Origin: Hymenobacter jeollabukensis
GTDB lineage: Bacteria > Bacteroidota > Bacteroidia > Cytophagales > Hymenobacteraceae
DNA length: 64,000 nt
NCBI RefSeq assembly: GCF_005771675.1
Contig: NZ_VAJM01000004.1
Span: forward strand, 372,001 to 436,000
Direction of reading: 5' to 3'
Numbering within the stretch: the stretch's first letter is position 1; every line of letters begins with the position of its first letter. Shown piece by piece: positions 1 through 64,000 of the stretch. The notes below the pieces were generated by a model. The model was not told where the DNA came from and made no database searches. It saw only the letters and a program-made list of their open reading frames with translations. A program made the translations under genes and the position numbers.

Positions 1-100
1 CAGGGGCGCTAGCCGCGGCGGGGCCGTGGCCGTACCGGTGGTAGCGGGCAGAAACCGGGTCTGGGCTAGAGCTGCCCCGCGCCATTCGTCCCCCAGTGGT

Positions 101-1507
101 ATGAGTCAATCTGTACTTCTGCGCTTACGTCGTGCCTGGGAAGGCGTGCGCCGGCCCGGGTCGTTTGCTCGGAACTTGGTCATCATGCTCTCGGGCTCGA
201 CGCTGAGCACCCTGGTGGGGGTACTGCTCACGCCGGTGGTGTCGCGCATTTATCCGCCGGCGGCGTACGGGCAGTTTGCCGTCTACAACGCCCTGATCAG
301 CAACCTGAACTTGCTCAGCACGCTGGCCTACCCGGGCGCGCTGCTGCTGGCGCGGCGCCGCTCGCAGTTTCTGGCCCTGGTGCAGCTCTCGGTGCTGGTG
401 TCGGTGGCGTCGAGCGCGCTGCTGGTCCTGGTCCTGGTGTGGCTCGGGCCCTGGCTGATGCGGCACCTGCACGTGGAGGCGCTGGGCAACTGGCTCTACA
501 CCCTGCCGGTAATGCTGCTGGTGTTCAACCTGAACCACGTAATGAGCACCTGGTACATGCGCGACAAGCTCTTTGGCAAGCGCGTGGGCGTGGAAATGGC
601 CACCAACCTGGGCGGGCGGGCCTTCACCATCGGGTACGGCCTGCTCAGCAACGGACACGTAGCGGGCCTGCTGCTGGCAGACTTTCTCAACCGGGTAGTG
701 GCTACGGTAACGTTGATGGCCGGTAGCATCCGGCACGAGTTTGGGGCGTTGCGGCGGCAGTTTTCCGGGCGTTGGCTGCGGCTGGTAGCGCACCGCTACC
801 GCAATTTTCCATTGCTGTACCTGCCCGGGGGCTACGTCTACATTCTGTCCACCCAGTTGCCCGTGTTTTTGCTGGCGCCGGCCTTCGGCACTACCGCCGT
901 CGGCCTGTATTCTTTTTCCTTGGGCCTGCTGGAAATGCCCGTCAACGTGCTCGGCGCCGCCATTGCGCCGGTGTTTCAGCAGAAGGCGGCCGAAACCTAC
1001 CAGACCGAGCCGGAGCGTCTGCCGGGCATCACCCTGCGCCTGTACAACCAGCTGCTCTACCTCGGTGTACTGCCCTTCAGCATCGTCACGGTGTACGGCG
1101 ACGTGCTGTTTCGCGTGGCGTTTGGCGCACGCTGGGAGCCGGCGGGCGTTTTTACGGGCTACTTGGGCTTTTACGCCCTCTTCAAGCTCCTCTCGTTGGC
1201 CACCACGGGCATTTACACCGTTACCGGGCGGCAGAAGTATTACCTCTACGCCAATTTGCTGCTGCTGCTCGTGCGCACCCTGTGCCTGGGCGTCGGCATT
1301 AGCCAGCACAACCTCGACCTGACCCTGCTGCTGTTCGGCGTTGGCTCGTTGCTGGCCACGTTCGCCGTCGATTTGCACGTGCTGCACCTGCTGCGGCTGC
1401 CGGTGTTGCGCATTGCCCTGCGCATGCTGGGCCTGATCGGGCTAGCCTGGCTGCTGACCTGGCTGTCCCGCCTGGGGCTGGCGCATTACCTGCCGTTTTT
1501 TCGCTAG
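101..1507 (+). CDS. Polysaccharide flippase, Wzx/MATE-like
   Basis: Integral membrane protein of 468 residues that probably flips lipid-linked sugar repeat units across the inner membrane for surface polysaccharide. About a dozen hydrophobic segments are spread along the whole length, with a short basic N-terminus before the first one. The N-terminal motif around VVSRIYPPAAYGQFAVYNA is typical of Polysacc_synt/oligosaccharide flippase proteins. The ATG at 101 is preferred to a GTG at 26, because the longer form only adds an Arg/Pro-rich tail. The next four genes on the same strand are glycosyltransferases, which supports a role in polysaccharide export. Family assignment is from the hydrophobic pattern and N-terminal motif; the transported substrate cannot be told. 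Confidence 0.85.
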   Translation: MSQSVLLRLRRAWEGVRRPGSFARNLVIMLSGSTLSTLVGVLLTPVVSRIYPPAAYGQFAVYNALISNLNLLSTLAYPGALLLARRRSQFLALVQLSVLVSVASSALLVLVLVWLGPWLMRHLHVEALGNWLYTLPVMLLVFNLNHVMSTWYMRDKLFGKRVGVEMATNLGGRAFTIGYGLLSNGHVAGLLLADFLNRVVATVTLMAGSIRHEFGALRRQFSGRWLRLVAHRYRNFPLLYLPGGYVYILSTQLPVFLLAPAFGTTAVGLYSFSLGLLEMPVNVLGAAIAPVFQQKAAETYQTEPERLPGITLRLYNQLLYLGVLPFSIVTVYGDVLFRVAFGARWEPAGVFTGYLGFYALFKLLSLATTGIYTVTGRQKYYLYANLLLLLVRTLCLGVGISQHNLDLTLLLFGVGSLLATFAVDLHVLHLLRLPVLRIALRMLGLIGLAWLLTWLSRLGLAHYLPFFR

Positions 1508-1654
1508 CCCGCCCGGCTGGCGCTGACTCACAGCGTGGCGCGGGCCCGGCGCCGGCATTTGTACTAATTTCGCGGCTGCTTCCGCCGGGGCCCTGGCCGC
1601 CGGTTTCACTGCCCAGCCCGCTCCGTGGCGCCGGGCGCAAGTTATTCGGCCTCC

Positions 1655-2680
1655 ATGCCCACCGACGTTTCCATCCTGGTCAAGTCATTCAACCGCCCGT
1701 ACTACCTGGACCGCTGCCTGCGCAGCATCTACGACCACGTGACGGGCAGCTATACCATCACGGTGCTCGACGACGGCACCCCCGGCCGCTACCTCGACGA
1801 AATCCAGCGCCGCTACCCCGAGGTGCGTATCGTGCGCTCGGAGCTCTACGACGCCAAAGTAGCCCAGCTCGACGCCCACGCGGCGGGCGGCGCGCCCTTC
1901 TCGCTGCGCATCATCCCCACCAAGCTCTGGATTGAGGGCGTGGAGCAGGCCACCCCGAAGTTCTGCCTGCTCGAAGACGACATCTGGATGACCCGGCCCG
2001 TGAATTTGAGCCAGATGGCCGACTACATGCAGGAGCGGCAGGTGGTGATGACCAAGTTCTACTGGGGCGGCAACATCAACACCTTCGAGGCGCGCATGGG
2101 CGGGCGCGGGCCGCAGGTGCAGGAATACGAGCTGGCCCTGCCCGCCGGCCCCGAGTGGTGGCTGCGCATGCTGCTGCTCAACAAGTTCAAGTCGCACTCC
2201 ATCCTGCACCGCCTCGGGCTGGCCAAGGAGGGCATCTACTTCCAGCTGCCGTTCTACAGCATGTACTCGGTGGCCTCGGCCGTGTTCGACAAGGCCTACT
2301 GGCTGCACCTCTGGCAGGCCGGGCAGAAGCAGGCCGATGAAGTGCACCAACTCTCGCGGGCCCTGCACTGGACCAAAAGCCAGCCTACGCGCTTCGCCAA
2401 AACCGAGCAGGAAGTGACGCAGACCTCGTTCACGTCGTCGGCCACCAACATGTTCAAGGGCGTGGAATTCGACGTGGTGGCGGCCAACTACCACCTCAAC
2501 GAAGCCTGGCTGCAGGGCCGCCTCGACGCCATGCACGACTACCCGCTGGACTTCTCGACCGAGTACCTGAAGCCCATCTTCGACCAGGCCAACGACCCGC
2601 GCTGCACCTACCCGAACTGGCTGCGCTGGATTGAGCGCTTCAAGGGCGTGTACGCCAGCATGGGCGTGGTCGTCGACTAA
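1655..2680 (+). CDS. GT-A type glycosyltransferase
   Basis: Soluble protein of 341 residues that begins VSILVKSFNRPYYLDRCL, the usual first beta-strand of GT2-like GT-A enzymes, followed by a nucleotide-binding LDDGTPG. An acidic EDD motif near residue 117 (LLEDDIWM) is the likely metal-binding DxD equivalent. The C-terminal half has no recognisable motif. The ATG at 1655 is chosen over 1625 because it starts directly before the conserved strand. It sits between the flippase and a second GT-A enzyme and probably adds one sugar to the polysaccharide repeat unit. Donor and acceptor are unknown. Confidence 0.78.
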   Translation: MPTDVSILVKSFNRPYYLDRCLRSIYDHVTGSYTITVLDDGTPGRYLDEIQRRYPEVRIVRSELYDAKVAQLDAHAAGGAPFSLRIIPTKLWIEGVEQATPKFCLLEDDIWMTRPVNLSQMADYMQERQVVMTKFYWGGNINTFEARMGGRGPQVQEYELALPAGPEWWLRMLLLNKFKSHSILHRLGLAKEGIYFQLPFYSMYSVASAVFDKAYWLHLWQAGQKQADEVHQLSRALHWTKSQPTRFAKTEQEVTQTSFTSSATNMFKGVEFDVVAANYHLNEAWLQGRLDAMHDYPLDFSTEYLKPIFDQANDPRCTYPNWLRWIERFKGVYASMGVVVD

Positions 2681-2743
2681 CCCCGGCGGCCCCGGTCCGT
2701 ACTCAGTCCGCCGCTGCGGCGGCTCACCTTTTTCCGCTTTTCC

Positions 2744-3643
2744 GTGGCTGTCTACTTCAGCATCGTCATTCCGACCTACAACCGCGCCGGCTTCATCAAG
2801 GCCACGCTGCAGTCCGTGCTAGCCCAGCAGTTCACCGACTGGGAAGTGCTGGTGGTGGACGACGGCAGCACCGACAACACGGCCGAAGTCGTGGCCTCGC
2901 TGCCCGACGCGCGCATTCAGTACCTGCCCAAGGTCAACGGAGAGCGGGGCGCGGCCCGCAACTACGGCCTGGCCCGCGCCCAAGGGGAGTACGTGCTGTT
3001 TCTGGACTCCGACGACCTGTTTCACCCCAACCACCTTTCGGGGCTCTACGCCAAGATTCAGGAACTGAAGCAGCCCAACTTCATTGCCGCCAAGTACGAC
3101 TTCGACCGCGACGGAGTGCGCGCCGACAGCGACATGGCCGGGCTGGCCGAGGGCTGGTACGGGCTCGACACCTTCGTGCGCGGCAATGCCCTGGCCTGCA
3201 ACATCTGCGTGCGCCGCCAGAACCCCGGACTGCATCCTTTCGAGGAGGACCGCCGCTACTCGGCCGTGGAAGACTGGATGTTCATGCTCGAAAACACCCA
3301 GCAGGACCGCATTTACGTGGTTGATCAGGTGAGCATCACCATGAACGACCACGACACCCGCTCCATGCGCTCCGACAACTCGGCCCTGGTGCGCCGCCTG
3401 CAGCTGGCTTTGGAGTGGATGCTGGCCCGCCTTCAGCTCACCCCCGAGCAGCGCCGGACGCTGACCGGGCGGGTGTATTACCTTTGCGCTATCCACGCCT
3501 ACGCCGACGACCACCGCGCCGAGGCCGTGCGCTACGCCCAGCTGGCCCGCCCGCACCTGCCCACGGCCCAGGGCCTCATTTTGCTGGTGCGCTGCCTGCT
3601 CGGCGTGCAGTTCGTGGACCGACTCAAGAAAATCCGGGGCTAA
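2744..3643 (+). CDS. Family 2 glycosyltransferase
   Basis: Protein of 299 residues with a textbook GT2 N-terminal domain: VIPTYNRAGF at the start, VDDGST at residues 38-43 for nucleotide binding, and the metal-binding DSDD at 88-91. A later VEDW near residue 182 fits the catalytic ED pair. Start is GTG at 2744; no in-frame ATG lies before the conserved strand. It should transfer a nucleotide-activated sugar in assembly of the polysaccharide unit. The gene lies 63 bases after the previous glycosyltransferase and 36 before the next, so one transcript is likely. Confidence 0.88.
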   Translation: MAVYFSIVIPTYNRAGFIKATLQSVLAQQFTDWEVLVVDDGSTDNTAEVVASLPDARIQYLPKVNGERGAARNYGLARAQGEYVLFLDSDDLFHPNHLSGLYAKIQELKQPNFIAAKYDFDRDGVRADSDMAGLAEGWYGLDTFVRGNALACNICVRRQNPGLHPFEEDRRYSAVEDWMFMLENTQQDRIYVVDQVSITMNDHDTRSMRSDNSALVRRLQLALEWMLARLQLTPEQRRTLTGRVYYLCAIHAYADDHRAEAVRYAQLARPHLPTAQGLILLVRCLLGVQFVDRLKKIRG

Positions 3644-3679
3644 GGCACCGTCCGGCCGCCTCTCGTTGTTATTGCCATC

Positions 3680-4873
3680 ATGCGCATTCTGTTTCTGAGC
3701 TACTGGGGGCTGGACGACCCGCTGACCGTCTCCACCGTTTTCCCGCACCTGCAGCTGCTGCAGCAGCGCCCCGACGTGGAGAGCGTGCTGCTCGTCACCA
3801 TCGAGCGTAACGGCAAGGCGCCGGCTTTCCGGCTGCCCTTCGCGGCCGATAAAGTCGAGTTTGCCCCGCTGATTTCCGAGCCGGGCCGCAACGTGCTCGT
3901 CACCAAGACCGACGACTTCCTGCGCTTCCCGAAGCAGCTGGTGCAGCTGGCCGCCGCCCACCGCAGCGACTTTCTGCTGGCCCGTGGCGCCCCGGCCGGG
4001 GCGCTGGCCTACCTGGTGTGGAAGCAGAACAAGCTGCCCTTCTACGTGGAGTCCTTCGAGCCGCACGCCGACTACATGCTCGAATCGGGCGTGTGGCGGC
4101 GCTACGACCCGCGCTACCTCTTTCAGCGCCACTGGGAGCGGAAGCAGAAGCAGCTGGCCCGTGGCCTGATGCCGGTGGCCGAAAACTACCGCCGCCAGCT
4201 CATCAGCGAAGGCGTGCCCGCCGACCAGATTGTGACGGTGCCCTGCTCGGTGAACCTGGCCGCCTTCGGCTACGACGCGGCCCGCGGCGCCGACGTGCGC
4301 CAGCGGCTCGGCCTGCCCGCCGACGCCATCGTGGGCATCTACGTGGGCAAGTTCGGCGACATCTATTACGACCAGGAAGCCTACGACCTGTTTGCCGCCA
4401 CGGCTCAGCACTTCGGGGAGAAATTCCGGCTGATCGTGCTGACGCCCAACGCTATTCCGGAGGTGCAGGCCCGCCTGGCCGCCGTGGGGCTGGGCCCGGA
4501 GCGCAGCTTCGTGACCAGGGCCCAGCACCACGAGGTGCCCGGCTACCTCTCGGCCGCCGATTTTGCCTTCGCGCCCATCAAGCCCGCCGACTGCCGGCAG
4601 TTCTGCTCGCCCATCAAGGTGGGGGAGTACTGGGCCAACGGCCTGCCCGTCATCCTCACCGAAGGCGTGGGCGACGACAGCGACATCATCAAGGCCGAGG
4701 GTGGGGGAGCGGTGTTCAACCTCGACCACCCCGAAACCGTGCCCGCCGCCGTGCGGCGCATTGCCGAGCTGGTGCAGCAGCCCGATTACCGCCAGCAGAC
4801 CCGCCAGCTGGCCGAGCGGTACCGCTCGCCCGAGCGCGCCCGCCAGGCCTACGCCACCTTCTTCGGCGCCTAA
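3680..4873 (+). CDS. GT-B glycosyltransferase (GT4-like)
   Basis: Protein of 397 residues beginning MRILFLSYWG, the first Rossmann strand of GT-B enzymes. The C-terminal half has the donor-binding layout of GT1/GT4 enzymes: IVGIYVGKFGDIYYDQEA near residue 215, and KVGEYWANGLPVILTEG near residue 315, which carries the usual E-x7-like donor region. No membrane segment is seen. The gene is inside the + strand polysaccharide cluster and presumably adds a hexose-type sugar from a nucleotide donor on the cytoplasmic side. Specificity is not predictable from the sequence. Confidence 0.85.
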   Translation: MRILFLSYWGLDDPLTVSTVFPHLQLLQQRPDVESVLLVTIERNGKAPAFRLPFAADKVEFAPLISEPGRNVLVTKTDDFLRFPKQLVQLAAAHRSDFLLARGAPAGALAYLVWKQNKLPFYVESFEPHADYMLESGVWRRYDPRYLFQRHWERKQKQLARGLMPVAENYRRQLISEGVPADQIVTVPCSVNLAAFGYDAARGADVRQRLGLPADAIVGIYVGKFGDIYYDQEAYDLFAATAQHFGEKFRLIVLTPNAIPEVQARLAAVGLGPERSFVTRAQHHEVPGYLSAADFAFAPIKPADCRQFCSPIKVGEYWANGLPVILTEGVGDDSDIIKAEGGGAVFNLDHPETVPAAVRRIAELVQQPDYRQQTRQLAERYRSPERARQAYATFFGA

Positions 4874-4929
4874 TTACTGCCTGATCGAGCCGCGCGTTAT
4901 GCCCGTCGTCACCCGCCACCGCCCCGCCC

Positions 4930-5916
4930 GTGCTGCCCGCCGCTGATTCCGGCGCGCCGCTGCTGTCGGTGGTGAGCCCGGTGTACGGGGCCGCCGCGCT
5001 GCTGCCCGAGCTGGTGCGGCGCATCGTGGCGGCCGTCGACGGGCCGACGGGCGGGCGCTTTGAAATCATCCTCGTCGATGACCGCAGCCCCGACCAGGCC
5101 TGGCCCCGCATCGAAGCGGCCAGCCGGGCCGATGCGCGGGTGCGCGGGGTGCGCCTTTCGCGCAATTTCGGGCAGCACCGGGCCCTGGCCGCCGGCCTGG
5201 CCCAGAGCCGCGGCACCTGGGTGGCGGTGCTCGACTGCGACCTGGAAGACGCCCCCGAAGCCATTCCGGCGCTCTGGGCCGCCGCGCAGCAGCCCGGCTG
5301 CGACTACGCCGTGGCCCGCCGCGAAGCCCGGCAGCACGGTTGGGGCGTTCGGCTGACCTCGAAAGTGTTCTACCGCGTGCTGTCGACCCTCACCGGCGTG
5401 CCGCAGGACGACGCGGTGGCCAATTTCGGGGTGTACCACCGGCGCGTCATCGAGGCGGTGGGGCAGCTGCCCGAGCGCGGGCGGTTTTTCCCGGTTCTGG
5501 TGCGCTGGGTGGGCTTCGAGGGCACGACGCTGGCAGTGCCTCATGGCACCCGGCCGGCGGGTGGCAGCAGCTACTCCTTCGGGCGGCGCCTGCAGCTGGC
5601 GCTGGACGTGCTGCTGGCCTGGTCCGATAAGCCCTTGCGGCTGGCTATTCTGTTCGGCGCGTTCATCTCGGCCGCCGCCACCGCGCTGGGGCTGATTACG
5701 CTGGTGCGCTACTTCATCGGCAGCATCACCGTGCCCGGCTACACCAGCCTGACGCTGCTGCTGTGCTTCTTTTTCGGCCTCGTCATTGCCCTGATCGGGC
5801 TGGTGGGCCTCTACGTGGGCCGCACCTTCGAGGAAGCCCGGCAGCGCCCGCTCTACCTCATCGACCAGCTGACCCCGCCGGCGCCCCCGACCGGCCCGCC
5901 GCATGAGCAGTCCTGA
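4930..5916 (+). CDS. GtrB/DPM1-like membrane glycosyltransferase
   Basis: Protein of 328 residues with an N-terminal GT2 domain and two C-terminal membrane helices (about residues 238-262 and 276-300), the architecture of polyprenyl-phosphate sugar transferases such as GtrB, ArnC and DPM1. VDDRSPD at about 49-55 and DCDLED at 102-107 are the nucleotide and metal sites, and LSRNFGQHRALAAGL at 76-90 is the conserved acceptor region of this subfamily. It would charge undecaprenyl phosphate with a sugar at the inner membrane. Start is GTG at 4930; the ATG at 4899 is out of frame. The last 14 bases overlap the next gene, so the two are translationally close. Confidence 0.88.
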   Translation: MLPAADSGAPLLSVVSPVYGAAALLPELVRRIVAAVDGPTGGRFEIILVDDRSPDQAWPRIEAASRADARVRGVRLSRNFGQHRALAAGLAQSRGTWVAVLDCDLEDAPEAIPALWAAAQQPGCDYAVARREARQHGWGVRLTSKVFYRVLSTLTGVPQDDAVANFGVYHRRVIEAVGQLPERGRFFPVLVRWVGFEGTTLAVPHGTRPAGGSSYSFGRRLQLALDVLLAWSDKPLRLAILFGAFISAAATALGLITLVRYFIGSITVPGYTSLTLLLCFFFGLVIALIGLVGLYVGRTFEEARQRPLYLIDQLTPPAPPTGPPHEQS

Positions 5917-6628
5917 TTCAGCCCTGGAAAAGCTGGCCTGGGACAGCGCCTTTTTCGGTTTCCCAGTCGGCCGCCTGCAAACTCCCGTAGCCGATGCCGC
6001 CGGGCTGCGGCGCTGGCTGGCCGCAGCCCGGCAGCAGGGCTACCGCCTGCTTTATTGGTTTGTCGAACCCGCCAACATGGCCGCTCAGCAAGCTGCTGCC
6101 GCGCTTGCCTTGCGCCCTATCGACCACCGCATCAGCCTCGGGCTGCCGCTGGCCGGGCAGACTATCCTCGCCCCGGTGCCGGACGTGCGGCCGGTATTCA
6201 CGGCTACGCCGGCCCTGCGGGCGCTGGCGCAGGCTAGCAGCGGCTGGTCGCGCTTCCGCCGCGACGCGCATTTCGCGCCGGGCAGCTGGCAGCGGCTCTA
6301 CAACCAATGGCTGCAGGAGTCGCTGCGCGGGCGGCTGGCGCGGGAAGTGCTGGTACACGACGACGCGGCGGGGCAGCCGCTCGGGCTGCTGACGTTGGCG
6401 CACCAGGGCACCGAGGCCACCATCGGACTGCTGGCGGTGGCCCCCACGGCCCGGCGCCAAGGCGTGGGCGGCAGTCTGCTCGACGCGGCCGCGCAACGGG
6501 CCCAAGCCTGGGGCTGCCAACGCCTGACGGTGGTAACGCAACGCGAAAATCAGCCCGCTGTGGCGTTGTACCAGGCCCGCGGCTTCCGCGTCAAAAGCGA
6601 GGCGCTGATTTACCACCTGTGGCTGTAA
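5903..6628 (+). CDS. wecD: WecD-like dTDP-fucosamine N-acetyltransferase
   Basis: GNAT-family protein of 241 residues. An N-terminal LxWDSAFFGFPVGRL segment and SRFRRDAHFAP near residue 114 match the WecD layout, in which the enzyme acetylates dTDP-4-amino-4,6-dideoxy-galactose. The C-terminal acetyl-CoA loop is VAPTARRQGVGGSLL near residue 181, followed by a typical final LYQARGF strand. It overlaps the preceding glycosyltransferase by 14 bases and is followed by a WecE-like aminotransferase that makes the expected substrate. That pairing strengthens the assignment. Function is inferred from family and neighbour; another amino-sugar acceptor is possible. Confidence 0.78.
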   Translation: MSSPDSALEKLAWDSAFFGFPVGRLQTPVADAAGLRRWLAAARQQGYRLLYWFVEPANMAAQQAAAALALRPIDHRISLGLPLAGQTILAPVPDVRPVFTATPALRALAQASSGWSRFRRDAHFAPGSWQRLYNQWLQESLRGRLAREVLVHDDAAGQPLGLLTLAHQGTEATIGLLAVAPTARRQGVGGSLLDAAAQRAQAWGCQRLTVVTQRENQPAVALYQARGFRVKSEALIYHLWL

Positions 6629-6671
6629 GCTGACGGGAATGCGGCGGTAAGCCAAGCTGGCGGCCGTCGGC

Positions 6672-6679
6672 TATCTTTG
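6672..6679 (+). promoter_or_regulatory. -7 box TATCTTTG upstream of wecE
   Basis: The octamer TATCTTTG fits the Bacteroidota -7 consensus TAnnTTTG and lies 31 bases before the wecE start. No clear TTTG is visible about 20 bases upstream, so it may be a weak internal promoter of the cluster. Confidence 0.4.
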
Positions 6680-6710
6680 CCGCACCGTTTTTTCTCCTGA
6701 CTGTCGCCGC

Positions 6711-7838
6711 TTGATACCCTACAACAAGCCTTTTCTGGCCGGACCCGAGCTGGGCTGCATCGAGCAGGCCATTCGGGCGGGGCATTTGTCCGGCGACGGG
6801 GAGTTTACGCGGCGCTGCCACCGGTTTTTCGCCGACACCTTCGGCTTCGGCCACCCGCTGCTGACGACCTCCTGCACGGCGGCGCTGGAAATGGCGGCCC
6901 TGCTGCTCGACATCGGGCCCGGCGACGAGGTCATCATGCCCAGCTACACCTTCGTGTCGACGGCCAATGCCTTCGTGCTGCGCGGCGCCCGCGTCGTGTT
7001 TGCCGACAGCAACCCGCTCAACCCCAACCTCGATACCACGCAGCTGGAGGCCCTGGTGACGCCGCGCACCCGCGCCATCGTGCCCATTCACTACGCCGGC
7101 ATTGCCTGCGACCTGGACCCGCTGCTGGCCACCGCCCAACGGCACAACCTGGTGGTGGTGGAAGACGGCGCCCCGGCCTTCGACAGCTACTACCGCGGCC
7201 GGGCGCTGGGCTCGTTCGGACAGCTGGCCGCGTTCTCCTTCCACGAGACGAAGAACATCCAGGCCGGGGAGGGCGGCATGCTTGTCATCAACGACGCGCA
7301 GTACGCGCTGCGGGCCGAAATCATTCGCGAGAAGGGCACCAACCGCACCGCCTTCTTCCGCGGCGACGTGGCCCGCTACAGCTGGGTCGACGTGGGCTCG
7401 TCGTACCTGCCCTCCGAACTGACGGCGGCCTTCCTGTGGGGGCAGCTGGAGCACTGGCAGTCGATTCAGCACGCGCGCCGCCGCCTGTGGCACACCTACA
7501 ACGACGCGCTGGCCGGCCTCCGGGCGCTGGGCGTGGGCCTGCCCGTGGTGCCCGACTACGCCACCGTCAACGGTCATCTGTTCTACCTCGTGTGCCGCGA
7601 CGAGGCCGAGCGCACCGCGCTGATTGCCCGGCTGCGGGAGCGGGGCATCATGGCCGTATTTCACTACCTGCCCCTGCACGCCAGCCCCTACTACACCCCC
7701 CAGCACGACGGCCGCGCCCTGCCCTGGGCCGAGCACTACGGCGCCCGCCTCGTGCGCCTGCCGCTGTTCTGCGAGCTGACCGCCGAGCAGCAGCAGTACA
7801 TCATCGACGAGGTCCTGACCTTTTACCAAACCCGCTGA
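6711..7838 (+). CDS. wecE: dTDP-4-amino-4,6-dideoxygalactose transaminase
   Basis: PLP-dependent DegT/DnrJ/EryC1/StrS aminotransferase of 375 residues, similar along its length to enterobacterial WecE (DGEFTRRC, CTAALEMAALLLDIGPGDEV, PSYTFVSTANAFVLRGA, IIREKGTNR, VFHYLPLH). The catalytic lysine is K181 in SFHETKN. It would convert dTDP-4-keto-6-deoxyglucose to dTDP-Fuc4N, which the WecD-like neighbour then acetylates. The usual EDAAQ motif after the VVV strand reads EDGAP here (residues 151-155): the Asp that contacts the PLP ring nitrogen is kept, but the Gln is a Pro. Start is TTG at 6711, directly before IPYNKPF. A -7 box lies just upstream. Confidence 0.92.
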   Translation: MIPYNKPFLAGPELGCIEQAIRAGHLSGDGEFTRRCHRFFADTFGFGHPLLTTSCTAALEMAALLLDIGPGDEVIMPSYTFVSTANAFVLRGARVVFADSNPLNPNLDTTQLEALVTPRTRAIVPIHYAGIACDLDPLLATAQRHNLVVVEDGAPAFDSYYRGRALGSFGQLAAFSFHETKNIQAGEGGMLVINDAQYALRAEIIREKGTNRTAFFRGDVARYSWVDVGSSYLPSELTAAFLWGQLEHWQSIQHARRRLWHTYNDALAGLRALGVGLPVVPDYATVNGHLFYLVCRDEAERTALIARLRERGIMAVFHYLPLHASPYYTPQHDGRALPWAEHYGARLVRLPLFCELTAEQQQYIIDEVLTFYQTR

Positions 7839-7865
7839 GCCGGCTTCCGAACCGGCCTCTTTCCT

Positions 7866-8939
7866 GTGCGCATCCTCTTTATCATTCCGTATCCGCCCGG
7901 CAAGGCGCCCTCGCAGCGCTTCCGCTTCGAGCAGTACCTGCCGCTGCTGGCCGAGCACGGCCACCAGTACCAGCTGGCCCCCTTCCTCGACGATGCCACC
8001 TGGGCCATTCTCTACAAACCCGGCCTGGCCGCAAAGAAGGCGTTGGGCATCCTGGCGGGCTTTCTGCGCCGCCTGCTGCTGGTGCTGACGGCCGTGGGCA
8101 AGTACGACTTCGTGTTTATTCACCGCGAGGCGGCGCCCATCGGCCCGCCGGTGTTCGAGTGGATGATTGCCAAGCTGCTGCGCAAGCCCATCATCTACGA
8201 CTTTGACGACGCCATCTGGATTCCGAACACCTCGGAGGCCAACAAAATCGTGGCGGGGGTGAAGTGGCACCACAAAGTGGACAGCATCTGCCGCTGGGCC
8301 TACAAGGTGAGCTGCGGCAATAGCTACCTACGCAACTACGCGGCGCAGTTCAACCCGCGCGCCGTCGTCAACCCCACCACCATCGACACCGAGCACCTGC
8401 ACAACCAGGTGCGCGACCAGGCCGTGCCGGGGCCGCTGGTCATCGGCTGGACGGGCACGCACTCCACCCTGAAGTACATCGAGCAGGTGGTGCCGGTGCT
8501 GGCCGAGCTGGAGCAGCGCTACGACTTCGAGTTCCGCGTTATTTCCAACCAGCCGCCCGAGCTGCCGCTGCGCTCCTTGCGCTACCAGCCCTGGCGCAAA
8601 GACACCGAAATTGCTGACCTGCTGCAGTTTCACGTGGGCCTGATGCCGCTGGAAGATGACCCCTGGGCCAAGGGCAAGTGCGCCTTCAAAGCCCTGCAGT
8701 ACATGGCCCTGGGCGAGCCGGCCCTGGTGTCGCCGGTGGGCATGAACACCGAGGTGGTGGAAGACGGCGTGAACGGCTACGTGTGCGCCACGCCCGAGGA
8801 ATGGCGCACCGCCCTGGAGCGGCTGCTGCAGAACCCCGGCCTGCGCCAGACGCTGGGCAAGGCCGCCCGCGCCACCGTCGTCGACCGGTACTCGGTGGTG
8901 TCGAACACGCAGAACTTCCTGAATCTGTTCACGCGCTAG
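7866..8939 (+). CDS. GT-B glycosyltransferase (GT4-like)
   Basis: Protein of 357 residues starting MRILFIIPYPPGKAPSQRF, a GT-B N-terminal strand with a glycine-rich loop. The C-terminal domain has IGWTGTHSTLKYI near residue 194 and a donor-binding stretch KGKCAFKALQYMALGEPALVS near residue 270, typical of GT4 enzymes. Start is GTG at 7866. It is the last gene of the + strand polysaccharide cluster and is followed 25 bases later by a strong terminator hairpin. Its sugar specificity is unknown; it probably completes the repeat unit made by the upstream transferases. Confidence 0.83.
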   Translation: MRILFIIPYPPGKAPSQRFRFEQYLPLLAEHGHQYQLAPFLDDATWAILYKPGLAAKKALGILAGFLRRLLLVLTAVGKYDFVFIHREAAPIGPPVFEWMIAKLLRKPIIYDFDDAIWIPNTSEANKIVAGVKWHHKVDSICRWAYKVSCGNSYLRNYAAQFNPRAVVNPTTIDTEHLHNQVRDQAVPGPLVIGWTGTHSTLKYIEQVVPVLAELEQRYDFEFRVISNQPPELPLRSLRYQPWRKDTEIADLLQFHVGLMPLEDDPWAKGKCAFKALQYMALGEPALVSPVGMNTEVVEDGVNGYVCATPEEWRTALERLLQNPGLRQTLGKAARATVVDRYSVVSNTQNFLNLFTR

Positions 8940-8964
8940 CCCGCCGCCCGACTCCCGGACGTTC

Positions 8965-9007
8965 ATCAAAAAAGCCCCGACCTGCAGCAGGTCGGGGCTT
9001 TTTTGAT
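8965..9007. terminator. Bidirectional intrinsic terminator
   Basis: A perfect inverted repeat of 21 bases per arm around a single central A at 8986. The GC-rich core (AAGCCCCGACCTGC) is flanked by A-tracts on the left and T-tracts on the right. It lies between two convergent genes, so it can stop transcription from both. Confidence 0.93.
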
Positions 9008-9016
9008 AAGTCACCG

Positions 9017-10354
9017 TTAGGCGCTGAGGGCGGTGCGCCGGGTGCGGGTCGGGCGCTTGAGCTTGTTGGCTTCGGCCTGGAGCACGTAAAGGCCGGCGGC
9101 GTAGAAGGGCATTAGCGGAATCTTGTAGCGCACCAGCGTGCCGAAGTTGCCGCTGTTGGTGCCCACCCCGATGGCGAAGATGATGCTGAAGATAAAGCAC
9201 AGCGTGACCAGGGGCTGACTGGCAATGAGCCGCAGCGTGCGGATAAACCCAGTGCGCGCGAAAATGCGCACCGTCACGACGGTAAACCACAGCGCCTCCA
9301 GGGCCGACAGCATCATCACCGGGTTGCGCGCTTCCCACAGAAACGGCCGGTACAGCGACACGACCACCGCCTGCGGGGCCACGCGCAGAATGCTGCCCAC
9401 GCTGCCGTCGATGGTGCCGACATTGTACCCCGAGCCTTTGTCGCGGGCCCGCTCGTACAGGGCCGTCTGGTTGATTTTGGTCCGTTCACCGATGTTTTCC
9501 ACGTCGAACCGCTCGTCGCCGGCCGTCAGGTTGGTGGCGCCCACCACGCCCACCACCACGCCAATGCCCAGAAAAATCGGCTTGAGCAGCATGCGCGTGG
9601 TGGCATTCTTGATGCGGCGGTTGTTTTCGTTGAACACCCACAAAAGCCCCGGCGCCAGAAACGACATCAGGATATACACCTTCACCATCACCAGCAGGTA
9701 CATGCCCAGCCCGCCCATCACCACCGACAGCACTATGCTGCGCCGCTCGATGAAAAGGTGGTAGAAGCCGTAAAAAACCCAGCCCAACGCGCCCATGCAC
9801 AGGGAGTCCTTCATCAGCCCCGAACCCCAGAAAAACACCGAGGGCAGGAAAAATACCGCAATGGCCAGCTCCTTATAAGCCGCCGGGTAGATGCGCGCGA
9901 ACGTGATGTACATGGCCCAGATGCCGCTGAAGCTGATCAGCGCGAAGGTCAGGGCCATCACGGAGTAGTTGTTGAAGCAAAACAGGCCGATAAAGGCCGC
10001 AATGCGCACTACGAAGTACTCCGTCTTGGCGTAGAACCAGAACATGCGCGCGATGTAGCGCCCAACGGCCGGGTCGTAATCGGTGGCGGTGAGGAGCTTC
10101 CAGCCCAGCGAGGGCGACTCCGAAAAGGCCTGGTTGATGACCTTCGTGTGCACGAAGTAGTTGAACGTGTCGCCGCCGCCGTAGTAGAACTGGTAGATCA
10201 GCCCCAGGGAAATGGCGCCGACAAACTTCAGCGTCAGGGCCGGGATAAAGTAGGGCTTGGTGTAGACGTTGGTGACCATCGGGCGCACCCACAGCGCCAG
10301 CCCGTAGTACAGGGCCAGGTACAGCGGGGCGAGAAAAAGGTCGGTTAATTCCAT
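9017..10354 (-). CDS. Polytopic membrane protein, polymerase-like
   Basis: Membrane protein of 445 residues with about ten hydrophobic segments over its full length and no family that I can name with certainty. A conserved-looking YYGGGDTFNYF lies after the second membrane segment (about residue 58), and a large soluble loop with many charged residues precedes the last segments. Proteins of this size and topology next to glycosyltransferase clusters are often polysaccharide polymerases or O-antigen ligases. That role is inference from context only, because the gene is convergent to the cluster. The ATG at 10354 is preferred over a TTG at 10372. Confidence 0.65.
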   Translation of the reverse strand: MELTDLFLAPLYLALYYGLALWVRPMVTNVYTKPYFIPALTLKFVGAISLGLIYQFYYGGGDTFNYFVHTKVINQAFSESPSLGWKLLTATDYDPAVGRYIARMFWFYAKTEYFVVRIAAFIGLFCFNNYSVMALTFALISFSGIWAMYITFARIYPAAYKELAIAVFFLPSVFFWGSGLMKDSLCMGALGWVFYGFYHLFIERRSIVLSVVMGGLGMYLLVMVKVYILMSFLAPGLLWVFNENNRRIKNATTRMLLKPIFLGIGVVVGVVGATNLTAGDERFDVENIGERTKINQTALYERARDKGSGYNVGTIDGSVGSILRVAPQAVVVSLYRPFLWEARNPVMMLSALEALWFTVVTVRIFARTGFIRTLRLIASQPLVTLCFIFSIIFAIGVGTNSGNFGTLVRYKIPLMPFYAAGLYVLQAEANKLKRPTRTRRTALSA

Positions 10355-10457
10355 GGAAAACGGGTTAGGCAAACGGGCTGCCGGGCCCGGGCCGCCTTAG
10401 CGAAAGGCTAAAATACGCCATTTAGGTCGGATATTGGGCCCGATACCCCTTCTGCCT

Positions 10458-11372
10458 ATGCACCTGCTGCGCACCCTCTGCGAAATTGCCGCCCCCTCGG
10501 GCCACGAAGCCCCGCTCACCGAATTCCTCCTCAACTACATTCACCAGCACGCCCCGGCGTGGCGGGCGCAGCCCCAGGTGCTGGCCGGCGACGACCTGCA
10601 GGACTGCATCATGCTGGTGTTCGGGCAGCCGCGCACGGCCGTCTTCGCGCATATCGATTCCATTGGGTACACGGTGCGCTACGGCCGGCAGCTGGTGCGC
10701 ATCGGCGGGCCGGCGGCCGAGCATGGGGCCCGCCTCGTCGGCCGCGACGGGCAGGGCAACATCGAATGCACCCTCACCGTCGACGAGGAAACCGGCGCGC
10801 TGGGCTACGAGTTTACCCGCGAAATCGAGCGGGGCACCGAGCTGACCTACCAGTGCGACTTCCGCGAGACGGACGAGTCGGTGCAGAGCTGCTACCTCGA
10901 CAACCGCCTGGGCGTGTGGACGGCCCTGCGCCTGTGCGAAACCTTGGAGCACGGCATCGTGGTGTTCAGCTGCTGGGAAGAGCACGGCGGCGGCTCGGTG
11001 AAGTACCTGGCCAAGCGCATCTACGAGCAGTACCAGGTGCGCCAGGCCCTGGTCTGCGACATCACCTGGGTTACGGAGGGCGTACACGCCGGCCAGGGCT
11101 GCGCCATTTCCCTGCGCGACTCGCTTATCCCGCGCCGCAGCTACGTGGAGCGCATCCGCCGCATTGCCGCGGCCTCGGGCATTCCGCACCAGCTGGAAGT
11201 GGAGGGCAGCGGCGGCTCCGACGGCAAGGAGCTGCAGCACGGCGCCCAGCCCTGGGACTGGTGCTTCGTGGGCGCCCCCGAAGACCACGTGCACACCCCC
11301 GACGAGCTGGTGCACAAGGCCGACATCGACAGCATGTTGCGGCTCTATGAGGTGCTGATGCGGGAGCTGTAA
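10458..11372 (+). CDS. M42-family metallopeptidase
   Basis: Cytosolic zinc peptidase of 304 residues related to M42 glutamyl aminopeptidases/endoglucanase-like peptidases. The metal and catalytic residues expected for this fold are present: H65 and D67 in AHIDS, bridging D148 in YLDNRLGVW, the general base pair E174-E175 in CWEEHGGG, D201 in CDITW, and a late histidine in EDHVHTPDE. It opens with [11 protein letters not shown], the usual M42/M20 beginning. The ATG at 10458 is chosen over a start at 10434 because it directly precedes that motif. It is divergent from the membrane protein and probably monocistronic; it likely trims N-terminal residues from peptides. Confidence 0.85.
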
Positions 11373-11423
11373 GCGAGCAGGAGGCAGAGAATAGTCGGCA
11401 AGGCGAGTAAAAAGCTTGGCGCC

Positions 11424-11449
11424 GCGTGTAAAACCTCTATTTTACACGC
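11424..11449. promoter_or_regulatory. Perfect inverted repeat upstream of hppA
   Basis: Arms GCGTGTAAAA and TTTTACACGC are exact complements of 10 bases separated by CCTCTA. The repeat lies 55 bases before the pyrophosphatase start and 52 after the peptidase stop. There is no T-tract after it, so an operator or mRNA hairpin for hppA is more likely than a terminator. Confidence 0.55.
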
Positions 11450-11504
11450 ACCAAACTGCGTCTACTCTCCCCAAAAACTTTCCTCAACCTCCTAACACCG
11501 CTTT

Positions 11505-13763
<2,259 letters not shown>

Positions 13764-13890
13764 ACGCGCACGGGACGCGTTGCCGGAGGCTGAGGTTGCT
13801 ACATTTAAGCTGCAAATATTGGCACTTTAACGTGCTGTTAGTCAGCCCGGCACTCAGCCACGTTACCACCCGAGCCCGACTGTTCGCCAC

Positions 13891-13928
13891 GAGCAGCCCT
13901 TCCGCCCGCCGGGAGGGCTGCTCTTTTT
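13891..13928 (+). terminator. Intrinsic terminator between hppA and hpt
   Basis: Arms GAGCAGCCCT (13891-13900) and AGGGCTGCTC (13914-13923) are exact complements followed by seven T. It is 127 bases after hppA, so it probably ends the hppA transcript, but it also lies 47 bases before hpt and could act as an attenuator there. Confidence 0.75.
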
Positions 13929-13974
13929 TGTCGTACCTTCGCCGCACTTTCGCCCCGGTCCACCTTTTCCCGGC

Positions 13975-14514
13975 ATGTCTCAGGCTACTATCTCGCTTCA
14001 CCACAAAGAGTTTACTCCTTACCTGACCGAAGCCGAGCTGGCCGCCGCCGTGCGCCGCGTGGCCCAGCAGCTCAGCGCCGACTACGCCGGCAAAATCCCG
14101 CTCTTCGTGGCCGTGCTCAACGGCTCCTTCATGTTCGCTTCGGACCTGATGAAGGAAGTCAGCATCGACTGCGAAATCAGCTTTATCCGGGTGGCCTCGT
14201 ACCAGGGCAGCAGCAGCACCGGGCAGGTCAAGGAAATCCTGGGGCTGCAGGACGCCGTAGAAGGACGCCACGTGGTTATTGTGGAGGATATCGTCGACAC
14301 GGGCCACACCATGCAGATGCTGCTCCAGCAGCTCGGCGCCCGGAATCCGGCTTCGCTGGAAGTGGCCACGTTCTTGATTAAGCCCGATGCCCTGGAAGTG
14401 CCCCTGAGCATCAAATACCAGGGCATAGCCATTCCCAACAAGTTCGTGGTGGGCTACGGCCTCGACTACGACGGCCTCGGCCGCAACTACCGCGACCTGT
14501 ACCAGGCCGTGTAA
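13975..14514 (+). CDS. hpt: Hypoxanthine phosphoribosyltransferase
   Basis: Purine salvage enzyme of 179 residues that converts hypoxanthine (and probably guanine) plus PRPP to the nucleotide. The PRPP-binding loop VVIVEDIVDTGHTM is at about residues 101-114. The N-terminal LFVAVLNGSFMFASDLM, the flexible-loop region around SYQGSSSTG, and the base-contacting NKFVVGYGLDYDGLGRN near the C-terminus are all typical. Length is normal for the family. It is 81 bases before adk, another nucleotide enzyme on the same strand, and the two may share a transcript. Confidence 0.94.
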   Translation: MSQATISLHHKEFTPYLTEAELAAAVRRVAQQLSADYAGKIPLFVAVLNGSFMFASDLMKEVSIDCEISFIRVASYQGSSSTGQVKEILGLQDAVEGRHVVIVEDIVDTGHTMQMLLQQLGARNPASLEVATFLIKPDALEVPLSIKYQGIAIPNKFVVGYGLDYDGLGRNYRDLYQAV

Positions 14515-14595
14515 GAACGGAATGCGGCTTGTCCGATTCTTTCTTACCTTTCTACAGTTCCCCCCGCTTCACTCACTCCCCGCTTACCTCTCCTC

Positions 14596-15219
14596 ATGCT
14601 GAATATCGTGTTGTTCGGCCCGCCCGGCGCCGGCAAAGGAACCCAAAGCCAAAAGCTGATCCAGCGCTACGGGCTGGTGCACCTGTCGACGGGCGACCTG
14701 CTCCGCTCGCAGATTGCCCAGGGCACCGAGCTGGGCCTGAAAGCCAAAAAACTCATGGATGCCGGCGAGCTGGTGCCCGATGCCGTGGTTATCGGCATGA
14801 TTGAGTCGCAGCTGGCCGGCAACAAGCAGGCCGCCGGCTTCATCTTCGACGGCTTCCCGCGCACCATTCCGCAGGCCCAGGCCCTCGACGAGCTGATGCA
14901 GCGCTACGACACGGGTATCTCGTGCATGATTGCCCTGGAAGTAACCGAGGACGAGCTGGTGACCCGCCTGCTGGAGCGCGGCAAAACCTCCGGCCGCCCC
15001 GATGACCAGAACGAGGAGAAAATCCGCAAGCGCGTGACGGTGTACAACACCGAAACCGCCCAGGTGGCCGGCTACTACGCTCAGCAGGACAAGTTCCACT
15101 CCATCTACGGCATCGGCCCCATCGACGACATCTTCGGCCAGCTCTGCGGCATCATCGACCGGCACCAGCCCGCCACCGTCATCGACGGCTCCAAAGCCGC
15201 TGACGAAGTAAAAGCGTAA
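14596..15219 (+). CDS. adk: Adenylate kinase, short-LID form
   Basis: Enzyme of 207 residues that interconverts ATP, AMP and ADP. The P-loop GPPGAGKGT is at residues 8-16, the AMP-binding STGDLLR follows at about 35, and the conserved FDGFPRT is near 85. The LID region is short (KTSGRPDDQNEEKIRKR), with no four-cysteine zinc site, as in many Bacteroidota enzymes. It follows hpt on the same strand, and the hairpin plus T-tract after its stop (15266-15357) looks like its terminator. Confidence 0.95.
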   Translation: MLNIVLFGPPGAGKGTQSQKLIQRYGLVHLSTGDLLRSQIAQGTELGLKAKKLMDAGELVPDAVVIGMIESQLAGNKQAAGFIFDGFPRTIPQAQALDELMQRYDTGISCMIALEVTEDELVTRLLERGKTSGRPDDQNEEKIRKRVTVYNTETAQVAGYYAQQDKFHSIYGIGPIDDIFGQLCGIIDRHQPATVIDGSKAADEVKA

Positions 15220-15265
15220 CTTTGCAGAGTCAGCGGGTTTGAGCTGCTGGCATCTGACATTGACT

Positions 15266-15357
15266 GTCATCCTGAGCGAAGCGAAGGACCTTATCAATTT
15301 TGAACGAATCGTTCAGGCGTGATGAGGTCCTTCGCTTCGCTCAGGATGACGGCTTTT
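15266..15357. repeat. Dispersed inverted repeat IR-1, adk terminator
   Basis: Arms 15266-15295 and 15321-15350 match over 30 bases with one mismatch. Each arm carries GTCATCCTGAGCGAAGCGAA, the signature of the dispersed family described in the findings. The right arm is followed by TTTTTT, so this copy probably ends adk transcription. Confidence 0.85.
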
Positions 15358-15362
15358 TTCGG

Positions 15363-15449
15363 GATGAGTGGATTAGCAGATGAGTAAATGAGCGGATAAG
15401 CCGCCGGTTACTCATCCTGTCATCTGCTCATCTACTAATCCACTCATTC
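15363..15449. repeat. Imperfect hairpin upstream of obg
   Basis: Left arm 15363-15391 and right arm about 15421-15449 are complementary over roughly 28 bases with a few mismatches (ATGAGTGGATTAG and its complement CTAATCCACTCAT are the perfect part). The sequence is built of near-repeated GATGAG words, is AT-rich for this genome, and ends 10 bases before the obg start. A similar structure precedes rpoZ. Confidence 0.65.
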
Positions 15450-15458
15450 ACACCCCTC

Positions 15459-16568
15459 GTGGCTTCCAATAACTTCATCGACTACGTCAAAATCTGCTGC
15501 CGCTCGGGCCGGGGCGGGGCTGGTTCGCACCACATGTTCCGCGCCAAGGGCCGGCCGATGGGCGGCCCCGACGGCGGCGACGGCGGCCGCGGCGGCCACG
15601 TCATCCTGCGCGGCAACAAGCAGCTCTGGACCTTGCTGCACCTGCGGTACCAGAAGCACATCATTGCCGGGCACGGCGAAGGCGGCGGCGAAAACCTGCG
15701 CTCCGGGGCTCAGGGCGAAGACATCATCATCGACGTACCGCTGGGCACCATCGCCCGCGACGCCGAGACGGGCGAAATTCGGGCGGAAATCACCGAGGAC
15801 GGCCAGAAAATCATCCTGACGCCCGGCGGCCGCGGCGGCTGGGGCAACGACCACTTCAAGTCCAGCACCAACCAGGCCCCGACCTACGCCCAGCCCGGCG
15901 AGCCGGGCCAGGAAGTGTGGAACGTGCTGGAGCTGAAGCTGCTGGCCGACGTGGGCCTCGTGGGCTTCCCCAACGCGGGCAAGAGCACCTTGCTGTCGGT
16001 AGTATCGGCCGCGACGCCCAAGATTGCCGACTACGCCTTCACCACCCTGGTGCCGCACCTGGGCGTGGTGGGCTACCGCGACTACCAGAGCTTCGTGATG
16101 GCCGACATTCCGGGCATCATCGAGGGCGCAGCCGAGGGCAAGGGCCTGGGGCTGCGCTTTTTGCGCCACATCGAGCGCAACGCCACGCTGCTGTTCATGA
16201 TTGCCGCCGACTCGCCCGACATTGCCGCCGAGTATCAGGTGCTGCTGAGCGAGCTGGAGCAGTTCAACCCCGACCTGCTCGATAAGCGCCGGGTGCTGGC
16301 CATTACCAAGTCGGACATGCTGGACGAGGAGCTGGAAGCGGAAATCACCGCCACGCTGCCGGCCGACGTGCCGCACGTGTTCATTTCCAGCATCACCCAG
16401 AAGAACATCCAGAAGCTGAAAGACCTGCTCTGGCAGCAGATCCAGGACGCCCGCCGCGACGACCCCAAGCCCCTGCGCCACAGCATCTGGGTGCAGAAAG
16501 GCAGCCACGACGAAGTAGACGAGGAGGAGTTCGACGGTGAGGAACCGTCGGAGGATCAGTTCGACTAA
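15459..16568 (+). CDS. obg: Obg-family GTPase
   Basis: Ribosome-associated GTPase of 369 residues needed for large-subunit maturation and growth control. The N-terminal glycine-rich Obg fold is clear ([32 protein letters not shown]). The G domain follows: G1 GFPNAGKST near residue 168, G2 around [12 protein letters not shown]3 DIPGIIEGA, and G4 TKSD. The C-terminus is a short acidic tail rather than a full OCT domain. Start is GTG at 15459, directly before the conserved FIDYVKI. The gene is bracketed by two copies of the dispersed inverted repeat. Confidence 0.95.
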
Positions 16569-16583
16569 GCACGATTGTCATCG

Positions 16584-16707
16584 AACGTCATTCTGAGCGA
16601 AGCGAAGAATCTCGCGTGCTGACGTCGGATAGTAACTTTTTCTTCCAACGAGAAGAATGCTATCTGGCTAAACACGTGAGATTCTTCGCTTCGCTCTGAA
16701 TGACGTT
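16584..16707. repeat. Dispersed inverted repeat IR-2
   Basis: Arms 16584-16618 and 16673-16707 pair over 35 bases with two mismatches and contain GTCATTCTGAGCGAAGCGAA and GAATCTCGCGTG. The 54-base interior has a second short pairing (GATAG with CTATC). The copy is the reverse orientation of the one at 50484-50611, whose interior it shares. The 335-base gap between obg and grpE is filled by this element and the grpE leader. Confidence 0.9.
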
Positions 16708-16732
16708 CTGCTTCATGTTCAGCGGCACATTC

Positions 16733-16740
16733 TATTTTTG
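16733..16740 (+). promoter_or_regulatory. -7 box TATTTTTG upstream of grpE
   Basis: TATTTTTG matches TAnnTTTG exactly. It is 163 bases before grpE and just beyond the dispersed repeat, so it could give a long-leader housekeeping transcript of grpE. Confidence 0.4.
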
Positions 16741-16831
16741 TCATTCGACCCGGCCGTTACTTCTGCCTAAGCGGCTGAACTAAACGGCTCATTGCGGCGG
16801 TTTTCGTGCCACTGTGTCACCCCGCAAGGCT

Positions 16832-16847
16832 TTGGCAGAACCTTTGA
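16832..16847 (+). promoter_or_regulatory. Possible sigma-54-like promoter of grpE
   Basis: TTGGCAGAACCTTTGA resembles the -24/-12 consensus TGGCAC-N5-TTGCA: GG and the second G are correctly spaced by 10 bases, with G for C and A for C at two positions. It lies 56 bases before the grpE start. No second strong match was looked for exhaustively. Confidence 0.35.
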
Positions 16848-16903
16848 GTTGCCCGAGTTTCCGAATCTGAACTTCCATACCCTGAAATACTTACCGCTTA
16901 GGA

Positions 16904-17497
16904 ATGGCTGACGCGACTTTCCCGAACCCCGACGAGCTGCAGGACCCGAACACTGCCGCCACCAACAATAGCGCCGACCACGTAGCCGGCGAAATGTTTG
17001 ACGAGCAAGGCGCTACGAGCTCCGCCCCCGACGGCGGCGCCCCCCGGGCCGAAGCCTCCCGCACCGACCAGGAAGTGGCTGATCTGAAAGATAAATACCT
17101 GCGCCTCGCCGCCGAGTTTGAGAACTACAAGCGCCGCACCACCAAGGAGCGCGCCGACCTCTTCAAAACCGCCAACCAGGAGCTGATGACCGTGCTGCTG
17201 CCCGTGCTCGACGACTTCGAGCGCGCCCGCCAGCACACCCAGAACTCCGATGATGCCAACGTGGTGCGCGAGAGCATCGACATCGTGTACAACAAGCTCG
17301 CCAAGGCCCTGCAGCAGAAAGGCCTGCAGACCATGGATGCCAAGGGCGGCGCCTTCGACCCGGAGCTGCACGAGGCCATTGCCCAGATTCCGGCCCCCTC
17401 GGAAGACCTGAAGGGCAAGGTGGTGGACGAAGTGGAGAAAGGCTACTACCTCGGCGACAAGGTAATCCGCCACGCCAAGGTGGTGCTGGGCCAGTAG
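16904..17497 (+). CDS. grpE: Nucleotide exchange factor GrpE
   Basis: DnaK co-chaperone of 197 residues that releases ADP from DnaK. A disordered, acidic N-terminal 50 residues is followed by the long coiled coil (ADLKDKYLRLAAEFENYKRR at about 63-82, the conserved GrpE signature) and the C-terminal beta-wing with DPELHEAIAQIPAP and VVDEVEKGYYLGDKVIRHAKV. Length is normal. It lies upstream of dnaJ, separated by a dispersed inverted repeat, and dnaK is not in the window. A candidate sigma-54-like promoter and a TAnnTTTG box precede it. Confidence 0.95.
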   Translation: MADATFPNPDELQDPNTAATNNSADHVAGEMFDEQGATSSAPDGGAPRAEASRTDQEVADLKDKYLRLAAEFENYKRRTTKERADLFKTANQELMTVLLPVLDDFERARQHTQNSDDANVVRESIDIVYNKLAKALQQKGLQTMDAKGGAFDPELHEAIAQIPAPSEDLKGKVVDEVEKGYYLGDKVIRHAKVVLGQ

Positions 17498-17522
17498 GGA
17501 AGAACGAACACAACAGAACGAA

Positions 17523-17626
17523 CGTCATGCTGAGCCCCGCGAAGCATCTCTACCGCTTCGTCTGATTACTAATCTCAAGAGTAGGTTACTATCAGTAGAG
17601 ATGCTTCGACTTCGCTCAGCCTGACG
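17523..17626. repeat. Dispersed inverted repeat IR-3
   Basis: Arms 17523-17553 and 17595-17626 pair over about 31 bases with several mismatches; the common part is GAAGCATCTCTAC. This copy uses GTCATGCTGAGC instead of GTCATTCTGAGC. It sits between grpE and dnaJ, 19 bases before the dnaJ start, and could affect coupling of the two genes. Confidence 0.8.
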
Positions 17627-17645
17627 GCCAAGTACAGTACCGACC

Positions 17646-18797
17646 ATGTCGACCAAGCGAGATTATTACGAAATCCTGGGCGTAGCTAAAAACGCGTCGG
17701 GTGACGAGATTAAGAAGGCTTACCGCAAGGTGGCCATCAAGTTTCACCCCGATAAAAACCCCGACGACCCCACGGCCGAGGACAAGTTCAAGGAAGCCGC
17801 CGAGGCCTACGAAGTGCTGTCGGACGAGCAGAAGCGCGCCCGCTACGACCGGTTTGGCCACCAGGGCGTGGGCGGTGCCGGCGGCAACGGCCACGGCCCG
17901 AGCATGGAGGACATCTTCTCGCAGTTCGGCGACATCTTCGGCGGCGGGGGCGGCGGCTTCGAAAGCTTCTTCGGGGGTGGGGCCCGCAGCCAGGGCCGGC
18001 GCGTACGCAAGGGCTCCAACCTGCGCATCAAGCTCAAGCTCGACCTGGAGGAAGTGGCCAACGGCGTCGAGAAGAAAATCAAGGTGAAGCGCTACACGGC
18101 CTGCAACACCTGCTCGGGCACCGGCGCCAAAAACGGCACCGAACAGCGCGACTGCGCCACCTGCCACGGCCAGGGCCAGGTGAAGCGCGTGGTGCAGACC
18201 ATGCTCGGCCAGATGGTCAGCTCCTCGACCTGCCCCACCTGCCACGGCGAGGGCAAAGTGGTGACCAGCAAGTGCGACGTGTGCCACGGCGAAGGCCGCC
18301 AGCTGACCGAGGAAATCATTCCGATCAACATTCCGGCCGGCGTGGCCGAGGGCATGCAACTCTCCATGTCGGGCAAGGGCAACTACCCCGAGCGCGGCGG
18401 CGTGCCCGGCGACCTGCTCATCCAGATCGAGGAGGAGCCGCACGAGGTGCTCAAGCGCGACGGCAACAACGTGGTGCTCGACCAGTACATTTCCATCGTC
18501 GACGCCGCTTTGGGGGCCTCGCTGGAAGTACCGACGATTGAGGGCAAGGTGAAGGTGAAAATCGACCCGGGCACCCAGGCCGGCAAGATTCTGCGCCTGC
18601 GCGGCAAGGGTATTCCGGACCTGAACGGCTACGGCAAGGGCGACCAGCTCATCCACATCAACGTGTGGACGCCGAAGAACGTGACCTCGGAAGAACGCGC
18701 CGCGCTGGAGAAGCTGCGCACTTCGCCCAACTTCACGCCCAGCCCCGGCAAGAACGAGAAGGGCTTCTTCGAGAAAGTGAAGGAGTACTTCCAATAA
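17646..18797 (+). CDS. dnaJ: Chaperone DnaJ
   Basis: Hsp40 co-chaperone of 383 residues that stimulates DnaK ATPase activity and binds unfolded substrate. The J domain has the essential HPD at about residues 34-36 ([10 protein letters not shown]). A Gly/Phe-rich linker follows ([14 protein letters not shown]). The zinc-binding region has all four CxxCxGxG repeats ([32 protein letters not shown]) between about residues 155 and 217. The C-terminal substrate domains are complete. It is downstream of grpE and followed by two hairpin terminators in a row. Confidence 0.97.
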
Positions 18798-18798
18798 G

Positions 18799-18830
18799 CG
18801 CCGCGGAGCCGTTTCACTGCGCGGCGTTTT
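18799..18830 (+). terminator. Terminator hairpin after dnaJ
   Basis: CGCCGCG (18799-18805) pairs with CGCGGCG (18820-18826) and is followed by TTTT. It begins right after the dnaJ stop. Confidence 0.55.
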
Positions 18831-18865
18831 CGCCGGATTCGCAGATTTTCTGAACAAGAGAAAAG

Positions 18866-18895
18866 CCCTTTCCAGCCTTTGGAAAGGGTTTTTTT
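18866..18895 (+). terminator. Second terminator after dnaJ
   Basis: CCCTTTCC (18866-18873) pairs exactly with GGAAAGGG (18881-18888), followed by seven T. Classic rho-independent form. Confidence 0.85.
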
Positions 18896-18982
18896 GTGGC
18901 CGTCAATGCGCGTTTGAAAAAACTTTGCGGCCGGCTGTAATGCGGCGCCGGGTTCGGCGATTAATTCGCTGACTCCACCACC

Positions 18983-19492
18983 ATGAGCCCTGCCACCGCC
19001 CCGCTGTCCGCCGATTTTACCGCCCTCATCGGCGACAACCAGCCCCTGCTGCAGCGCGTGTGCCGCATGTACTGCGCCGATGCCGACGACCGGCAGGACC
19101 TCTACCAGGAAATCGTGCTGCAGCTGTGGCGGGCCTGGCCGCAGTACCGGCCGGGCGCGGCCAAGGTGAGTACCTGGTTGTACCGAGTGGCGCTGAACGT
19201 GGCCGTGTCGGACCTGCGGCGGCGCACCCGGCACCCCGCGCCCGGCGCCCTCGACCCGGAGGCGCCCTACGCCGCCCCGCCGCCCGAGGGCCCCGATGCC
19301 GACGACCTGGCCCAGCTCTACCGGGCCATCGAGCAGCTCAGCAGCGTGGAAAAGGCCTTCGTGCTGCTCTACCTCGAAGACCGCAGCTACGAGGAAATGG
19401 CCGACATCCTAGGCCTCACCCAAAACAACGTGCGCGTGAAAATGCACCGCGTGCAAGACAAGCTTCGCCAACTACTGACCCAGCCCGCCTGA
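18983..19492 (+). CDS. ECF-type sigma factor
   Basis: RNA polymerase sigma factor of 169 residues with region 2 (DRQDLYQEIVLQLWRAWPQY and STWLYRVALNVAVSDLRRR, about residues 35-85) and region 4 (SSVEKAFVLLYLEDRSYEE and MADILGLTQNNVRVKMHRV, about 115-158), and no region 1 or 3, as in extracytoplasmic-function sigma factors. Its stop overlaps the start of the following membrane protein by one base (TGATG), so the pair is co-translated. This is the usual layout of a sigma factor with a membrane regulator. The signal sensed and the target promoters are unknown. Confidence 0.92.
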   Translation: MSPATAPLSADFTALIGDNQPLLQRVCRMYCADADDRQDLYQEIVLQLWRAWPQYRPGAAKVSTWLYRVALNVAVSDLRRRTRHPAPGALDPEAPYAAPPPEGPDADDLAQLYRAIEQLSSVEKAFVLLYLEDRSYEEMADILGLTQNNVRVKMHRVQDKLRQLLTQPA

Positions 19493-20127
19493 TGGAACTC
19501 GACGACCTCCGCCGCCAGTGGCAGACGCAGCCCGTCGGCCCCGCTACTTCTCCTGAATCCACCGAACAAACCCTCCGAGCCATGCTTGCCCAAACCCCCG
19601 ATACCCCGCTGAGCCACCTGAAACGCAACGCCCGCCGCAACCTGAGCGTGGCCGTGCTGATCCTGGTCATCAACCTGCGCGCCGTGCTGGGGCAGGGCAG
19701 CGCCCACGGCGTGATGAACGAGCCGCTGATGCGCGGCCTGCTGCTGACGGGCTTCCTGCTCCTGTTTGCTTCGCTCATCTGGCAGCTGTGGCTGTTTCGG
19801 CAGATGGAGCGCACCGGCGACAACCTGCGCCAGCAGCTCAGCCGCCTCACCGGGCAGGTAAAGCAGGTGCTGCAGCTGCGCCAGGTCTACGGCGTGGGCT
19901 GGTACGGGCTGATGCTGCTGGCCGCGCTCTACCTGAAGCGCCACGCGCTGCTCAGCTACCTGCAGGCCGACGGGCAGCAGCTCAACCACGCCCTGATAGT
20001 GGGGGCGGGGCTACTGGCTGCGGTAGGAATGGGCGCGTGGCTGTACCGGGCCGGCCAAAAGCAGCGCCAGCGCCGCTACGGGCAGTATCTGGATCAGTTG
20101 GAAGCTACGCTGCGCGAACTGGAGTAA
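19492..20127 (+). CDS. Membrane partner of the ECF sigma factor
   Basis: Protein of 211 residues that begins MELDDLRRQWQTQP, a soluble N-terminal part of about 60 residues, followed by hydrophobic segments near residues 52-66, 80-100, 138-150 and 168-184. A predicted coiled coil lies between (MERTGDNLRQQLSRLTGQV). No zinc-binding anti-sigma motif (HxxxCxxC) is present. The one-base overlap with the sigma gene and the cytosolic N-terminus suggest an anti-sigma or regulatory function, but that is inferred from position only. The start is ATG 19492; a longer reading upstream in this frame would run through the sigma gene. Confidence 0.75.
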   Translation: MELDDLRRQWQTQPVGPATSPESTEQTLRAMLAQTPDTPLSHLKRNARRNLSVAVLILVINLRAVLGQGSAHGVMNEPLMRGLLLTGFLLLFASLIWQLWLFRQMERTGDNLRQQLSRLTGQVKQVLQLRQVYGVGWYGLMLLAALYLKRHALLSYLQADGQQLNHALIVGAGLLAAVGMGAWLYRAGQKQRQRRYGQYLDQLEATLRELE

Positions 20128-20275
20128 AACAAGAGGCGCCGGCCCGGCCGTTGGGGCCACGTTTTCGCCGGTTCAGGCCCTTGGAACGACCGTTGGTCTA
20201 AGATTAGCCGCGGGCCTGAACCGGCGTGCCCCGGAACTCTCTACCTTGGCAGCCACAATCAGCTCTTCGACAGCT

Positions 20276-21226
20276 ATGAAACCAATCTTACAGGCCATTG
20301 ACGTACGCAAGCAGTACGCCAACCATACCGCCCTCGACGGGGTGAGCCTGGAGGTACCCGAAGGCTCCATCTTCGGGCTGCTGGGCCCCAACGGCGCCGG
20401 CAAAACCTCGCTCATCCGCATCATCACCCAGATTACCGGCGCCGATTCGGGCCAGATTCTGTTTCGCGGCGAGAAGCTGAACCCCTCGCACATCGGGCAG
20501 ATCGGCTACCTGCCCGAGGAGCGCGGCCTCTACAAAAAGATGAAAGTGGGCGAGCAGCTCATGTACCTGGCTCAGCTCAAAGGCATCAAGAAGGAGGTGG
20601 CCCGCCAGAAAATCAAGCACTGGCTGGAGCGCTTCGACATCAAAAGCTGGGCCGATAAGAACATCGAGGACCTCTCGAAAGGCATGCAGCAGAAGGTGCA
20701 GTTCATTGCCACCGTGGTGCACGACCCGCAGCTGGTCATCCTCGATGAGCCGTTCTCGGGCTTCGACCCCATCAACGCCAACCTGCTCAAGGACGAAATC
20801 CTGGCCATGCGCGACCGGGGCGCCAGCATCATCTTCTCGACGCACCGCATGGAGTCGGTGGAGGAAATGTGCGACTACATTGCCCTGATCAACCGCTCGA
20901 AGAAGGTACTCGACGGCCCGGTGCGCCAGGTGCGCGACGCTTACCGCTCACAGACCTACGAGGTGGAAGGCCGGGGCCAGCTGATGGTGATGCACCCCGA
21001 TTTTGAGGTGGTGGAGCACAAGGAGCGCGAAAATGGCCACTTCTACGACCGGATTCGCATCATCCACGGCACGCCCAACGACCTGCTGCGCTACCTCATC
21101 GGGCCGGCCAACGTGGAGGTGCACACCTTCCGCGAGCGGGTGCCGAGCATCAACGAAATCTTCATTCAGCGCGTGCGCGAAACCCAGCCCGACTACGTGC
21201 CCGATACCGACTCGGTATTGGCCTAG
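20276..21226 (+). CDS. ABC exporter ATP-binding subunit, NatA-like
   Basis: ATPase of 316 residues with Walker A GPNGAGKTS near residue 38, Q-loop, signature LSKGMQQKV near residue 134, and Walker B LVILDEPFSGFDP near residue 153. A C-terminal extension of about 90 residues has no transmembrane segment. This form is typical of ATPases that pair with NatB/DUF-type permeases for Na+, drug or lipid export. The next gene, 51 bases later, is such a permease. The ATG at 20276 is preferred to 20246 since it directly precedes the domain. A TACCTTGG box lies 27 bases upstream. Confidence 0.9.
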   Translation: MKPILQAIDVRKQYANHTALDGVSLEVPEGSIFGLLGPNGAGKTSLIRIITQITGADSGQILFRGEKLNPSHIGQIGYLPEERGLYKKMKVGEQLMYLAQLKGIKKEVARQKIKHWLERFDIKSWADKNIEDLSKGMQQKVQFIATVVHDPQLVILDEPFSGFDPINANLLKDEILAMRDRGASIIFSTHRMESVEEMCDYIALINRSKKVLDGPVRQVRDAYRSQTYEVEGRGQLMVMHPDFEVVEHKERENGHFYDRIRIIHGTPNDLLRYLIGPANVEVHTFRERVPSINEIFIQRVRETQPDYVPDTDSVLA

Positions 21227-21277
21227 CGGCAGCGGAATTGCCTGACCACCGAGAACTGACAACTGTCAACCCACACC

Positions 21278-22612
21278 ATGTCTAAAATCTGGCTTATCGC
21301 GCAGCGCGAATATCTCACGCGGGTACGCAAGAAGAGCTTTATCATTATGTCGCTGATCGGGCCGCTGCTGACGGTGGCCTTGTTCGCGGTACCCGTGCTC
21401 ATCGCCAAAATGTCGGACAACGGCAAGGTGGTGGCCGTGGCCGACGCCGGCGGCCTCTTCACCGACAAGCTGCCCGAGCCCAAGGACGACATCAGCTTCA
21501 CCCGCGTGTCGCCCGACCTGGCTACGGCCAAAACCGAGTTCAAAAAGAGCAAGTACGACGCGCTGCTCTACGTGCCCAAGCTCGACATCAGCAACCCCGC
21601 CGGCTTCCAGGTCTTCTCGCGCAAGGGCCTGGGCATGTCGCTGGAAAACGACATCAACCGGGCCGTCAACAACGCCATTGAAAGCCAGCGCATGCAGAAG
21701 GCCGGCATCGACCGCGCCCTGCTCGACAACATGAAGGTCGACGTGGACCTGCAGACGGTGAGCCTGAGCGACGACGGCGAGAAAAGCTCGAGCACCGGCA
21801 TCAGCACGGTGGTGGCCTACGTGTTTGGCTTCCTGATCTACATTTTCATCTTCATCTACGGCGTGCAGATCATGCGCGGGGTGATGGAGGAAAAGACCAA
21901 CCGCATCGTGGAAGTGGTCATTTCCTCGGTCAAGCCCTTCCAGCTGATGATGGGCAAGGTGCTCGGCATTGCGGGCGTGGGCTTCACGCAGCTGGCCCTC
22001 TGGGTCATCCTCTCGATGGGCATCAGCTCGGTCATGGCCGGCTCCATCAGCCCCGATAAGATTGCCGAGGACCGCGCCGCCCGCACCACCGCCGTGATGC
22101 GCCCGACGACCGGCAAGGACGAAGCCGCCAAAAAGGAAAACGTGGCCGTCAAGTTCACCCAGGCCCTGAAAAGCGCCGACCTGAACGTGCCGCTGCTCGT
22201 CGGCTGCTTCCTGTTCTACTTCCTCGGCGGCTACCTGTTCTACGGCGCCCTGTTCGGGGCCATCGGCTCGGCCGTCGACAGCGAAACCGACACCCAGCAG
22301 TTTATGATGCCCGTCACGATGCCGCTGGTGCTGACGTTTGTGGTGTCGCAGGCCATCCTGACCACCAACCCCAACGGGCAGGTGGCCTTCTGGATGTCCA
22401 TCTTCCCGCTAACCTCGCCCATTGCCATGATGATGCGCCTGCCCTTCGGCGGGGTGCCGATGTGGCAGCTCGGCCTCTCGATGTTCCTGCTCATTGCCGG
22501 CTTCGTGGGCGCCATCTGGATTGCCGGCCGCATCTACCGCGTGGGCATCCTGATGTACGGCAAGAAAGTCACCTACGGTGAGCTGTCGAAGTGGCTGTTT
22601 TACAAAGGCTAA
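21278..22612 (+). CDS. ABC exporter permease, NatB-like
   Basis: Membrane subunit of 444 residues. It starts with IAQREYLTRVRKKSFIIMS, the conserved N-terminal signature of ABC-2 permeases with one N-terminal helix (about residues 20-41), then a large periplasmic domain of about 140 residues, and then five or so helices in the C-terminal half. VMEEKTNRIVEVVISSVKPFQLMMGKVLGI near residue 205 is the typical coupling region. It forms the transporter with the preceding ATPase. The substrate is not known. Transcription probably ends in the hairpin at 22693-22733. Confidence 0.9.
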   Translation: MSKIWLIAQREYLTRVRKKSFIIMSLIGPLLTVALFAVPVLIAKMSDNGKVVAVADAGGLFTDKLPEPKDDISFTRVSPDLATAKTEFKKSKYDALLYVPKLDISNPAGFQVFSRKGLGMSLENDINRAVNNAIESQRMQKAGIDRALLDNMKVDVDLQTVSLSDDGEKSSSTGISTVVAYVFGFLIYIFIFIYGVQIMRGVMEEKTNRIVEVVISSVKPFQLMMGKVLGIAGVGFTQLALWVILSMGISSVMAGSISPDKIAEDRAARTTAVMRPTTGKDEAAKKENVAVKFTQALKSADLNVPLLVGCFLFYFLGGYLFYGALFGAIGSAVDSETDTQQFMMPVTMPLVLTFVVSQAILTTNPNGQVAFWMSIFPLTSPIAMMMRLPFGGVPMWQLGLSMFLLIAGFVGAIWIAGRIYRVGILMYGKKVTYGELSKWLFYKG

Positions 22613-22631
22613 GCGCCTGACGGCAGCGCCG

Positions 22632-22824
22632 GCCGTCATTGCGAGGCGCAGCCGAAGCAATCGGTCCTGGCCAGTGTGCAGCCGGCAAAATGAGCACCGC
22701 CCGAAACTAGCATCTGCAGTTTCGGGCGGTGCTGTTTTCGGTTAGCAAGTATTGATGCGGCAGTGTCGCGAAAGATTGGCTACGCCTTCCTGCGGTTGCT
22801 TTGTCCTTCGTCCTCGCAATGACG
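22632..22824. repeat. Composite dispersed repeat IR-4
   Basis: Outer arms carry CCGTCATTGCGAGG at 22633-22646 and its complement ending near 22824, with a looser pairing inwards (GAAGCAA). Inside is a perfect 16-base hairpin (22693-22708 with 22718-22733), bracketed by AAAA and TTTT, which can act as a terminator for both directions. The element shares both outer and inner parts with IR-5 at 26501-26676. Confidence 0.82.
22693..22738. terminator. Terminator hairpin inside IR-4
   Basis: AGCACCGCCCGAAACT (22693-22708) pairs exactly with 22718-22733 and is followed by GTTTTCG. It lies 80 bases after the ABC permease and can end that transcript. Confidence 0.75.
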
Positions 22825-22853
22825 GCGGGGTGAACCGTTTTACCTTTACCGCC

Positions 22854-23741
22854 ATGCGCCTCCTGCTTTCCGCCCTGCTTGTCCTGCTGCTGACCATGAC
22901 CACCCAAGCTGCTTCACCCCCCGACGACCGGCCGGCCTACCGGCTGTTCACCGCCGAGGGCAAGCCCGTGAGCTTCGGCAAGATGGCCAAGGCGCTGGCG
23001 GCGGCCGACGTGGTCTTGTTCGGGGAGCAGCACAACGACCCGCTGGCGCACTGGCTGGAGCTGCAGGTGGCGCGGGAGCTGGCCGAGCGCAAAGCCGGAC
23101 AGCTGGTGCTCGGCCTGGAAATGTTTGAGCGCGACGTGCAGCCCCTGGTGGAGCAGTACAACGTGGGCGAGCTGGACGCCAAAGCCTTCGAAGAGCAAAG
23201 CCGCCCCTGGCCCAACTACCAAACCGACTACAAGCCCCTGCTCGAGCTGGCCCGGCAGCAGAAGCTGCGCGTGGTGGGCACCAACGTGCCGCGCCGCTAC
23301 GCCCAGCAGGTCGCCAAAGGCAGCCTGACCGCCCTCGATGCGCTGCCCGCCGAGGAAAAAAACTGGCTGGCCCCACTGCCCATCCGGGTCGACTACACGC
23401 TGCCCGGCTATCAAGGCATGGCCCAGATGTTCGGCGGTGACGCCGCGCACGCGGCCGGGGTGCAGAATATTATTCAGGCCCAGGCCCTCAAGGACGCCAC
23501 CATGGCCCACTTCATCCGCCAGAGCCGGCAGCCCGGCCAGCTGCTGCTGCACGTCAACGGTGCCTACCACTCCGACAACCACGACGGCATCGTCTGGTAC
23601 CTGCGCCAGGCCGAGCCCCAGCTGCGCATCCTCACTATCAGCACCGTCACGCAGGCGCAGCTTGGCAAGCTGGACAAGGAGAACCTGAAGAAGGCCGACT
23701 ACATGCTGGTGGTGCCGGAGGACATGACCAAGACGTACTGA
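22854..23741 (+). CDS. ChaN-family haem-binding-type protein
   Basis: Exported protein of 295 residues with a signal peptide (MRLLLSALLVLLLTMTTQAA). The mature part has the ChaN/DUF399 pattern: ADVVLFGEQHNDPLAHWLEL near residue 51, LVLGLEMFERDVQPL near 84, and QLLLHVNGAYHSDNHDG near 234. ChaN proteins bind haem and are linked to iron uptake, and the wider fold is shared with TraB and erythromycin-esterase-like proteins. No cysteine of a lipobox follows the signal, so it is probably periplasmic. The ATG at 22854 is chosen since upstream sequence is part of repeat IR-4. It is a single gene between two unrelated units. Confidence 0.75.
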   Translation: MRLLLSALLVLLLTMTTQAASPPDDRPAYRLFTAEGKPVSFGKMAKALAAADVVLFGEQHNDPLAHWLELQVARELAERKAGQLVLGLEMFERDVQPLVEQYNVGELDAKAFEEQSRPWPNYQTDYKPLLELARQQKLRVVGTNVPRRYAQQVAKGSLTALDALPAEEKNWLAPLPIRVDYTLPGYQGMAQMFGGDAAHAAGVQNIIQAQALKDATMAHFIRQSRQPGQLLLHVNGAYHSDNHDGIVWYLRQAEPQLRILTISTVTQAQLGKLDKENLKKADYMLVVPEDMTKTY

Positions 23742-23816
23742 TCTGGGCTTCCTGATAACGTCGACCGCGCTGTTGGTAAGCTGCGGTCAGACTGGCTGAT
23801 AATCTTCCCCACAAAT

Positions 23817-24464
23817 ATGATTTCCACGAAAAACTACGCCGCCCTTCCCGAGCCCGCCACCCTGCAGCCGATCTGCCGGGCCATGGCCGTGCTCGACGCC
23901 ATCAACTCGCCGGATTGGGAGTACCGCTACCACTCCTACGACCCGGCCTGGGGCGAGAACGAAGCCGTGTTTCAGCTCAACACCGGCGAAGGCGACGAAA
24001 TGCTGATTCTGTTCCGTCCCGAGGGCTGCTGCATCAACGGCTACGTGGACACCTACGCCCAGCCCGACAAGGCGCAGGTGACGCAGGGCCTGCCCGCCGT
24101 CTTCGAGGAATTCGTGTTCGGCGAGCCGGTGTCGTCCATTGGCACCACGTTCTGCCTGTGGTACACGCCCGCGCAGGGCTGGCAGACGGGCGCCATCGAC
24201 CAGGCCGCCGACGACGGCTCGGAGGAAATGCTCTACCTGCTCGACGCCCGCCCCGAATCCTACGCCGAGTGGGCCAACGAGTACTTCGTGGAGGACACCG
24301 GCCGCCCACTCCTCAGCGTAGCCGACGTGACCCGCGTGTACCAGGGCGAAGCACTGACCCGCGACGTGGTGCAGCGCCTCAACCCGGAGCTGGAGCAGGA
24401 AGACCTGGAGGCACTGGCCGCGGAGCTGCAGGAAATCGGCTACCCGTACAGCTTCAGCGCGTAA
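23817..24464 (+). CDS. Uncharacterised soluble protein
   Basis: Protein of 215 residues that I do not recognise. It has no signal peptide and no membrane segment, and is acidic (many Glu/Asp). Aromatic and acidic clusters such as WEYRYHSYDPAWGENEAVF and EEMLYLLDARPESYAEWANEYF resemble small cytosolic proteins of the SUKH/immunity-like type in style, but no motif proves it. Codon use and start (ATG at 23817) look normal for this genome, so it is a real gene. It is flanked by a ChaN-like gene and a DUF2071 gene on the same strand with 75- and 68-base gaps. Confidence 0.7.
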   Translation: MISTKNYAALPEPATLQPICRAMAVLDAINSPDWEYRYHSYDPAWGENEAVFQLNTGEGDEMLILFRPEGCCINGYVDTYAQPDKAQVTQGLPAVFEEFVFGEPVSSIGTTFCLWYTPAQGWQTGAIDQAADDGSEEMLYLLDARPESYAEWANEYFVEDTGRPLLSVADVTRVYQGEALTRDVVQRLNPELEQEDLEALAAELQEIGYPYSFSA

Positions 24465-24532
24465 AGCTTTCTATTGTCAGGCCGCGGGCGCAAAAGCCGG
24501 CGGGTAGTAACTGATTCGTATTCGTTGCCGCT

Positions 24533-25255
24533 ATGCCCACTACCTTCCTCACGGCCGAATGGCGCAACCTGCTCATGGCCAACTACGCCGTGGACCCCGC
24601 CATCCTGCAACCGTATCTGCCCTTCGGCACCGAGCTGGACGACTGGCAGGGCACGCATTACGTGAGCATGGTGGGCTTCATGTTCGAGCACACGCGGGTG
24701 CGGGGCTTTAGTGTGCCCTGGCACCGGCACTTCGAGGAGGTGAACCTGCGCTTCTACGTGCGCCACCGCCACCCCGAGCACGGCTGGCGGCGCGGGGTAG
24801 TGTTCGTCCGGGAAATTGTGCCGCGTGCCATGATTGCGGCCGTGGCCAACACCTTCTACGGCGAGAAATACCTGGCCCTGCCCATGCGCCACCACTGGAG
24901 GCCGGCAGGGGAGGGCCAGCTCGAAATCGGCTACGGCTGGCAGGTAGACGGACAATGGAACGAGCTGCGGGCCACCGTCGAAAAAGCCAACGCGCCCATT
25001 GCCGAGGGCAGCGAAGCCGAATTCATCACCGAGCACTACTGGGGCTACACCCGCCTCGGGGAGCGGCGCGCCGGGCAGTACGAAGTGGTGCACCCGCGCT
25101 GGAACGCCCACCGGGTGCTCGACTACCAGATGCAGTGCAGCGTGGCCCGGCTCTACGGCCCGGCCTTCGTGGAGGCGCTCAGCCAGCCACCCCGCTCCGT
25201 GTTCATGGCCGACGGCTCGGCGGTGAAAGTGATGGGCGGGGAGCGAATCGGGTAG
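24533..25255 (+). CDS. DUF2071 family (YqjF-like) protein
   Basis: Protein of 240 residues of the DUF2071/YqjF family, whose biochemical role is not established; structural relatives are acetoacetate-decarboxylase-like. Characteristic parts are TAEWRNLLMANYAVDPAIL at the start, YVSMVGFMFEHTRVRG near residue 43, and FEEVNLRFYVR near 66, then VFVREIVPRAMIAAVAN near 91. No signal peptide. A terminator shared with the convergent Fe-S gene follows 54 bases later. Confidence 0.82.
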   Translation: MPTTFLTAEWRNLLMANYAVDPAILQPYLPFGTELDDWQGTHYVSMVGFMFEHTRVRGFSVPWHRHFEEVNLRFYVRHRHPEHGWRRGVVFVREIVPRAMIAAVANTFYGEKYLALPMRHHWRPAGEGQLEIGYGWQVDGQWNELRATVEKANAPIAEGSEAEFITEHYWGYTRLGERRAGQYEVVHPRWNAHRVLDYQMQCSVARLYGPAFVEALSQPPRSVFMADGSAVKVMGGERIG

Positions 25256-25308
25256 CCGAAAGTCAACCTGAGCGCCGCCCGCTTACCCGCCGGAAACCGC
25301 CCGGACGC

Positions 25309-25347
25309 AAAAAGCCCCGGTAACTTCGGAGTTACCGGGGCTTTTTT
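25309..25347. terminator. Bidirectional terminator
   Basis: Sixteen-base perfect arms (25309-25324 and 25331-25346) enclose TTCGGA, with an A-tract on the left and a T-tract on the right. It lies between the convergent DUF2071 and IscA-type genes. Confidence 0.93.
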
Positions 25348-25368
25348 TATGCTGAAAAGGAGCCGGCG

Positions 25369-25725
25369 CTACGCCGAGAACGAGGAGCCGCAGCCGCAGG
25401 TGCTCTTGGCCTGGGGGTTGTTGAAGATGAAGCCGCGGGCGTTCAGACCGTCCTGGAAGTCGACTTCCATGCCCATTACGTACATCGCGTGCTTCTTGTC
25501 CATGATCAGCTTCACCCCGTCGAGGTCGAAGGTTTCGTCCTGATCCTTGGCCTTGTCGAAGCCGAGCAGGTAGCTCAGGCCCGAACAGCCGCCGCCCTGC
25601 ACGCCCACGCGCAGGCCGTATTCGGCCGGCACGTTCTTCTCGCGCAGGATATTTCTTACTTCCTCCAGGGCACGGGGCGTAAGTGCGATGGGGGCCAGTT
25701 TGGTGGAAGCCGTGGCAGTTGCCAT
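25369..25725 (-). CDS. IscA/HesB-type iron-sulfur carrier
   Basis: Fe-S assembly protein of 118 residues. The three conserved cysteines are present: one in GGGCSGLSY near residue 49 and the pair in the C-terminal STCGCGSSF. This is the A-type carrier pattern (IscA/SufA/ErpA). Its exact subtype cannot be told without a tree. The ATG at 25725 is preferred; a longer reading to 25785 adds a Ser/Pro-rich tail with no family match. A -7 box on the minus strand is at 25783-25790. It is monocistronic, convergent with DUF2071. Confidence 0.92.
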   Translation of the reverse strand: MATATASTKLAPIALTPRALEEVRNILREKNVPAEYGLRVGVQGGGCSGLSYLLGFDKAKDQDETFDLDGVKLIMDKKHAMYVMGMEVDFQDGLNARGFIFNNPQAKSTCGCGSSFSA

Positions 25726-25782
25726 AGTTGAAAAAGAGGTTGCGTAGAGACTCCGAAAGGAAGGGCTTGGCGGCCCGGACGA

Positions 25783-25790
25783 CAAAGATA
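25783..25790 (-). promoter_or_regulatory. -7 box of the IscA-type gene
   Basis: On the minus strand this reads TATCTTTG, a full match to TAnnTTTG, 57 bases before the ATG at 25725. Confidence 0.5.
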
Positions 25791-25853
25791 CTGCCCGGTT
25801 GCCATTCGCCGTATCATTCGCGTAACAGTAGCCCGGCGCGTCCGGTTCACGTA

Positions 25854-25861
25854 TATCTTTG
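25854..25861 (+). promoter_or_regulatory. -7 box before the 177-residue membrane protein
   Basis: TATCTTTG on the plus strand, 91 bases before the ATG at 25953. Together with 25783-25790 it forms a divergent promoter pair about 65 bases apart. Confidence 0.45.
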
Positions 25862-25952
25862 CCGGCCGCGCGGCGTTGGGTGTACTACCCGCCGGCGCCG
25901 CTTTTGTTTTACTGCCGCGCGCCGATTGTTGCGGCGCGCCCTAGCCCGCTGC

Positions 25953-26486
25953 ATGGATTCTGCCCTGCTCATCGACCTGCTCAAAATCACCCTGCCCGCC
26001 CTCATCGTGGCCGGCACCGTCTACTACCTCATCCAGCAGTATTTGGAAAAAGACCGGCAGCGCCGCCTGATCGAGCTGCGCCTGGAAAGCTCCAAAACCA
26101 CCCTGCCGCTGCGCCTGCAGGCCTACGAGCGGATTATTCTGCTGCTGGAGCGCATCACGCCCAACAATCTGCTCGTGCGCCTCAGCTCCGCCGGCCAGAC
26201 CGCCCCCGAGTACCACCGCCTGCTCATCCAGGAAATCCGGGCTGAGTACGAGCACAACCTTTCCCAGCAGCTTTACATGAGTCCCGAAGCCTGGGCCCAG
26301 GTGCGCCAGGCCAAGGAAGGCATCGTCACGCTCATCAATAAGGCTTACCAGAGCCTGCCCAACCAGCAGCAGGCCCGCGGCACCGAGCTGGCCAAGCGCG
26401 TGCTCGAAGCCCTGCTCACCGACGAAGCCGACCCGACCACCGCCGCCATCGACGCCGTGAAGCGCGAAGCCGTGGGGCTATTCTAG
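25953..26486 (+). CDS. Membrane-anchored uncharacterised protein
   Basis: Protein of 177 residues with one N-terminal membrane helix (LLIDLLKITLPALIVAGTVYYLI, within residues 4-27), followed by a mostly helical cytosolic part rich in Leu, Glu and Arg (KDRQRRLIELRLESSK, LLLERITPNN). Similar proteins are common in Bacteroidota as conserved hypotheticals; no function is known to me. The ATG at 25953 is chosen because the upstream in-frame stretch is Arg/Pro-rich and overlaps the promoter. It is divergent from the IscA-type gene and followed by repeat IR-5. Confidence 0.75.
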   Translation: MDSALLIDLLKITLPALIVAGTVYYLIQQYLEKDRQRRLIELRLESSKTTLPLRLQAYERIILLLERITPNNLLVRLSSAGQTAPEYHRLLIQEIRAEYEHNLSQQLYMSPEAWAQVRQAKEGIVTLINKAYQSLPNQQQARGTELAKRVLEALLTDEADPTTAAIDAVKREAVGLF

Positions 26487-26500
26487 GGCGGTTCACCCCG

Positions 26501-26676
26501 CTGTCATTGCGAGCGAAGCGAAGCAATCTTTCCCCTCGCGGCACGACGGTAACACAAGCGCCGCCCGAACCTGTTGTCTGCAGATTCGGGCGGCGCTGTT
26601 TTCGGTATGTGGGTATTGGATCGGCGGTGCTCCTGGAGGAACGATTGCTTCGTCGTGCCTCCTCGCAATGACAGCG
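26501..26676. repeat. Composite dispersed repeat IR-5
   Basis: Left outer arm CTGTCATTGCGAGCGAAGCG begins at 26501; the complementary arm ends near 26676 (CTCGCAATGACAG). A central hairpin pairs GCGCCGCCCGAA (26558-26569) with TTCGGGCGGCGC (26585-26596), followed by TGTTTTCGG. Interior words TCTGCAG and GCTGTTTTCGGT are shared with IR-4, so the two are copies of one element. It fills the 213-base gap between convergent genes. Confidence 0.82.
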
Positions 26677-26699
26677 GGTGCTACCGCTGTTTCCAGTAA

Positions 26700-27839
26700 T
26701 TATACCCCTGCCATGACCGCCTCAATGGCGCGCTGGTAGCAGGCTTCGTAGAGCGGCACGATCTTGTCGACGGCAAACTCTTCGGCGCGGGCGCGGGCTG
26801 CGGCTTTGAAGCGCGGCAGGTTCGCGTCGTCGAGCACGGTGAGGGCATTCTTGACCATTTCCTCCACGTCGCCCACGTTGCTCACAAAGCCGGTGACGCC
26901 GTCCACGTTCAGCTCCGGAATGCCGCCAGCGTTGGTGCTGATGACGGGCACCTCGCAGGACATGGCCTCCAGCGCCGCCAGGCCGAAGCTTTCCTTCTCG
27001 GAAGGCATCAGGAACAGGTCCGATACGCTCAGCACTTCTTCCACGGCTTCCAGCTTGCCCAGGAAGCGCACGTCGTGGCTAAGCAAGCCCAGCTCCCGGC
27101 ACAGCTTCTCGATGCGCGGGCGGTCGGGTCCGTCGCCGACGAGCAGCAGCTTGGCCGGCATCTGCTTGCGCACCCCGTCGAAGATGTGCACCACGTCGTC
27201 GACGCGCTTGACGGAGCGAAAGTTGGAGGTGTGGATGAGCAGCTTCTCGCCGTCCGGGGCAATGGCGGCCCGGAAATGCTCCTTGGGCTGCTTTTTGAAG
27301 CGCTCCAGGTTGATGAAGTTCGGAATGACTTCGATGTCCTTTTCGACGGCGAAGTACTCGTAGGTTTCCTTTTTCAGATCGGCCGACACGGAGGTAACCG
27401 CGTCCGACTGGTTGATGCTGAACGTCACGACCGGCTCAAACGAGGCGTCCTTGCCCACCAGCGTGATGTCGGTGCCGTGCAGGGTGGTGATGACCGGGAT
27501 GTTGATGCCCTTGGTGCGCAGAATCTGTTTGGCCATGTAGGCCGCCGAGGCGTGCGGAATGGCGTAGTGTACGTGCAGCACGTCGAGCTTCTCGTTCTGC
27601 ACGATGTCGACCATTTTCGAGGCCAGCGCCAGCTCGTAGGGCGGAAACTGGAACAGCGGGTAGGAGGGCACGAACACCTCGTGGTAGAAGAGGTTTTCGT
27701 TGACGAAGCTGAGCCGCACCGGCTGGCTGTAGGTGATGAAGTGGACGCGGTGGCCCTTCTCGGCCAGGGCTTTGCCGAGCTCGGTGGCCACGACGCCCGA
27801 GCCGCCGAAGGTGGGGTAACAGACAATACCGATGTTCAT
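26700..27839 (-). CDS. bshA: N-acetyl-glucosaminyl-L-malate synthase BshA
   Basis: GT4 glycosyltransferase of 379 residues that joins GlcNAc to L-malate, the first step of bacillithiol synthesis. It matches BshA closely: MNIGIVCYPTFGGSGVVATE at the N-terminus, VHFITYSQPVRL, VHYAIPHASAAYMAKQIL, TTLHGTDITLVGKDASF, and the donor site SEKESFGLAALEAM near residue 290. The ATG at 27839 is chosen; a longer reading extends to 28097 without family support. The other bacillithiol genes (bshB, bshC) are not in the window. It implies bacillithiol as the low-molecular-weight thiol. Confidence 0.95.
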   Translation of the reverse strand: MNIGIVCYPTFGGSGVVATELGKALAEKGHRVHFITYSQPVRLSFVNENLFYHEVFVPSYPLFQFPPYELALASKMVDIVQNEKLDVLHVHYAIPHASAAYMAKQILRTKGINIPVITTLHGTDITLVGKDASFEPVVTFSINQSDAVTSVSADLKKETYEYFAVEKDIEVIPNFINLERFKKQPKEHFRAAIAPDGEKLLIHTSNFRSVKRVDDVVHIFDGVRKQMPAKLLLVGDGPDRPRIEKLCRELGLLSHDVRFLGKLEAVEEVLSVSDLFLMPSEKESFGLAALEAMSCEVPVISTNAGGIPELNVDGVTGFVSNVGDVEEMVKNALTVLDDANLPRFKAAARARAEEFAVDKIVPLYEACYQRAIEAVMAGV

Positions 27840-28027
27840 ACGGGTGGGGCGGCTGGGAGAGGAGAGAGGAGGATTTGCAGCTAAACCGGACAAGGGGCGG
27901 CAAGTTGGGGAAAGCCGCAAAAAATATATCAGGCTTAATGGATACGTAATCCGGCGGCTGTGCGGGTAGGAGTTGGTGGCTTGGCCGATTCGCCGAGGCC
28001 CAGGAAGCCGCCCTTTTTTCCAGCCGA

Positions 28028-28068
28028 CACCAAAAAAGAACGCCCCGTCCGGGTCAGGGACGGGGCGT
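28028..28068 (-). terminator. Terminator of the GH3/serine hydrolase gene
   Basis: Arms 28040-28050 and 28058-28068 are exact complements (ACGCCCCGTCC). Read on the minus strand they are followed by TTCTTTTTTGG. It lies 70 bases after the stop of the large minus-strand gene. Confidence 0.88.
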
Positions 28069-28138
28069 CGGTCAAGGGGTTGCTTGTTCCACACCACATA
28101 GAAATGCTTCCCCTCAAGTCAACCCAAGGGCTTGGGCG

Positions 28139-31117
<2,979 letters not shown>

Positions 31118-31300
31118 TGGCCTCTGAGTCGTGTCGCGTATGAGTGATTTGGTCAGGTCCGCTTTCTGCGCCGACGCCCTTCGGCGGGGCCGAAGCCACG
31201 GGGAAGGGCGCTGACACGCGGGGCGGAAATAACCGGCCGAAGCCCGGAAGACGGCGGCCGGCTCAGCCACGGGCAACAGCCCGCAAGCAAAAGCTGACCA

Positions 31301-31308
31301 CAAACTTA
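31301..31308 (-). promoter_or_regulatory. -7 box upstream of the GH3 fusion gene
   Basis: Minus-strand TAAGTTTG fits TAnnTTTG. It is 184 bases before the start, implying a long leader. The 597-base gap 31118-31714 otherwise holds repeat IR-6 and the mutL promoter; no gene is supported there. Confidence 0.4.
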
Positions 31309-31478
31309 CGCATTATTTCGCGCGCAGGATTAGCGTCAAGCTCATTCCAACTACAGTCGGCGCCGTGGATGGGTTCCGCCCGCGGGCAGGTTCCGGAAAT
31401 GTTTGAAGCTGGTTATAGGCAAAGTGCTATGTAGCGCAGGGCTTTTGAATCCCGAACGTCATGTCGAGCTGATCCGCG

Positions 31479-31590
31479 CGTCATGTCGAGCGAAGTCGAG
31501 ACATCTCGCGTGCTGACTTCCACAAGTAACTTCGGTTCAACGAGTGAAATTGCTATCGAGCGAGATGTCTCGGCTGCGCTCGACATGACG
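31479..31590. repeat. Dispersed inverted repeat IR-6
   Basis: Arms 31479-31509 and 31560-31590 pair over 31 bases with two mismatches (CGTCATGTCGAGCG and GAGACATCTCGC). A further partial copy of the left arm (GAACGTCATGTCGAGC) is at 31454-31469. The interior has GTGCTGAC and CGAGTGAAATTGCTATC, related to the interiors of IR-2 and IR-8. Confidence 0.88.
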
Positions 31591-31659
31591 TTCAATATTT
31601 GCGCAGCTTGAAGACCGGCATCCGGCGCCTATATAGCAGCAAGGCCCGGCCGGCTGCTG

Positions 31660-31667
31660 TACCTTTG
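31660..31667 (+). promoter_or_regulatory. -7 box of mutL
   Basis: TACCTTTG, a full TAnnTTTG match, 47 bases before the mutL ATG. Confidence 0.5.
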
Positions 31668-31714
31668 CGGGGCTTGAAAACAAACGCCGCTACCCACGCG
31701 GTTCGTGTGCTGCT

Positions 31715-33799
31715 ATGGCCGATATTATTCAACTGCTGCCCGAATACCTCGCCAACCAGATTGCCGCCGGCGAGGTCGTCCAACGCCCGGCTTCGGTGGT
31801 GAAGGAGCTGCTGGAAAACGCCGTCGACGCGGGCGCCACCCAGATTCAGCTGATTGTGAAGGACGCCGGCAAGCAGCTCGTGCAGGTCGTCGACAATGGC
31901 TCGGGCATGTCGGCCACCGACGCGCGCATGAGCCTGGAGCGCCACGCCACCAGCAAAATCCGCACGACCGAAGACCTGTTCCGGATTCGCACCCTGGGCT
32001 TCCGCGGCGAGGCGCTGGCCAGCATTGCGGCCGTGGCCCAGGTGGAAATACGCACCAAGCTGCGCCAGCAGGACACCGGCACGCAGATTCTGGTGGAAGG
32101 CTCGCAGGTGGTGAAGCAGCAGCCCACCGCCGCCCCCGACGGCACCAGCATCAGCGTCAAGAACCTGTTCTACAATGTGCCCGCTCGCCGCAACTTCCTC
32201 AAGAGCAACGCGGTGGAAATGCGCCACATCCTCGACGAGTTTCAGCACGTAGCGTTGTCGAAGTCGAACGTGAGCTTCTCGCTGTACCAGAACGATTTGG
32301 AGGTGTTCAACCTGCCCGCCGGCAAGCTCAGCCAGCGGGTGGTGCAACTGCTCGGCAACTCCTACAAGGAGCAGCTGGCCCTGGTGGAGGAAGTCACGCC
32401 GTTCATTTCGGTGAAGGGCTACATCGGCAAGCCCGCTTCGGCCAAGAAAAGCCGGGGCGACCAGTTTTTCTTCGTCAACGGCCGCTTTATCCGCTCGGCT
32501 TACCTCAACCACGCCGTGCTGGCGGCCTACGAGGGACTGCTGCCCAAGGAGACGCACCCGTTCTACGTGCTCTTCCTGGAGCTGGACCCCAAGACCATCG
32601 ACATCAACGTGCACCCGACGAAGACGGAAATCAAGTTTGAGGACGAGAAAACCGTGTACGCCATCATGCGCGCCGCCGTGAAGCAGGCGCTGGGGCTGCA
32701 CAACATGGCGCCCTCGCTGGATTTTGAAAGCGACGTGAACTTCGCCCCGCTGGCCGGCCTGCGCACCAGCGCCCGCTCCGACTTCGACGACGACCCCAAC
32801 AGCAGCCGCGCTGATCAGCTGGACCGCGGCCGGGAAGGTGGGGCTCTGGCCGCCGCTATGGCCGCTGCCGCCACGCCCGCCCGCCCGTCTCGCACCGGCG
32901 ACTCCAGCCGCCTGCCAGCCGACGAAAAGCCCCTCACGCCACGCCCCACCGAGCAGGCCCGCCGTGCTCTGGAGGATTTCTACCGCACGCTCAGCCAGCC
33001 CGGCGCCCTCGACGACCTCGAAGCCGAAGCCCCCGACGCCAGGCCCGAGCCGCTGCCCGCGCTGCCGGAGCTGCCCGCCGCTACGGCCGGCTTCGAAATC
33101 GACCTGAGCGGAATAACCGGGGCCGTGCCGGCCCTGCCCACGCCGCCTCCGGTAGCCGCGGCCCCGGCGCCCGCGCCGGAGCTGCCGCTCACCCACGCCG
33201 GTTCCGCCGCGTCGGCCGGGGCCGAGGCCGCTGTGCCGGGCCGCCGCGCCGTGCAGGTGCAGCAGTTCGTGCTGGTGCCGGTGAAGTCGGGCCTGATGCT
33301 CATCGACCACGTGGCGGCCCGGGAGCGGATTCTCTACGAGCAGTATCAGCGCACCGGCAGCCAGGAAATCAGCACCGCGCAGACGCTATTGTTTCCGCGC
33401 ACCGTGTCGTTCACGCCCGCCGATTTTGCGGTGCTGCGCGAAGTCACCGCCGAGCTGCACGCGCTGGGCTTCCACTTCGAGGAATTCGGGCCGAACACCA
33501 TCGTGGTGCAGGGCCTGCCCGCCGACGTGCCGCACCGCAGCAACGAAAAAGAGCTGCTGGAGGGCCTGTTGGAGCAGTTTCGCGTGCCCGGTGGCCGCGC
33601 CCGCCTCGACCGCCGCGAGCAGCTGGCCCGGGCCCTGGCCCGGCGCGTGGCCGCCGGCGTGCCCGCCCGCCTCAGCGAACTGGAAATGACGGCGCTGGTT
33701 GACCGGCTCTTCGCCTGCCAGACGCCCGGCTACACCCCCGACGGCCAGCGCACCCTGGTGATGCTGGAGCTGGATCAGCTGCAGGCCTTCTTCCGCTAG
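31715..33799 (+). CDS. mutL: DNA mismatch repair protein MutL
   Basis: GHKL-type ATPase of 694 residues that links mismatch recognition to repair. The N-terminal ATP site is complete: IAAGEVVQRPASVVKELLEN, DAGATQIQL, VDNGSGM near residue 67, and GFRGEALASI near residue 95. A Pro/Ala-rich linker covers about 350-520, and the C-terminal dimerisation domain follows. In endonuclease-type MutL a DQHAxxExxxxE motif is expected; here it reads LIDHVAARERILYEQ, keeping the Asp and both Glu positions but not QH. Two rhomboid genes follow on the same strand. Confidence 0.96.
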   Translation: MADIIQLLPEYLANQIAAGEVVQRPASVVKELLENAVDAGATQIQLIVKDAGKQLVQVVDNGSGMSATDARMSLERHATSKIRTTEDLFRIRTLGFRGEALASIAAVAQVEIRTKLRQQDTGTQILVEGSQVVKQQPTAAPDGTSISVKNLFYNVPARRNFLKSNAVEMRHILDEFQHVALSKSNVSFSLYQNDLEVFNLPAGKLSQRVVQLLGNSYKEQLALVEEVTPFISVKGYIGKPASAKKSRGDQFFFVNGRFIRSAYLNHAVLAAYEGLLPKETHPFYVLFLELDPKTIDINVHPTKTEIKFEDEKTVYAIMRAAVKQALGLHNMAPSLDFESDVNFAPLAGLRTSARSDFDDDPNSSRADQLDRGREGGALAAAMAAAATPARPSRTGDSSRLPADEKPLTPRPTEQARRALEDFYRTLSQPGALDDLEAEAPDARPEPLPALPELPAATAGFEIDLSGITGAVPALPTPPPVAAAPAPAPELPLTHAGSAASAGAEAAVPGRRAVQVQQFVLVPVKSGLMLIDHVAARERILYEQYQRTGSQEISTAQTLLFPRTVSFTPADFAVLREVTAELHALGFHFEEFGPNTIVVQGLPADVPHRSNEKELLEGLLEQFRVPGGRARLDRREQLARALARRVAAGVPARLSELEMTALVDRLFACQTPGYTPDGQRTLVMLELDQLQAFFR

Positions 33800-33835
33800 G
33801 GGCTGCTCACGCGGCTTATGTTCCCGGGCCGTGGG

Positions 33836-33861
33836 CGCCGCCCGATTCGCGGGCGGCGTTT
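33836..33861 (+). terminator. Possible mutL terminator
   Basis: CGCCGCCCG (33836-33844) pairs with CGGGCGGCG (33850-33858), followed by TTT only. The stem is strong but the T-tract is short. Confidence 0.45.
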
Positions 33862-34032
33862 ACCTTCGTTGCCGCGTACACGGTAGCATTTGCCGTGACG
33901 GGCGGCTCAAGCGTTGCCCACGGCGGCCAGGGCAGACTGTTTTCCGCGCAAGCCGTAGCGGGCTACGGCGGGTTTGCCGAACCCGCTCAGCCAACCCGAC
34001 GCAATTCACGAAATCCGCTTAATCCGAGACCT

Positions 34033-34821
34033 ATGCTCAATGTCACCCCGATGGTGCGCAACCTGCTGCTCATCAACGTTGCCCTGCTGCTGCTGGAAGC
34101 CACGGGCGCGTTGGGCAACGTGGCGCGGCTGTTGGCCCTACACCCCTGGACGTCGGCGCTGTTTCTGCCCACTCAGCACCTGACGTATATGTTCATGCAC
34201 GCCGGCTTGGGGCACCTGTTTGGCAACATGTTCGGTCTGTTTTCCTTCGGGCCGATGCTGGAAATGCGTTGGGGCCCGCAGCGGTTTCTGGCGTTCTGGC
34301 TGATTTGCGGCGTCGGGGCGGGGCTGCTCTACTCGGGCATCCGGCAGTACGAGCTGACCAAGATGCGCGCCGACCGCAACGCCTTCGTGGAGCACCCGAC
34401 GGGCGTGGCTTACAGCGACTATTTTCGCGACTATTTTCCGAACGCTCGGGGCTACGAAATGGTAGCCAGTGCTTTGCAGAAAGACCCCGGCAACACTCAG
34501 CTGGTGCAGGGAGCCGTTCGCACCGTCGATGATATCTACGACGGGGCCAACAACGCGCCGATGGTGGGCGCCTCGGGCGCGCTGTTCGGGATTCTATTGG
34601 CTTTTGCCTATCTTTTCCCCAATACCGAGCTGATGCTGCTCTTCTTCCCGGTTCCCATCAAGGCGAAGTACTTTGTCGCCTTATATGGGCTGTATGAACT
34701 GTATGCTGGCGTTCAGCGTGCCCCCGGCGACACGGTGGCCCACTTTGCCCACCTCGGCGGAATGTTGTTCGGGTTCCTGCTGTTGAAATACTGGGAGCGA
34801 AACAGCTCGCGTTTCTATTAA
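34033..34821 (+). CDS. Rhomboid intramembrane serine protease (first of two)
   Basis: Membrane protease of 262 residues. Rhomboid features are HAGLGHLFGNMFGLFSFG near residue 56 (HxxxN oxyanion region), the nucleophile Ser in GASGALFGI near residue 179, and the catalytic His in AHFAHLGGMLFGF near residue 240. An unusual extra loop of about 65 residues separates the third and fourth segments (from YELTKMRADRN to DIYDGANNAP). The ATG at 34033 directly precedes the first hydrophobic region; upstream sequence is Arg/Gly-rich. A second rhomboid follows 14 bases after its stop, so the two are probably co-transcribed. Substrates are unknown. Confidence 0.92.
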   Translation: MLNVTPMVRNLLLINVALLLLEATGALGNVARLLALHPWTSALFLPTQHLTYMFMHAGLGHLFGNMFGLFSFGPMLEMRWGPQRFLAFWLICGVGAGLLYSGIRQYELTKMRADRNAFVEHPTGVAYSDYFRDYFPNARGYEMVASALQKDPGNTQLVQGAVRTVDDIYDGANNAPMVGASGALFGILLAFAYLFPNTELMLLFFPVPIKAKYFVALYGLYELYAGVQRAPGDTVAHFAHLGGMLFGFLLLKYWERNSSRFY

Positions 34822-34835
34822 GTCCACCCGCCCCC

Positions 34836-35726
34836 ATGAGCATTTTCGCCGATATCCAGGCCACCTTCAGCCGCCGCGACAACGTCCTGAACCAGCTGCT
34901 GGTCATCAACGTGCTGGTGTTCGTGGTGCTGCTGGTGGTGGAGGCCATCCTGACGTTCACCGGCGCCGGCGTCGCCTACGAGGTGCTGATGCGGCAGCTG
35001 GCCCTGCCCTCGGATTTGCCCGGCCTGCTGCGCCACCCCTGGACGCTGCTGACCTACGCCTTTACCCACCAGCAATTTCTGCACATTCTCTTCAACATGC
35101 TGAACCTGTACTGGTTCGGTATGCTGGTGCGCGAGTACCTCGGCGACCGGCGCCTCGTGAGCATCTACATCCTCGGCGCCCTGGCCGGCGCGCTGTTGTT
35201 CGTGCTCAGCTACAACCTGCTGCCCCGCCTGCAAGTGCACCTGGGCATCCCGATGGTGGGCGCCTCGGCGGCCGTCACGGCGGCCATCGTGGCGGCGGCC
35301 ACCCTGCTGCCCGACTACACCTTCAGCCTGTTCCTGATCGGGCCGGTGCGCATCAAGTACATAGCGGCGGCCGTGGTGCTGATTTCCATTGCCGGCATCA
35401 ACGGCGCTAACCCCGGCGGGCAGATTGCCCACCTGGGCGGCGCCCTGCTCGGCTTTGTCTACATCCGCCAGCTGCAGCGTGGCCGCGACCTGGGCCGCCC
35501 CGTGGTGGCCACGGGCGAGTGGATCAGCGCGCTGCTGCACGGCCGGCCGCGGCTGCGCGTGTCGCACCGCAGCCCGCAGGCCACGCCGGCCGGCGGCAAG
35601 CGCGGCCCGCTGGCCCAGCCCGCCCAGGAGGAAATCGACCGGATTCTGGAGAAGATTTCGCGCTCGGGCTACGAAAGCCTCTCGAAAGAGGAAAAGCAGA
35701 AGCTGTTCAAGGCCAGCCAGCAGTAA
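34836..35726 (+). CDS. Rhomboid intramembrane serine protease (second of two)
   Basis: Membrane protease of 296 residues with HQQFLHILFNMLNLYWFG near residue 76, the nucleophile Ser in VGASAAVTAAI near residue 148, and the catalytic His in GQIAHLGGALLGF near residue 192. Its active-site text is GASAA rather than the more common GASGA. A soluble C-terminal tail of about 95 residues (from RQLQRGRDLGRPV) carries no membrane segment and ends in a short charged helix (YESLSKEEKQKLFKASQQ). It lies 14 bases after the first rhomboid and ends at a terminator shared with the convergent alkD-like gene. Confidence 0.92.
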   Translation: MSIFADIQATFSRRDNVLNQLLVINVLVFVVLLVVEAILTFTGAGVAYEVLMRQLALPSDLPGLLRHPWTLLTYAFTHQQFLHILFNMLNLYWFGMLVREYLGDRRLVSIYILGALAGALLFVLSYNLLPRLQVHLGIPMVGASAAVTAAIVAAATLLPDYTFSLFLIGPVRIKYIAAAVVLISIAGINGANPGGQIAHLGGALLGFVYIRQLQRGRDLGRPVVATGEWISALLHGRPRLRVSHRSPQATPAGGKRGPLAQPAQEEIDRILEKISRSGYESLSKEEKQKLFKASQQ

Positions 35727-35744
35727 GCCAGAACGACCAAGCAA

Positions 35745-35776
35745 AACGGCCCGCCGGAGCAATCCGGCGGGCCGTT
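35745..35776. terminator. Bidirectional hairpin terminator
   Basis: AACGGCCCGCCGG (35745-35757) pairs exactly with CCGGCGGGCCGTT (35764-35776) around AGCAAT. Lies between convergent genes. Confidence 0.82.
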
Positions 35777-35777
35777 G

Positions 35778-36494
35778 TCATTTCTGCAGGTAGGCCTGGC
35801 GCTGGGCCGGGGCAAATTTCTCGATGGCGTAGCGCAGGGTGGTGCGGGGCATGTGCGCGGCGTGGTCGGCCAGAAATTCTTCCAAGGCTTCCTTGTTGCG
35901 CTTGCCCACTTCCCGTAGCATCCAGCCCACGGCCTTATGGATCAAATCGTGGCGGTGGGGGAGGAGCAGCTCGGCCAGGGCGAAGGTGTCGGCAAACTGG
36001 TTTTTGCGGATAAACGTCAGCGTACTCACGATGCTCATGCGCTGGCTCCAGAGGTGGTCCGCAGCGGCCAGCTCGTAGAGCAAGCTTCGGTCACGTTTCA
36101 GCAAATAGCCGCCCACGATGGCCGGGCAGGTCACGTCCACCAGGTCCCAGTTGTTGACGTAGGCGCGGTTGGCCAGATACCGCTCGTAGATTTCCTGCTG
36201 CCCGGCGGGGCCGGCCTTGGCAAACTGCAGCGTCCAGATGATGAGGCCGATGGAGCGGCAGTCGTGCCAGGGGCTGCGCACCAGCTGCTGCTCCACCTCG
36301 TCGAGGGGCAGCTGACGAAACTCGCGGGCCAGCTCCCGCTGCCGGGGCATGGGCAGGCCCAGGAACTGGTCCCCTTCGCCGTACTGGCCGGGGCCGGTTT
36401 TGAAGAAGCGCGCCACCAGCACGGCCCGCTCGGGGTCGGCCAAGGCGTGGATGCGGGCCAGCAAGTCGGTAGCAGTAGGGGCGGCAGCGGGCAT
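35778..36494 (-). CDS. AlkD-like DNA alkylation repair protein
   Basis: HEAT-repeat DNA glycosylase-like protein of 238 residues of the AlkD family, which removes positively charged alkylated bases. Typical stretches are RFFKTGPGQYGEGDQFLGLPMPRQR near residue 29, SPWHDCRSIGLIIW near 77, and NNWDLVDVTCPAIVGG near 115 (the Trp and Asp used in catalysis). The C-terminal HEAT repeats contain HKAVGWMLREVGKRN. The ATG at 36494 is 2 bases after the stop of the upstream macrodomain gene, so the two form a tight operon. Confidence 0.88.
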   Translation of the reverse strand: MPAAAPTATDLLARIHALADPERAVLVARFFKTGPGQYGEGDQFLGLPMPRQRELAREFRQLPLDEVEQQLVRSPWHDCRSIGLIIWTLQFAKAGPAGQQEIYERYLANRAYVNNWDLVDVTCPAIVGGYLLKRDRSLLYELAAADHLWSQRMSIVSTLTFIRKNQFADTFALAELLLPHRHDLIHKAVGWMLREVGKRNKEALEEFLADHAAHMPRTTLRYAIEKFAPAQRQAYLQK

Positions 36495-36496
36495 GG

Positions 36497-37129
36497 CTAG
36501 GGAATGTCGTAGGTAATGTGCTGCGGGTCGTGGGTGTAGAAGTAGGCGTAGTTGGAGCGCAACTCTTCCCAGCCCTGCTTGGTGGCGTGCTGCTCCCGCG
36601 TCACGTCTTCCCAGGCTAGGCGCATCTGCCGGGCGCACACCAGCGGCGCCACCTGTCCCACGCCGGTACCCAGGCCCGGAATGGCCACCGTCCGCACTTT
36701 TTCGGCCACTGGCTCGCCGGTGCTCAGGCGGCCGTGGCGCAGCAGCAGCAGGATGGCTTTCATGGCCAGGTACACGTTCGGCCCGCGCGTAATGGTCATG
36801 GGCGTGCGCATGGTGGGGGCCGAAATCAGGTAGGGAAACAGCGTGCTGCCGGTTTCGATGATTTCGGCCTGGCCGACCAGCAGCTCCCCGTAGTATTTCG
36901 CGCGGATGACACGCTGCAGGTCTTTTTCGAGGTGCCAGCCCAGGTGCTTGGAAATGGCGAAGTCGATACCGCCGTTCATGAAGCCGAAGCTGTTGGCGGG
37001 GCTGACAAGGGCGTCGGCCGGGTGCTCGAAGATGGAGGCGTGCAGAACGCTGACCTGCGGCACATCGGCAAACACGCGTTGCCAGGCGGCCACCACCTCG
37101 GGGTTGGTGTCGATTAAGGTTAAGTGCAT
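36497..37129 (-). CDS. Macrodomain (ADP-ribose-binding) protein
   Basis: Protein of 210 residues with the macrodomain pattern: ADALVSPANSFGFMNGGIDFAI near residue 38 (the PANSxGxxxGG ligand loop) and AIPGLGTGVGQVAPLVCARQMRLA near residue 148 (second phosphate loop). It would bind ADP-ribose and may remove it from proteins or nucleic acid. Stop is 2 bases before alkD on the same strand. The operon suggests a link between ADP-ribose handling and DNA base repair. Catalytic activity is not shown by sequence alone. Confidence 0.88.
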   Translation of the reverse strand: MHLTLIDTNPEVVAAWQRVFADVPQVSVLHASIFEHPADALVSPANSFGFMNGGIDFAISKHLGWHLEKDLQRVIRAKYYGELLVGQAEIIETGSTLFPYLISAPTMRTPMTITRGPNVYLAMKAILLLLRHGRLSTGEPVAEKVRTVAIPGLGTGVGQVAPLVCARQMRLAWEDVTREQHATKQGWEELRSNYAYFYTHDPQHITYDIP

Positions 37130-37167
37130 GAAATGGGTTTCGGCGGCAAGGTACTGTCTTTCAGCTT

Positions 37168-37217
37168 ACGCCAAAACAAACCGGGCCGCCCCGCGAAGGT
37201 GCGGAGCGGCCCGGTTT
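37168..37217 (-). terminator. mdh terminator
   Basis: AAACCGGGCCGC (37178-37189) pairs with GCGGCCCGGTTT (37206-37217). Read on the minus strand the stem is followed by GTTTTGG. It is 20 bases after the mdh stop. Confidence 0.8.
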
Positions 37218-37237
37218 CAGGCAGTTGCAAACGGAAA

Positions 37238-38182
37238 TTAAGCGTTGGCGGGCTGGGCCATCTTGTCCAGCGCGTCCATCACTTCTTTCACGTGGCCGCG
37301 CGAGGTTTCCAGCAGGGCCTTCTCCTCGTCGTTGAGCTGCAGCTCGATAACCTTCTCGATGCCGTTCTTGCCCAGGATAACCGGAGCGCCCAGGTACACG
37401 CCGTCGATGCCGTACTCGCCTTCCAGCTTCAGGCAGACGGGGAACACGCGGCGCTGGTCGCGCACGATGGCTTCCACCATCTGGGCCGCAGCGGCGCCGG
37501 GGGCGTACCAGGCCGAGGTGCCCATCAGCTTCACCAGCTCGCCGCCGCCTACGGCGGTGCGCTGCACGATGGCGTCCAGCTCCTCTTTACCAATCAGCTC
37601 GGTGACGGGGATGCCGCCCACGGTGGTATAGCGGGGCAGCGGCACCATCGTGTCGCCGTGGCCGCCCATCAGCACCGCCTGGATGTCCTTGGGGCTCACG
37701 TTTAGGGCCTCGGCCAGGAAGGCGCGGTAACGGGCCGTATCGAGGATACCGGCCATGCCGAATACCTTGGTGCGGTCCAGGCCCGAGGTCAGGTGCGCCT
37801 GGTAGGTCATCACGTCGAGCGGGTTCGACACGACGATGATGATGGCGTTGGGCGAGTGTTTTACCACGTTTTCGGTCACCGATTTCACGATGCCGGCGTT
37901 GGTGGCGATAAGGTCGTCGCGGCTCATGCCGGGCTTGCGGGGCAGGCCCGAGGTGATGACCACCACGTCGGAGCCGGCGGTGCGGGCGTAGTCGTTGGTG
38001 ACGCCCACCGTGCGCGTGTCGTAGCCGATGATGGGAGCCTTCTGCCAGATGTCGAGGGCTTTGCCTTCGGCAATACCTTCCTTGATGTCAACCAGGACTA
38101 CTTCGTTGGCAATTTCGCGGGTGGCGAGTACGTCGGCGCAAGTGGCGCCCACGTTACCGGCCCCTACTACGGTTACTTTCAT
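37238..38182 (-). CDS. mdh: Malate dehydrogenase
   Basis: TCA-cycle enzyme of 314 residues (LDH-like MDH) that oxidises malate with NAD+. GAGNVGATCADVLA at residue 7 binds the cofactor, and an acidic residue ends the second strand (VVLVDIKEG) as expected for NAD+. Active-site text includes SGLPRKPGMSRDDL (with substrate-binding Arg), VSNPLDVMTY, and the catalytic His in LMGGHGDTMVPL near residue 176. The ATG at 38182 directly precedes the first beta strand. Its upstream region contains a 21-bp tandem array. Confidence 0.96.
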   Translation of the reverse strand: MKVTVVGAGNVGATCADVLATREIANEVVLVDIKEGIAEGKALDIWQKAPIIGYDTRTVGVTNDYARTAGSDVVVITSGLPRKPGMSRDDLIATNAGIVKSVTENVVKHSPNAIIIVVSNPLDVMTYQAHLTSGLDRTKVFGMAGILDTARYRAFLAEALNVSPKDIQAVLMGGHGDTMVPLPRYTTVGGIPVTELIGKEELDAIVQRTAVGGGELVKLMGTSAWYAPGAAAAQMVEAIVRDQRRVFPVCLKLEGEYGIDGVYLGAPVILGKNGIEKVIELQLNDEEKALLETSRGHVKEVMDALDKMAQPANA

Positions 38183-38321
38183 GGGGTGGTCGTTGGGAAT
38201 TGATGATGGGGTTCTGGCCCGCAAGGTAAGCACGAGTGCTTAGAGGGTGGTGCTTAGCGGGTAGTTTTTAGCGTGGGCAGCGGCTGGGCGCCGGGAAAGC
38301 CGATTCGGGGGGCGCGCCATG

Positions 38322-38600
38322 ACACCGGAAGGTTTGCGTGACAACGCTAGGTTCGCGTGACAATGGTCGGTTGGCCCTTACAACGGAGCGGGCACGGCTC
38401 ACAACGCCGACGATACGCCTCACAATGTGCCGCGCACGACTGACAATGCGGTCCGCAGGCCTTACAATGGCACCGGCACGGCTCACAACGCCCAGGTTAC
38501 CCGTCACAACGCGGCAGGTAGGGCTCACAACGCGGCGGCCATGCTTTGCAATGCGGCGCGCATGCCCAACAACCCGTCGAACAGGAGGCAAAACACCGTC
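38322..38600. repeat. 21-bp tandem array with phased ACAAYG motif
   Basis: The hexamer ACAAYG (or a one-base variant) starts at 38322, 38341, 38360, 38380, 38401, 38422, 38443, 38464, 38485, 38506, 38527, 38548 and 38569. The last nine steps are exactly 21 bases; the first three are 19, 19 and 20. Units end in a less conserved GCACGGCTC-like segment. Several reading frames on both strands stay open because the period is a multiple of three (giving seven-residue repeats such as RLTT or VVSRA), and none resembles a known protein. The 436-base gap 38183-38618 holds this array and the mdh upstream region. Confidence 0.85.
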
Positions 38601-38618
38601 GGCCACGTGGTCGGTGGC

Positions 38619-39098
38619 CTACCGCTTCCGGAATTGCAGCGTGCCGATGTTCACCCCACGCGGCCCGCTGAACAGGTCGCGGCCGTTGAAGAAGATGCGG
38701 ATGCCGTCCAGGTCGGGATTCTGGCAGTCGTCCTTGAACAGGCGGTAGCGAAACGTAATCGTGTCCTGGTCGGCGCGGTTCAGGTACAGCAGGTAGGTGT
38801 CTTCGTGGTCGACGTCGTACACCGGCGGCCCGTCGCGGCGGATAACCGGAATCTGGCTGCTGAACGGCTGCGCCACCCGGCCCGTGGGGCCGAGGTAGTA
38901 CAGCTTCACCGTATCGGGGTGGTAGCGGGGCGGCGTCAGCGGAATCAGGGCGCCGCTGACATCCACCAGCTCGAAGCTGGCAATGCGGCCGCTGCCGTTG
39001 TCGCCCTCGCACTCGTCGAACATGCCCGACCAGCTCCCGCAGCCGGTCAATAGCAGCGCGCACAGCGCGCCGCTTAGCGAGGCAACAAGTTTCGGCAT
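38619..39098 (-). CDS. Uncharacterised lipoprotein
   Basis: Protein of 159 residues with a lipoprotein signal: MPKLVASLSGALCALLLTGC, the Cys at residue 20 being the likely lipidated residue. The mature part is a small beta-rich domain (VDVSGALIPLTPPRYH, YDVDHEDTYLLYLNRADQDT, IRIFFNGRDLF) with no family I recognise. Aspartate-rich turns could bind a metal, but that is only a guess. It lies 45 bases after tilS on the same strand and upstream of the 21-bp array. Confidence 0.75.
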   Translation of the reverse strand: MPKLVASLSGALCALLLTGCGSWSGMFDECEGDNGSGRIASFELVDVSGALIPLTPPRYHPDTVKLYYLGPTGRVAQPFSSQIPVIRRDGPPVYDVDHEDTYLLYLNRADQDTITFRYRLFKDDCQNPDLDGIRIFFNGRDLFSGPRGVNIGTLQFRKR

Positions 39099-39143
39099 AG
39101 CATCGAGGTAGATAAGGCGTTAGGTGTAGTAGAGTGAGTGGTC

Positions 39144-40493
39144 TTAGCCCGGTTTGGTTGCCAGCTGCCGGCGCAGCTGCAGTACCCGCTGGGTTTCCTC
39201 GGTCACCTTGAACCGGTCGTCGGGGCGCATGCCCACCACCCACACCACCTTGCCGTCGGCGGCGGTGAGCAGCAGCACCTGGTCCTTGAGGTTGAGCGGC
39301 ACTTTCTGGTCGATGAGGAAGTCGCTGATTTTCTTCTTGCCCTTCAGGCCGATGGGCATAAACCAGTCGCCCTCGCGCCAGCGCCGCAGCGTCAGGGGAA
39401 ATTTCAGCTTGTCGAGGTCCAGCGCCGCCACGTCCTTGGCCTTGGGCACCTGGAAGCCCTCGGCGGCGTGCTCCTTGGCCGTCAGCCGCAGCCCGTCGAC
39501 CACCAGCTCGCTTTGCCCCTCCGGCCACGAGTAGGTGCCGAAGCCGCTCAGGTTCTTCGGCGTGATGACCAGCTGGTCGCGGTCCTTCACCAGCCGGTGC
39601 GTGGGCGACTCGAACTGCTTGCCCGACACGGCCCGGAACGACTCCACGATGTCCTTGGTCACCAGCCAGCTGAAGTGGAAGGGGCGTAGCAGCTCGTGCA
39701 GCATCACGGCCGTGGCGGGTGTGGCCTGCAGCACGCCGATATTGATATAGGTGGCCTCGGCCTCGTCGCGGCGGGCCTGCTGGGCGGTTTGGTCGACCAA
39801 GTGCTGCACCAGCAGCTCGGCCCCGCGCACCCGCTCGGCGGTGTGCTGCAGGGTCTGGTCGAGGGCGGGGTTCAGCTCGCGCAGCACCGGCAGCACGTCG
39901 TGGCGCAGGCGGTTGCGCTGGTAGAGGGTGCTGTCGTTCGAGGAATCCTCGCGCCAGACGAGGTGCTTTTCCACCACGTAGTCGTACAAATCGTCTTTGG
40001 CCGCGCCCAGCAGCGGGCGCACCACCCGGCCCTGGCGCACCGGAATGCCGTGCAGGCCCGAGAGGCCGGTGCCGTGGGTGAGGTTGAGCAGCATGGTTTC
40101 GGCCGCGTCGCGCTGGTGGTGGGCGGTGGCCACGTAATCGAGCCCCTGGCTGCGGCGCACTTGCTCAAACCACTGGTAGCGCAGCACCCGGGCGGCCATC
40201 TGCGTGGAGAGGCCCTCCTGCTCGGCGAAGCCCTTGGTGTCGAAGAACTCGGCGAAGTAGGGCACCGCATACTTCTTGGCCAGCTTGCGCACGAACTCCT
40301 CGTCGGCATCCGACTCCTCGCCGCGCAGCCCGAAGTGGCAGTGCGCCACCGCTACCTGCACATCCAGCTTATGCAGCACGTCGAGCAGCACCACCGAATC
40401 GAGCCCGCCGCTGACGGCGACGAGCACCTGGGCGGTAGCCGGGTCGAAGAGTTGATGATCGAGGATAAAGCGGCGGACGAGGTCGGGGAGCAT
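39144..40493 (-). CDS. tilS: tRNA(Ile)-lysidine synthetase
   Basis: ATP-PPase of 449 residues that converts C34 of tRNA-Ile(CAU) to lysidine so that it reads AUA. The PP-loop SGGLDSVVLL is at residues 29-38. AHCHFGLRGEESDADEEFV, ATAHHQRDAAETMLLNLTHGTG and VVRPLLGAAKDDLYDY follow as in TilS, and the C-terminal substrate-binding domain (LRRWREGDWFMPIGLKGKKKISDFL) is present. The ATG at 40493 is preferred to 40520. A minus-strand -7 box lies 25 bases upstream. Confidence 0.95.
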   Translation of the reverse strand: MLPDLVRRFILDHQLFDPATAQVLVAVSGGLDSVVLLDVLHKLDVQVAVAHCHFGLRGEESDADEEFVRKLAKKYAVPYFAEFFDTKGFAEQEGLSTQMAARVLRYQWFEQVRRSQGLDYVATAHHQRDAAETMLLNLTHGTGLSGLHGIPVRQGRVVRPLLGAAKDDLYDYVVEKHLVWREDSSNDSTLYQRNRLRHDVLPVLRELNPALDQTLQHTAERVRGAELLVQHLVDQTAQQARRDEAEATYINIGVLQATPATAVMLHELLRPFHFSWLVTKDIVESFRAVSGKQFESPTHRLVKDRDQLVITPKNLSGFGTYSWPEGQSELVVDGLRLTAKEHAAEGFQVPKAKDVAALDLDKLKFPLTLRRWREGDWFMPIGLKGKKKISDFLIDQKVPLNLKDQVLLLTAADGKVVWVVGMRPDDRFKVTEETQRVLQLRRQLATKPG

Positions 40494-40517
40494 AGTAGGA
40501 AAGCACAAAAAGCACCG

Positions 40518-40525
40518 CAAAGGTA
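40518..40525 (-). promoter_or_regulatory. -7 box of tilS
   Basis: Minus-strand TACCTTTG, full TAnnTTTG match, 24 bases before the tilS start. Confidence 0.5.
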
Positions 40526-40706
40526 GGAGGGAAGCGTCCGCAATGCTGGTGCCGATTTGGCCGCCGCGTAGCTATGCCGACGCCAGCCGCGCCCCGCTGC
40601 TTTCCCACCGGAAACCTCATTGCCCAAACCCGCGGCCCCCGTAGGGAGTATTAGACCGGAGCAGCGGTTGATGCTGCGGTTGAGGGTTTTTTTCGCAGGG
40701 AGGACA

Positions 40707-41657
40707 ATGCACAAAACCATACTCCGAGGGTGTTACCTGCTGGTGCTGCTGATTCTGGCTGCCTGTGCGCGCCCGGCCGTACCCGATTCTGCGCTGGGCG
40801 TCCGGCGCGGGCCGCAGGTTATCGGCCACGCAGGCTCTGGTTTTTTTACGCCCATCAGTCCCTTCAATGCCCTGCCGCCGAGCAGCCTGGGCGGCATCCG
40901 GCAGGCCCTGAGCCGCGGGGCCGACGGCGTCGAAATCGACCTGCAGCTCAGCCGGGACAGCGTGCCCATCCTTTTTCACGACGAGGACCTGACCAACCGT
41001 ACCCGCGCTCAGGGCTACATCAGCCAGCACACCGCCGCCGAGCTGACGCGGCTGGAATACACCGGCGGCTGGCCCTACGACTGGCTGCAGCACGAGCGGG
41101 TGGCCACCCTCGACGAGCTGCTGACCGAGCTGGCCGAGCGCCCCAGCTTCCCCTACCTGCACCTCGACCTGCACGAGCACGACGACGCCAACTTTGCCCA
41201 GCCCTACGTCCGCTCCCCCGCGCTGGTACGAGCCATCGGGCGGGTGATGCGTCGCCACCAGGTGCCGCCCGAGCGCCTGCTCATCCTCACCCAGTACGAG
41301 CCTTCGCTGCGCCAGCTGCGGCGCGAGTTGCCCGGGGCCGCTCTGGGCCTGGAAATCACCGATCAGTTTGAGGAGCGGCTGCAGCAGGCCGTGGCGGCGC
41401 AGGTCGAGGCCGTGGTGCTGTCGAAGTACGTCATCACGCCCGAGCGGGTGGCCCGGGCCCACGCCCGGGGGCTGCAGGTGGTGGTGTTCGGCGGGCGCTC
41501 CAAAAAGGCCATTCAGCGCCTGCTCGGCTGCCGCCCCGATGGCATTGAGGTCGACAACGTGCCCCAGCTGCTGAGCCTGCTGGGCCGGCGCGGCCGCCCG
41601 GCCGAAGCGGTGCCGCAGGCCCACGCGGGCGCACCAAAAGGCGGACCGCTGCGTTAG
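40707..41657 (+). CDS. Glycerophosphodiester phosphodiesterase-like lipoprotein
   Basis: Exported protein of 316 residues with a lipoprotein signal (GCYLLVLLILAACARP; lipidated Cys near residue 20). The GDPD TIM-barrel pattern is present: VIGHAGSGFF near residue 38, the metal/catalytic GADGVEIDLQLSRDSVPILFHDEDLTNRT near 72-100, and later a HLDLHEH segment near 152. The family hydrolyses glycerophosphodiesters to sn-glycerol-3-phosphate and an alcohol, here outside the cytoplasm. The canonical first His-Arg pair is His-Ala, so the substrate range may differ. The ATG at 40707 gives a proper signal; an upstream GTG/TTG extension does not. Confidence 0.85.
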   Translation: MHKTILRGCYLLVLLILAACARPAVPDSALGVRRGPQVIGHAGSGFFTPISPFNALPPSSLGGIRQALSRGADGVEIDLQLSRDSVPILFHDEDLTNRTRAQGYISQHTAAELTRLEYTGGWPYDWLQHERVATLDELLTELAERPSFPYLHLDLHEHDDANFAQPYVRSPALVRAIGRVMRRHQVPPERLLILTQYEPSLRQLRRELPGAALGLEITDQFEERLQQAVAAQVEAVVLSKYVITPERVARAHARGLQVVVFGGRSKKAIQRLLGCRPDGIEVDNVPQLLSLLGRRGRPAEAVPQAHAGAPKGGPLR

Positions 41658-41671
41658 GGCTGCGGGTTCCG

Positions 41672-41679
41672 TACTTTTG
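41672..41679 (+). promoter_or_regulatory. -7 box directly before the OstA-like gene
   Basis: TACTTTTG, full TAnnTTTG match, only six bases before the ATG at 41686. The expected transcription start is at or next to the start codon, so the mRNA may be leaderless. Confidence 0.5.
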
Positions 41680-41685
41680 CGCCGC

Positions 41686-43407
41686 ATGCGCCTCCGACTA
41701 CTCGTCTGTTTCTTCTTTCTGCTGCTGACCGCGCCGCTGGCGTGGGCCCAGCGCCCGGGTGCCCAGCCGGCGCGCCCCGCCCCCAAAGGCCAGCCCACGC
41801 CCAAAGGCTCGAAGGTGGAGCTGCTGCCCGGGGCCCGCGAGCTGGTGGGCGGCTCGTTCAACGGCCAGCAGATCCGCAAAATCATCGGCAACGTTAGCTT
41901 CCGGCAGGACGACGCGCTGCTGTTCTGCGACTCGGCCTACCAGTACGTCGACCGCAACGCCATTGAGGCCTTCAGCAACGTGCGCGTGGTGCAGAACGAC
42001 ACCATCACCATCACCGGCGACCGGGGCACCTACAACGGCGACACCCGCACGGCCCGCATGACCGGCAACGTGGTGATGCGCGACCCGCGCATGACGCTGA
42101 CCACCCAGACGCTGGACTACGACCTGAACCGCAAAACCGCCTTCTACAGCACCGGCGGCCACCTCACTGACCCCGAAAACACGCTGGACTCGCAGCGCGG
42201 CTACTACAACACGGAGACGCAGGTGTTCAGCTTCCGCACCAACGTGAAGCTGGTCACCCGCGACTACACCATCACCAACGACACGCTGCAGTACAACACG
42301 CAGACGAAGGTGGCCTACTTCTTCGGCCCGACGCGCATCGTGGGCAAGCAGGGCAACATCTACGCCGAGAAGGGCACCTACAACACCCGGACGCGGGTAT
42401 CGGACTTCCAGCGCAACGCCAAGATCGAGACGCCCAACTACCTGCTCGGCGGCGACAAGCTGGTGTACGACGAGACGCGGCAGTACGGCGTGGCCACCGG
42501 CAACGTGTCGATGACGGCCAAGAAGGACAACGTGGTCATCCGCGGCGACGTGGGACGCTACTGGCGCGGCACCGGCCGGGCCAAGGTGTACGGCTCGCCG
42601 GTGATGCGCAACATCACCGACCGCGACACGATGTACCTGGCCGCCGATACGCTGGTGAACGTGGAAAGCAAGTCGGAAACCGACCCAGGCATCGTGTACG
42701 CCTACCGCAAAGTGAAGATATGGCGCGGCGACCTGCAGGGCCGCTGCGATTCGCTGACCTACAACCGCCGCGACTCCATCATCTACCTGAACCGGAGCCC
42801 GGTGCTCTGGAGCAAGCAGAACCAGCTCACCGCCGACTCGATGGAAATCCGGCTGCGGCGCCAGAAGATTGACCAGATGCGGCTCTACGCCAACTCGTTT
42901 ATCATCGGGCAGGACACCTTGCTGAACTTCAACCAGGTGAAAGGCCGCAACATGGTGGCTTACTTCGTCGACAGCAAGCTGCGCAAGGTGAACGTGCTCG
43001 GCAACGCCGAAAGTCTCTATTACGCCCTCGACAACGACACGGCCACCACTGGCCTGAACAAGGCCGTGTCGGCCAACATGGTCATGCGCTTCGCCGACAA
43101 CAAGCTGCAAACCATCAGCTTCCTCAACGAGCCCGACGCCAGCTTCATTCCGCCCCACGAGTTCAAGCCCGAGGACGAGAAGCTCAAGGGCTTTCAGTGG
43201 CTGATCGAGCAGAAGCCCACCCGTCGGCAGGTGCTCGGCAAGCACTTCGCGCCGGTGAAGAAAGCCGCGCCGAAGAAGAAGCCAGTGAAGACCAAGGGCA
43301 AAACCACCAAGCCCGCCCCGAAGAAAGCCGCGCCGAAAAAGCCAATGCCGGCCAAGCCCGCGCCCAAACCCGCCGCCAAGCCGGTGGCCGGCGCGACGAA
43401 GAAGTAA
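41686..43407 (+). CDS. OstA-like outer-membrane biogenesis protein
   Basis: Exported protein of 573 residues with a signal peptide (LRLLVCFFFLLLTAPLAWAQ). The body is a string of OstA/LptA-like beta-strand repeats (for example VVQNDTITITGDRGTYNGDT, TRTARMTGNVVMRDPRMTLT, TRVSDFQRNAKIETPNYLLGG). This domain forms the periplasmic LPS bridge, and the protein is a common Bacteroidota member related to the LptA/LptD N-terminal domain. The last 55 residues are a Lys/Ala/Pro-rich tail (KKAAPKKKPVK, PAPKKAAPKK) with no counterpart in LptA. The ATG at 41686 is preferred to a TTG at 41677. A -7 box sits immediately upstream. Confidence 0.88.
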   Translation: MRLRLLVCFFFLLLTAPLAWAQRPGAQPARPAPKGQPTPKGSKVELLPGARELVGGSFNGQQIRKIIGNVSFRQDDALLFCDSAYQYVDRNAIEAFSNVRVVQNDTITITGDRGTYNGDTRTARMTGNVVMRDPRMTLTTQTLDYDLNRKTAFYSTGGHLTDPENTLDSQRGYYNTETQVFSFRTNVKLVTRDYTITNDTLQYNTQTKVAYFFGPTRIVGKQGNIYAEKGTYNTRTRVSDFQRNAKIETPNYLLGGDKLVYDETRQYGVATGNVSMTAKKDNVVIRGDVGRYWRGTGRAKVYGSPVMRNITDRDTMYLAADTLVNVESKSETDPGIVYAYRKVKIWRGDLQGRCDSLTYNRRDSIIYLNRSPVLWSKQNQLTADSMEIRLRRQKIDQMRLYANSFIIGQDTLLNFNQVKGRNMVAYFVDSKLRKVNVLGNAESLYYALDNDTATTGLNKAVSANMVMRFADNKLQTISFLNEPDASFIPPHEFKPEDEKLKGFQWLIEQKPTRRQVLGKHFAPVKKAAPKKKPVKTKGKTTKPAPKKAAPKKPMPAKPAPKPAAKPVAGATKK

Positions 43408-43450
43408 AAGCGGGCATCTGATTGGCCCATTTGCCGAGGTAAAACCTGCC

Positions 43451-44371
43451 TCACTGAATAGCTTTGAGCCGCTGCTTCTGCTTGGTTTTTAGGTAGGTAG
43501 CGGCCGGCGTCAGCTGATAGGCCGGATTGGCGGCCAGTAGCTCCTGCAGCACGCCCACGTGGGCCACACCGAATATCACCAGCACGCGCTTGGCCTGGGT
43601 TTGCTGCTGCGCCCGCAGGATGTTGGAATAGATTTTCAGGTTCCGATTGTAGAACAGGCTGATGTAGTGCGCCCCGATGTAGGCCGTATCCACCGGGCCC
43701 AGGTCGACGGTATTCTTGCCCTGGGGCGAAAAGGAGCCGTTCGTCACCATGGCCGGCGTATTGAAGATGGTGCGGTGTACCAGGTTGATCATGGCTGGCT
43801 GATTGGCCAGGGCTATGTAGTCGTACACCGAAAGGCTGTCGTGCTGCACCAGGGCCTTCAGCGGCCGGGCAGTGGTCTGCAGCAGGCGCAGGTCCCGGGC
43901 AAAGGCCTCGTAGTTGGTGCCCGACTGCAGCAGCGACTGCGACGTGGACGCGTAGTAGTCCACGGCCCGCACGCCGGGCAGCTGCAGCTCCCTGGCCAGC
44001 GCAAACCCAATCTGATACTGCTCGCTGCGCCCGTCGGGCAGGGTTGCCAGATCGAGCTGACTGGCCTGGTAGCGCGCAAACAGGCTGTCCAGCTGCCCCT
44101 GCTCCGCAAGCGAAGCCTCTACCATGATGGCATCGGGCCGAAAGCGGCGCAGCTGCTGCCGCAGCTTGGCCAGCTCGGCTTGCTTTTTGGCGCCGAGCAC
44201 GTCGGATTGGGGCTGTTTGTTGTAAAGCTGGGCCAGATGATCGAAGCCCACCACCATGACGGCGGTACGGCCGGCCGGCTGCGCCCGACTGATTTGGGCG
44301 CTGCCGACGAAAGTCAGCGCAAACAGGAGAAGCGCGCGTTGCGCAGCGCGGAGGCCGTCGAGTGAAATCAT
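43451..44371 (-). CDS. DUF5694-like (TraB/ChaN-fold) exported protein
   Basis: Exported protein of 306 residues with a signal peptide (RALLLFALTFVGSAQISRAQ). The motif VMVVGFDHLAQLYNKQPQSDVL near residue 38 and a late VIFGVAHVGVLQELL near residue 274 (GxxH) are the pattern of DUF5694, which belongs to the fold group of TraB, ChaN and erythromycin esterase. A glutamate in MVEASLAE fits the usual acidic active-site position. The function is not known; TraB-like proteins are suspected hydrolases. The ATG at 44371 is the first that gives the signal peptide. It is divergent from bamD. Confidence 0.75.
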   Translation of the reverse strand: MISLDGLRAAQRALLLFALTFVGSAQISRAQPAGRTAVMVVGFDHLAQLYNKQPQSDVLGAKKQAELAKLRQQLRRFRPDAIMVEASLAEQGQLDSLFARYQASQLDLATLPDGRSEQYQIGFALARELQLPGVRAVDYYASTSQSLLQSGTNYEAFARDLRLLQTTARPLKALVQHDSLSVYDYIALANQPAMINLVHRTIFNTPAMVTNGSFSPQGKNTVDLGPVDTAYIGAHYISLFYNRNLKIYSNILRAQQQTQAKRVLVIFGVAHVGVLQELLAANPAYQLTPAATYLKTKQKQRLKAIQ

Positions 44372-44746
44372 ACGCAGCAATGATAAGCGGGGGAAAGATA
44401 GCGGCAGCGTCCACATTCGGGCAGGAGCCGATGGGCGCTGGCGGTAACGGGTCAATCGACGTGCCGGTTTTTATATCTGCTGATTGCCAGGTTGTTGCTT
44501 GGATATGGCGCGTGGTGGTTGCCACGGAAAGCGTCCGATAATGAACGGGTGTCCGGTTTTCGGCTGAGCACCGTGCCTGGCGACAACAGTGCCTTGCCGG
44601 AGGTAGTGGCCGATTGGTTAGCGGCCGGCGCGTTACTTTGTCAACGGACCCCGGCCGCGAGTGGGCGCACTAAACGGCGCGTTTCCGTGTTAGCGGGTCC
44701 GGGCGCAACCTTTCCACCGGCCCCGGCCTCTCTGACGATGAGCGGC

Positions 44747-44778
44747 TTTGCGCCGCCCGCGCCAAATCCTTACCTTTG
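44747..44778 (+). promoter_or_regulatory. bamD promoter, both boxes
   Basis: TTTG at 44747-44750 and TACCTTTG at 44771-44778 are separated by 20 bases, an exact fit to the Bacteroidota -33/-7 promoter. The ATG follows eight bases later, so the mRNA is nearly leaderless. The 415-base gap 44372-44786 has no other feature I can support. Confidence 0.75.
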
Positions 44779-44786
44779 CCCCCCTT

Positions 44787-45632
44787 ATGCCCGCATTCCG
44801 TCTCCGCATCGTTGCCCTGCTTGTCTGCATCCTATCGTTGGGTGCGTGCAGCCCCTACCAGAAGCTGCTCAAGAGCACCGATGTCACCAAGAAGTACAAC
44901 GCGGCCATCGACTACTACGAGAACAAGCACGACTACTACCGGGCCGGCACCCTGCTGGAACCGCTGATTCCGTTGCTGAAGGGCCGCCCCGAGGCGGAAA
45001 AGGCCGAATTCTACTTCGCTCACACCAACTTTCGCCAGCGCAACTATACCCTCGCGGCCTACTACTTCGACCAGTTTGCCACCACCTACGGCGCCTCGCC
45101 GCTGGTAGAAGAGGCCGAGTTCATGCACGCCAAGTCGCTGTTTAAGGACTCGCCCGAGTTCGAGCTGGACCAGACCAACACGGTGCAGGCCATTGCCGCC
45201 ATTCAGGACTTTCTGAACCGCCACCCCGAAAGCAAGTTCCGGGCGGAAACGGAGAGCATGTCGAACGAGCTGCAGAAGAAAATGGAGGTGAAGGCCTTCG
45301 AAGGCGCCAAGCTCTACTACTCGTTGCGCTATTACCAGTCGGCCGTGGTGGCCCTGCAGACCTTCCAGCAGCAGTACCCGGCCTCGGTGTACGGTGAGGA
45401 AGCGGCTTACCTGCGCATCGTGTCGCAGTACGAACTGGCCCGCGAATCGGTGGAGGAAAAGCAGCGCGACCGGTACCTGGAAACCGTAGCCATCTACCAG
45501 AACTTCGTCGACACCTTTCCGCAGAGCAAGAGCCTGAAGCAGGCCGAAACGTACTACGACGGCGCGCAGAAATTCCTGAAAGACCACCCGGCCCCGACCG
45601 GCGCCCCCAACGCCGCCGCGGCCACGAACTGA
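44787..45632 (+). CDS. bamD: Outer-membrane assembly factor BamD
   Basis: Lipoprotein of 281 residues of the Bam complex, which helps fold beta-barrel proteins into the outer membrane. The signal ends in LSLGACSPY (lipidated Cys near residue 20). Tetratricopeptide-like helical pairs follow (KYNAAIDYYENKHDYYRAG, FYFAHTNFRQRNYTLAAYYF, EFMHAKSLFKD), as in BamD/YfiO. It heads the conserved block bamD-rpoZ-coaC/coaB-DUF4835-recN and has a textbook Bacteroidota promoter. The ATG at 44787 gives a normal lipoprotein signal. Confidence 0.93.
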   Translation: MPAFRLRIVALLVCILSLGACSPYQKLLKSTDVTKKYNAAIDYYENKHDYYRAGTLLEPLIPLLKGRPEAEKAEFYFAHTNFRQRNYTLAAYYFDQFATTYGASPLVEEAEFMHAKSLFKDSPEFELDQTNTVQAIAAIQDFLNRHPESKFRAETESMSNELQKKMEVKAFEGAKLYYSLRYYQSAVVALQTFQQQYPASVYGEEAAYLRIVSQYELARESVEEKQRDRYLETVAIYQNFVDTFPQSKSLKQAETYYDGAQKFLKDHPAPTGAPNAAAATN

Positions 45633-45635
45633 AAT

Positions 45636-45735
45636 TGAATGGCTAAATTGCTGAATTGCTAAATTGTTGGTCGTTCGACGAAACGCCACCAGAACATTCA
45701 ACAATTTAACCATTTAGCCATTTAACAATTTGACC
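45636..45735. repeat. AT-rich imperfect hairpin before rpoZ
   Basis: Left part about 45636-45670 is built of AAATTG/GCTGAATTGC words; the right part about 45693-45735 (CAACAATTTAACCATTTAGC) is its approximate complement with shifts. The perfect parts are AAATTGTTG and CAACAATTT. It is conspicuously AT-rich for this genome and ends 10 bases before rpoZ. A similar hairpin precedes obg. Confidence 0.6.
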
Positions 45736-45744
45736 TTTTAAGCC

Positions 45745-46086
45745 ATGAAAGTACCGAGCAACGTTCCTGCTTCCATCGTTACGCGCAACCTGTCGGATTT
45801 CGTGAAGGAAACCGGCAACGTGTACGAGTCGATTGCCATCATTTCGAAGCGCGCCAACCAGATTTCGGTGAAGCTCAAGGAAGAGCTGAACGGCAAGCTG
45901 TCGGAGTTTGCCACCACCGTCGACAACCTCGAAGAGGTGTTCGAAAACCGCGAGCAGATCGAAATCAGCAAGCACTACGAGCGCCTGCCCAAGCCCACGA
46001 ACCTGGCTATCGAGGAGTTTCTGGAAGGCAAAGTGACCTTCCGCACGCCCGAGCCGGAGGAGCCCACGGCCGAGAAAGCCGAGTAG
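45745..46086 (+). CDS. rpoZ: RNA polymerase omega subunit (Bacteroidota type)
   Basis: Protein of 113 residues matching the Rpb6/omega form of Bacteroidota, which stabilises RNA polymerase. The conserved core is SIVTRNLSDFVKETGNVYESIAIISKRANQIS (about residues 10-41), followed by a helical stretch EELNGKLSEFATTVDNLEEVFE. It sits between bamD and coaC in the usual order. The start ATG at 45745 directly follows the AT-rich hairpin. Confidence 0.9.
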   Translation: MKVPSNVPASIVTRNLSDFVKETGNVYESIAIISKRANQISVKLKEELNGKLSEFATTVDNLEEVFENREQIEISKHYERLPKPTNLAIEEFLEGKVTFRTPEPEEPTAEKAE

Positions 46087-46102
46087 TCAGTTCGAGCCCG
46101 TT

Positions 46103-46669
46103 ATGCTGGCTTCCCGCCGCATCGTGTTGGGCGTAAGCGGCAGCATTGCCGCCTACAAGTCGGCCGCCCTGGTGCGGCTGCTCATCAAAGCCGAAGCCGA
46201 GGTGCAGGTTATCCTGACGCCCTCGGCTTCGGCTTTTGTGACGCCCCTGACCCTGGCCACGCTCTCCAAACGGGCGGTGCTGCAGGGCTTCATCAAGGAC
46301 GAAGCCGGCGGCGTGTGGCACAACCACGTCGACCTCGGCCTCTGGGCCGACGCGCTGCTCATCGCGCCGGCCAGCGCCAATACGCTGGCCAGTCTGGCGC
46401 AGGGCCTGTGCCCCAACCTGCTCACGGCCGTCTACCTCTCGGCCCGCTGCCCCACGCTGGTGGCCCCGGCTATGGACCTGGATATGTACCAGCATCCGGC
46501 CACCCAGCGCAACCTGCAGCAGCTGCGCCACGACGGCGTGCGCGTGCTCGACTCGCCCGCCGGCGAGCTGGCCAGCGGCCTGACGGGACCGGGCCGGATG
46601 CTGGAGCCGGAAGACATTGTACAGGAATTGGAGCAGTTTTTTGCTGACGTTCCGCCGCGGTCAAGTTAA
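46103..46669 (+). CDS. coaC: Phosphopantothenoylcysteine decarboxylase half of CoaBC
   Basis: Flavoprotein of 188 residues corresponding to the N-terminal CoaC half of bifunctional CoaBC. It has the HFCD fold pattern: RRIVLGVSGSIAAYKSAALV at the start, the catalytic His in GVWHNHVDLGLWADALLIAPASANT (NHVDL) near residue 74, and the substrate clamp region VAPAMDLDMYQHPATQRNL near 122. It makes 4'-phosphopantetheine by decarboxylation. In most Bacteroidota it continues directly into CoaB. Here a TAA at 46667-46669 ends it two bases before a dispersed inverted repeat, and the CoaB half resumes in the same frame after it. CoaC alone is a known form in some bacteria, so it can still work. Confidence 0.92.
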   Translation: MLASRRIVLGVSGSIAAYKSAALVRLLIKAEAEVQVILTPSASAFVTPLTLATLSKRAVLQGFIKDEAGGVWHNHVDLGLWADALLIAPASANTLASLAQGLCPNLLTAVYLSARCPTLVAPAMDLDMYQHPATQRNLQQLRHDGVRVLDSPAGELASGLTGPGRMLEPEDIVQELEQFFADVPPRSS

Positions 46670-46670
46670 A

Positions 46671-46781
46671 CGCTATGCATAGCGCAGCGAAGCATCTCGC
46701 GTGCTGGTGCCCGATAATAATTCCTTCGTTTAACGAAGCGGTTACTATCAAGCGAGATGCTTCGCTGCGCTCTGCATGACA
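46671..46781. repeat. Dispersed inverted repeat IR-7 within coaBC
   Basis: Arms 46675-46700 and 46752-46777 pair over 26 bases with one mismatch (AGCGCAGCGAAGCATCTCGC is shared). The interior has GTGCTGGTGCCCGATAATAA, like the interiors of IR-2 and IR-6. It lies exactly between the two halves of coaBC: two bases after the coaC stop and 39 before the coaB start. Confidence 0.9.
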
Positions 46782-46819
46782 TTCTTGCTTCCTTAACCCT
46801 CCTTCTTCCTTCCGAAAGA

Positions 46820-47479
46820 ATGCATGTTCTGCTCACGGCCGGCCCCACCTACGAGCCCATCGACCCGGTGCGCTTTATCGGCAACCACTCCACCGGCAAG
46901 ATGGGCTACGCGCTGGCGGCCGAGTTTGCCGCCCAGGGCTGGCAGGTGACGTTGGTGAGCGGGCCCACCAGCCAGACCATCACGCACCCGCTGGTGACGG
47001 TGGTGCCAGTGCAGACGGCCCAACAGATGTACGAAGCCGCCGCCGCCGTGGCGCCGCGGGCCGACGTGTGGGTGTTTGCCGCCGCCGTAGCCGATTACCG
47101 CCCGCGCACCGTGGCCGCCGAGAAAATCAAGAAGCGCGACGACGGCTCGGACGAAACGCTGACCATCGAGCTGGTGAAGAACGTGGACATTGCCGCTACG
47201 CTGAGCCAGACCAAGCGGCCTGAACAATTTTCGGTGGGTTTTGCGTTGGAGACGCATGACGAGCTGCTGAACGCCCAGTCCAAGCTGCGGCGCAAGGGCT
47301 TCGACATGGTGGTGCTGAATTCCCTGCGCGACGCCGGGGCCGGCTTCCGCCACGACACCAACAAGATTACCCTCGTGGAAGCCTCCGGCGTGACTACCTT
47401 TGAGTTGAAGCCCAAAACCGACGTGGCCCGCGACATTGTTTCTGCCATTCTTGCCCGCCTCCAGCCCCATGTTGCGTAA
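46820..47479 (+). CDS. coaB: Phosphopantothenate-cysteine ligase half of CoaBC
   Basis: Protein of 219 residues corresponding to the C-terminal CoaB half, which joins 4'-phosphopantothenate to cysteine. It begins MHVLLTAGPTYEPIDPVRFI, the conserved start of the CoaB domain, and keeps NHSTGKMGYALAAEFAAQG, AAAVADYRPRT near residue 93, and KIKKRDDG with the ligase Lys/nucleotide motif. It is in the same reading frame as the coaC half (both frame 2). The ATG at 46820 follows a short non-coding spacer after repeat IR-7. Together with coaC it restores the full pathway step pair. Confidence 0.92.
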   Translation: MHVLLTAGPTYEPIDPVRFIGNHSTGKMGYALAAEFAAQGWQVTLVSGPTSQTITHPLVTVVPVQTAQQMYEAAAAVAPRADVWVFAAAVADYRPRTVAAEKIKKRDDGSDETLTIELVKNVDIAATLSQTKRPEQFSVGFALETHDELLNAQSKLRRKGFDMVVLNSLRDAGAGFRHDTNKITLVEASGVTTFELKPKTDVARDIVSAILARLQPHVA

Positions 47480-48407
47480 CTACTCCGCCCTCTGCCTCAG
47501 CCTGCTGCTCACCGCGCTGCTGGCCCTGCCGGCCCGCCGCGCGGCGGCCCAGGAGCTATTGGCCGAGGTGACGGTGAAGGCCGAAAACGTGACCATCACC
47601 GATCCGCAGCTGCTGAACTCGATGAAAAACGACGTGACGCAGTTTCTCAACAACCGGCGCTGGACCAACGACGTGTACAAGCCGGATGAGCGCATCAAGT
47701 GCAGCGTATACATTGGCATCACCAGCATTCCGTCGAACGGCCAGTACATTGCCACGGCCCGCATCTTCAGCCGCCGCCCGGTGTACGGCACCAGCTACGA
47801 AACCACGCTGATGAGCTACGCCGAGTCGTGGAAGTTCAACTACCTGCCCGGCCAGCCGCTCGACTTTTCCGAGAACAGCTACGTCAACAACCTCTCCTCG
47901 CTGCTGAGCTTCTACGCCCTGACCATCATCGGCATGGACCAGGACAGCTTCGCCCCGCTGGGCGGCTCGCGCACCTTTGACCGCGCCCGCAACATCCTGC
48001 AGACGGCCGCCTCGCAAAACCAAGACGGCGACGAAGGCTGGAAGGATACTGGCAAGCGCGACCAGCGCAGCCGCTACTGGCTGCTCTCGGGCCTGCAGGA
48101 TCCGCAGCTGCAGTCCCTGCGCTCGGCCTCGTACTCCTACTACCGCCAGGGCCTCGACATCTTCATTCAGAAGCCCGACGATGCCCGTACGTCCATTTTT
48201 ACGGCCTTGCAGGGCGTGAAGGAATCGGCGGAGCGCCGGCCCGGCTCCACGCTGATCAAGGCATTCTTCGAAACCAAGGCCGACGAAATTGCCAACCTCT
48301 ACCGCAGCAGCACCTCGGCCGAGCTCAAGCAGAGCGTGGTGGCCCTGCTGCAGGAAGTCGACCCGACCAGCTCCGCCAAGTACCAGGCGATTCTGCAGCC
48401 GAAATAG
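47469..48407 (+). CDS. DUF4835 family exported protein, PorD-like
   Basis: Exported protein of 312 residues with a signal peptide (LSLLLTALLALPARRAAAQ). It matches the DUF4835 family of Bacteroidota, which some annotations name PorD of type IX secretion; typical text is EVTVKAENVTITDPQLLNSM near residue 26, FLNNRRWTNDVY near 59, and SSLLSFYALTIIGMDQDSF near 144. The molecular role is not settled. It follows coaB, overlapping its end by 11 bases. A strong terminator comes 72 bases after its stop. Confidence 0.85.
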   Translation: MLRNYSALCLSLLLTALLALPARRAAAQELLAEVTVKAENVTITDPQLLNSMKNDVTQFLNNRRWTNDVYKPDERIKCSVYIGITSIPSNGQYIATARIFSRRPVYGTSYETTLMSYAESWKFNYLPGQPLDFSENSYVNNLSSLLSFYALTIIGMDQDSFAPLGGSRTFDRARNILQTAASQNQDGDEGWKDTGKRDQRSRYWLLSGLQDPQLQSLRSASYSYYRQGLDIFIQKPDDARTSIFTALQGVKESAERRPGSTLIKAFFETKADEIANLYRSSTSAELKQSVVALLQEVDPTSSAKYQAILQPK

Positions 48408-48417
48408 ACGGCGGGCT

Positions 48418-48450
48418 CTTTCGGATTTGGCTACGCCTTCCCGCGGTTCA
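48418..48450. repeat. Remnant of the composite repeat
   Basis: The stretch around TTGGCTACGCCTTCCCGCGG (48427-48446) matches the right interior of IR-4 (22777-22796) with one difference. No partner arm was found nearby, so it looks like a broken copy. Confidence 0.5.
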
Positions 48451-48479
48451 CGAATTTACTAGCTGCCTGACGTTCTGGT

Positions 48480-48517
48480 GGTGCCCCGACTCGGCCGAAT
48501 CGGGGCACCATTATTTT
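48480..48517 (+). terminator. Terminator after the PorD-like gene
   Basis: GGTGCCCCGA (48480-48489) pairs with TCGGGGCACC (48500-48509) and the loop region also pairs partly; ATTATTTTT follows. The 376-base gap 48408-48783 holds this terminator, the remnant above and the recN promoter; no gene is supported. Confidence 0.88.
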
Positions 48518-48638
48518 TAGCCGAAGGCGTGGTAGCGGCTTGCCGGGTCGCTGGAATGGCGCGCGGGAAGCAGTTGATTGAAAAAAGTGCCTGAACTGAA
48601 ATTTTTATTAGCGCAGCACGGCGTTGGAATGCGGTTTT

Positions 48639-48657
48639 ACTTAGCAAGCTGCTAAGT
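48639..48657. promoter_or_regulatory. Palindrome upstream of the recN promoter
   Basis: ACTTAGCA and TGCTAAGT are exact complements around AGC. It ends 16 bases before the -33 element and is a candidate operator for a damage-response repressor. Confidence 0.5.
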
Positions 48658-48673
48658 TGGTTGGATGGTGGGC

Positions 48674-48705
48674 TTGCGCGGGTGCTAACTCATTTAGTAG
48701 GTTTG
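48674..48705 (+). promoter_or_regulatory. recN promoter
   Basis: TTG at 48674-48676 and TAGGTTTG at 48698-48705 are 21 bases apart, matching the -33/-7 layout. The recN ATG is 78 bases further on. Confidence 0.55.
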
Positions 48706-48783
48706 CAACCCGCCCTTGCCGCCGCCAGCCCTTGGCGCGCGGATACGGCTTCTTGTCCAAGTATCACGCAACCAAGGCGTTTT

Positions 48784-50463
48784 ATGCTGGTTGACCTTCG
48801 TATTCAAAACTACGCCCTGATTGAGTCGCTGGAGCTTCGGCCCTCGGCTCAGCTCAACATCATCACGGGCGAAACCGGCGCCGGCAAGTCCATCATGCTG
48901 GGCGCCATCGGGCTGCTGCTCGGCAACCGCGCCGACTCCAAGCTGCTCTTCAACACCACCAAAAAGTGCGTGATTGAGGGGCAGTTCGACATTTCAAGCT
49001 ATCAACTGCAGGATATCTTCGAGGCCGAAGACCTGGACTACGACGCGCAGTGCATCCTGCGCCGCGAAATAGCGCCGACGGGCAAGTCCCGGGCCTTCGT
49101 CAACGACACGCCGGTGACGGTGGAGACGCTGCGCAAGATAGGGGCGAACCTGATGGACATCCACTCCCAGCACGACACGCTGCTGCTCGGCGACCCGGTG
49201 TTTCAGCTCAACCTCATCGACCTCTACGCCGGCCTGGTGCCCACGCGCACGCAGTATGGCACGGCTTTCCGCCAGTACCGCAAGCTGGCCGCCGACCTCA
49301 AAACGCTGGAAGACCAGGTGGTGCAGGCCAACAAGGAGCTGGATTACCACAGCTTTCTGCTCAATGAACTGGAAGAAGCCCGCCTCGACGGCGAAGACCA
49401 GGAAACGCTGGAGCAGGAGCTGAAGGAGCTGGAGCACGCCGAAGAAATCAAGCTCAAGCTCGGCTACGCCCTGCAAAGCCTCTCGGAAGGGGAGTACTGC
49501 GCCACCGCCGCGCTCAAGGAAACCAGCATCATGCTGGGCCAGATTGCGGCCTACTCCGAAGGCGCGCGCCAGCTCAAGGAGCGCGTCGACAGCTGCCTGA
49601 TCGAGCTGCGCGACGTGGCCGACGAGGCCGAGCAGGCCCAGCAGCGCACCGAAGCCGACCCCTTGCGCCTCGACGAAATCCAGCAGCGCCTGACCTTGCT
49701 CTACAACCTGCAGCGCAAGCATCAGGTGCGCGACCTGCCGGCCCTGCTGCTGGTGCGCGAGGAGCTGCGCCAGAAAGTGGGCTCGGTGCTGAACCTCGAC
49801 AAGGAAATCAGTCGCCTGCGCCGCGACGCGGAAGGCGCTCTGGCCACCGTGAACAAGCGCGCCGCCCACCTCTCGGAGCAGCGCCGCCGGGCCTTCCCGC
49901 AGTTCGAGAAGGAGCTGGCCGGCCTGCTCTTCGACCTGGGCATGCCCAATGCCCGCCTGCTGGTGCAGCACAGCACCGGCCAGCCCGCCACCTCCGGCAC
50001 CGACGTCATCAGCCTGCTCTTCACGGCCAACCGCGGCGCCCAGCCGCAGACGCTGAGCAAGGCCGCTTCGGGCGGGGAATTCTCGCGCCTGATGCTGTGC
50101 GTGAAGTACCTGCTGGCCGACAAAACCGCCCTGCCCACGATAGTCTTCGACGAAATCGACACGGGCATCAGTGGCGAAATAGCGGTGAAGGTGGGCCGCA
50201 TGATGCAGCAGATGGCCAAAAAACACCAGCTGGTGGCCATTTCGCACCTGCCGCAGATGGCCGCCGCTGGCGACGCGCACTTCTACGTGTTCAAGGAAGA
50301 CCGCGCCGACCGCACCATCAGCCGCATCCGCCGCCTGACGGAGGAGGAGCGCATCCGCGAAATTGCCCAGATGATTTCGGGCGCCCGCGTGAGCGAAAAC
50401 GCGGTGCAGAGTGCCCGCGAGCTGCTGGCCCTGCGCGGCGAAAGTGACCTGGTGGCGGCGTAA
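48784..50463 (+). CDS. recN: DNA repair protein RecN
   Basis: SMC-like ATPase of 559 residues used in double-strand break repair. It begins LVDLRIQNYALIESLELRPS and has Walker A TGETGAGKSIM near residue 30, then a long coiled-coil middle (about residues 150-360), the signature SKAASGGEFSRLMLCVK near residue 425, and Walker B PTIVFDEIDTGISG near residue 455. The C-terminal AISHLPQMAA is the usual D-loop/switch part. Its start ATG at 48784 directly precedes the conserved strand. It has its own promoter downstream of a palindrome, and closes the conserved block. Confidence 0.95.
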   Translation: MLVDLRIQNYALIESLELRPSAQLNIITGETGAGKSIMLGAIGLLLGNRADSKLLFNTTKKCVIEGQFDISSYQLQDIFEAEDLDYDAQCILRREIAPTGKSRAFVNDTPVTVETLRKIGANLMDIHSQHDTLLLGDPVFQLNLIDLYAGLVPTRTQYGTAFRQYRKLAADLKTLEDQVVQANKELDYHSFLLNELEEARLDGEDQETLEQELKELEHAEEIKLKLGYALQSLSEGEYCATAALKETSIMLGQIAAYSEGARQLKERVDSCLIELRDVADEAEQAQQRTEADPLRLDEIQQRLTLLYNLQRKHQVRDLPALLLVREELRQKVGSVLNLDKEISRLRRDAEGALATVNKRAAHLSEQRRRAFPQFEKELAGLLFDLGMPNARLLVQHSTGQPATSGTDVISLLFTANRGAQPQTLSKAASGGEFSRLMLCVKYLLADKTALPTIVFDEIDTGISGEIAVKVGRMMQQMAKKHQLVAISHLPQMAAAGDAHFYVFKEDRADRTISRIRRLTEEERIREIAQMISGARVSENAVQSARELLALRGESDLVAA

Positions 50464-50483
50464 AAGCTAGTTCCGCTGATACA

Positions 50484-50611
50484 GAACGTCATTCCGAGCG
50501 AAGTCGAGGAATCTCGCGTGTTTAGCCAGATAGTAGAATCCTCGTTGAACGAGAAGAATTCTATCCAGCGTCAGCACGCGAGATTCCTCGACTTCGCTCG
50601 AAATGACGTTC
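50484..50611. repeat. Dispersed inverted repeat IR-8
   Basis: Arms 50484-50520 and 50575-50611 pair over 37 bases with one mismatch, the best-preserved copy of the family (GAACGTCATT, GAGCGAAGTCGAGGAATC, TCTCGCGTG). The interior has GCCAGATAGTAGAATCC and GAACGAGAAGAATTCTATCC, and is the reverse complement of the interior of IR-2. Confidence 0.93.
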
Positions 50612-50659
50612 TTTTTATTTCCTCAGCCTCGCCGACCGCCGCACTTCCGCCCGAACCCC

Positions 50660-50667
50660 TATTTTTG
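50660..50667 (+). promoter_or_regulatory. -7 box of fabI
   Basis: TATTTTTG, full TAnnTTTG match, 39 bases before the fabI start. Confidence 0.5.
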
Positions 50668-50706
50668 CCCGTCCCTTTTTCCCGACTTCGACTCAACTCC
50701 GTTTTT

Positions 50707-51534
50707 ATGGCCAACAACCTCCTTGCCGGCAAGCGCGGCATCATCTTCGGCGCCCTCAACGAGCAATCCATTGCCTGGAAAGTGGCGCAACGCTGCCACG
50801 AAGAAGGCGCCACGTTTGTGCTGAGCAACGCCCCGCTGGCCATGCGCATGGGCGAAATCAACAAGCTGTCGGAAGAGTGCAACGCCCCGATCATCGCGGC
50901 TGATGCCACGGTGGTGGAAGACCTGGAAAAGGTGTTCAGCGGCGCCGTGGAGCAGCTTGGCGGCAAGATTGATTTCGTGCTGCACAGCATCGGCATGAGC
51001 CCCAACATCCGCAAGGGCAAGGGCTACGGCGAGCTGAACTACGACTGGTTCCAGAAGACGCTCGACATCTCGGCCCTGTCGTTCCACAAGATGCTGCACG
51101 TGGCCGAAAAGCAGGACGCGCTCAACGAGTGGGGCTCGGTGGTAGCCCTGTCGTACATCGCCGCCCAGCGCGCCTTCCTCGACTACACCGACATGTCGCA
51201 GGCCAAGGCCGTGCTCGAAAGCATTGCCCGCAGCTACGGCCAGCGCCTGGGCCACCTGAAAAAAGTGCGCGTGAACACCGTGTCGCAGTCGCCCACCAAG
51301 ACCACGGCCGGCGCCGGCATCACGGGCTTCAACGCCTTCTACGAGTACGCCGAGCGCATGTCGCCCCTGGGCAATGCCCCGGCCGAGGCCTGCGCCGACT
51401 ACTGCGTGTCGCTGTTCTCGGACCTGACGCGCTACGTGACCATGCAGAACCTGATGCACGACGGCGGCTTCAGCACCACGGGCATTTCGGAGGGCATCGT
51501 CGACGCCATTACCAAGGCTTCGCAGGAAGCTTAA
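50707..51534 (+). CDS. fabI: Enoyl-ACP reductase FabI
   Basis: Fatty-acid synthesis enzyme of 275 residues (NADH-dependent). The glycine-rich cofactor loop is KRGIIFGALNEQSIAWKVAQ at about residues 9-28. The FabI-type active site is present as SYIAAQRAFLDYTDMSQAKA near residue 157, with both Tyr and the Lys in the Y-x6-K arrangement that sets FabI apart from other SDR proteins. HSIGMSPN near residue 95 is also typical. The ATG at 50707 follows the dispersed repeat. This form is the target class of triclosan-like inhibitors. Confidence 0.95.
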   Translation: MANNLLAGKRGIIFGALNEQSIAWKVAQRCHEEGATFVLSNAPLAMRMGEINKLSEECNAPIIAADATVVEDLEKVFSGAVEQLGGKIDFVLHSIGMSPNIRKGKGYGELNYDWFQKTLDISALSFHKMLHVAEKQDALNEWGSVVALSYIAAQRAFLDYTDMSQAKAVLESIARSYGQRLGHLKKVRVNTVSQSPTKTTAGAGITGFNAFYEYAERMSPLGNAPAEACADYCVSLFSDLTRYVTMQNLMHDGGFSTTGISEGIVDAITKASQEA

Positions 51535-51553
51535 TAAGCAGACACCACTAATG

Positions 51554-51590
51554 AAAAGCCCGGTCTGGTTAACCAAACCGGGCTTTTTTG
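51554..51590. terminator. Bidirectional terminator
   Basis: AAAAGCCCGGT (51554-51564) pairs with ACCGGGCTTTT (51576-51586), with a second palindrome TGGTTAACCA in the loop. It lies between convergent fabI and the Kazal-domain gene. Confidence 0.9.
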
Positions 51591-51616
51591 TTGCAATAGG
51601 AGTGAAGGAGCCGGGG

Positions 51617-51880
51617 CTAGATGTCGCCGCCCCCGCCGCCGCAGGCGCCACGGGTGTAGCTGGTCACGCCGGCCCGCTGGGCGTAGCAGGCGTTGCTGTA
51701 GGTTTGGCCGTCGCTACCACAGACCGGGTCGTACACGTCGAGGCACTCGTAGCCGGGGCCTTTGGCGTTGCTGGTGGTGGTAACGGCGGTCGGCTTCGCG
51801 GCGGGAACCGCCTGCTCTTTGCCGCAGGCCGTGGCCAGGGCCAGCACCGCCAGCAGGGCGAAGGATTTCAGTGTTTTCAT
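51617..51880 (-). CDS. Kazal-domain lipoprotein
   Basis: Small exported protein of 87 residues. The signal ends in ALATACGKE (lipidated Cys near residue 19). The mature part after a short Ala/Pro/Thr linker is a single Kazal-like serine protease inhibitor domain: CLDVYDPVCGSDGQTYSNAC and then AGVTSYTRGAC, with the expected spacing of cysteines and the PVCGSDG signature. It should sit on the outer membrane or face the periplasm and may inhibit an extracellular serine protease. A Gly-rich tail (GGGGGDI) follows. The ATG at 51880 is the first that gives a lipoprotein signal. Confidence 0.85.
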   Translation of the reverse strand: MKTLKSFALLAVLALATACGKEQAVPAAKPTAVTTTSNAKGPGYECLDVYDPVCGSDGQTYSNACYAQRAGVTSYTRGACGGGGGDI

Positions 51881-52062
51881 AGGGCTTTGGTTGGAAGAGG
51901 TGAAAAATGTGACGTTGACAAGGTAATAGGAATTTGATCGGGAATATTGCAAAATATCAATTTTCATTCCCTCGCTCAATCCCGCCCGCTTCGCGCAGGT
52001 TCCTCGCGCCTGAGCCGGACGATGAGCATGATTACGTGATGGATGCGGCGCGGCGTGCTATT

Positions 52063-52070
52063 TAGCTTTG
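52063..52070 (+). promoter_or_regulatory. -7 box before the NAT gene
   Basis: TAGCTTTG, full TAnnTTTG match, 50 bases before the ATG at 52121. Confidence 0.45.
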
Positions 52071-52120
52071 CCGCGGCGAAGCTGCTGGGAAGACTTGGGG
52101 CCATTGTTTATTTTCCGCTG

Positions 52121-52921
52121 ATGATTGCAGTAACGGACTACCTCACGCGCATCGGCTTGCCCATGCCGGCACCCCGACCCGGCGCGGCGTTGCTGCGGGC
52201 GGTACACGCGGCCCATGCCCGCACCATCCCGTTCGAAAACCTGGACATTCACCTGGGGCGGCCCATCAGCAACGACCCCGATGCCATTTTCGAGAAGCTG
52301 GTGCGGCGGCGGCGCGGCGGCTACTGCTTCGAGCAGAATGCCCTGCTGGCGGCCATGCTCACCGAATTGGGGTTTCGGACGCGGCTGGTGCTGGGCCGGG
52401 TGACCTTCGGTGCCAAAACGCCCCGGCCGCGCGGCCACCTGGCGGTGCTGGTGGAGCAGGGCGGGCAGCGCTGGCTGGCCGACGTGGGTTTCGGCGGCTA
52501 CGGCCTGATCGAGCCGGTGCCGTTCGTGCCGGAGCAGGCGCAGCACGTCGGCGGCGAAGCCTACCGGCTGAGCGCCGGTCCGGCGGACGGCTGGGAGCTG
52601 CACATGCGGGCCAGCGCCGACTGGAAGTCGCTGTATTGTTTCGACGAAGCGCCCTGCTACCCCGTCGACATTGCGGTGCTGAACTTCTACCACGGGCACT
52701 GCCGGGAATCGGTGTTCAACCAGAACCGCATCGTGGCCTTGGCCGAGCTGGGCTGCCGGCGGCTGCTGACCAACGAGGAATTCAAGACCATCCGCCCCGG
52801 CGGGGTGACCACCCGGCGCCTGGCCGACGAGGACGAGTACCGGCTGGTGCTGCGCCAGGAGTTTGGCATTGCGCTGACGGCTGACGAGCAGCTGCGGCCC
52901 CGGCTGGTGCTGGCGGAATAG
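52121..52921 (+). CDS. Arylamine N-acetyltransferase
   Basis: Enzyme of 266 residues of the NAT family, which moves acetyl from acetyl-CoA to arylamines or hydrazines. The Cys-His-Asp triad is clear: Cys in RGGYCFEQN near residue 70, His in RPRGHLAVLV near residue 106, and Asp in LADVGFGGYG near residue 121. The N-terminal TIPFENLDIHLGRPI is also conserved. The ATG at 52121 is preferred; the longer reading from 52043 lacks family support. It is a single gene facing the convergent YARHG gene. Confidence 0.9.
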   Translation: MIAVTDYLTRIGLPMPAPRPGAALLRAVHAAHARTIPFENLDIHLGRPISNDPDAIFEKLVRRRRGGYCFEQNALLAAMLTELGFRTRLVLGRVTFGAKTPRPRGHLAVLVEQGGQRWLADVGFGGYGLIEPVPFVPEQAQHVGGEAYRLSAGPADGWELHMRASADWKSLYCFDEAPCYPVDIAVLNFYHGHCRESVFNQNRIVALAELGCRRLLTNEEFKTIRPGGVTTRRLADEDEYRLVLRQEFGIALTADEQLRPRLVLAE

Positions 52922-52925
52922 GGGG

Positions 52926-53642
52926 CTACGTCCGGGCTTCCTGCTGCCGGATCAGTTCCAGGTTGCGCTTCTCGATTTCGGTGAGAAACCCGCTTATGTC
53001 GCGGTGTTGCGGGCGGTACCAGTCGAAGCGGCGGAAGTGCTGGTCCATGGCCCCGCCCTTGGCGAAGATAAAGCCGTAGCGGGCAAACAGTTCGTTGCGC
53101 ATCAGCGCAAGCTCGGCCGGGCTGCGGGCCTGTAGCTCTGCGGGCTTAAGCAGGCGGTACGAAACGAACCCAAACGGGTAGTCGAAATAGGTGGGCAGAT
53201 CGGACGAGCGGCTGCCGACTTCCCACTGGCCCTTCCCGACGGAGCCGCTCCACGGCTGCCGTATCCGCAGCCCGAACGTCCGTTGACCCTCTTCGTCGAC
53301 GTAGCTGATGAACTCGCCGCTGAGGCCCTCCGCCGCGAATTTGTTGCCCGTCACGCGCACGTTGCGCAGGTTTTGGTAGTCGGCAATCCACTGGCTCTTG
53401 GCCGACCAATGGCCCGAAACAATCTGGGCCGTGATTAGCCCGGCGTCCACACACAGAATCAGGTTGGATTCGGCTTCGGAAACCCCGAAGTGATACACGC
53501 CCGCGTAGCTCCCGGCATCCTTGACCGTCCAGGCGCGGACGGTTTTAGCGTCGACCAATTCGGTGGCGGCAACGGTGGATTGGGCCGAGCCGGGGCGCCA
53601 CGCAAGGCCAAGCAACAGCAACAGGCAGAAAAACGGCCGCAT
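52926..53642 (-). CDS. YARHG-domain exported protein
   Basis: Exported protein of 238 residues with a signal peptide (FFCLLLLLGLAWRPGSAQ). The N-terminal part is beta-rich and unclassified. The C-terminal 70 residues match the YARHG domain of exported bacterial proteins: ALMRNELFARYGFIFAKGG and then HFRRFDWYRP, with Arg-Tyr-Gly in place of Arg-His-Gly. The domain probably acts in the cell envelope; its exact function is unknown. It ends 4 bases from the convergent NAT gene stop. Confidence 0.82.
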   Translation of the reverse strand: MRPFFCLLLLLGLAWRPGSAQSTVAATELVDAKTVRAWTVKDAGSYAGVYHFGVSEAESNLILCVDAGLITAQIVSGHWSAKSQWIADYQNLRNVRVTGNKFAAEGLSGEFISYVDEEGQRTFGLRIRQPWSGSVGKGQWEVGSRSSDLPTYFDYPFGFVSYRLLKPAELQARSPAELALMRNELFARYGFIFAKGGAMDQHFRRFDWYRPQHRDISGFLTEIEKRNLELIRQQEART

Positions 53643-53684
53643 AGAGGGTGGGAGTACGGAGCGGCAATATAAAGCTGACAGCCG

Positions 53685-54620
53685 CTAATACCCCCGCGCC
53701 AGCTCCACCAGATTCTCGGGCTGCTCGCCGCGCTGCAGCCGCGCTAGGTTGCTGAGCAGGATGTCGACCTTACCTTCGTCCTCGTGGGGCTGGCCGCCGG
53801 CGGTGTGCTGGGTGAGCAACACCTGGGGCAGAGCCCAGAGCGGGTGCTCGGGCGGCAGCGGCTCCTGGGCCGTCACGTCGAGCACGGCGCCGCCGAGCTG
53901 GCCCGCCTGCAGGGCCCGGATCAGCGCGGGCTCGTCGGTGGTGGTGCCGCGGCCCACGCTGGCGTACACGCTGCCGGGGCGCATGGCCTGTATGAGGTCG
54001 GCCGAAAAAAAGCGCTTGGCGCTGCCGGGCAGGCAGTTTATCACCAGGTCGGTATCGGGCAAAGCCGCGCGCAGCTCGTCTTTGGAGTGGAGCTGAGCCC
54101 GCGCATCGGTGCGGGCCAGCAGCCGCACCTGGCACCGAAAGCCGCTGAGCTGCTCCTGCACCGCCAGGCCGATGGCGCCGGCCCCGAGGATGATGACGCG
54201 CTGCCCGCGCAGCAGCCGCAGCTGCCGGCGCAGCGGTGCGCCCACCCATTTTTTCTGGTGCTGCAATACGGCCAGCTCATCGAGGTGGCGGTAATGCGCC
54301 AAAATGCCGGCCACGATGGTTTCGGCGCAGGGCCAGGCAAAAAAGTCGCCGACGTTGGCCACCGGAAACGGCACCTGCAAGCCGGCATATTGGTCGAAGC
54401 CGGCCGAATCAATCTGCCAGAAGCGCAGGCCGGGCGGCGGACCCGGGGCCAGCCAGGCCGGCGGCGGATTGCCCATCAGCAGCTCGGCCGACTGGAAAGC
54501 GGCTCCCTGCTCGGCGGCGGACAGCTCGGTGCGAAACAGGACTTCGGTAGCCGGCGGCAGTTGCTGTCGCAGGTAGGTGCGGGCCGAGTCGCTGAGGGTG
54601 GAGTAAACAAACAGGCGCAT
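53685..54620 (-). CDS. D-2-hydroxyacid dehydrogenase, GhrA-like
   Basis: NAD(P)-dependent oxidoreductase of 311 residues of the glyoxylate/hydroxypyruvate reductase type. The cofactor loop is GAGAIGLAVQ near residue 147. The catalytic set is the Arg in ASVGRGTTTDE near residue 224, the Glu in TAQEPLP near residue 254, and the His in LLTQHTAGGQ near residue 273. Together these fit reduction of glyoxylate or hydroxypyruvate. Co-factor preference is not decided. No partner gene is adjacent. Confidence 0.88.
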   Translation of the reverse strand: MRLFVYSTLSDSARTYLRQQLPPATEVLFRTELSAAEQGAAFQSAELLMGNPPPAWLAPGPPPGLRFWQIDSAGFDQYAGLQVPFPVANVGDFFAWPCAETIVAGILAHYRHLDELAVLQHQKKWVGAPLRRQLRLLRGQRVIILGAGAIGLAVQEQLSGFRCQVRLLARTDARAQLHSKDELRAALPDTDLVINCLPGSAKRFFSADLIQAMRPGSVYASVGRGTTTDEPALIRALQAGQLGGAVLDVTAQEPLPPEHPLWALPQVLLTQHTAGGQPHEDEGKVDILLSNLARLQRGEQPENLVELARGY

Positions 54621-54830
54621 AAGCGGAACGGAAGAAAAACGAGCAACGGGCGGCGGGCGACACCACGGCCTCCAGCGGCCGGGAAGGCCATGGCAAGGCT
54701 ACTACGGCAGAAACCGGCCCGCCGCCATTGGAAGCGCCCACAAAGGCCCCGGCCAGGTATACGCGCCTGGATCTACGGCCTGCCGCACAAGGTCTTATAT
54801 AGAATGCTTGTTATTGCCTAATTTTCAAGC

Positions 54831-56930
54831 ATGAAGTGTTGCCGCGCGCTGTTACTTGGGTTACTGTTCTGGGGTGGTCTGATGCTCTCGGGCCACGCCC
54901 AAAGCCCGCAGACGCCTGCCCTGCGCCGCGCCCTGGCCCGCACCACGGCCGATACTACCCGGGTGCTGCTGCTGGCCGACCTGAGCGCCACCTTCCGCTA
55001 CTCGCGCTACGATTCGGTGCGCTACTACGCCAGCCAGGGCCTGGCGCTGGCCCGGCGCATTGGCTACGCCAAGGGAGAAGGGCGCTGCCTCTCGCGCCTG
55101 GCTTTGCTGCAGGCCGAGCGCGGCAACCTGCCCCAGGCCCTGCGCACCGACCTGCGGGCCCTGGACCTGCACCAGCTGGCCCGCGACGCCGACGGCACGG
55201 CCCGCACCCTCAACCAGGCCGGCCTGCTCTACCAGGCCCTCGACGATTACCGCCCCGCGCTGGCTTACTACTTCCGCGCCAAGGCCATTTACGACCACAG
55301 CCCTCACCTCGACGACTCGCAACTGGTGAGCGTACTCACCAACTTGGGCTCCACCTACGTCGGCCGCGGGCAGCTCGATTCGGCCGCGTATTTCCTGAAC
55401 CAAGCCTACGCGCTGACCACCCGCTCGCGCACCATTGCCCAAAGCTACTGGGGTAACCCGCTGCCCTACGTGCTGCGCGAAATGGGGCTGTTGGAGGCTG
55501 CCGAAGGCCGCATCAGCTCCGCCATCGACTATTACCGGCGCAGCGCCCGCGCCGCCCTGCCCGAAAATGACCGGCGCAGCGCCTGCCGGGCCTACCAGTA
55601 CCTGGCCGAGCTGTACCACGAGCGGGGGCAGGCCGATTCGAGCATCTTTTACGCCCGCCGGGCCCTGCAAACCGGCCAGACCTTGCCCTACGTGGTGGGC
55701 GTGGTGCGCACCAGCCGCCTGCTGGCCGATGTCTTTGCCACCCGCCGCCAGCGCGACAGTACGCTCAAGTACCTGCTGATTCGCCAAACCGCCGAGGACA
55801 GCCTCTACAACCCCCAGCGCATCAAGCAGCTCGACGCCATCGGCTTTGCCGAGCAGCAGCGCCTGCAGCAACTGGAGAATGAGCGGGCCGACTACGCCGC
55901 CCGCCTGCGCAACTACGCCCTGTGGGGCGGCCTGGGGGTGCTGGTGCTGCTGGTGCTCGGCCTGAGCTACCACAACCGCCGTCAGCGCCTGGCCAACGCC
56001 GAGCTGCAGCGCCTCAACGCCCAGGTGACCCACCAGAGCCAGGAGCTGACCGCCCAGCGCGACCGGCTGGCCGAAATGCTGCAGGGGCTGCGCACCGCCC
56101 AGCAGCAGCTGATGCTGCGCGAAAAAATGGCGTCCCTGGGCGAGCTGATGGCCGGCGTGGCCCACGAGATTCAGCAGCCCGCGCAGGCTATCCGCAACCT
56201 GGCCGGCGTGAGCGAGCAGCTGTGCCAGGAGCTGCGGCAGGAGCTGGTGAAGGGCGAAGAGCTGCAGCCCGCCGACCTGGAGCTGCTCGATGAAATGCTG
56301 CTGACTCTGGCCCGGCACCAGGCCAAAATCAGCCAGCACAGCCAGCGGGCGGGCAGCATCGTGCGCGGCATGCTGGAGTACGGCGGCTCGCAGCCGGCCG
56401 CCAGGCAGCCCACCGACCTCAACGCCCTGGCCGAAGACTACCTGCGCCTGACCTACCACGACATGCGCGCCAAGCAGCGCAACTTCCACGCGGCCCTGTT
56501 GCCCCGCCTCGATCCGGCCGTGGGCACCGTGGAAGTGGTGCGCCACGACCTGGGGCGCGTGCTCATCAGCCTGTTCGCCAACGCCTTCTACGCCGTGCAG
56601 GAGCGCCGCCAGCAGACCGACGCCGCCACCGACGACGCCTCGGAATACGTGCCGCAGGTGATGCTGACCACCGAGCGTACCGGCCCGCAGCAGGTGCGTA
56701 TCTGTGTGCGCGACAACGGCCTGGGCATCCCGGCCGAAGCCCAGCCACATGTGTTTGAGCGGTTTTTCAGCACCAAGCCCGCCGACGAAGGCCCCGGCCT
56801 GGGCCTGCCCCTGAGCCGCGACATCGTGCACAGCCTCGGCGGCACGCTCACCTTGCACACCGAGCCCGGCGCTTTCACCGAGCTGGTGGTGACGCTGCCC
56901 GTGCCCGCCGTAGCGCCGATAATGGCGTAA
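54831..56930 (+). CDS. TPR-containing sensor histidine kinase
   Basis: Membrane sensor kinase of 699 residues. The N-terminal signal helix (LLLGLLFWGGLMLSGHAQ) is followed by a periplasmic TPR region of about 300 residues (repeats such as ALADLSATFRYSRYDSVRYY and GTARTLNQAGLLYQALDDYR). One transmembrane helix (ALWGGLGVLVLLVLGLSYH, about residues 363-381) leads to a coiled coil and the kinase core. The H-box is MAGVAHEIQQPAQAI (His near residue 445), then the N-box LFANAFYAVQE, DNGLGIP, and GPGLGLPLSRDIVHSLGG. No response regulator gene is adjacent, so it is an orphan in this window. Confidence 0.9.
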   Translation: MKCCRALLLGLLFWGGLMLSGHAQSPQTPALRRALARTTADTTRVLLLADLSATFRYSRYDSVRYYASQGLALARRIGYAKGEGRCLSRLALLQAERGNLPQALRTDLRALDLHQLARDADGTARTLNQAGLLYQALDDYRPALAYYFRAKAIYDHSPHLDDSQLVSVLTNLGSTYVGRGQLDSAAYFLNQAYALTTRSRTIAQSYWGNPLPYVLREMGLLEAAEGRISSAIDYYRRSARAALPENDRRSACRAYQYLAELYHERGQADSSIFYARRALQTGQTLPYVVGVVRTSRLLADVFATRRQRDSTLKYLLIRQTAEDSLYNPQRIKQLDAIGFAEQQRLQQLENERADYAARLRNYALWGGLGVLVLLVLGLSYHNRRQRLANAELQRLNAQVTHQSQELTAQRDRLAEMLQGLRTAQQQLMLREKMASLGELMAGVAHEIQQPAQAIRNLAGVSEQLCQELRQELVKGEELQPADLELLDEMLLTLARHQAKISQHSQRAGSIVRGMLEYGGSQPAARQPTDLNALAEDYLRLTYHDMRAKQRNFHAALLPRLDPAVGTVEVVRHDLGRVLISLFANAFYAVQERRQQTDAATDDASEYVPQVMLTTERTGPQQVRICVRDNGLGIPAEAQPHVFERFFSTKPADEGPGLGLPLSRDIVHSLGGTLTLHTEPGAFTELVVTLPVPAVAPIMA

Positions 56931-56971
56931 GGCCGCGGCCGTAGCTGGCCCAGGCAGCCAGATAGGTCGGA

Positions 56972-58642
56972 TTAACTGGCGCCGCCCGCCGCCCGGCCGG
57001 CCGCACGGCCCGAGAAGATGCAGCCGCCCAGGAAGGTGCCTTCCAGCGCCCGGTAGCCGTGCATGCCGCCGCCGCCAAAGCCGGCCACTTCGCCGGCGGC
57101 GTAGAGGCCCGGCACCGGCTGACCATCGAGGCCGAGCACGCGGCTACTGAGGTCGGTTTGCAGGCCGCCGAGGGTTTTGCGCGTGAGAATGTTCAGGCGC
57201 ACGGCAATGAGCGGGCCCGCTTTGGGGTCGAGCAGGCGGTGAGGCGGGGCGGTGCGGACGAGCCGGTCGCCGAGGTAGGCACGGGCCCCGCGGATGGCCG
57301 TAATCTGCCCGTCTTTGCCGAATGGGTTGGTCAGCTGCGAGTCGCGGCCGCGAATTTCCCGCTCCAGCGCGGCCAGCTCAATCAGCGGCTCGCCGCCTGT
57401 CAGCGCGTTCATACCCTCGACCAGCGCCGGCAGGGTGTCGCGCACCACAAAATCGGCGCCGTGCTGCATGAAGGAGGCTACCGGCCCGGGCACCCCGCCG
57501 CGCACCCGCCCGAAGGTCTGCAGCACGCTCTTGTTGGTCAGGTCGGGGTTTTGCTCCGAGCCCGAAAGGGCAAACTCTTTGCGGATAATCTTCTGCGTCA
57601 GCACAAACCACGAGTAGTCGTAGCCAGTGTGCATGAGGTGCTGTAGGGTGCCCAGCGTGTCGAAGCCGGGGTAGAGCGGGCCGGGCAGGCGGCGGCCCCG
57701 TGCATCGAGCCAAAGCGAGGAGGGTCCGGGCAGGATGCGGATGCCGTGTTGCGGCCAGATCGGTGCCCAGTTCGCTATGCCCTCGGTGTAGTGCCACATC
57801 CGGTCGGGGTTGATGATGCGCCCGCCGGCCCGCTCGGTGATGCCGAGCATGCGCCCATCCACGTGCGCGGGCACGCCCGAGAGCAGGCGGCGCGGCGGCT
57901 CGCCGAGGCGGGCGGGCCAATTCTGGCGCACCAGCTCGTGGTTGGCCCCGATGCCCCCGGCCGTGACGATAACCGCCTGCGCCCGAAACGTGAAGTCGCC
58001 CACCACTTCGCGCGAGGTGGGCTGCCCGCGCTCCGCCTCGCTGGGGGCCAGCACTTCGCCGCCGGCGCCCACCACCGCGCCGCCCTGCACCAGCAACTCA
58101 CTCACGCGGTGCCGAAATTTGAAGGTGAGCAGGCCGCGCCGGGCCGCTTCGCGCACGCGCTCCGCGAAGGGCGCCACCACGGCCGGGCCGGTGCCCCAGG
58201 TCACGTGGAAGCGCGGCACCGAGTTGCCGGGGCCCAGGGCGCCGTAGCCGCCGCGCTCGGCCCAGCCCACCACCGGAAAGAAGCGGATGCCGCGCTGCCG
58301 CAGCCAGCTGCGCTTTTCGCCGGCCGCAAATTGCACGTAGGCCTCGGCCCAGCGCCGCGGCCAATGGTCCTCTTCCCGGTCGAAGCCGGCGGTGCCCAGC
58401 CAGTCCTGCCAAGCCAGCTCGTAGGAGTCGCGGATGCCAAGGCGGCGCTGCTCGGGCGAGTCGACCAGCAGCAGGCCGCCGAACGACCAGAACGCCTGCC
58501 CGCCGAGGTTTTGCTCGGGTTCCTGGTCGAGCAGCAGCACGCGGCGGCCGGCGTCGGTCAGCTCGCAGGCAGCCACTAGGCCCGCCAGCCCGGCCCCGAT
58601 GATGAGCACGTCGGCTTCGGCGGTAGAAGTGGGGGAAGTCAT
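56972..58642 (-). CDS. FAD-binding dehydrogenase, KsdD/FrdA-like
   Basis: Flavoprotein of 556 residues with an N-terminal FAD-binding GAGLAGLVAACELTDAG near residue 18, and a C-terminal GLYAAGEVAGFGGGGMHG near residue 515 that fits the second FAD contact. It belongs to the group of fumarate reductase-type and 3-ketosteroid dehydrogenase-type proteins. SFGGLLLVDSPEQ near residue 53 and YDYSWFVL near 350 are shared by the large conserved subgroup usually named only as FAD-binding dehydrogenase. The substrate is not predictable. The ATG at 58642 gives the correct FAD-domain start. Confidence 0.85.
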   Translation of the reverse strand: MTSPTSTAEADVLIIGAGLAGLVAACELTDAGRRVLLLDQEPEQNLGGQAFWSFGGLLLVDSPEQRRLGIRDSYELAWQDWLGTAGFDREEDHWPRRWAEAYVQFAAGEKRSWLRQRGIRFFPVVGWAERGGYGALGPGNSVPRFHVTWGTGPAVVAPFAERVREAARRGLLTFKFRHRVSELLVQGGAVVGAGGEVLAPSEAERGQPTSREVVGDFTFRAQAVIVTAGGIGANHELVRQNWPARLGEPPRRLLSGVPAHVDGRMLGITERAGGRIINPDRMWHYTEGIANWAPIWPQHGIRILPGPSSLWLDARGRRLPGPLYPGFDTLGTLQHLMHTGYDYSWFVLTQKIIRKEFALSGSEQNPDLTNKSVLQTFGRVRGGVPGPVASFMQHGADFVVRDTLPALVEGMNALTGGEPLIELAALEREIRGRDSQLTNPFGKDGQITAIRGARAYLGDRLVRTAPPHRLLDPKAGPLIAVRLNILTRKTLGGLQTDLSSRVLGLDGQPVPGLYAAGEVAGFGGGGMHGYRALEGTFLGGCIFSGRAAGRAAGGAS

Positions 58643-58698
58643 GGGAATGCGCGGTAGGAGTGAGGCCGCCAACTTACACACTTCTCCGCACCGACGCT

Positions 58699-59562
58699 TC
58701 AGTAAAGCGAGTAGCCCAGACTGGCGCTTAGCTGCGCGTATTGGTCCACCGCGTTAAGCAGTAGCGCAACGCGCAGCCGCTGGACGTTGCGACTAATTTC
58801 GCCCTGCCATTGCCAGTAGCCCGGCCACCGCGTAGCCGTAAGCTGCAACGTGAGACGGGAAGGTTGAAAATAATGCCGGATACCACCTTCATAACCGAAA
58901 CCCGTGCTCCGTTCATCGATGATCCGGGCACGTCCGACGCCCAGCAGCAATACGGGTAGACGGTGGTAGAAATCGGCCTCCACCGTTAGGCTATGGCTTC
59001 TGAATTGGAGCGCTGAGGGGGTATTGCGCACAGCTTGCTGACGGATGCCTATATCGAAAGTACCTAAGCGGCTAACGTGCAGACCGAGCCATTCAAGCTG
59101 GAGGTGCTGTTGGAAATTACGCCGAAAATCAGTCTGATAGCCAATGGTAGCCCGCATCGGCAAAGAAAACCGGTAGCCATATACTTGGAGCCGTCCGCCA
59201 AACGGTGTGTGACGTAATCCGCTGACCAACTCAATAATTGCATCGGGAGCTAGGTTGCACCGTGTGCCGCCGCTGAGAGCTACACGGACTGAATCAGTAG
59301 TGACTACCAGCTGCTCGGCGGTTATGTAGCCGATAGATGAGAAACTCAATGAAATGCTCGTACTGTCAGCGGGCATGCACTTTAGTGAAAACGTGCCGTC
59401 GGTAGCAGTGCTGGTGGCGTTGTCACTGCGGCACTGCATCACCGTAACGCCAGGTATTCCTTCACCAGTAAAACGGTCCGTCACCCGCCCGACGATGGTG
59501 CGTTGCGCTAGCAGGGGCATACTCAGCAGTAAGCTGAGGCATAAGACAAAAAGCAGCTGCAT
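58699..59562 (-). CDS. Exported protein with carboxypeptidase-like regulatory domain
   Basis: Exported protein of 287 residues with a signal peptide (LLFVLCLSLLLSMPLLAQ). Residues about 20-90 form a CarboxypepD_reg-like Ig-type domain (RTIVGRVTDRFTGEGIPGVT), common in Bacteroidota surface and TonB-linked proteins. The rest, from about residue 100, is predicted to be beta-rich, perhaps a small barrel or a surface module; it matches no family I know. Its codons are more A/T-rich than those of its neighbours, so recent gain is possible. The ATG at 59562 gives a proper signal. Confidence 0.7.
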   Translation of the reverse strand: MQLLFVLCLSLLLSMPLLAQRTIVGRVTDRFTGEGIPGVTVMQCRSDNATSTATDGTFSLKCMPADSTSISLSFSSIGYITAEQLVVTTDSVRVALSGGTRCNLAPDAIIELVSGLRHTPFGGRLQVYGYRFSLPMRATIGYQTDFRRNFQQHLQLEWLGLHVSRLGTFDIGIRQQAVRNTPSALQFRSHSLTVEADFYHRLPVLLLGVGRARIIDERSTGFGYEGGIRHYFQPSRLTLQLTATRWPGYWQWQGEISRNVQRLRVALLLNAVDQYAQLSASLGYSLY

Positions 59563-59720
59563 GGGAATAGCCAACAAGGTTCGGCTATTGGATGCCGCCA
59601 TCTACGCAATTACACAAGCCAGTACTCCCGAAAACGGTCGGCAAGGCAAATAACGAACGGCCCTGGCGCCCAAAACGCTCCGTGAGCAAACCTGTAAGGC
59701 TGCACAATCTACGGCGGCGC

Positions 59721-59952
59721 CTCCCGGCTACTCATGAAGCCCTTTGTGCGCCGTAGTTGGGTGTCACGAGTACTCACGAGACATATTTCCAATCAGCAAA
59801 AGCTGTCACGAGTACTCATGACAGTCTAATCAAATCAACAAACCCCTCCACGAGTACTCATGAAGCCCTTGGCAATCTGCAAGAGCCCGTCGTGAGTAGG
59901 CGGGGCGGGGTTGCGGCTAATGCAACAACGGCCCGCGAGTACTCGCGGGCCG
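59721..59952. repeat. 42-bp tandem array with GAGTACTC palindrome
   Basis: TACTC-type anchors are at 59729, 59771, 59813, 59855 and 59897 (degenerate, TAGGC), each exactly 42 bases apart, and a sixth at 59940 (43). The units at 59763, 59805 and 59847 share the core GTCACGAGTACTCATGA or close variants, whose centre GAGTACTC is self-complementary. Units 1 and 4 also share TACTCATGAAGCCCTT. The last unit ends in a 24-base perfect palindrome (59929-59952) that may end the minus-strand gene. The spacing between cores is about 25 unique bases. The 418-base gap 59563-59980 holds only this array. Confidence 0.85.
59929..59952 (-). terminator. Perfect palindrome after the 231-residue gene
   Basis: A 24-base perfect palindrome centred on the GT/AC of GAGTACTC (arms CGGCCCGCGAGT). 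It lies 28 bases after the stop of the minus-strand gene. The T-tract is weak (TTGTTGC), so termination is plausible, not certain. Confidence 0.5.
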
Positions 59953-59980
59953 CTACGCACAACCAAACAAGAGCTCCAGC

Positions 59981-60676
59981 TTAGGCGGCCGAGGCGCGGG
60001 CTACCGGGGCAGAGGACTTGAGGCTGTACTTGCGCACCTTGCCGAAGTCGAAAAAGCGGTACACGGCGGCCGGCTCGTCGAAGTGCAGCTCCAGTTGGGC
60101 CTTCACGCGGCGCAGGGCGCGGGCCAGCCGCAGCCAGTCGCCCGAAATGGACACGCGGGCCGCGTCGATGATGGCCTCGGTGATGGTGCGGGCGTTGTCG
60201 GCCTGGGTTAGCTGCTGGTACACGGCGCGGGCGTCGGCGGGCAGGGCGGGGTAGTGCAGAGCCTCGTAGTGGGCTTCGTAGAGGGCCAGCAGGCTTTTCG
60301 ACTGCTGCAGCAGGTTGACCTGATCGAGCCGGGCCAAGCGGCTCTTCTGGTACTGCCGAAAGTCGGCGTACACCGGCAGCTTGCGCAGGCGGGGCGTCAC
60401 GTAGTCCTTCATCGTGTCGTCGACGAAGGTGAGCCAGTCTTTGCGGGCTGCCCGGAAGGCCTCGGTGCTACCGGCCGTGGCCCCACCGGCCTCGGTCAGG
60501 CTCACCTCGAAGGCATCGAGGGCGGCGGCCAGCTCCGTGAGGTGGGGGGCGAAAACGGCCGGCAGCTCGGCCTCGCGCAGGGCCGTGAGCACTGCCGTGC
60601 CCAGGGCCTTGAAGTTGACGCGGGAGATGGGCAGCGTCGTGAAGAAATTGTCGAAATACAGCTGGTAGGCAGGCAT
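59981..60676 (-). CDS. Uncharacterised helical protein
   Basis: Soluble, probably all-helical protein of 231 residues, with no signal or membrane segment. Typical stretches are LYFDNFFTTLPISRVNFKALG, TAVLTALREAELPAVFAPH, and LALYEAHYEALHYPALPAD. It may belong to a Bacteroidota-specific conserved hypothetical family, possibly DUF6261-like; I cannot confirm this. No catalytic motif is seen. The ATG at 60676 is chosen over a TTG at 60682. The 42-bp array begins just beyond its 3' end, and the terminal palindrome of the array may be its terminator. Confidence 0.65.
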   Translation of the reverse strand: MPAYQLYFDNFFTTLPISRVNFKALGTAVLTALREAELPAVFAPHLTELAAALDAFEVSLTEAGGATAGSTEAFRAARKDWLTFVDDTMKDYVTPRLRKLPVYADFRQYQKSRLARLDQVNLLQQSKSLLALYEAHYEALHYPALPADARAVYQQLTQADNARTITEAIIDAARVSISGDWLRLARALRRVKAQLELHFDEPAAVYRFFDFGKVRKYSLKSSAPVARASAA

Positions 60677-60807
60677 ATGCAATAACCTTAACCGGTGAAC
60701 AAACAGGCCCGACCAAGGGCGGGGCCAACCGGGTGCAAGGTATCAGCCCGCCCAACGCGGGGGTACCCGTGCCAGCGCGGTATTTATACTAGTGCCAGCC
60801 CGGATTT

Positions 60808-61266
60808 TTAGGCCTCAAGGCTGGTTCTCCGCGCGGCCAGGCGCTGCCGGTACAGCGCCGCGGCCAGCAGCGCCAGCACCGGCAGCGTCAGCAGCCATTG
60901 CCCGCCGAGGGTGAGCAGCACGCGGCGCCGGTGCCCGCCGGCTGGCTCGTGCACCAGCTGATAAAACAGATAAAGGTGAAAAACCGAGTAGGCCAGGTTG
61001 GCCACCAGCAGCAACACCGTACTGCTGCGCACCGCCCAGCCGGGGCGGGGCAGGTCCTTCGGGCGGGGCCGCAGCAGCCCCAGCGCGACGACAAACAGGT
61101 AGGCTGCGTTCAGGCCGTGCAGCGCCAACAACGCCCGCTCGCTGGGCTCGGGGCGGGAAAGCCCGGCGGCCTCGCCGAAGGTGTGCGACACGAGGTAGTG
61201 CAGCAGGGCCAGCACGGCCTGCACAAAGGCCAGCGCGACGACGCCCAGGAGTCGGAGCAGCCGCAT
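60808..61266 (-). CDS. Small four-helix membrane protein
   Basis: Membrane protein of 152 residues with four hydrophobic helices (LLGVVALAFVQAVLALLHYL, LNAAYLFVVALGLL, STVLLLVANLAYSVFHLYLF, and GGQWLLTLPVLALLAAALY). No known family. The C-terminus is a short basic tail. It starts one base after the stop of the MmcQ/YjbR gene upstream on the same strand, so the two are probably one operon. Confidence 0.7.
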   Translation of the reverse strand: MRLLRLLGVVALAFVQAVLALLHYLVSHTFGEAAGLSRPEPSERALLALHGLNAAYLFVVALGLLRPRPKDLPRPGWAVRSSTVLLLVANLAYSVFHLYLFYQLVHEPAGGHRRRVLLTLGGQWLLTLPVLALLAAALYRQRLAARRTSLEA

Positions 61267-61267
61267 C

Positions 61268-61615
61268 TTAGGCGCCGAGCTGCTTGCGCACCTTCAGGGG
61301 CAGCTTTTCCACCACCAGCCGGTACGATTCGCGGATGAGCTGCGCCCAGCGCGTCGGGTTCAGGCGGGCTACGTCGTCGAGGTGCACCCAGTGGTAGCGG
61401 GCCAGGTGCGAGGCCGGCGCAAACCCGGGCTGCCCGATCAGCTGCTCGAACTGCTCGGGCGTGGCCTTGAACGAGGCCGTGGGCGGCACCTCGTCGGGGG
61501 AGGTGATAAGGAACATCTTCCCGCCCACGTTGAAGCACAGGTGATGGTCCCACTTGATGTCTTCGGTGACGCCGGGCAGCTGGTGGCAGAGGGTTTGCAG
61601 GTCTTCGATGGTCAT
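61268..61615 (-). CDS. MmcQ/YjbR family protein
   Basis: Protein of 115 residues of the MmcQ/YjbR family, a small DNA-binding-like fold of unknown role. Conserved elements are CHQLPGVTEDIKWDHHLCFN near residue 10, FKATPEQFEQLIGQPGFAPAS near residue 50, and the C-terminal WVHLDDVARLNP with LIRESYRLVVEKLP. The ATG at 61615 gives the full domain; a much longer upstream reading in the same frame is not supported. It is co-directional with, and one base from, the small membrane protein. Confidence 0.85.
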   Translation of the reverse strand: MTIEDLQTLCHQLPGVTEDIKWDHHLCFNVGGKMFLITSPDEVPPTASFKATPEQFEQLIGQPGFAPASHLARYHWVHLDDVARLNPTRWAQLIRESYRLVVEKLPLKVRKQLGA

Positions 61616-61668
61616 GAGCAGGCACGAAAGTTCAAAGCTACCTCGCACCGCCCAATCAGTAGGCAGCG

Positions 61669-62349
61669 CTACCGGCCCTGAATGCCGGGGTAGAGCTCCG
61701 GCACCGGGTCGCTCTGCACGTACTGCTTGGTGCGCACGTTGAGCAGGGTGAGGCGGCCACCGTAGCCCGCGCCCTGGTCCACGTTCCACACGTTCTGGTG
61801 CTGCTCGGGCGCGGGGTGGGCGGGCCAGGTGGGCGTGTGGCCGATAAAGCACTCGTGGTAGGCCGCGGCGCGCTGGTGCTGCTGCCACAGCTCGCGCGTC
61901 CAGAACAAATCGAAGGGGTCCTGCTCGGCTATGGGTAGGGTGGGGTCGTAGCCGGCGTGCACGTAGAGGTTGCCCAGCTCGTCCTCGTGGTAGGTTTGCT
62001 GCTGGCCGAAAAACGCGTTGAAGTGGCGGTCGAGGCGTTCGGGCGGGCCGGTGCGGTAGGCGTCGTAGGTGGCGCGCCCGCCCTGGCTGAGCCAGCTCGG
62101 GCTGACGTCTGCGGCGGCGGGCTGGGTGGCCATCCACGCGGCCGTCCACCAGTCGTGGTTGCCGGCCAGCCAGATGCTGTTCGGAATGGCCAGCAGCAGC
62201 TCTACGCAGCGCGGCGTTTCGGGCCAGCCGTCGGCCACGTCGCCGAGCTGAATAAGCCGGTCGAGGCCCGGGCGGAAGGGGCTGCGCTCCAGCACCTGCG
62301 CCAGGGCGCGGGCCGCGCCGTGGATGTCGCCGAGGACGTAGGTTTCCAT
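61669..62349 (-). CDS. PPP-type metallophosphoesterase
   Basis: Phosphoesterase of 226 residues of the Ser/Thr phosphatase/ApaH group. The metal motifs are complete: GDIHGA at residues 7-12, GDVADGWPE near residue 36, and GNHDWW near residue 63, with a later His in FIGHTPTW near residue 168. Substrate could be phosphoprotein or dinucleoside tetraphosphate; the sequence does not decide. The ATG at 62349 directly precedes the first strand. Confidence 0.88.
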   Translation of the reverse strand: METYVLGDIHGAARALAQVLERSPFRPGLDRLIQLGDVADGWPETPRCVELLLAIPNSIWLAGNHDWWTAAWMATQPAAADVSPSWLSQGGRATYDAYRTGPPERLDRHFNAFFGQQQTYHEDELGNLYVHAGYDPTLPIAEQDPFDLFWTRELWQQHQRAAAYHECFIGHTPTWPAHPAPEQHQNVWNVDQGAGYGGRLTLLNVRTKQYVQSDPVPELYPGIQGR

Positions 62350-62421
62350 GGGTGGCTTTTACGCGGCTTCAGCAGCCGGGGCTGAGGCGGATGGTGCGCA
62401 GCAGGCGTAACGGCAAAAGCA

Positions 62422-63234
62422 TCAGATGCGGCCCAATTGAAAGTCCTGGATCAGGCGCTGGGTTACGGCATGCAAGTGCGCCCGCCCGAGTTGCTCGTAA
62501 GGCAGCAGCATGGCTTGCAAAAGCTCGACGGCTCGTTCGTGGCTCGTGGCCCAGGTGTGCCAGAATGCCTCTTTCAGGTAATACAACTGCGAGCCATACA
62601 AGGCCTCGTTGCGGCAGTCATCGGCGAGTTGTTGAAAATCGGCGGCTTCATCAGCAGCACTCGGATTGTAAGAGCGGTGCCGGGTCCTGAAGTATTGGTC
62701 GGGCGCAAATACGCCGACGCCATCCGAAGTCGGTTGCCAGTGCCAGCCCGCGCGAGCCGCTGGCTGCGCACGAAACTTAGCCTCAAAATACCGCCAGCGC
62801 TGCTTTTGAGTGGCAATGGCTTCGAGCCCGAGCGTTTGCAGCAAACCAGCATACCGGGCACGAACGTCTGCATCTTCCTCAAGCAAATTTTGCCACAGCT
62901 CCTGTGGGTTGTGGGCTAGCAAGATGGCGCCGTCGCTATCCATTGGGCAGATTTCCGCAGCCGGGTAGGATGGGTGGCCTTCCTCGTGCATCACGAAACC
63001 GTAGTGAATTCCGTCGCCACCGGTGCGGGCGAAAGGAAACAGCTCCGGCGGCGTCTGCGAGTACCGTAGCGAGTAACCACCAAGCTCTACTACGCCAAAC
63101 AGGTCCCAGGCAATATCCTCCAGTGTGGTGCCGTACGTGGATGCAGCAGCCTGAAGCTGGTACACGCCCGCCAGGAATTGGGCCGGCATTTCAGCGCCGA
63201 AATACGAGCGGGCATTTTGGGGAGTAATAAACAT
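62422..63234 (-). CDS. Uncharacterised SUKH-like protein
   Basis: Soluble protein of 270 residues, no signal peptide. The N-terminal part, with WDLFGVVELGGYSLRYSQTPPELFPFARTGGDGIHYGFVMHEE (its pieces span about residues 43-87), has the look of a SMI1/KNR4 (SUKH)-type domain, a fold found in many immunity proteins. The C-terminal helical part is not recognised. No toxin gene is adjacent, so an immunity role is only a possibility. Codon use is a little less GC-rich than for the neighbours. Confidence 0.55.
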   Translation of the reverse strand: MFITPQNARSYFGAEMPAQFLAGVYQLQAAASTYGTTLEDIAWDLFGVVELGGYSLRYSQTPPELFPFARTGGDGIHYGFVMHEEGHPSYPAAEICPMDSDGAILLAHNPQELWQNLLEEDADVRARYAGLLQTLGLEAIATQKQRWRYFEAKFRAQPAARAGWHWQPTSDGVGVFAPDQYFRTRHRSYNPSAADEAADFQQLADDCRNEALYGSQLYYLKEAFWHTWATSHERAVELLQAMLLPYEQLGRAHLHAVTQRLIQDFQLGRI

Positions 63235-63507
63235 AGAGCGGAAAAATAGCCGGTAAGAATTACGCGCCGAAGCCACGGCAGCAACTGCCGCGCCGCCCGC
63301 GCCCGGCAGCTCAGCCAGAAACCGAGCAGAACACCTATAACATGATCATGCGAGGGGTGCAACCCGCTCCTGCAACGCGTGTCTAGATGAAGTGAGTTAT
63401 ATTGGAGCTAAGTTGCGCCACTCCGGGCCGGCCGGTTTGCCTCCGGCCCGCGCATACTTACGGTTCTCCCGCCCGCATCCTCGTTTCCGCTTTTTCCCGC
63501 CCACCGC

Positions 63508-64000
63508 ATGGCGCCTTTTCGCTCTTCCCTCGGTTTCTTCTCGGTGCTGCTGCCGGGCTTTCTGCTGACCATTCCCGGCTCCTTCACCCCGCACGCGGCA
63601 GCCCCGGCCGACGGCGTGCCGCCCCAAAAAAAGCAGGTGCTGCTCGGCACCGTGGCCCAGGGCATGACGGTGGCCCACGTACAGCCCGAGCAAATCGACG
63701 ACGCCTTCTCGCGCCGCGTGTACGCGCTCTACCTCAAGCGCCTCGACGCGGGCAAGAAATTCCTGCTGCAGAGCGACATCAAGCAGCTGCAGCGCTACGA
63801 AACCGGCATCGACAACGAGGTGAAGCAGGGCAAGAGCGAGTTTCTGGACCTGAGCACCAAGCTCATCAACCAGCGCCAGCGCGAGGCCCAGACCATCTAC
63901 CGCGAGCTGCTGGCCCAGCCCTTCGACTTCACGGTCCAGGAAACCTTCGAAACCGACACCGACAAGCTCAGCTACCCCGCCGACGAGGCCGGACGCCGTG
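63508..64000 (+). CDS. Carboxy-terminal processing protease, N-terminal part
   Basis: Partial gene that continues beyond the right edge; the visible part is 164 residues. It has a signal-like start (FFSVLLPGFLLTIPGSFTPHA) and then QPEQIDDAFSRRVYALYLKRLDAGKKFLLQSDIKQLQRY, the N-terminal region of Prc/Tsp-type tail-specific proteases. The PDZ domain and Ser-Lys catalytic dyad would be downstream and are not visible. The family degrades periplasmic proteins from the C-terminus. The ATG at 63508 is the first that gives the signal. Confidence 0.8.
   Translation, partial: MAPFRSSLGFFSVLLPGFLLTIPGSFTPHAAAPADGVPPQKKQVLLGTVAQGMTVAHVQPEQIDDAFSRRVYALYLKRLDAGKKFLLQSDIKQLQRYETGIDNEVKQGKSEFLDLSTKLINQRQREAQTIYRELLAQPFDFTVQETFETDTDKLSYPADEAGRR

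Follow-up and report, generated by a model that had tools for sequence, protein, structure and literature searches.

REP/BIME elements are palindromes tagged with GTAG or CGTC (PMC3733652). Like them, the arrays that we report here, found in the window (the whole 64,000-nucleotide stretch of Hymenobacter jeollabukensis DNA that was analysed) and in other genomes, are short intergenic palindromes, often in groups; unlike them, the window family has a fixed 42-bp register and a core specific to each array, and no fixed GTAG or CGTC tag was found among the columns of 63 unit dimers. BIME-2 elements are said to favour the 3′ ends of genes, as the palindromic form does here. Searching eight genomes of the genus for the Y1 transposase (PF01797) gave no match in G005, which bears arrays, four matches each in G003 and G007, both negative with our covariance model R1, and one in the window genome. 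A REP/RAYT origin was therefore rejected, as the transposase does not co-occur with the arrays in these eight genomes; judged by presence alone, a link in trans is possible. Heptamer direct repeats (TAACTGA) have been reported as intergenic tandem arrays in Cyanobacteria and Bacteroidetes (PMC4679880). Those repeats are 7-bp units of one sequence, whereas the arrays here consist of degenerate 21- or 42-bp units of many sequences. Cyanobacterial STRR sequences are of this heptamer-repeat kind. BrickBuilt of Porphyromonas gingivalis is presented as a minisatellite MITE with a 23-nt unit, a leader and a tail, and with 19 copies in one strain (PMC4596501). It is similar in being an intergenic short-unit array in a Bacteroidota genome and different in being one sequence, whereas the arrays here are unrelated motifs in one register. 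At two g4 loci, an inverted 8-bp repeat in the flank had pointed to a MITE, a reading that was dropped because none was seen beside the window array. The arrays also differ from CRISPR: their repeats are degenerate, with symmetry about the core as well as about the spacer centre, and not near-identical with unique spacers of near-constant length. Bidirectional intrinsic terminators resemble the window unit nearest the gene, and the arms of the units, but the remaining window units are mostly unstable as hairpins. A literature search, with subscription papers mostly outside its reach, found no description of such arrays, and their shared 21-base rhythm between genes hints at an undescribed structural DNA element.

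In the window array (59709-59961), five units follow one another in steps of exactly 42 bp, and the sixth comes after 43 bp. Its units, and the neighbouring gene, are as follows.

59709-59750, no strand assigned: unit 1, core GGCTACTC at 59726-59733
59751-59792, no strand assigned: unit 2, core GAGTACTC at 59768-59775
59793-59834, no strand assigned: unit 3, core GAGTACTC at 59810-59817, inner 20-bp palindrome near-perfect
59835-59876, no strand assigned: unit 4, core GAGTACTC at 59852-59859
59877-59918, no strand assigned: unit 5, core GAGTAGGC at 59894-59901
59920-59961, no strand assigned: unit 6, core GAGTACTC at 59937-59944, perfect palindrome at 59929-59952, placed at 43 bp
59981-60682, minus strand: neighbour gene, uncharacterised protein of 233 aa

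Re-reading the sequence confirmed the anchor spacing claimed by an earlier, sequence-only reading: the anchors TACTC/TAGGC stand at 59729, 59771, 59813, 59855 and 59897, in steps of 42 bp, and then, after 43 bp, at 59940. The same reading had described the last unit as a perfect 24-base palindrome, which is found at 59929-59952. It needs correcting in that not every core is GAGTACTC: each centre is GAGTACTC or, in the first and fifth units, a half-changed form of it. Nor are the spacers simply unique, as had been proposed. Across 29 dimers of the unit, taken from several genomes and with a majority consensus close to AAG.CC.TCCC-GAGTACTC-G.GA.GG.CTT, the 42 bp have dyad symmetry centred on the core and also on the spacer centre 21 bp away, with Watson–Crick pairing of 0.46-0.50 at these centres compared with 0.16-0.32 at the other centres tested. 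Because the dyad is present at both, the 42-bp unit consists of two inverted 21-bp halves. Near-invariant columns in the 63 dimers are G18, A22, C25 and T35, and A50, C57, G60, T63, A64 and C67. Tandem Repeats Finder detects just 59762-59863 (period 42), and its score of 104 there tops all 66 rows that it gives for the window. A Pfam scan, which covered four neighbouring proteins, gave no match at E ≤ 0.001 for the product of 59981-60682. For the window array, the start was set one base late (59710) in the frame check of the 21-bp arrays and in the power-spectrum, orientation, column-unevenness and folding analyses. The window array is real and non-coding, and represents the palindromic 42-bp version of a wider class of arrays between genes.

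The exact phasing that had been proposed for a DNA-level array extends to other copies. In 204 genomes of the family, pairs of GAGTACTC with starts 27-57 bp apart fell at 42 bp (15 pairs), 43 bp (3 pairs) and 27 bp (1 pair), placing 18 of the 19 at 42-43 bp; these pairs are not independent and come from 12 places, 11 of which have the 42-43-bp spacing. A PWM scan of 22 arrays gave 97 unit intervals, two isolated weak matches (L088:2071 and L104:1058) being omitted, with 79 at 42 bp, 13 at 43 bp, one at 41 bp and four doubled. Random scatter of the spacing in other copies, which would speak against helical phasing, is therefore absent. We counted 4 indel events (6 bp) per 136 substitutions within arrays and 9 events (215 bp) per 109 in their flanks, a depletion that is not significant (p=0.09).

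Covariance model R1 found arrays in 11 of the 204 family genomes at E ≤ 1e-5, a lower bound because the filters of the family scan are strict, and in four of the eight genus genomes at E ≤ 0.1. The window genome (G000) has a second GAGTACTC array (G000:C23:90113-90365) and one further array, on C2, with cores that are mostly GCCTAGGC. Many R1 arrays occupy orthologous loci across several species (locus nicknames, such as pabB, DHA2, HAD, otsA and msrA, give what we take the flanking proteins to be), and ortholog alignments show gains and losses of whole units. Among 21 arrays of the palindromic form, L095 and L085 included, 14 lie between convergent genes, seven between tandem genes and none between divergent genes. 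Counted by locus, 6/11 are convergent compared with 40/320 gaps of at least 200 bp (p=0.001), and 0/11 are divergent compared with 94/320 (p=0.02). At two loci (L086, L088, L092 and L087), palindromic arrays bear inverted repeats of 8-bp period on both sides, of GTGAATGAG or GTGAAATG type, with the same variant on both sides within one species. Degenerate 8-bp repeats also occur in the window at 45631-45746, where TAAATTGC... and CATTTAAC... oppose each other as an inverted pair.

Folding separates the last unit from most of the others. The unit 6 hairpin, with a predicted energy of -27.9 kcal/mol (z -4.1), is far stronger than the others and has TTGTTG after it on the minus strand; it is probably the intrinsic terminator of the minus-strand gene 59981-60682. 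Unit 3 also folds (-12.7 kcal/mol, z -3.0), whereas units 1, 2, 4 and 5 (z +0.25 to -0.71) fold no better than shuffles. Four end units of other arrays, chosen as the most palindromic, gave z -6.5 to -8.4. Each of these five arrays thus has a single near-perfect hairpin at one of its ends, and the other window units are mostly degenerate. Compensatory changes in the arms, a check suggested by the sequence-only reading, did not exceed shuffles around either fold centre (paired cells 64.4% compared with 64.1% shuffled when core-centred, and 64.0% compared with 64.4% when spacer-centred), and an RNA fold with compensatory arms was dropped for this reason. An Rfam search of window positions 59000-60800 gave nothing above the gathering score and two matches far below it.

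The register is not confined to GAGTACTC. We scanned for periodicity without reference to sequence, using an autocorrelation contrast against lags ±3 and ±6 with a threshold of 0.22; this statistic was chosen after a first scan without contrast had given mostly coding lags (multiples of 3). In 464 kb of the window's contig, the window included, 10 of 13 periodic matches fell at lags 21, 42, 63 or 84, and the same scan of 120 kb of 3-mer-shuffled DNA gave no matches. The motifs differ, among them CTCACAAC (the 38-kb array), TTCCAACGC, GTGTCGAAAGC, TTCCGC/TAAG, GCGAGGTTGCGG, CGTCCGGAAC and CCGCCTAGGCGG. Scaled up from this single contig, the number comes to ~130 arrays per genome (95% range 64-245). 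The window holds a second array of the class.

38282-38614 (feature row 38332-38583), no strand assigned: direct 21-bp repeats with a CTCACAAC-like core

Lags at multiples of 21 made up 6/7 matches in G022 (after eight CRISPR-type matches at lags 64/65 were dropped by eye), 1/3 in G032, 3/6 in G002 and 3/3 in G031 (one of them, by eye, in a coding repeat), all R1-positive; the R1-negative genomes gave 0/7 in G003, 0/6 in G007, 0/2 in G019 and, in another genus, 2/4 in G010, both weak and at lag 21. Excluding the CRISPR-type matches, the G031 coding match and G010, the pooled counts are 22/31 in five R1-positive genomes compared with 0/15 in three R1-negative ones (p=3e-6). They become 23/32 and 2/19 when the coding match and G010 are kept (p=3e-5), and 23/40 and 2/19 when the CRISPR-type matches are kept as well (p=7e-4). 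Loosening the threshold to 0.20 gave 12/19 in G000, 6/17 in G022 (CRISPR-type included) and 3/7 in G032, compared with 0/14 in G003, 1/8 in G007 and 2/6 in G010. R1 status separates the genomes incompletely, since G006, although R1-negative, carries a 21-bp array at the 38-kb locus. The CRISPR-type array of G022 (L152 5169-9026, G022:C1; lag 64-65) has repeats that end in GTGTGGAATTGAAAT. R1-negative G003 (L144, L145 and L147) carries degenerate 7/14-bp repeats with GAGTACT-like heptamers, with 0 matches at 21 bp where scanned.

Our own hexamer-based gene caller placed 23 of 24 arrays of the class between genes. Their orientation is background-like (15 tandem, 5 divergent, 3 convergent), so that a gyrase-like reading based on convergent genes is not supported for the class as a whole and is left for the palindromic form alone. 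Across 31 arrays, purine/pyrimidine power peaks at exactly 10.50 bp and A/T power has no peak, so that A/T phasing of the classical A-tract curvature kind is weak. By column permutation, a null that ignores base runs, the purine/pyrimidine signal has p=8e-10 for the 31 arrays; for the 19 that do not belong to the palindromic family the value is 0.0018, and the 38-kb window array taken by itself has no such signal (p=0.43). A contrast between core and spacer, with columns varying more in conservation than they would under uniform decay, was found in 16/24 arrays (p<0.05); the contrast is not significant in the two window arrays (p=0.49 and 0.54). In most of the 24 arrays, the third of the columns with the lowest conservation is close to random identity, and in 14 of them neighbouring units resemble each other more than distant units do in weak columns, by up to 0.20.

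Orthologous loci show what persists. The window array and its ortholog L022 are identical at 48/48 positions of the 8-bp cores and 150/204 others (p=3e-6), a test biased by the fact that L022 was itself found by its core; L018 and L082, a pair found by the model, agree at 44/48 core and 145/204 other positions (p=0.003). The neighbour gene of the window array was also searched as a protein, blind to arrays, and is present in five of the eight genus genomes. Downstream of its ortholog lie GAGTACTC in G002, GTCTAGAC at 42-43 bp in G001, CTTCTCGAAG at ~42 bp in G005 and, in G006, just one hairpin. A paralog in G000 (G000:C22:443363-444049), 64% identical and ~11 kb away, has its own 3′ array with a different core, CCGCCTAGGCGG, at 42-43 bp with one interval doubled. 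At the 38-kb locus, an ungapped 21-bp array is common to G000 and G002, and the arrays of G006 and G001 carry TGGAAACG and CCGAAGCC, respectively; by eye no array was seen in the gaps of ~74-185 bp in G003, G004, G005 and G007, and the G000 gap differs from these by more than the array because a 405-base gene is called there too. Mismatches between the G000 and G002 arrays fall in columns 5-7 and 11 (17/44, compared with 11/187 elsewhere; p=1.5e-7, the columns having been selected after the mismatches were seen): within the shared core it is the left part that changes, at a faster rate than the spacers, and unit-specific spacers stay. Because relatives keep the 21/42-bp register with other cores at two orthologous loci, the register outlasts the sequence. 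These data establish a strict 21-bp register common to unrelated motifs, non-coding and lineage-restricted, with turnover of the core.

As the most plausible single reading, held tentatively, we predict that the class of the window array is a helically phased protein-contact element. Two turns of B-DNA measure 21 bp. The repeats would place equivalent dyads or half-sites on one helix face, where an oligomerising or DNA-wrapping protein, of the nucleoid-protein or topoisomerase class, would touch them in phase and respond to spacing and local symmetry more than to any fixed word; the word common to an array would drift in concert as patches are converted from unit to unit. For the window array, this platform would sit directly past the probable transcription terminator. 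The spacing of 18/19 GAGTACTC pairs, the 10/13 blind-scan matches at multiples of 21 and the pooled excess in R1-positive genomes favour this reading, while the diversity of motifs tells against any known sequence-specific protein. The 10.50-bp peak also argues for it, but its null ignores base runs, its p value outside the palindromic family is 0.0018 and the 38-kb array lacks it. Core/spacer contrast in 16/24 arrays and core conservation in two ortholog pairs point the same way, although neither window array is significant for the contrast and the faster evolution of the left part of the 38-kb core is the opposite of simple site conservation. The lower indel count in arrays than in flanks agrees with contact without reaching significance, and the palindromic form, with 14/21 arrays convergent and none divergent, shows an orientation preference that the whole class lacks. 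Some species also lack arrays at the same loci.

Neutral molecular drive is also plausible, and we rank it next. Slippage or hairpin-primed template switching would give birth to the repeats, whole-unit length changes would keep the register and short conversion would homogenise the cores, with no function beyond the terminator hairpin. Such drive fits the concerted change of cores beside stable unit-specific spacers, the unrelated cores at orthologous loci, the short gaps of relatives without arrays, the gain and loss of whole units, and an adjacent hairpin with the same core. The somewhat greater likeness of neighbouring units in 14/24 arrays fits as well, but signs of recent duplication are weak, because 10/24 arrays lack it and, in most arrays, identity across the third of columns with the lowest conservation is near random. 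It also leaves unexplained why a 21/42-bp unit should be born frequently in some genomes and seldom or never in their relatives. We favour protein contact over neutral repeats, by a small margin, because chance duplication does not account for the constant unit.

That each unit (AAAAGCC...GGCTTTT) is a bidirectional intrinsic terminator, the tandem halting transcription from either side, we consider unlikely. The consensus arms are terminator-like, the palindromic form is placed convergently and five end units, selected for being the most palindromic, have folds with z from -4.1 to -8.4; yet just one of the other five window units folds beyond shuffles and the arms lack covariation. By eye, the DHA2-type locus has a separate hairpin-like inverted repeat beyond its array, and such a hairpin unit is missing from several of the direct 21-bp arrays.

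Less likely again is that the array serves as the operator of a single dedicated dimeric regulator, with GAGTACTC as the word that it reads. The identity of all 48 core positions in the ortholog and the second GAGTACTC array in the window genome would suit it, but the arrays adjoin different genes, and the binding of one dimeric protein to the palindrome, as envisaged by the sequence-only reading, does not carry over to other arrays of the same genome or to orthologous loci. Because unrelated cores keep the 21/42-bp register there, a single sequence-specific factor is insufficient for the class.

A living or decayed coding repeat of 7 or 14 residues is highly improbable, being ruled against by stop counts, by 43-bp intervals that shift the frame and by gene calls that place 23/24 arrays between genes, even though 21 bp is seven codons. 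Stops in 107 units of 19 arrays (L085, L089, L095 and L099 excluded) numbered 40, 33, 59, 30, 63 and 44 in frames +1, +2, +3, -1, -2 and -3, compared with 41.4, 40.2, 75.5, 47.4, 81.6 and 53.8 expected from independent columns. Four or five frames are below expectation, frame -1 clearly so (30 compared with 47.4), but none is open, and the VTSTHE-like frame offered as a decayed coding repeat shows no overall depletion. Some stop-free frame exists in 12/19 arrays and in several 21-bp arrays; it differs between arrays, and the window array has none. Variation is uneven by codon position in some arrays from distant phyla.

Beyond the family search, 25 stretches contain the exact triple GAGTACTC at 42 bp, mostly, by eye, as 42- or 21-bp arrays. 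Hymenobacter edaphi accounts for one stretch, and the rest come from Bacteroidota, Cyanobacteria, Verrucomicrobia, Pseudomonadota and other groups. This is occurrence and not preference, because the search was conditioned on 42-bp spacing. In the same loci, outside the selected arrays, 5/10 further periodic matches, two of them weak, had lags that are multiples of 21. The class may thus extend past Hymenobacter, with 21/42-bp GAGTACTC arrays in several phyla.

A broader reading is possible and, on balance, doubtful: that some bacteria carry about a hundred intergenic arrays written or maintained in a 21-bp register by a cellular process irrespective of sequence, each array's word being rewritten in concert while register and unit-specific spacers persist. 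If true, this would be a sequence-agnostic, phase-defined DNA element, possibly with dedicated homogenising or wrapping machinery. Intergenic repeats are usually classed by sequence; if the register is what is conserved, searches based on sequence miss the class. If real, the class would point to a protein or repair process that reads spacing and not words, and a conserved register would make DNA-phase-dependent chromosome organisation in Bacteroidota testable by half-turn shifts of the units.
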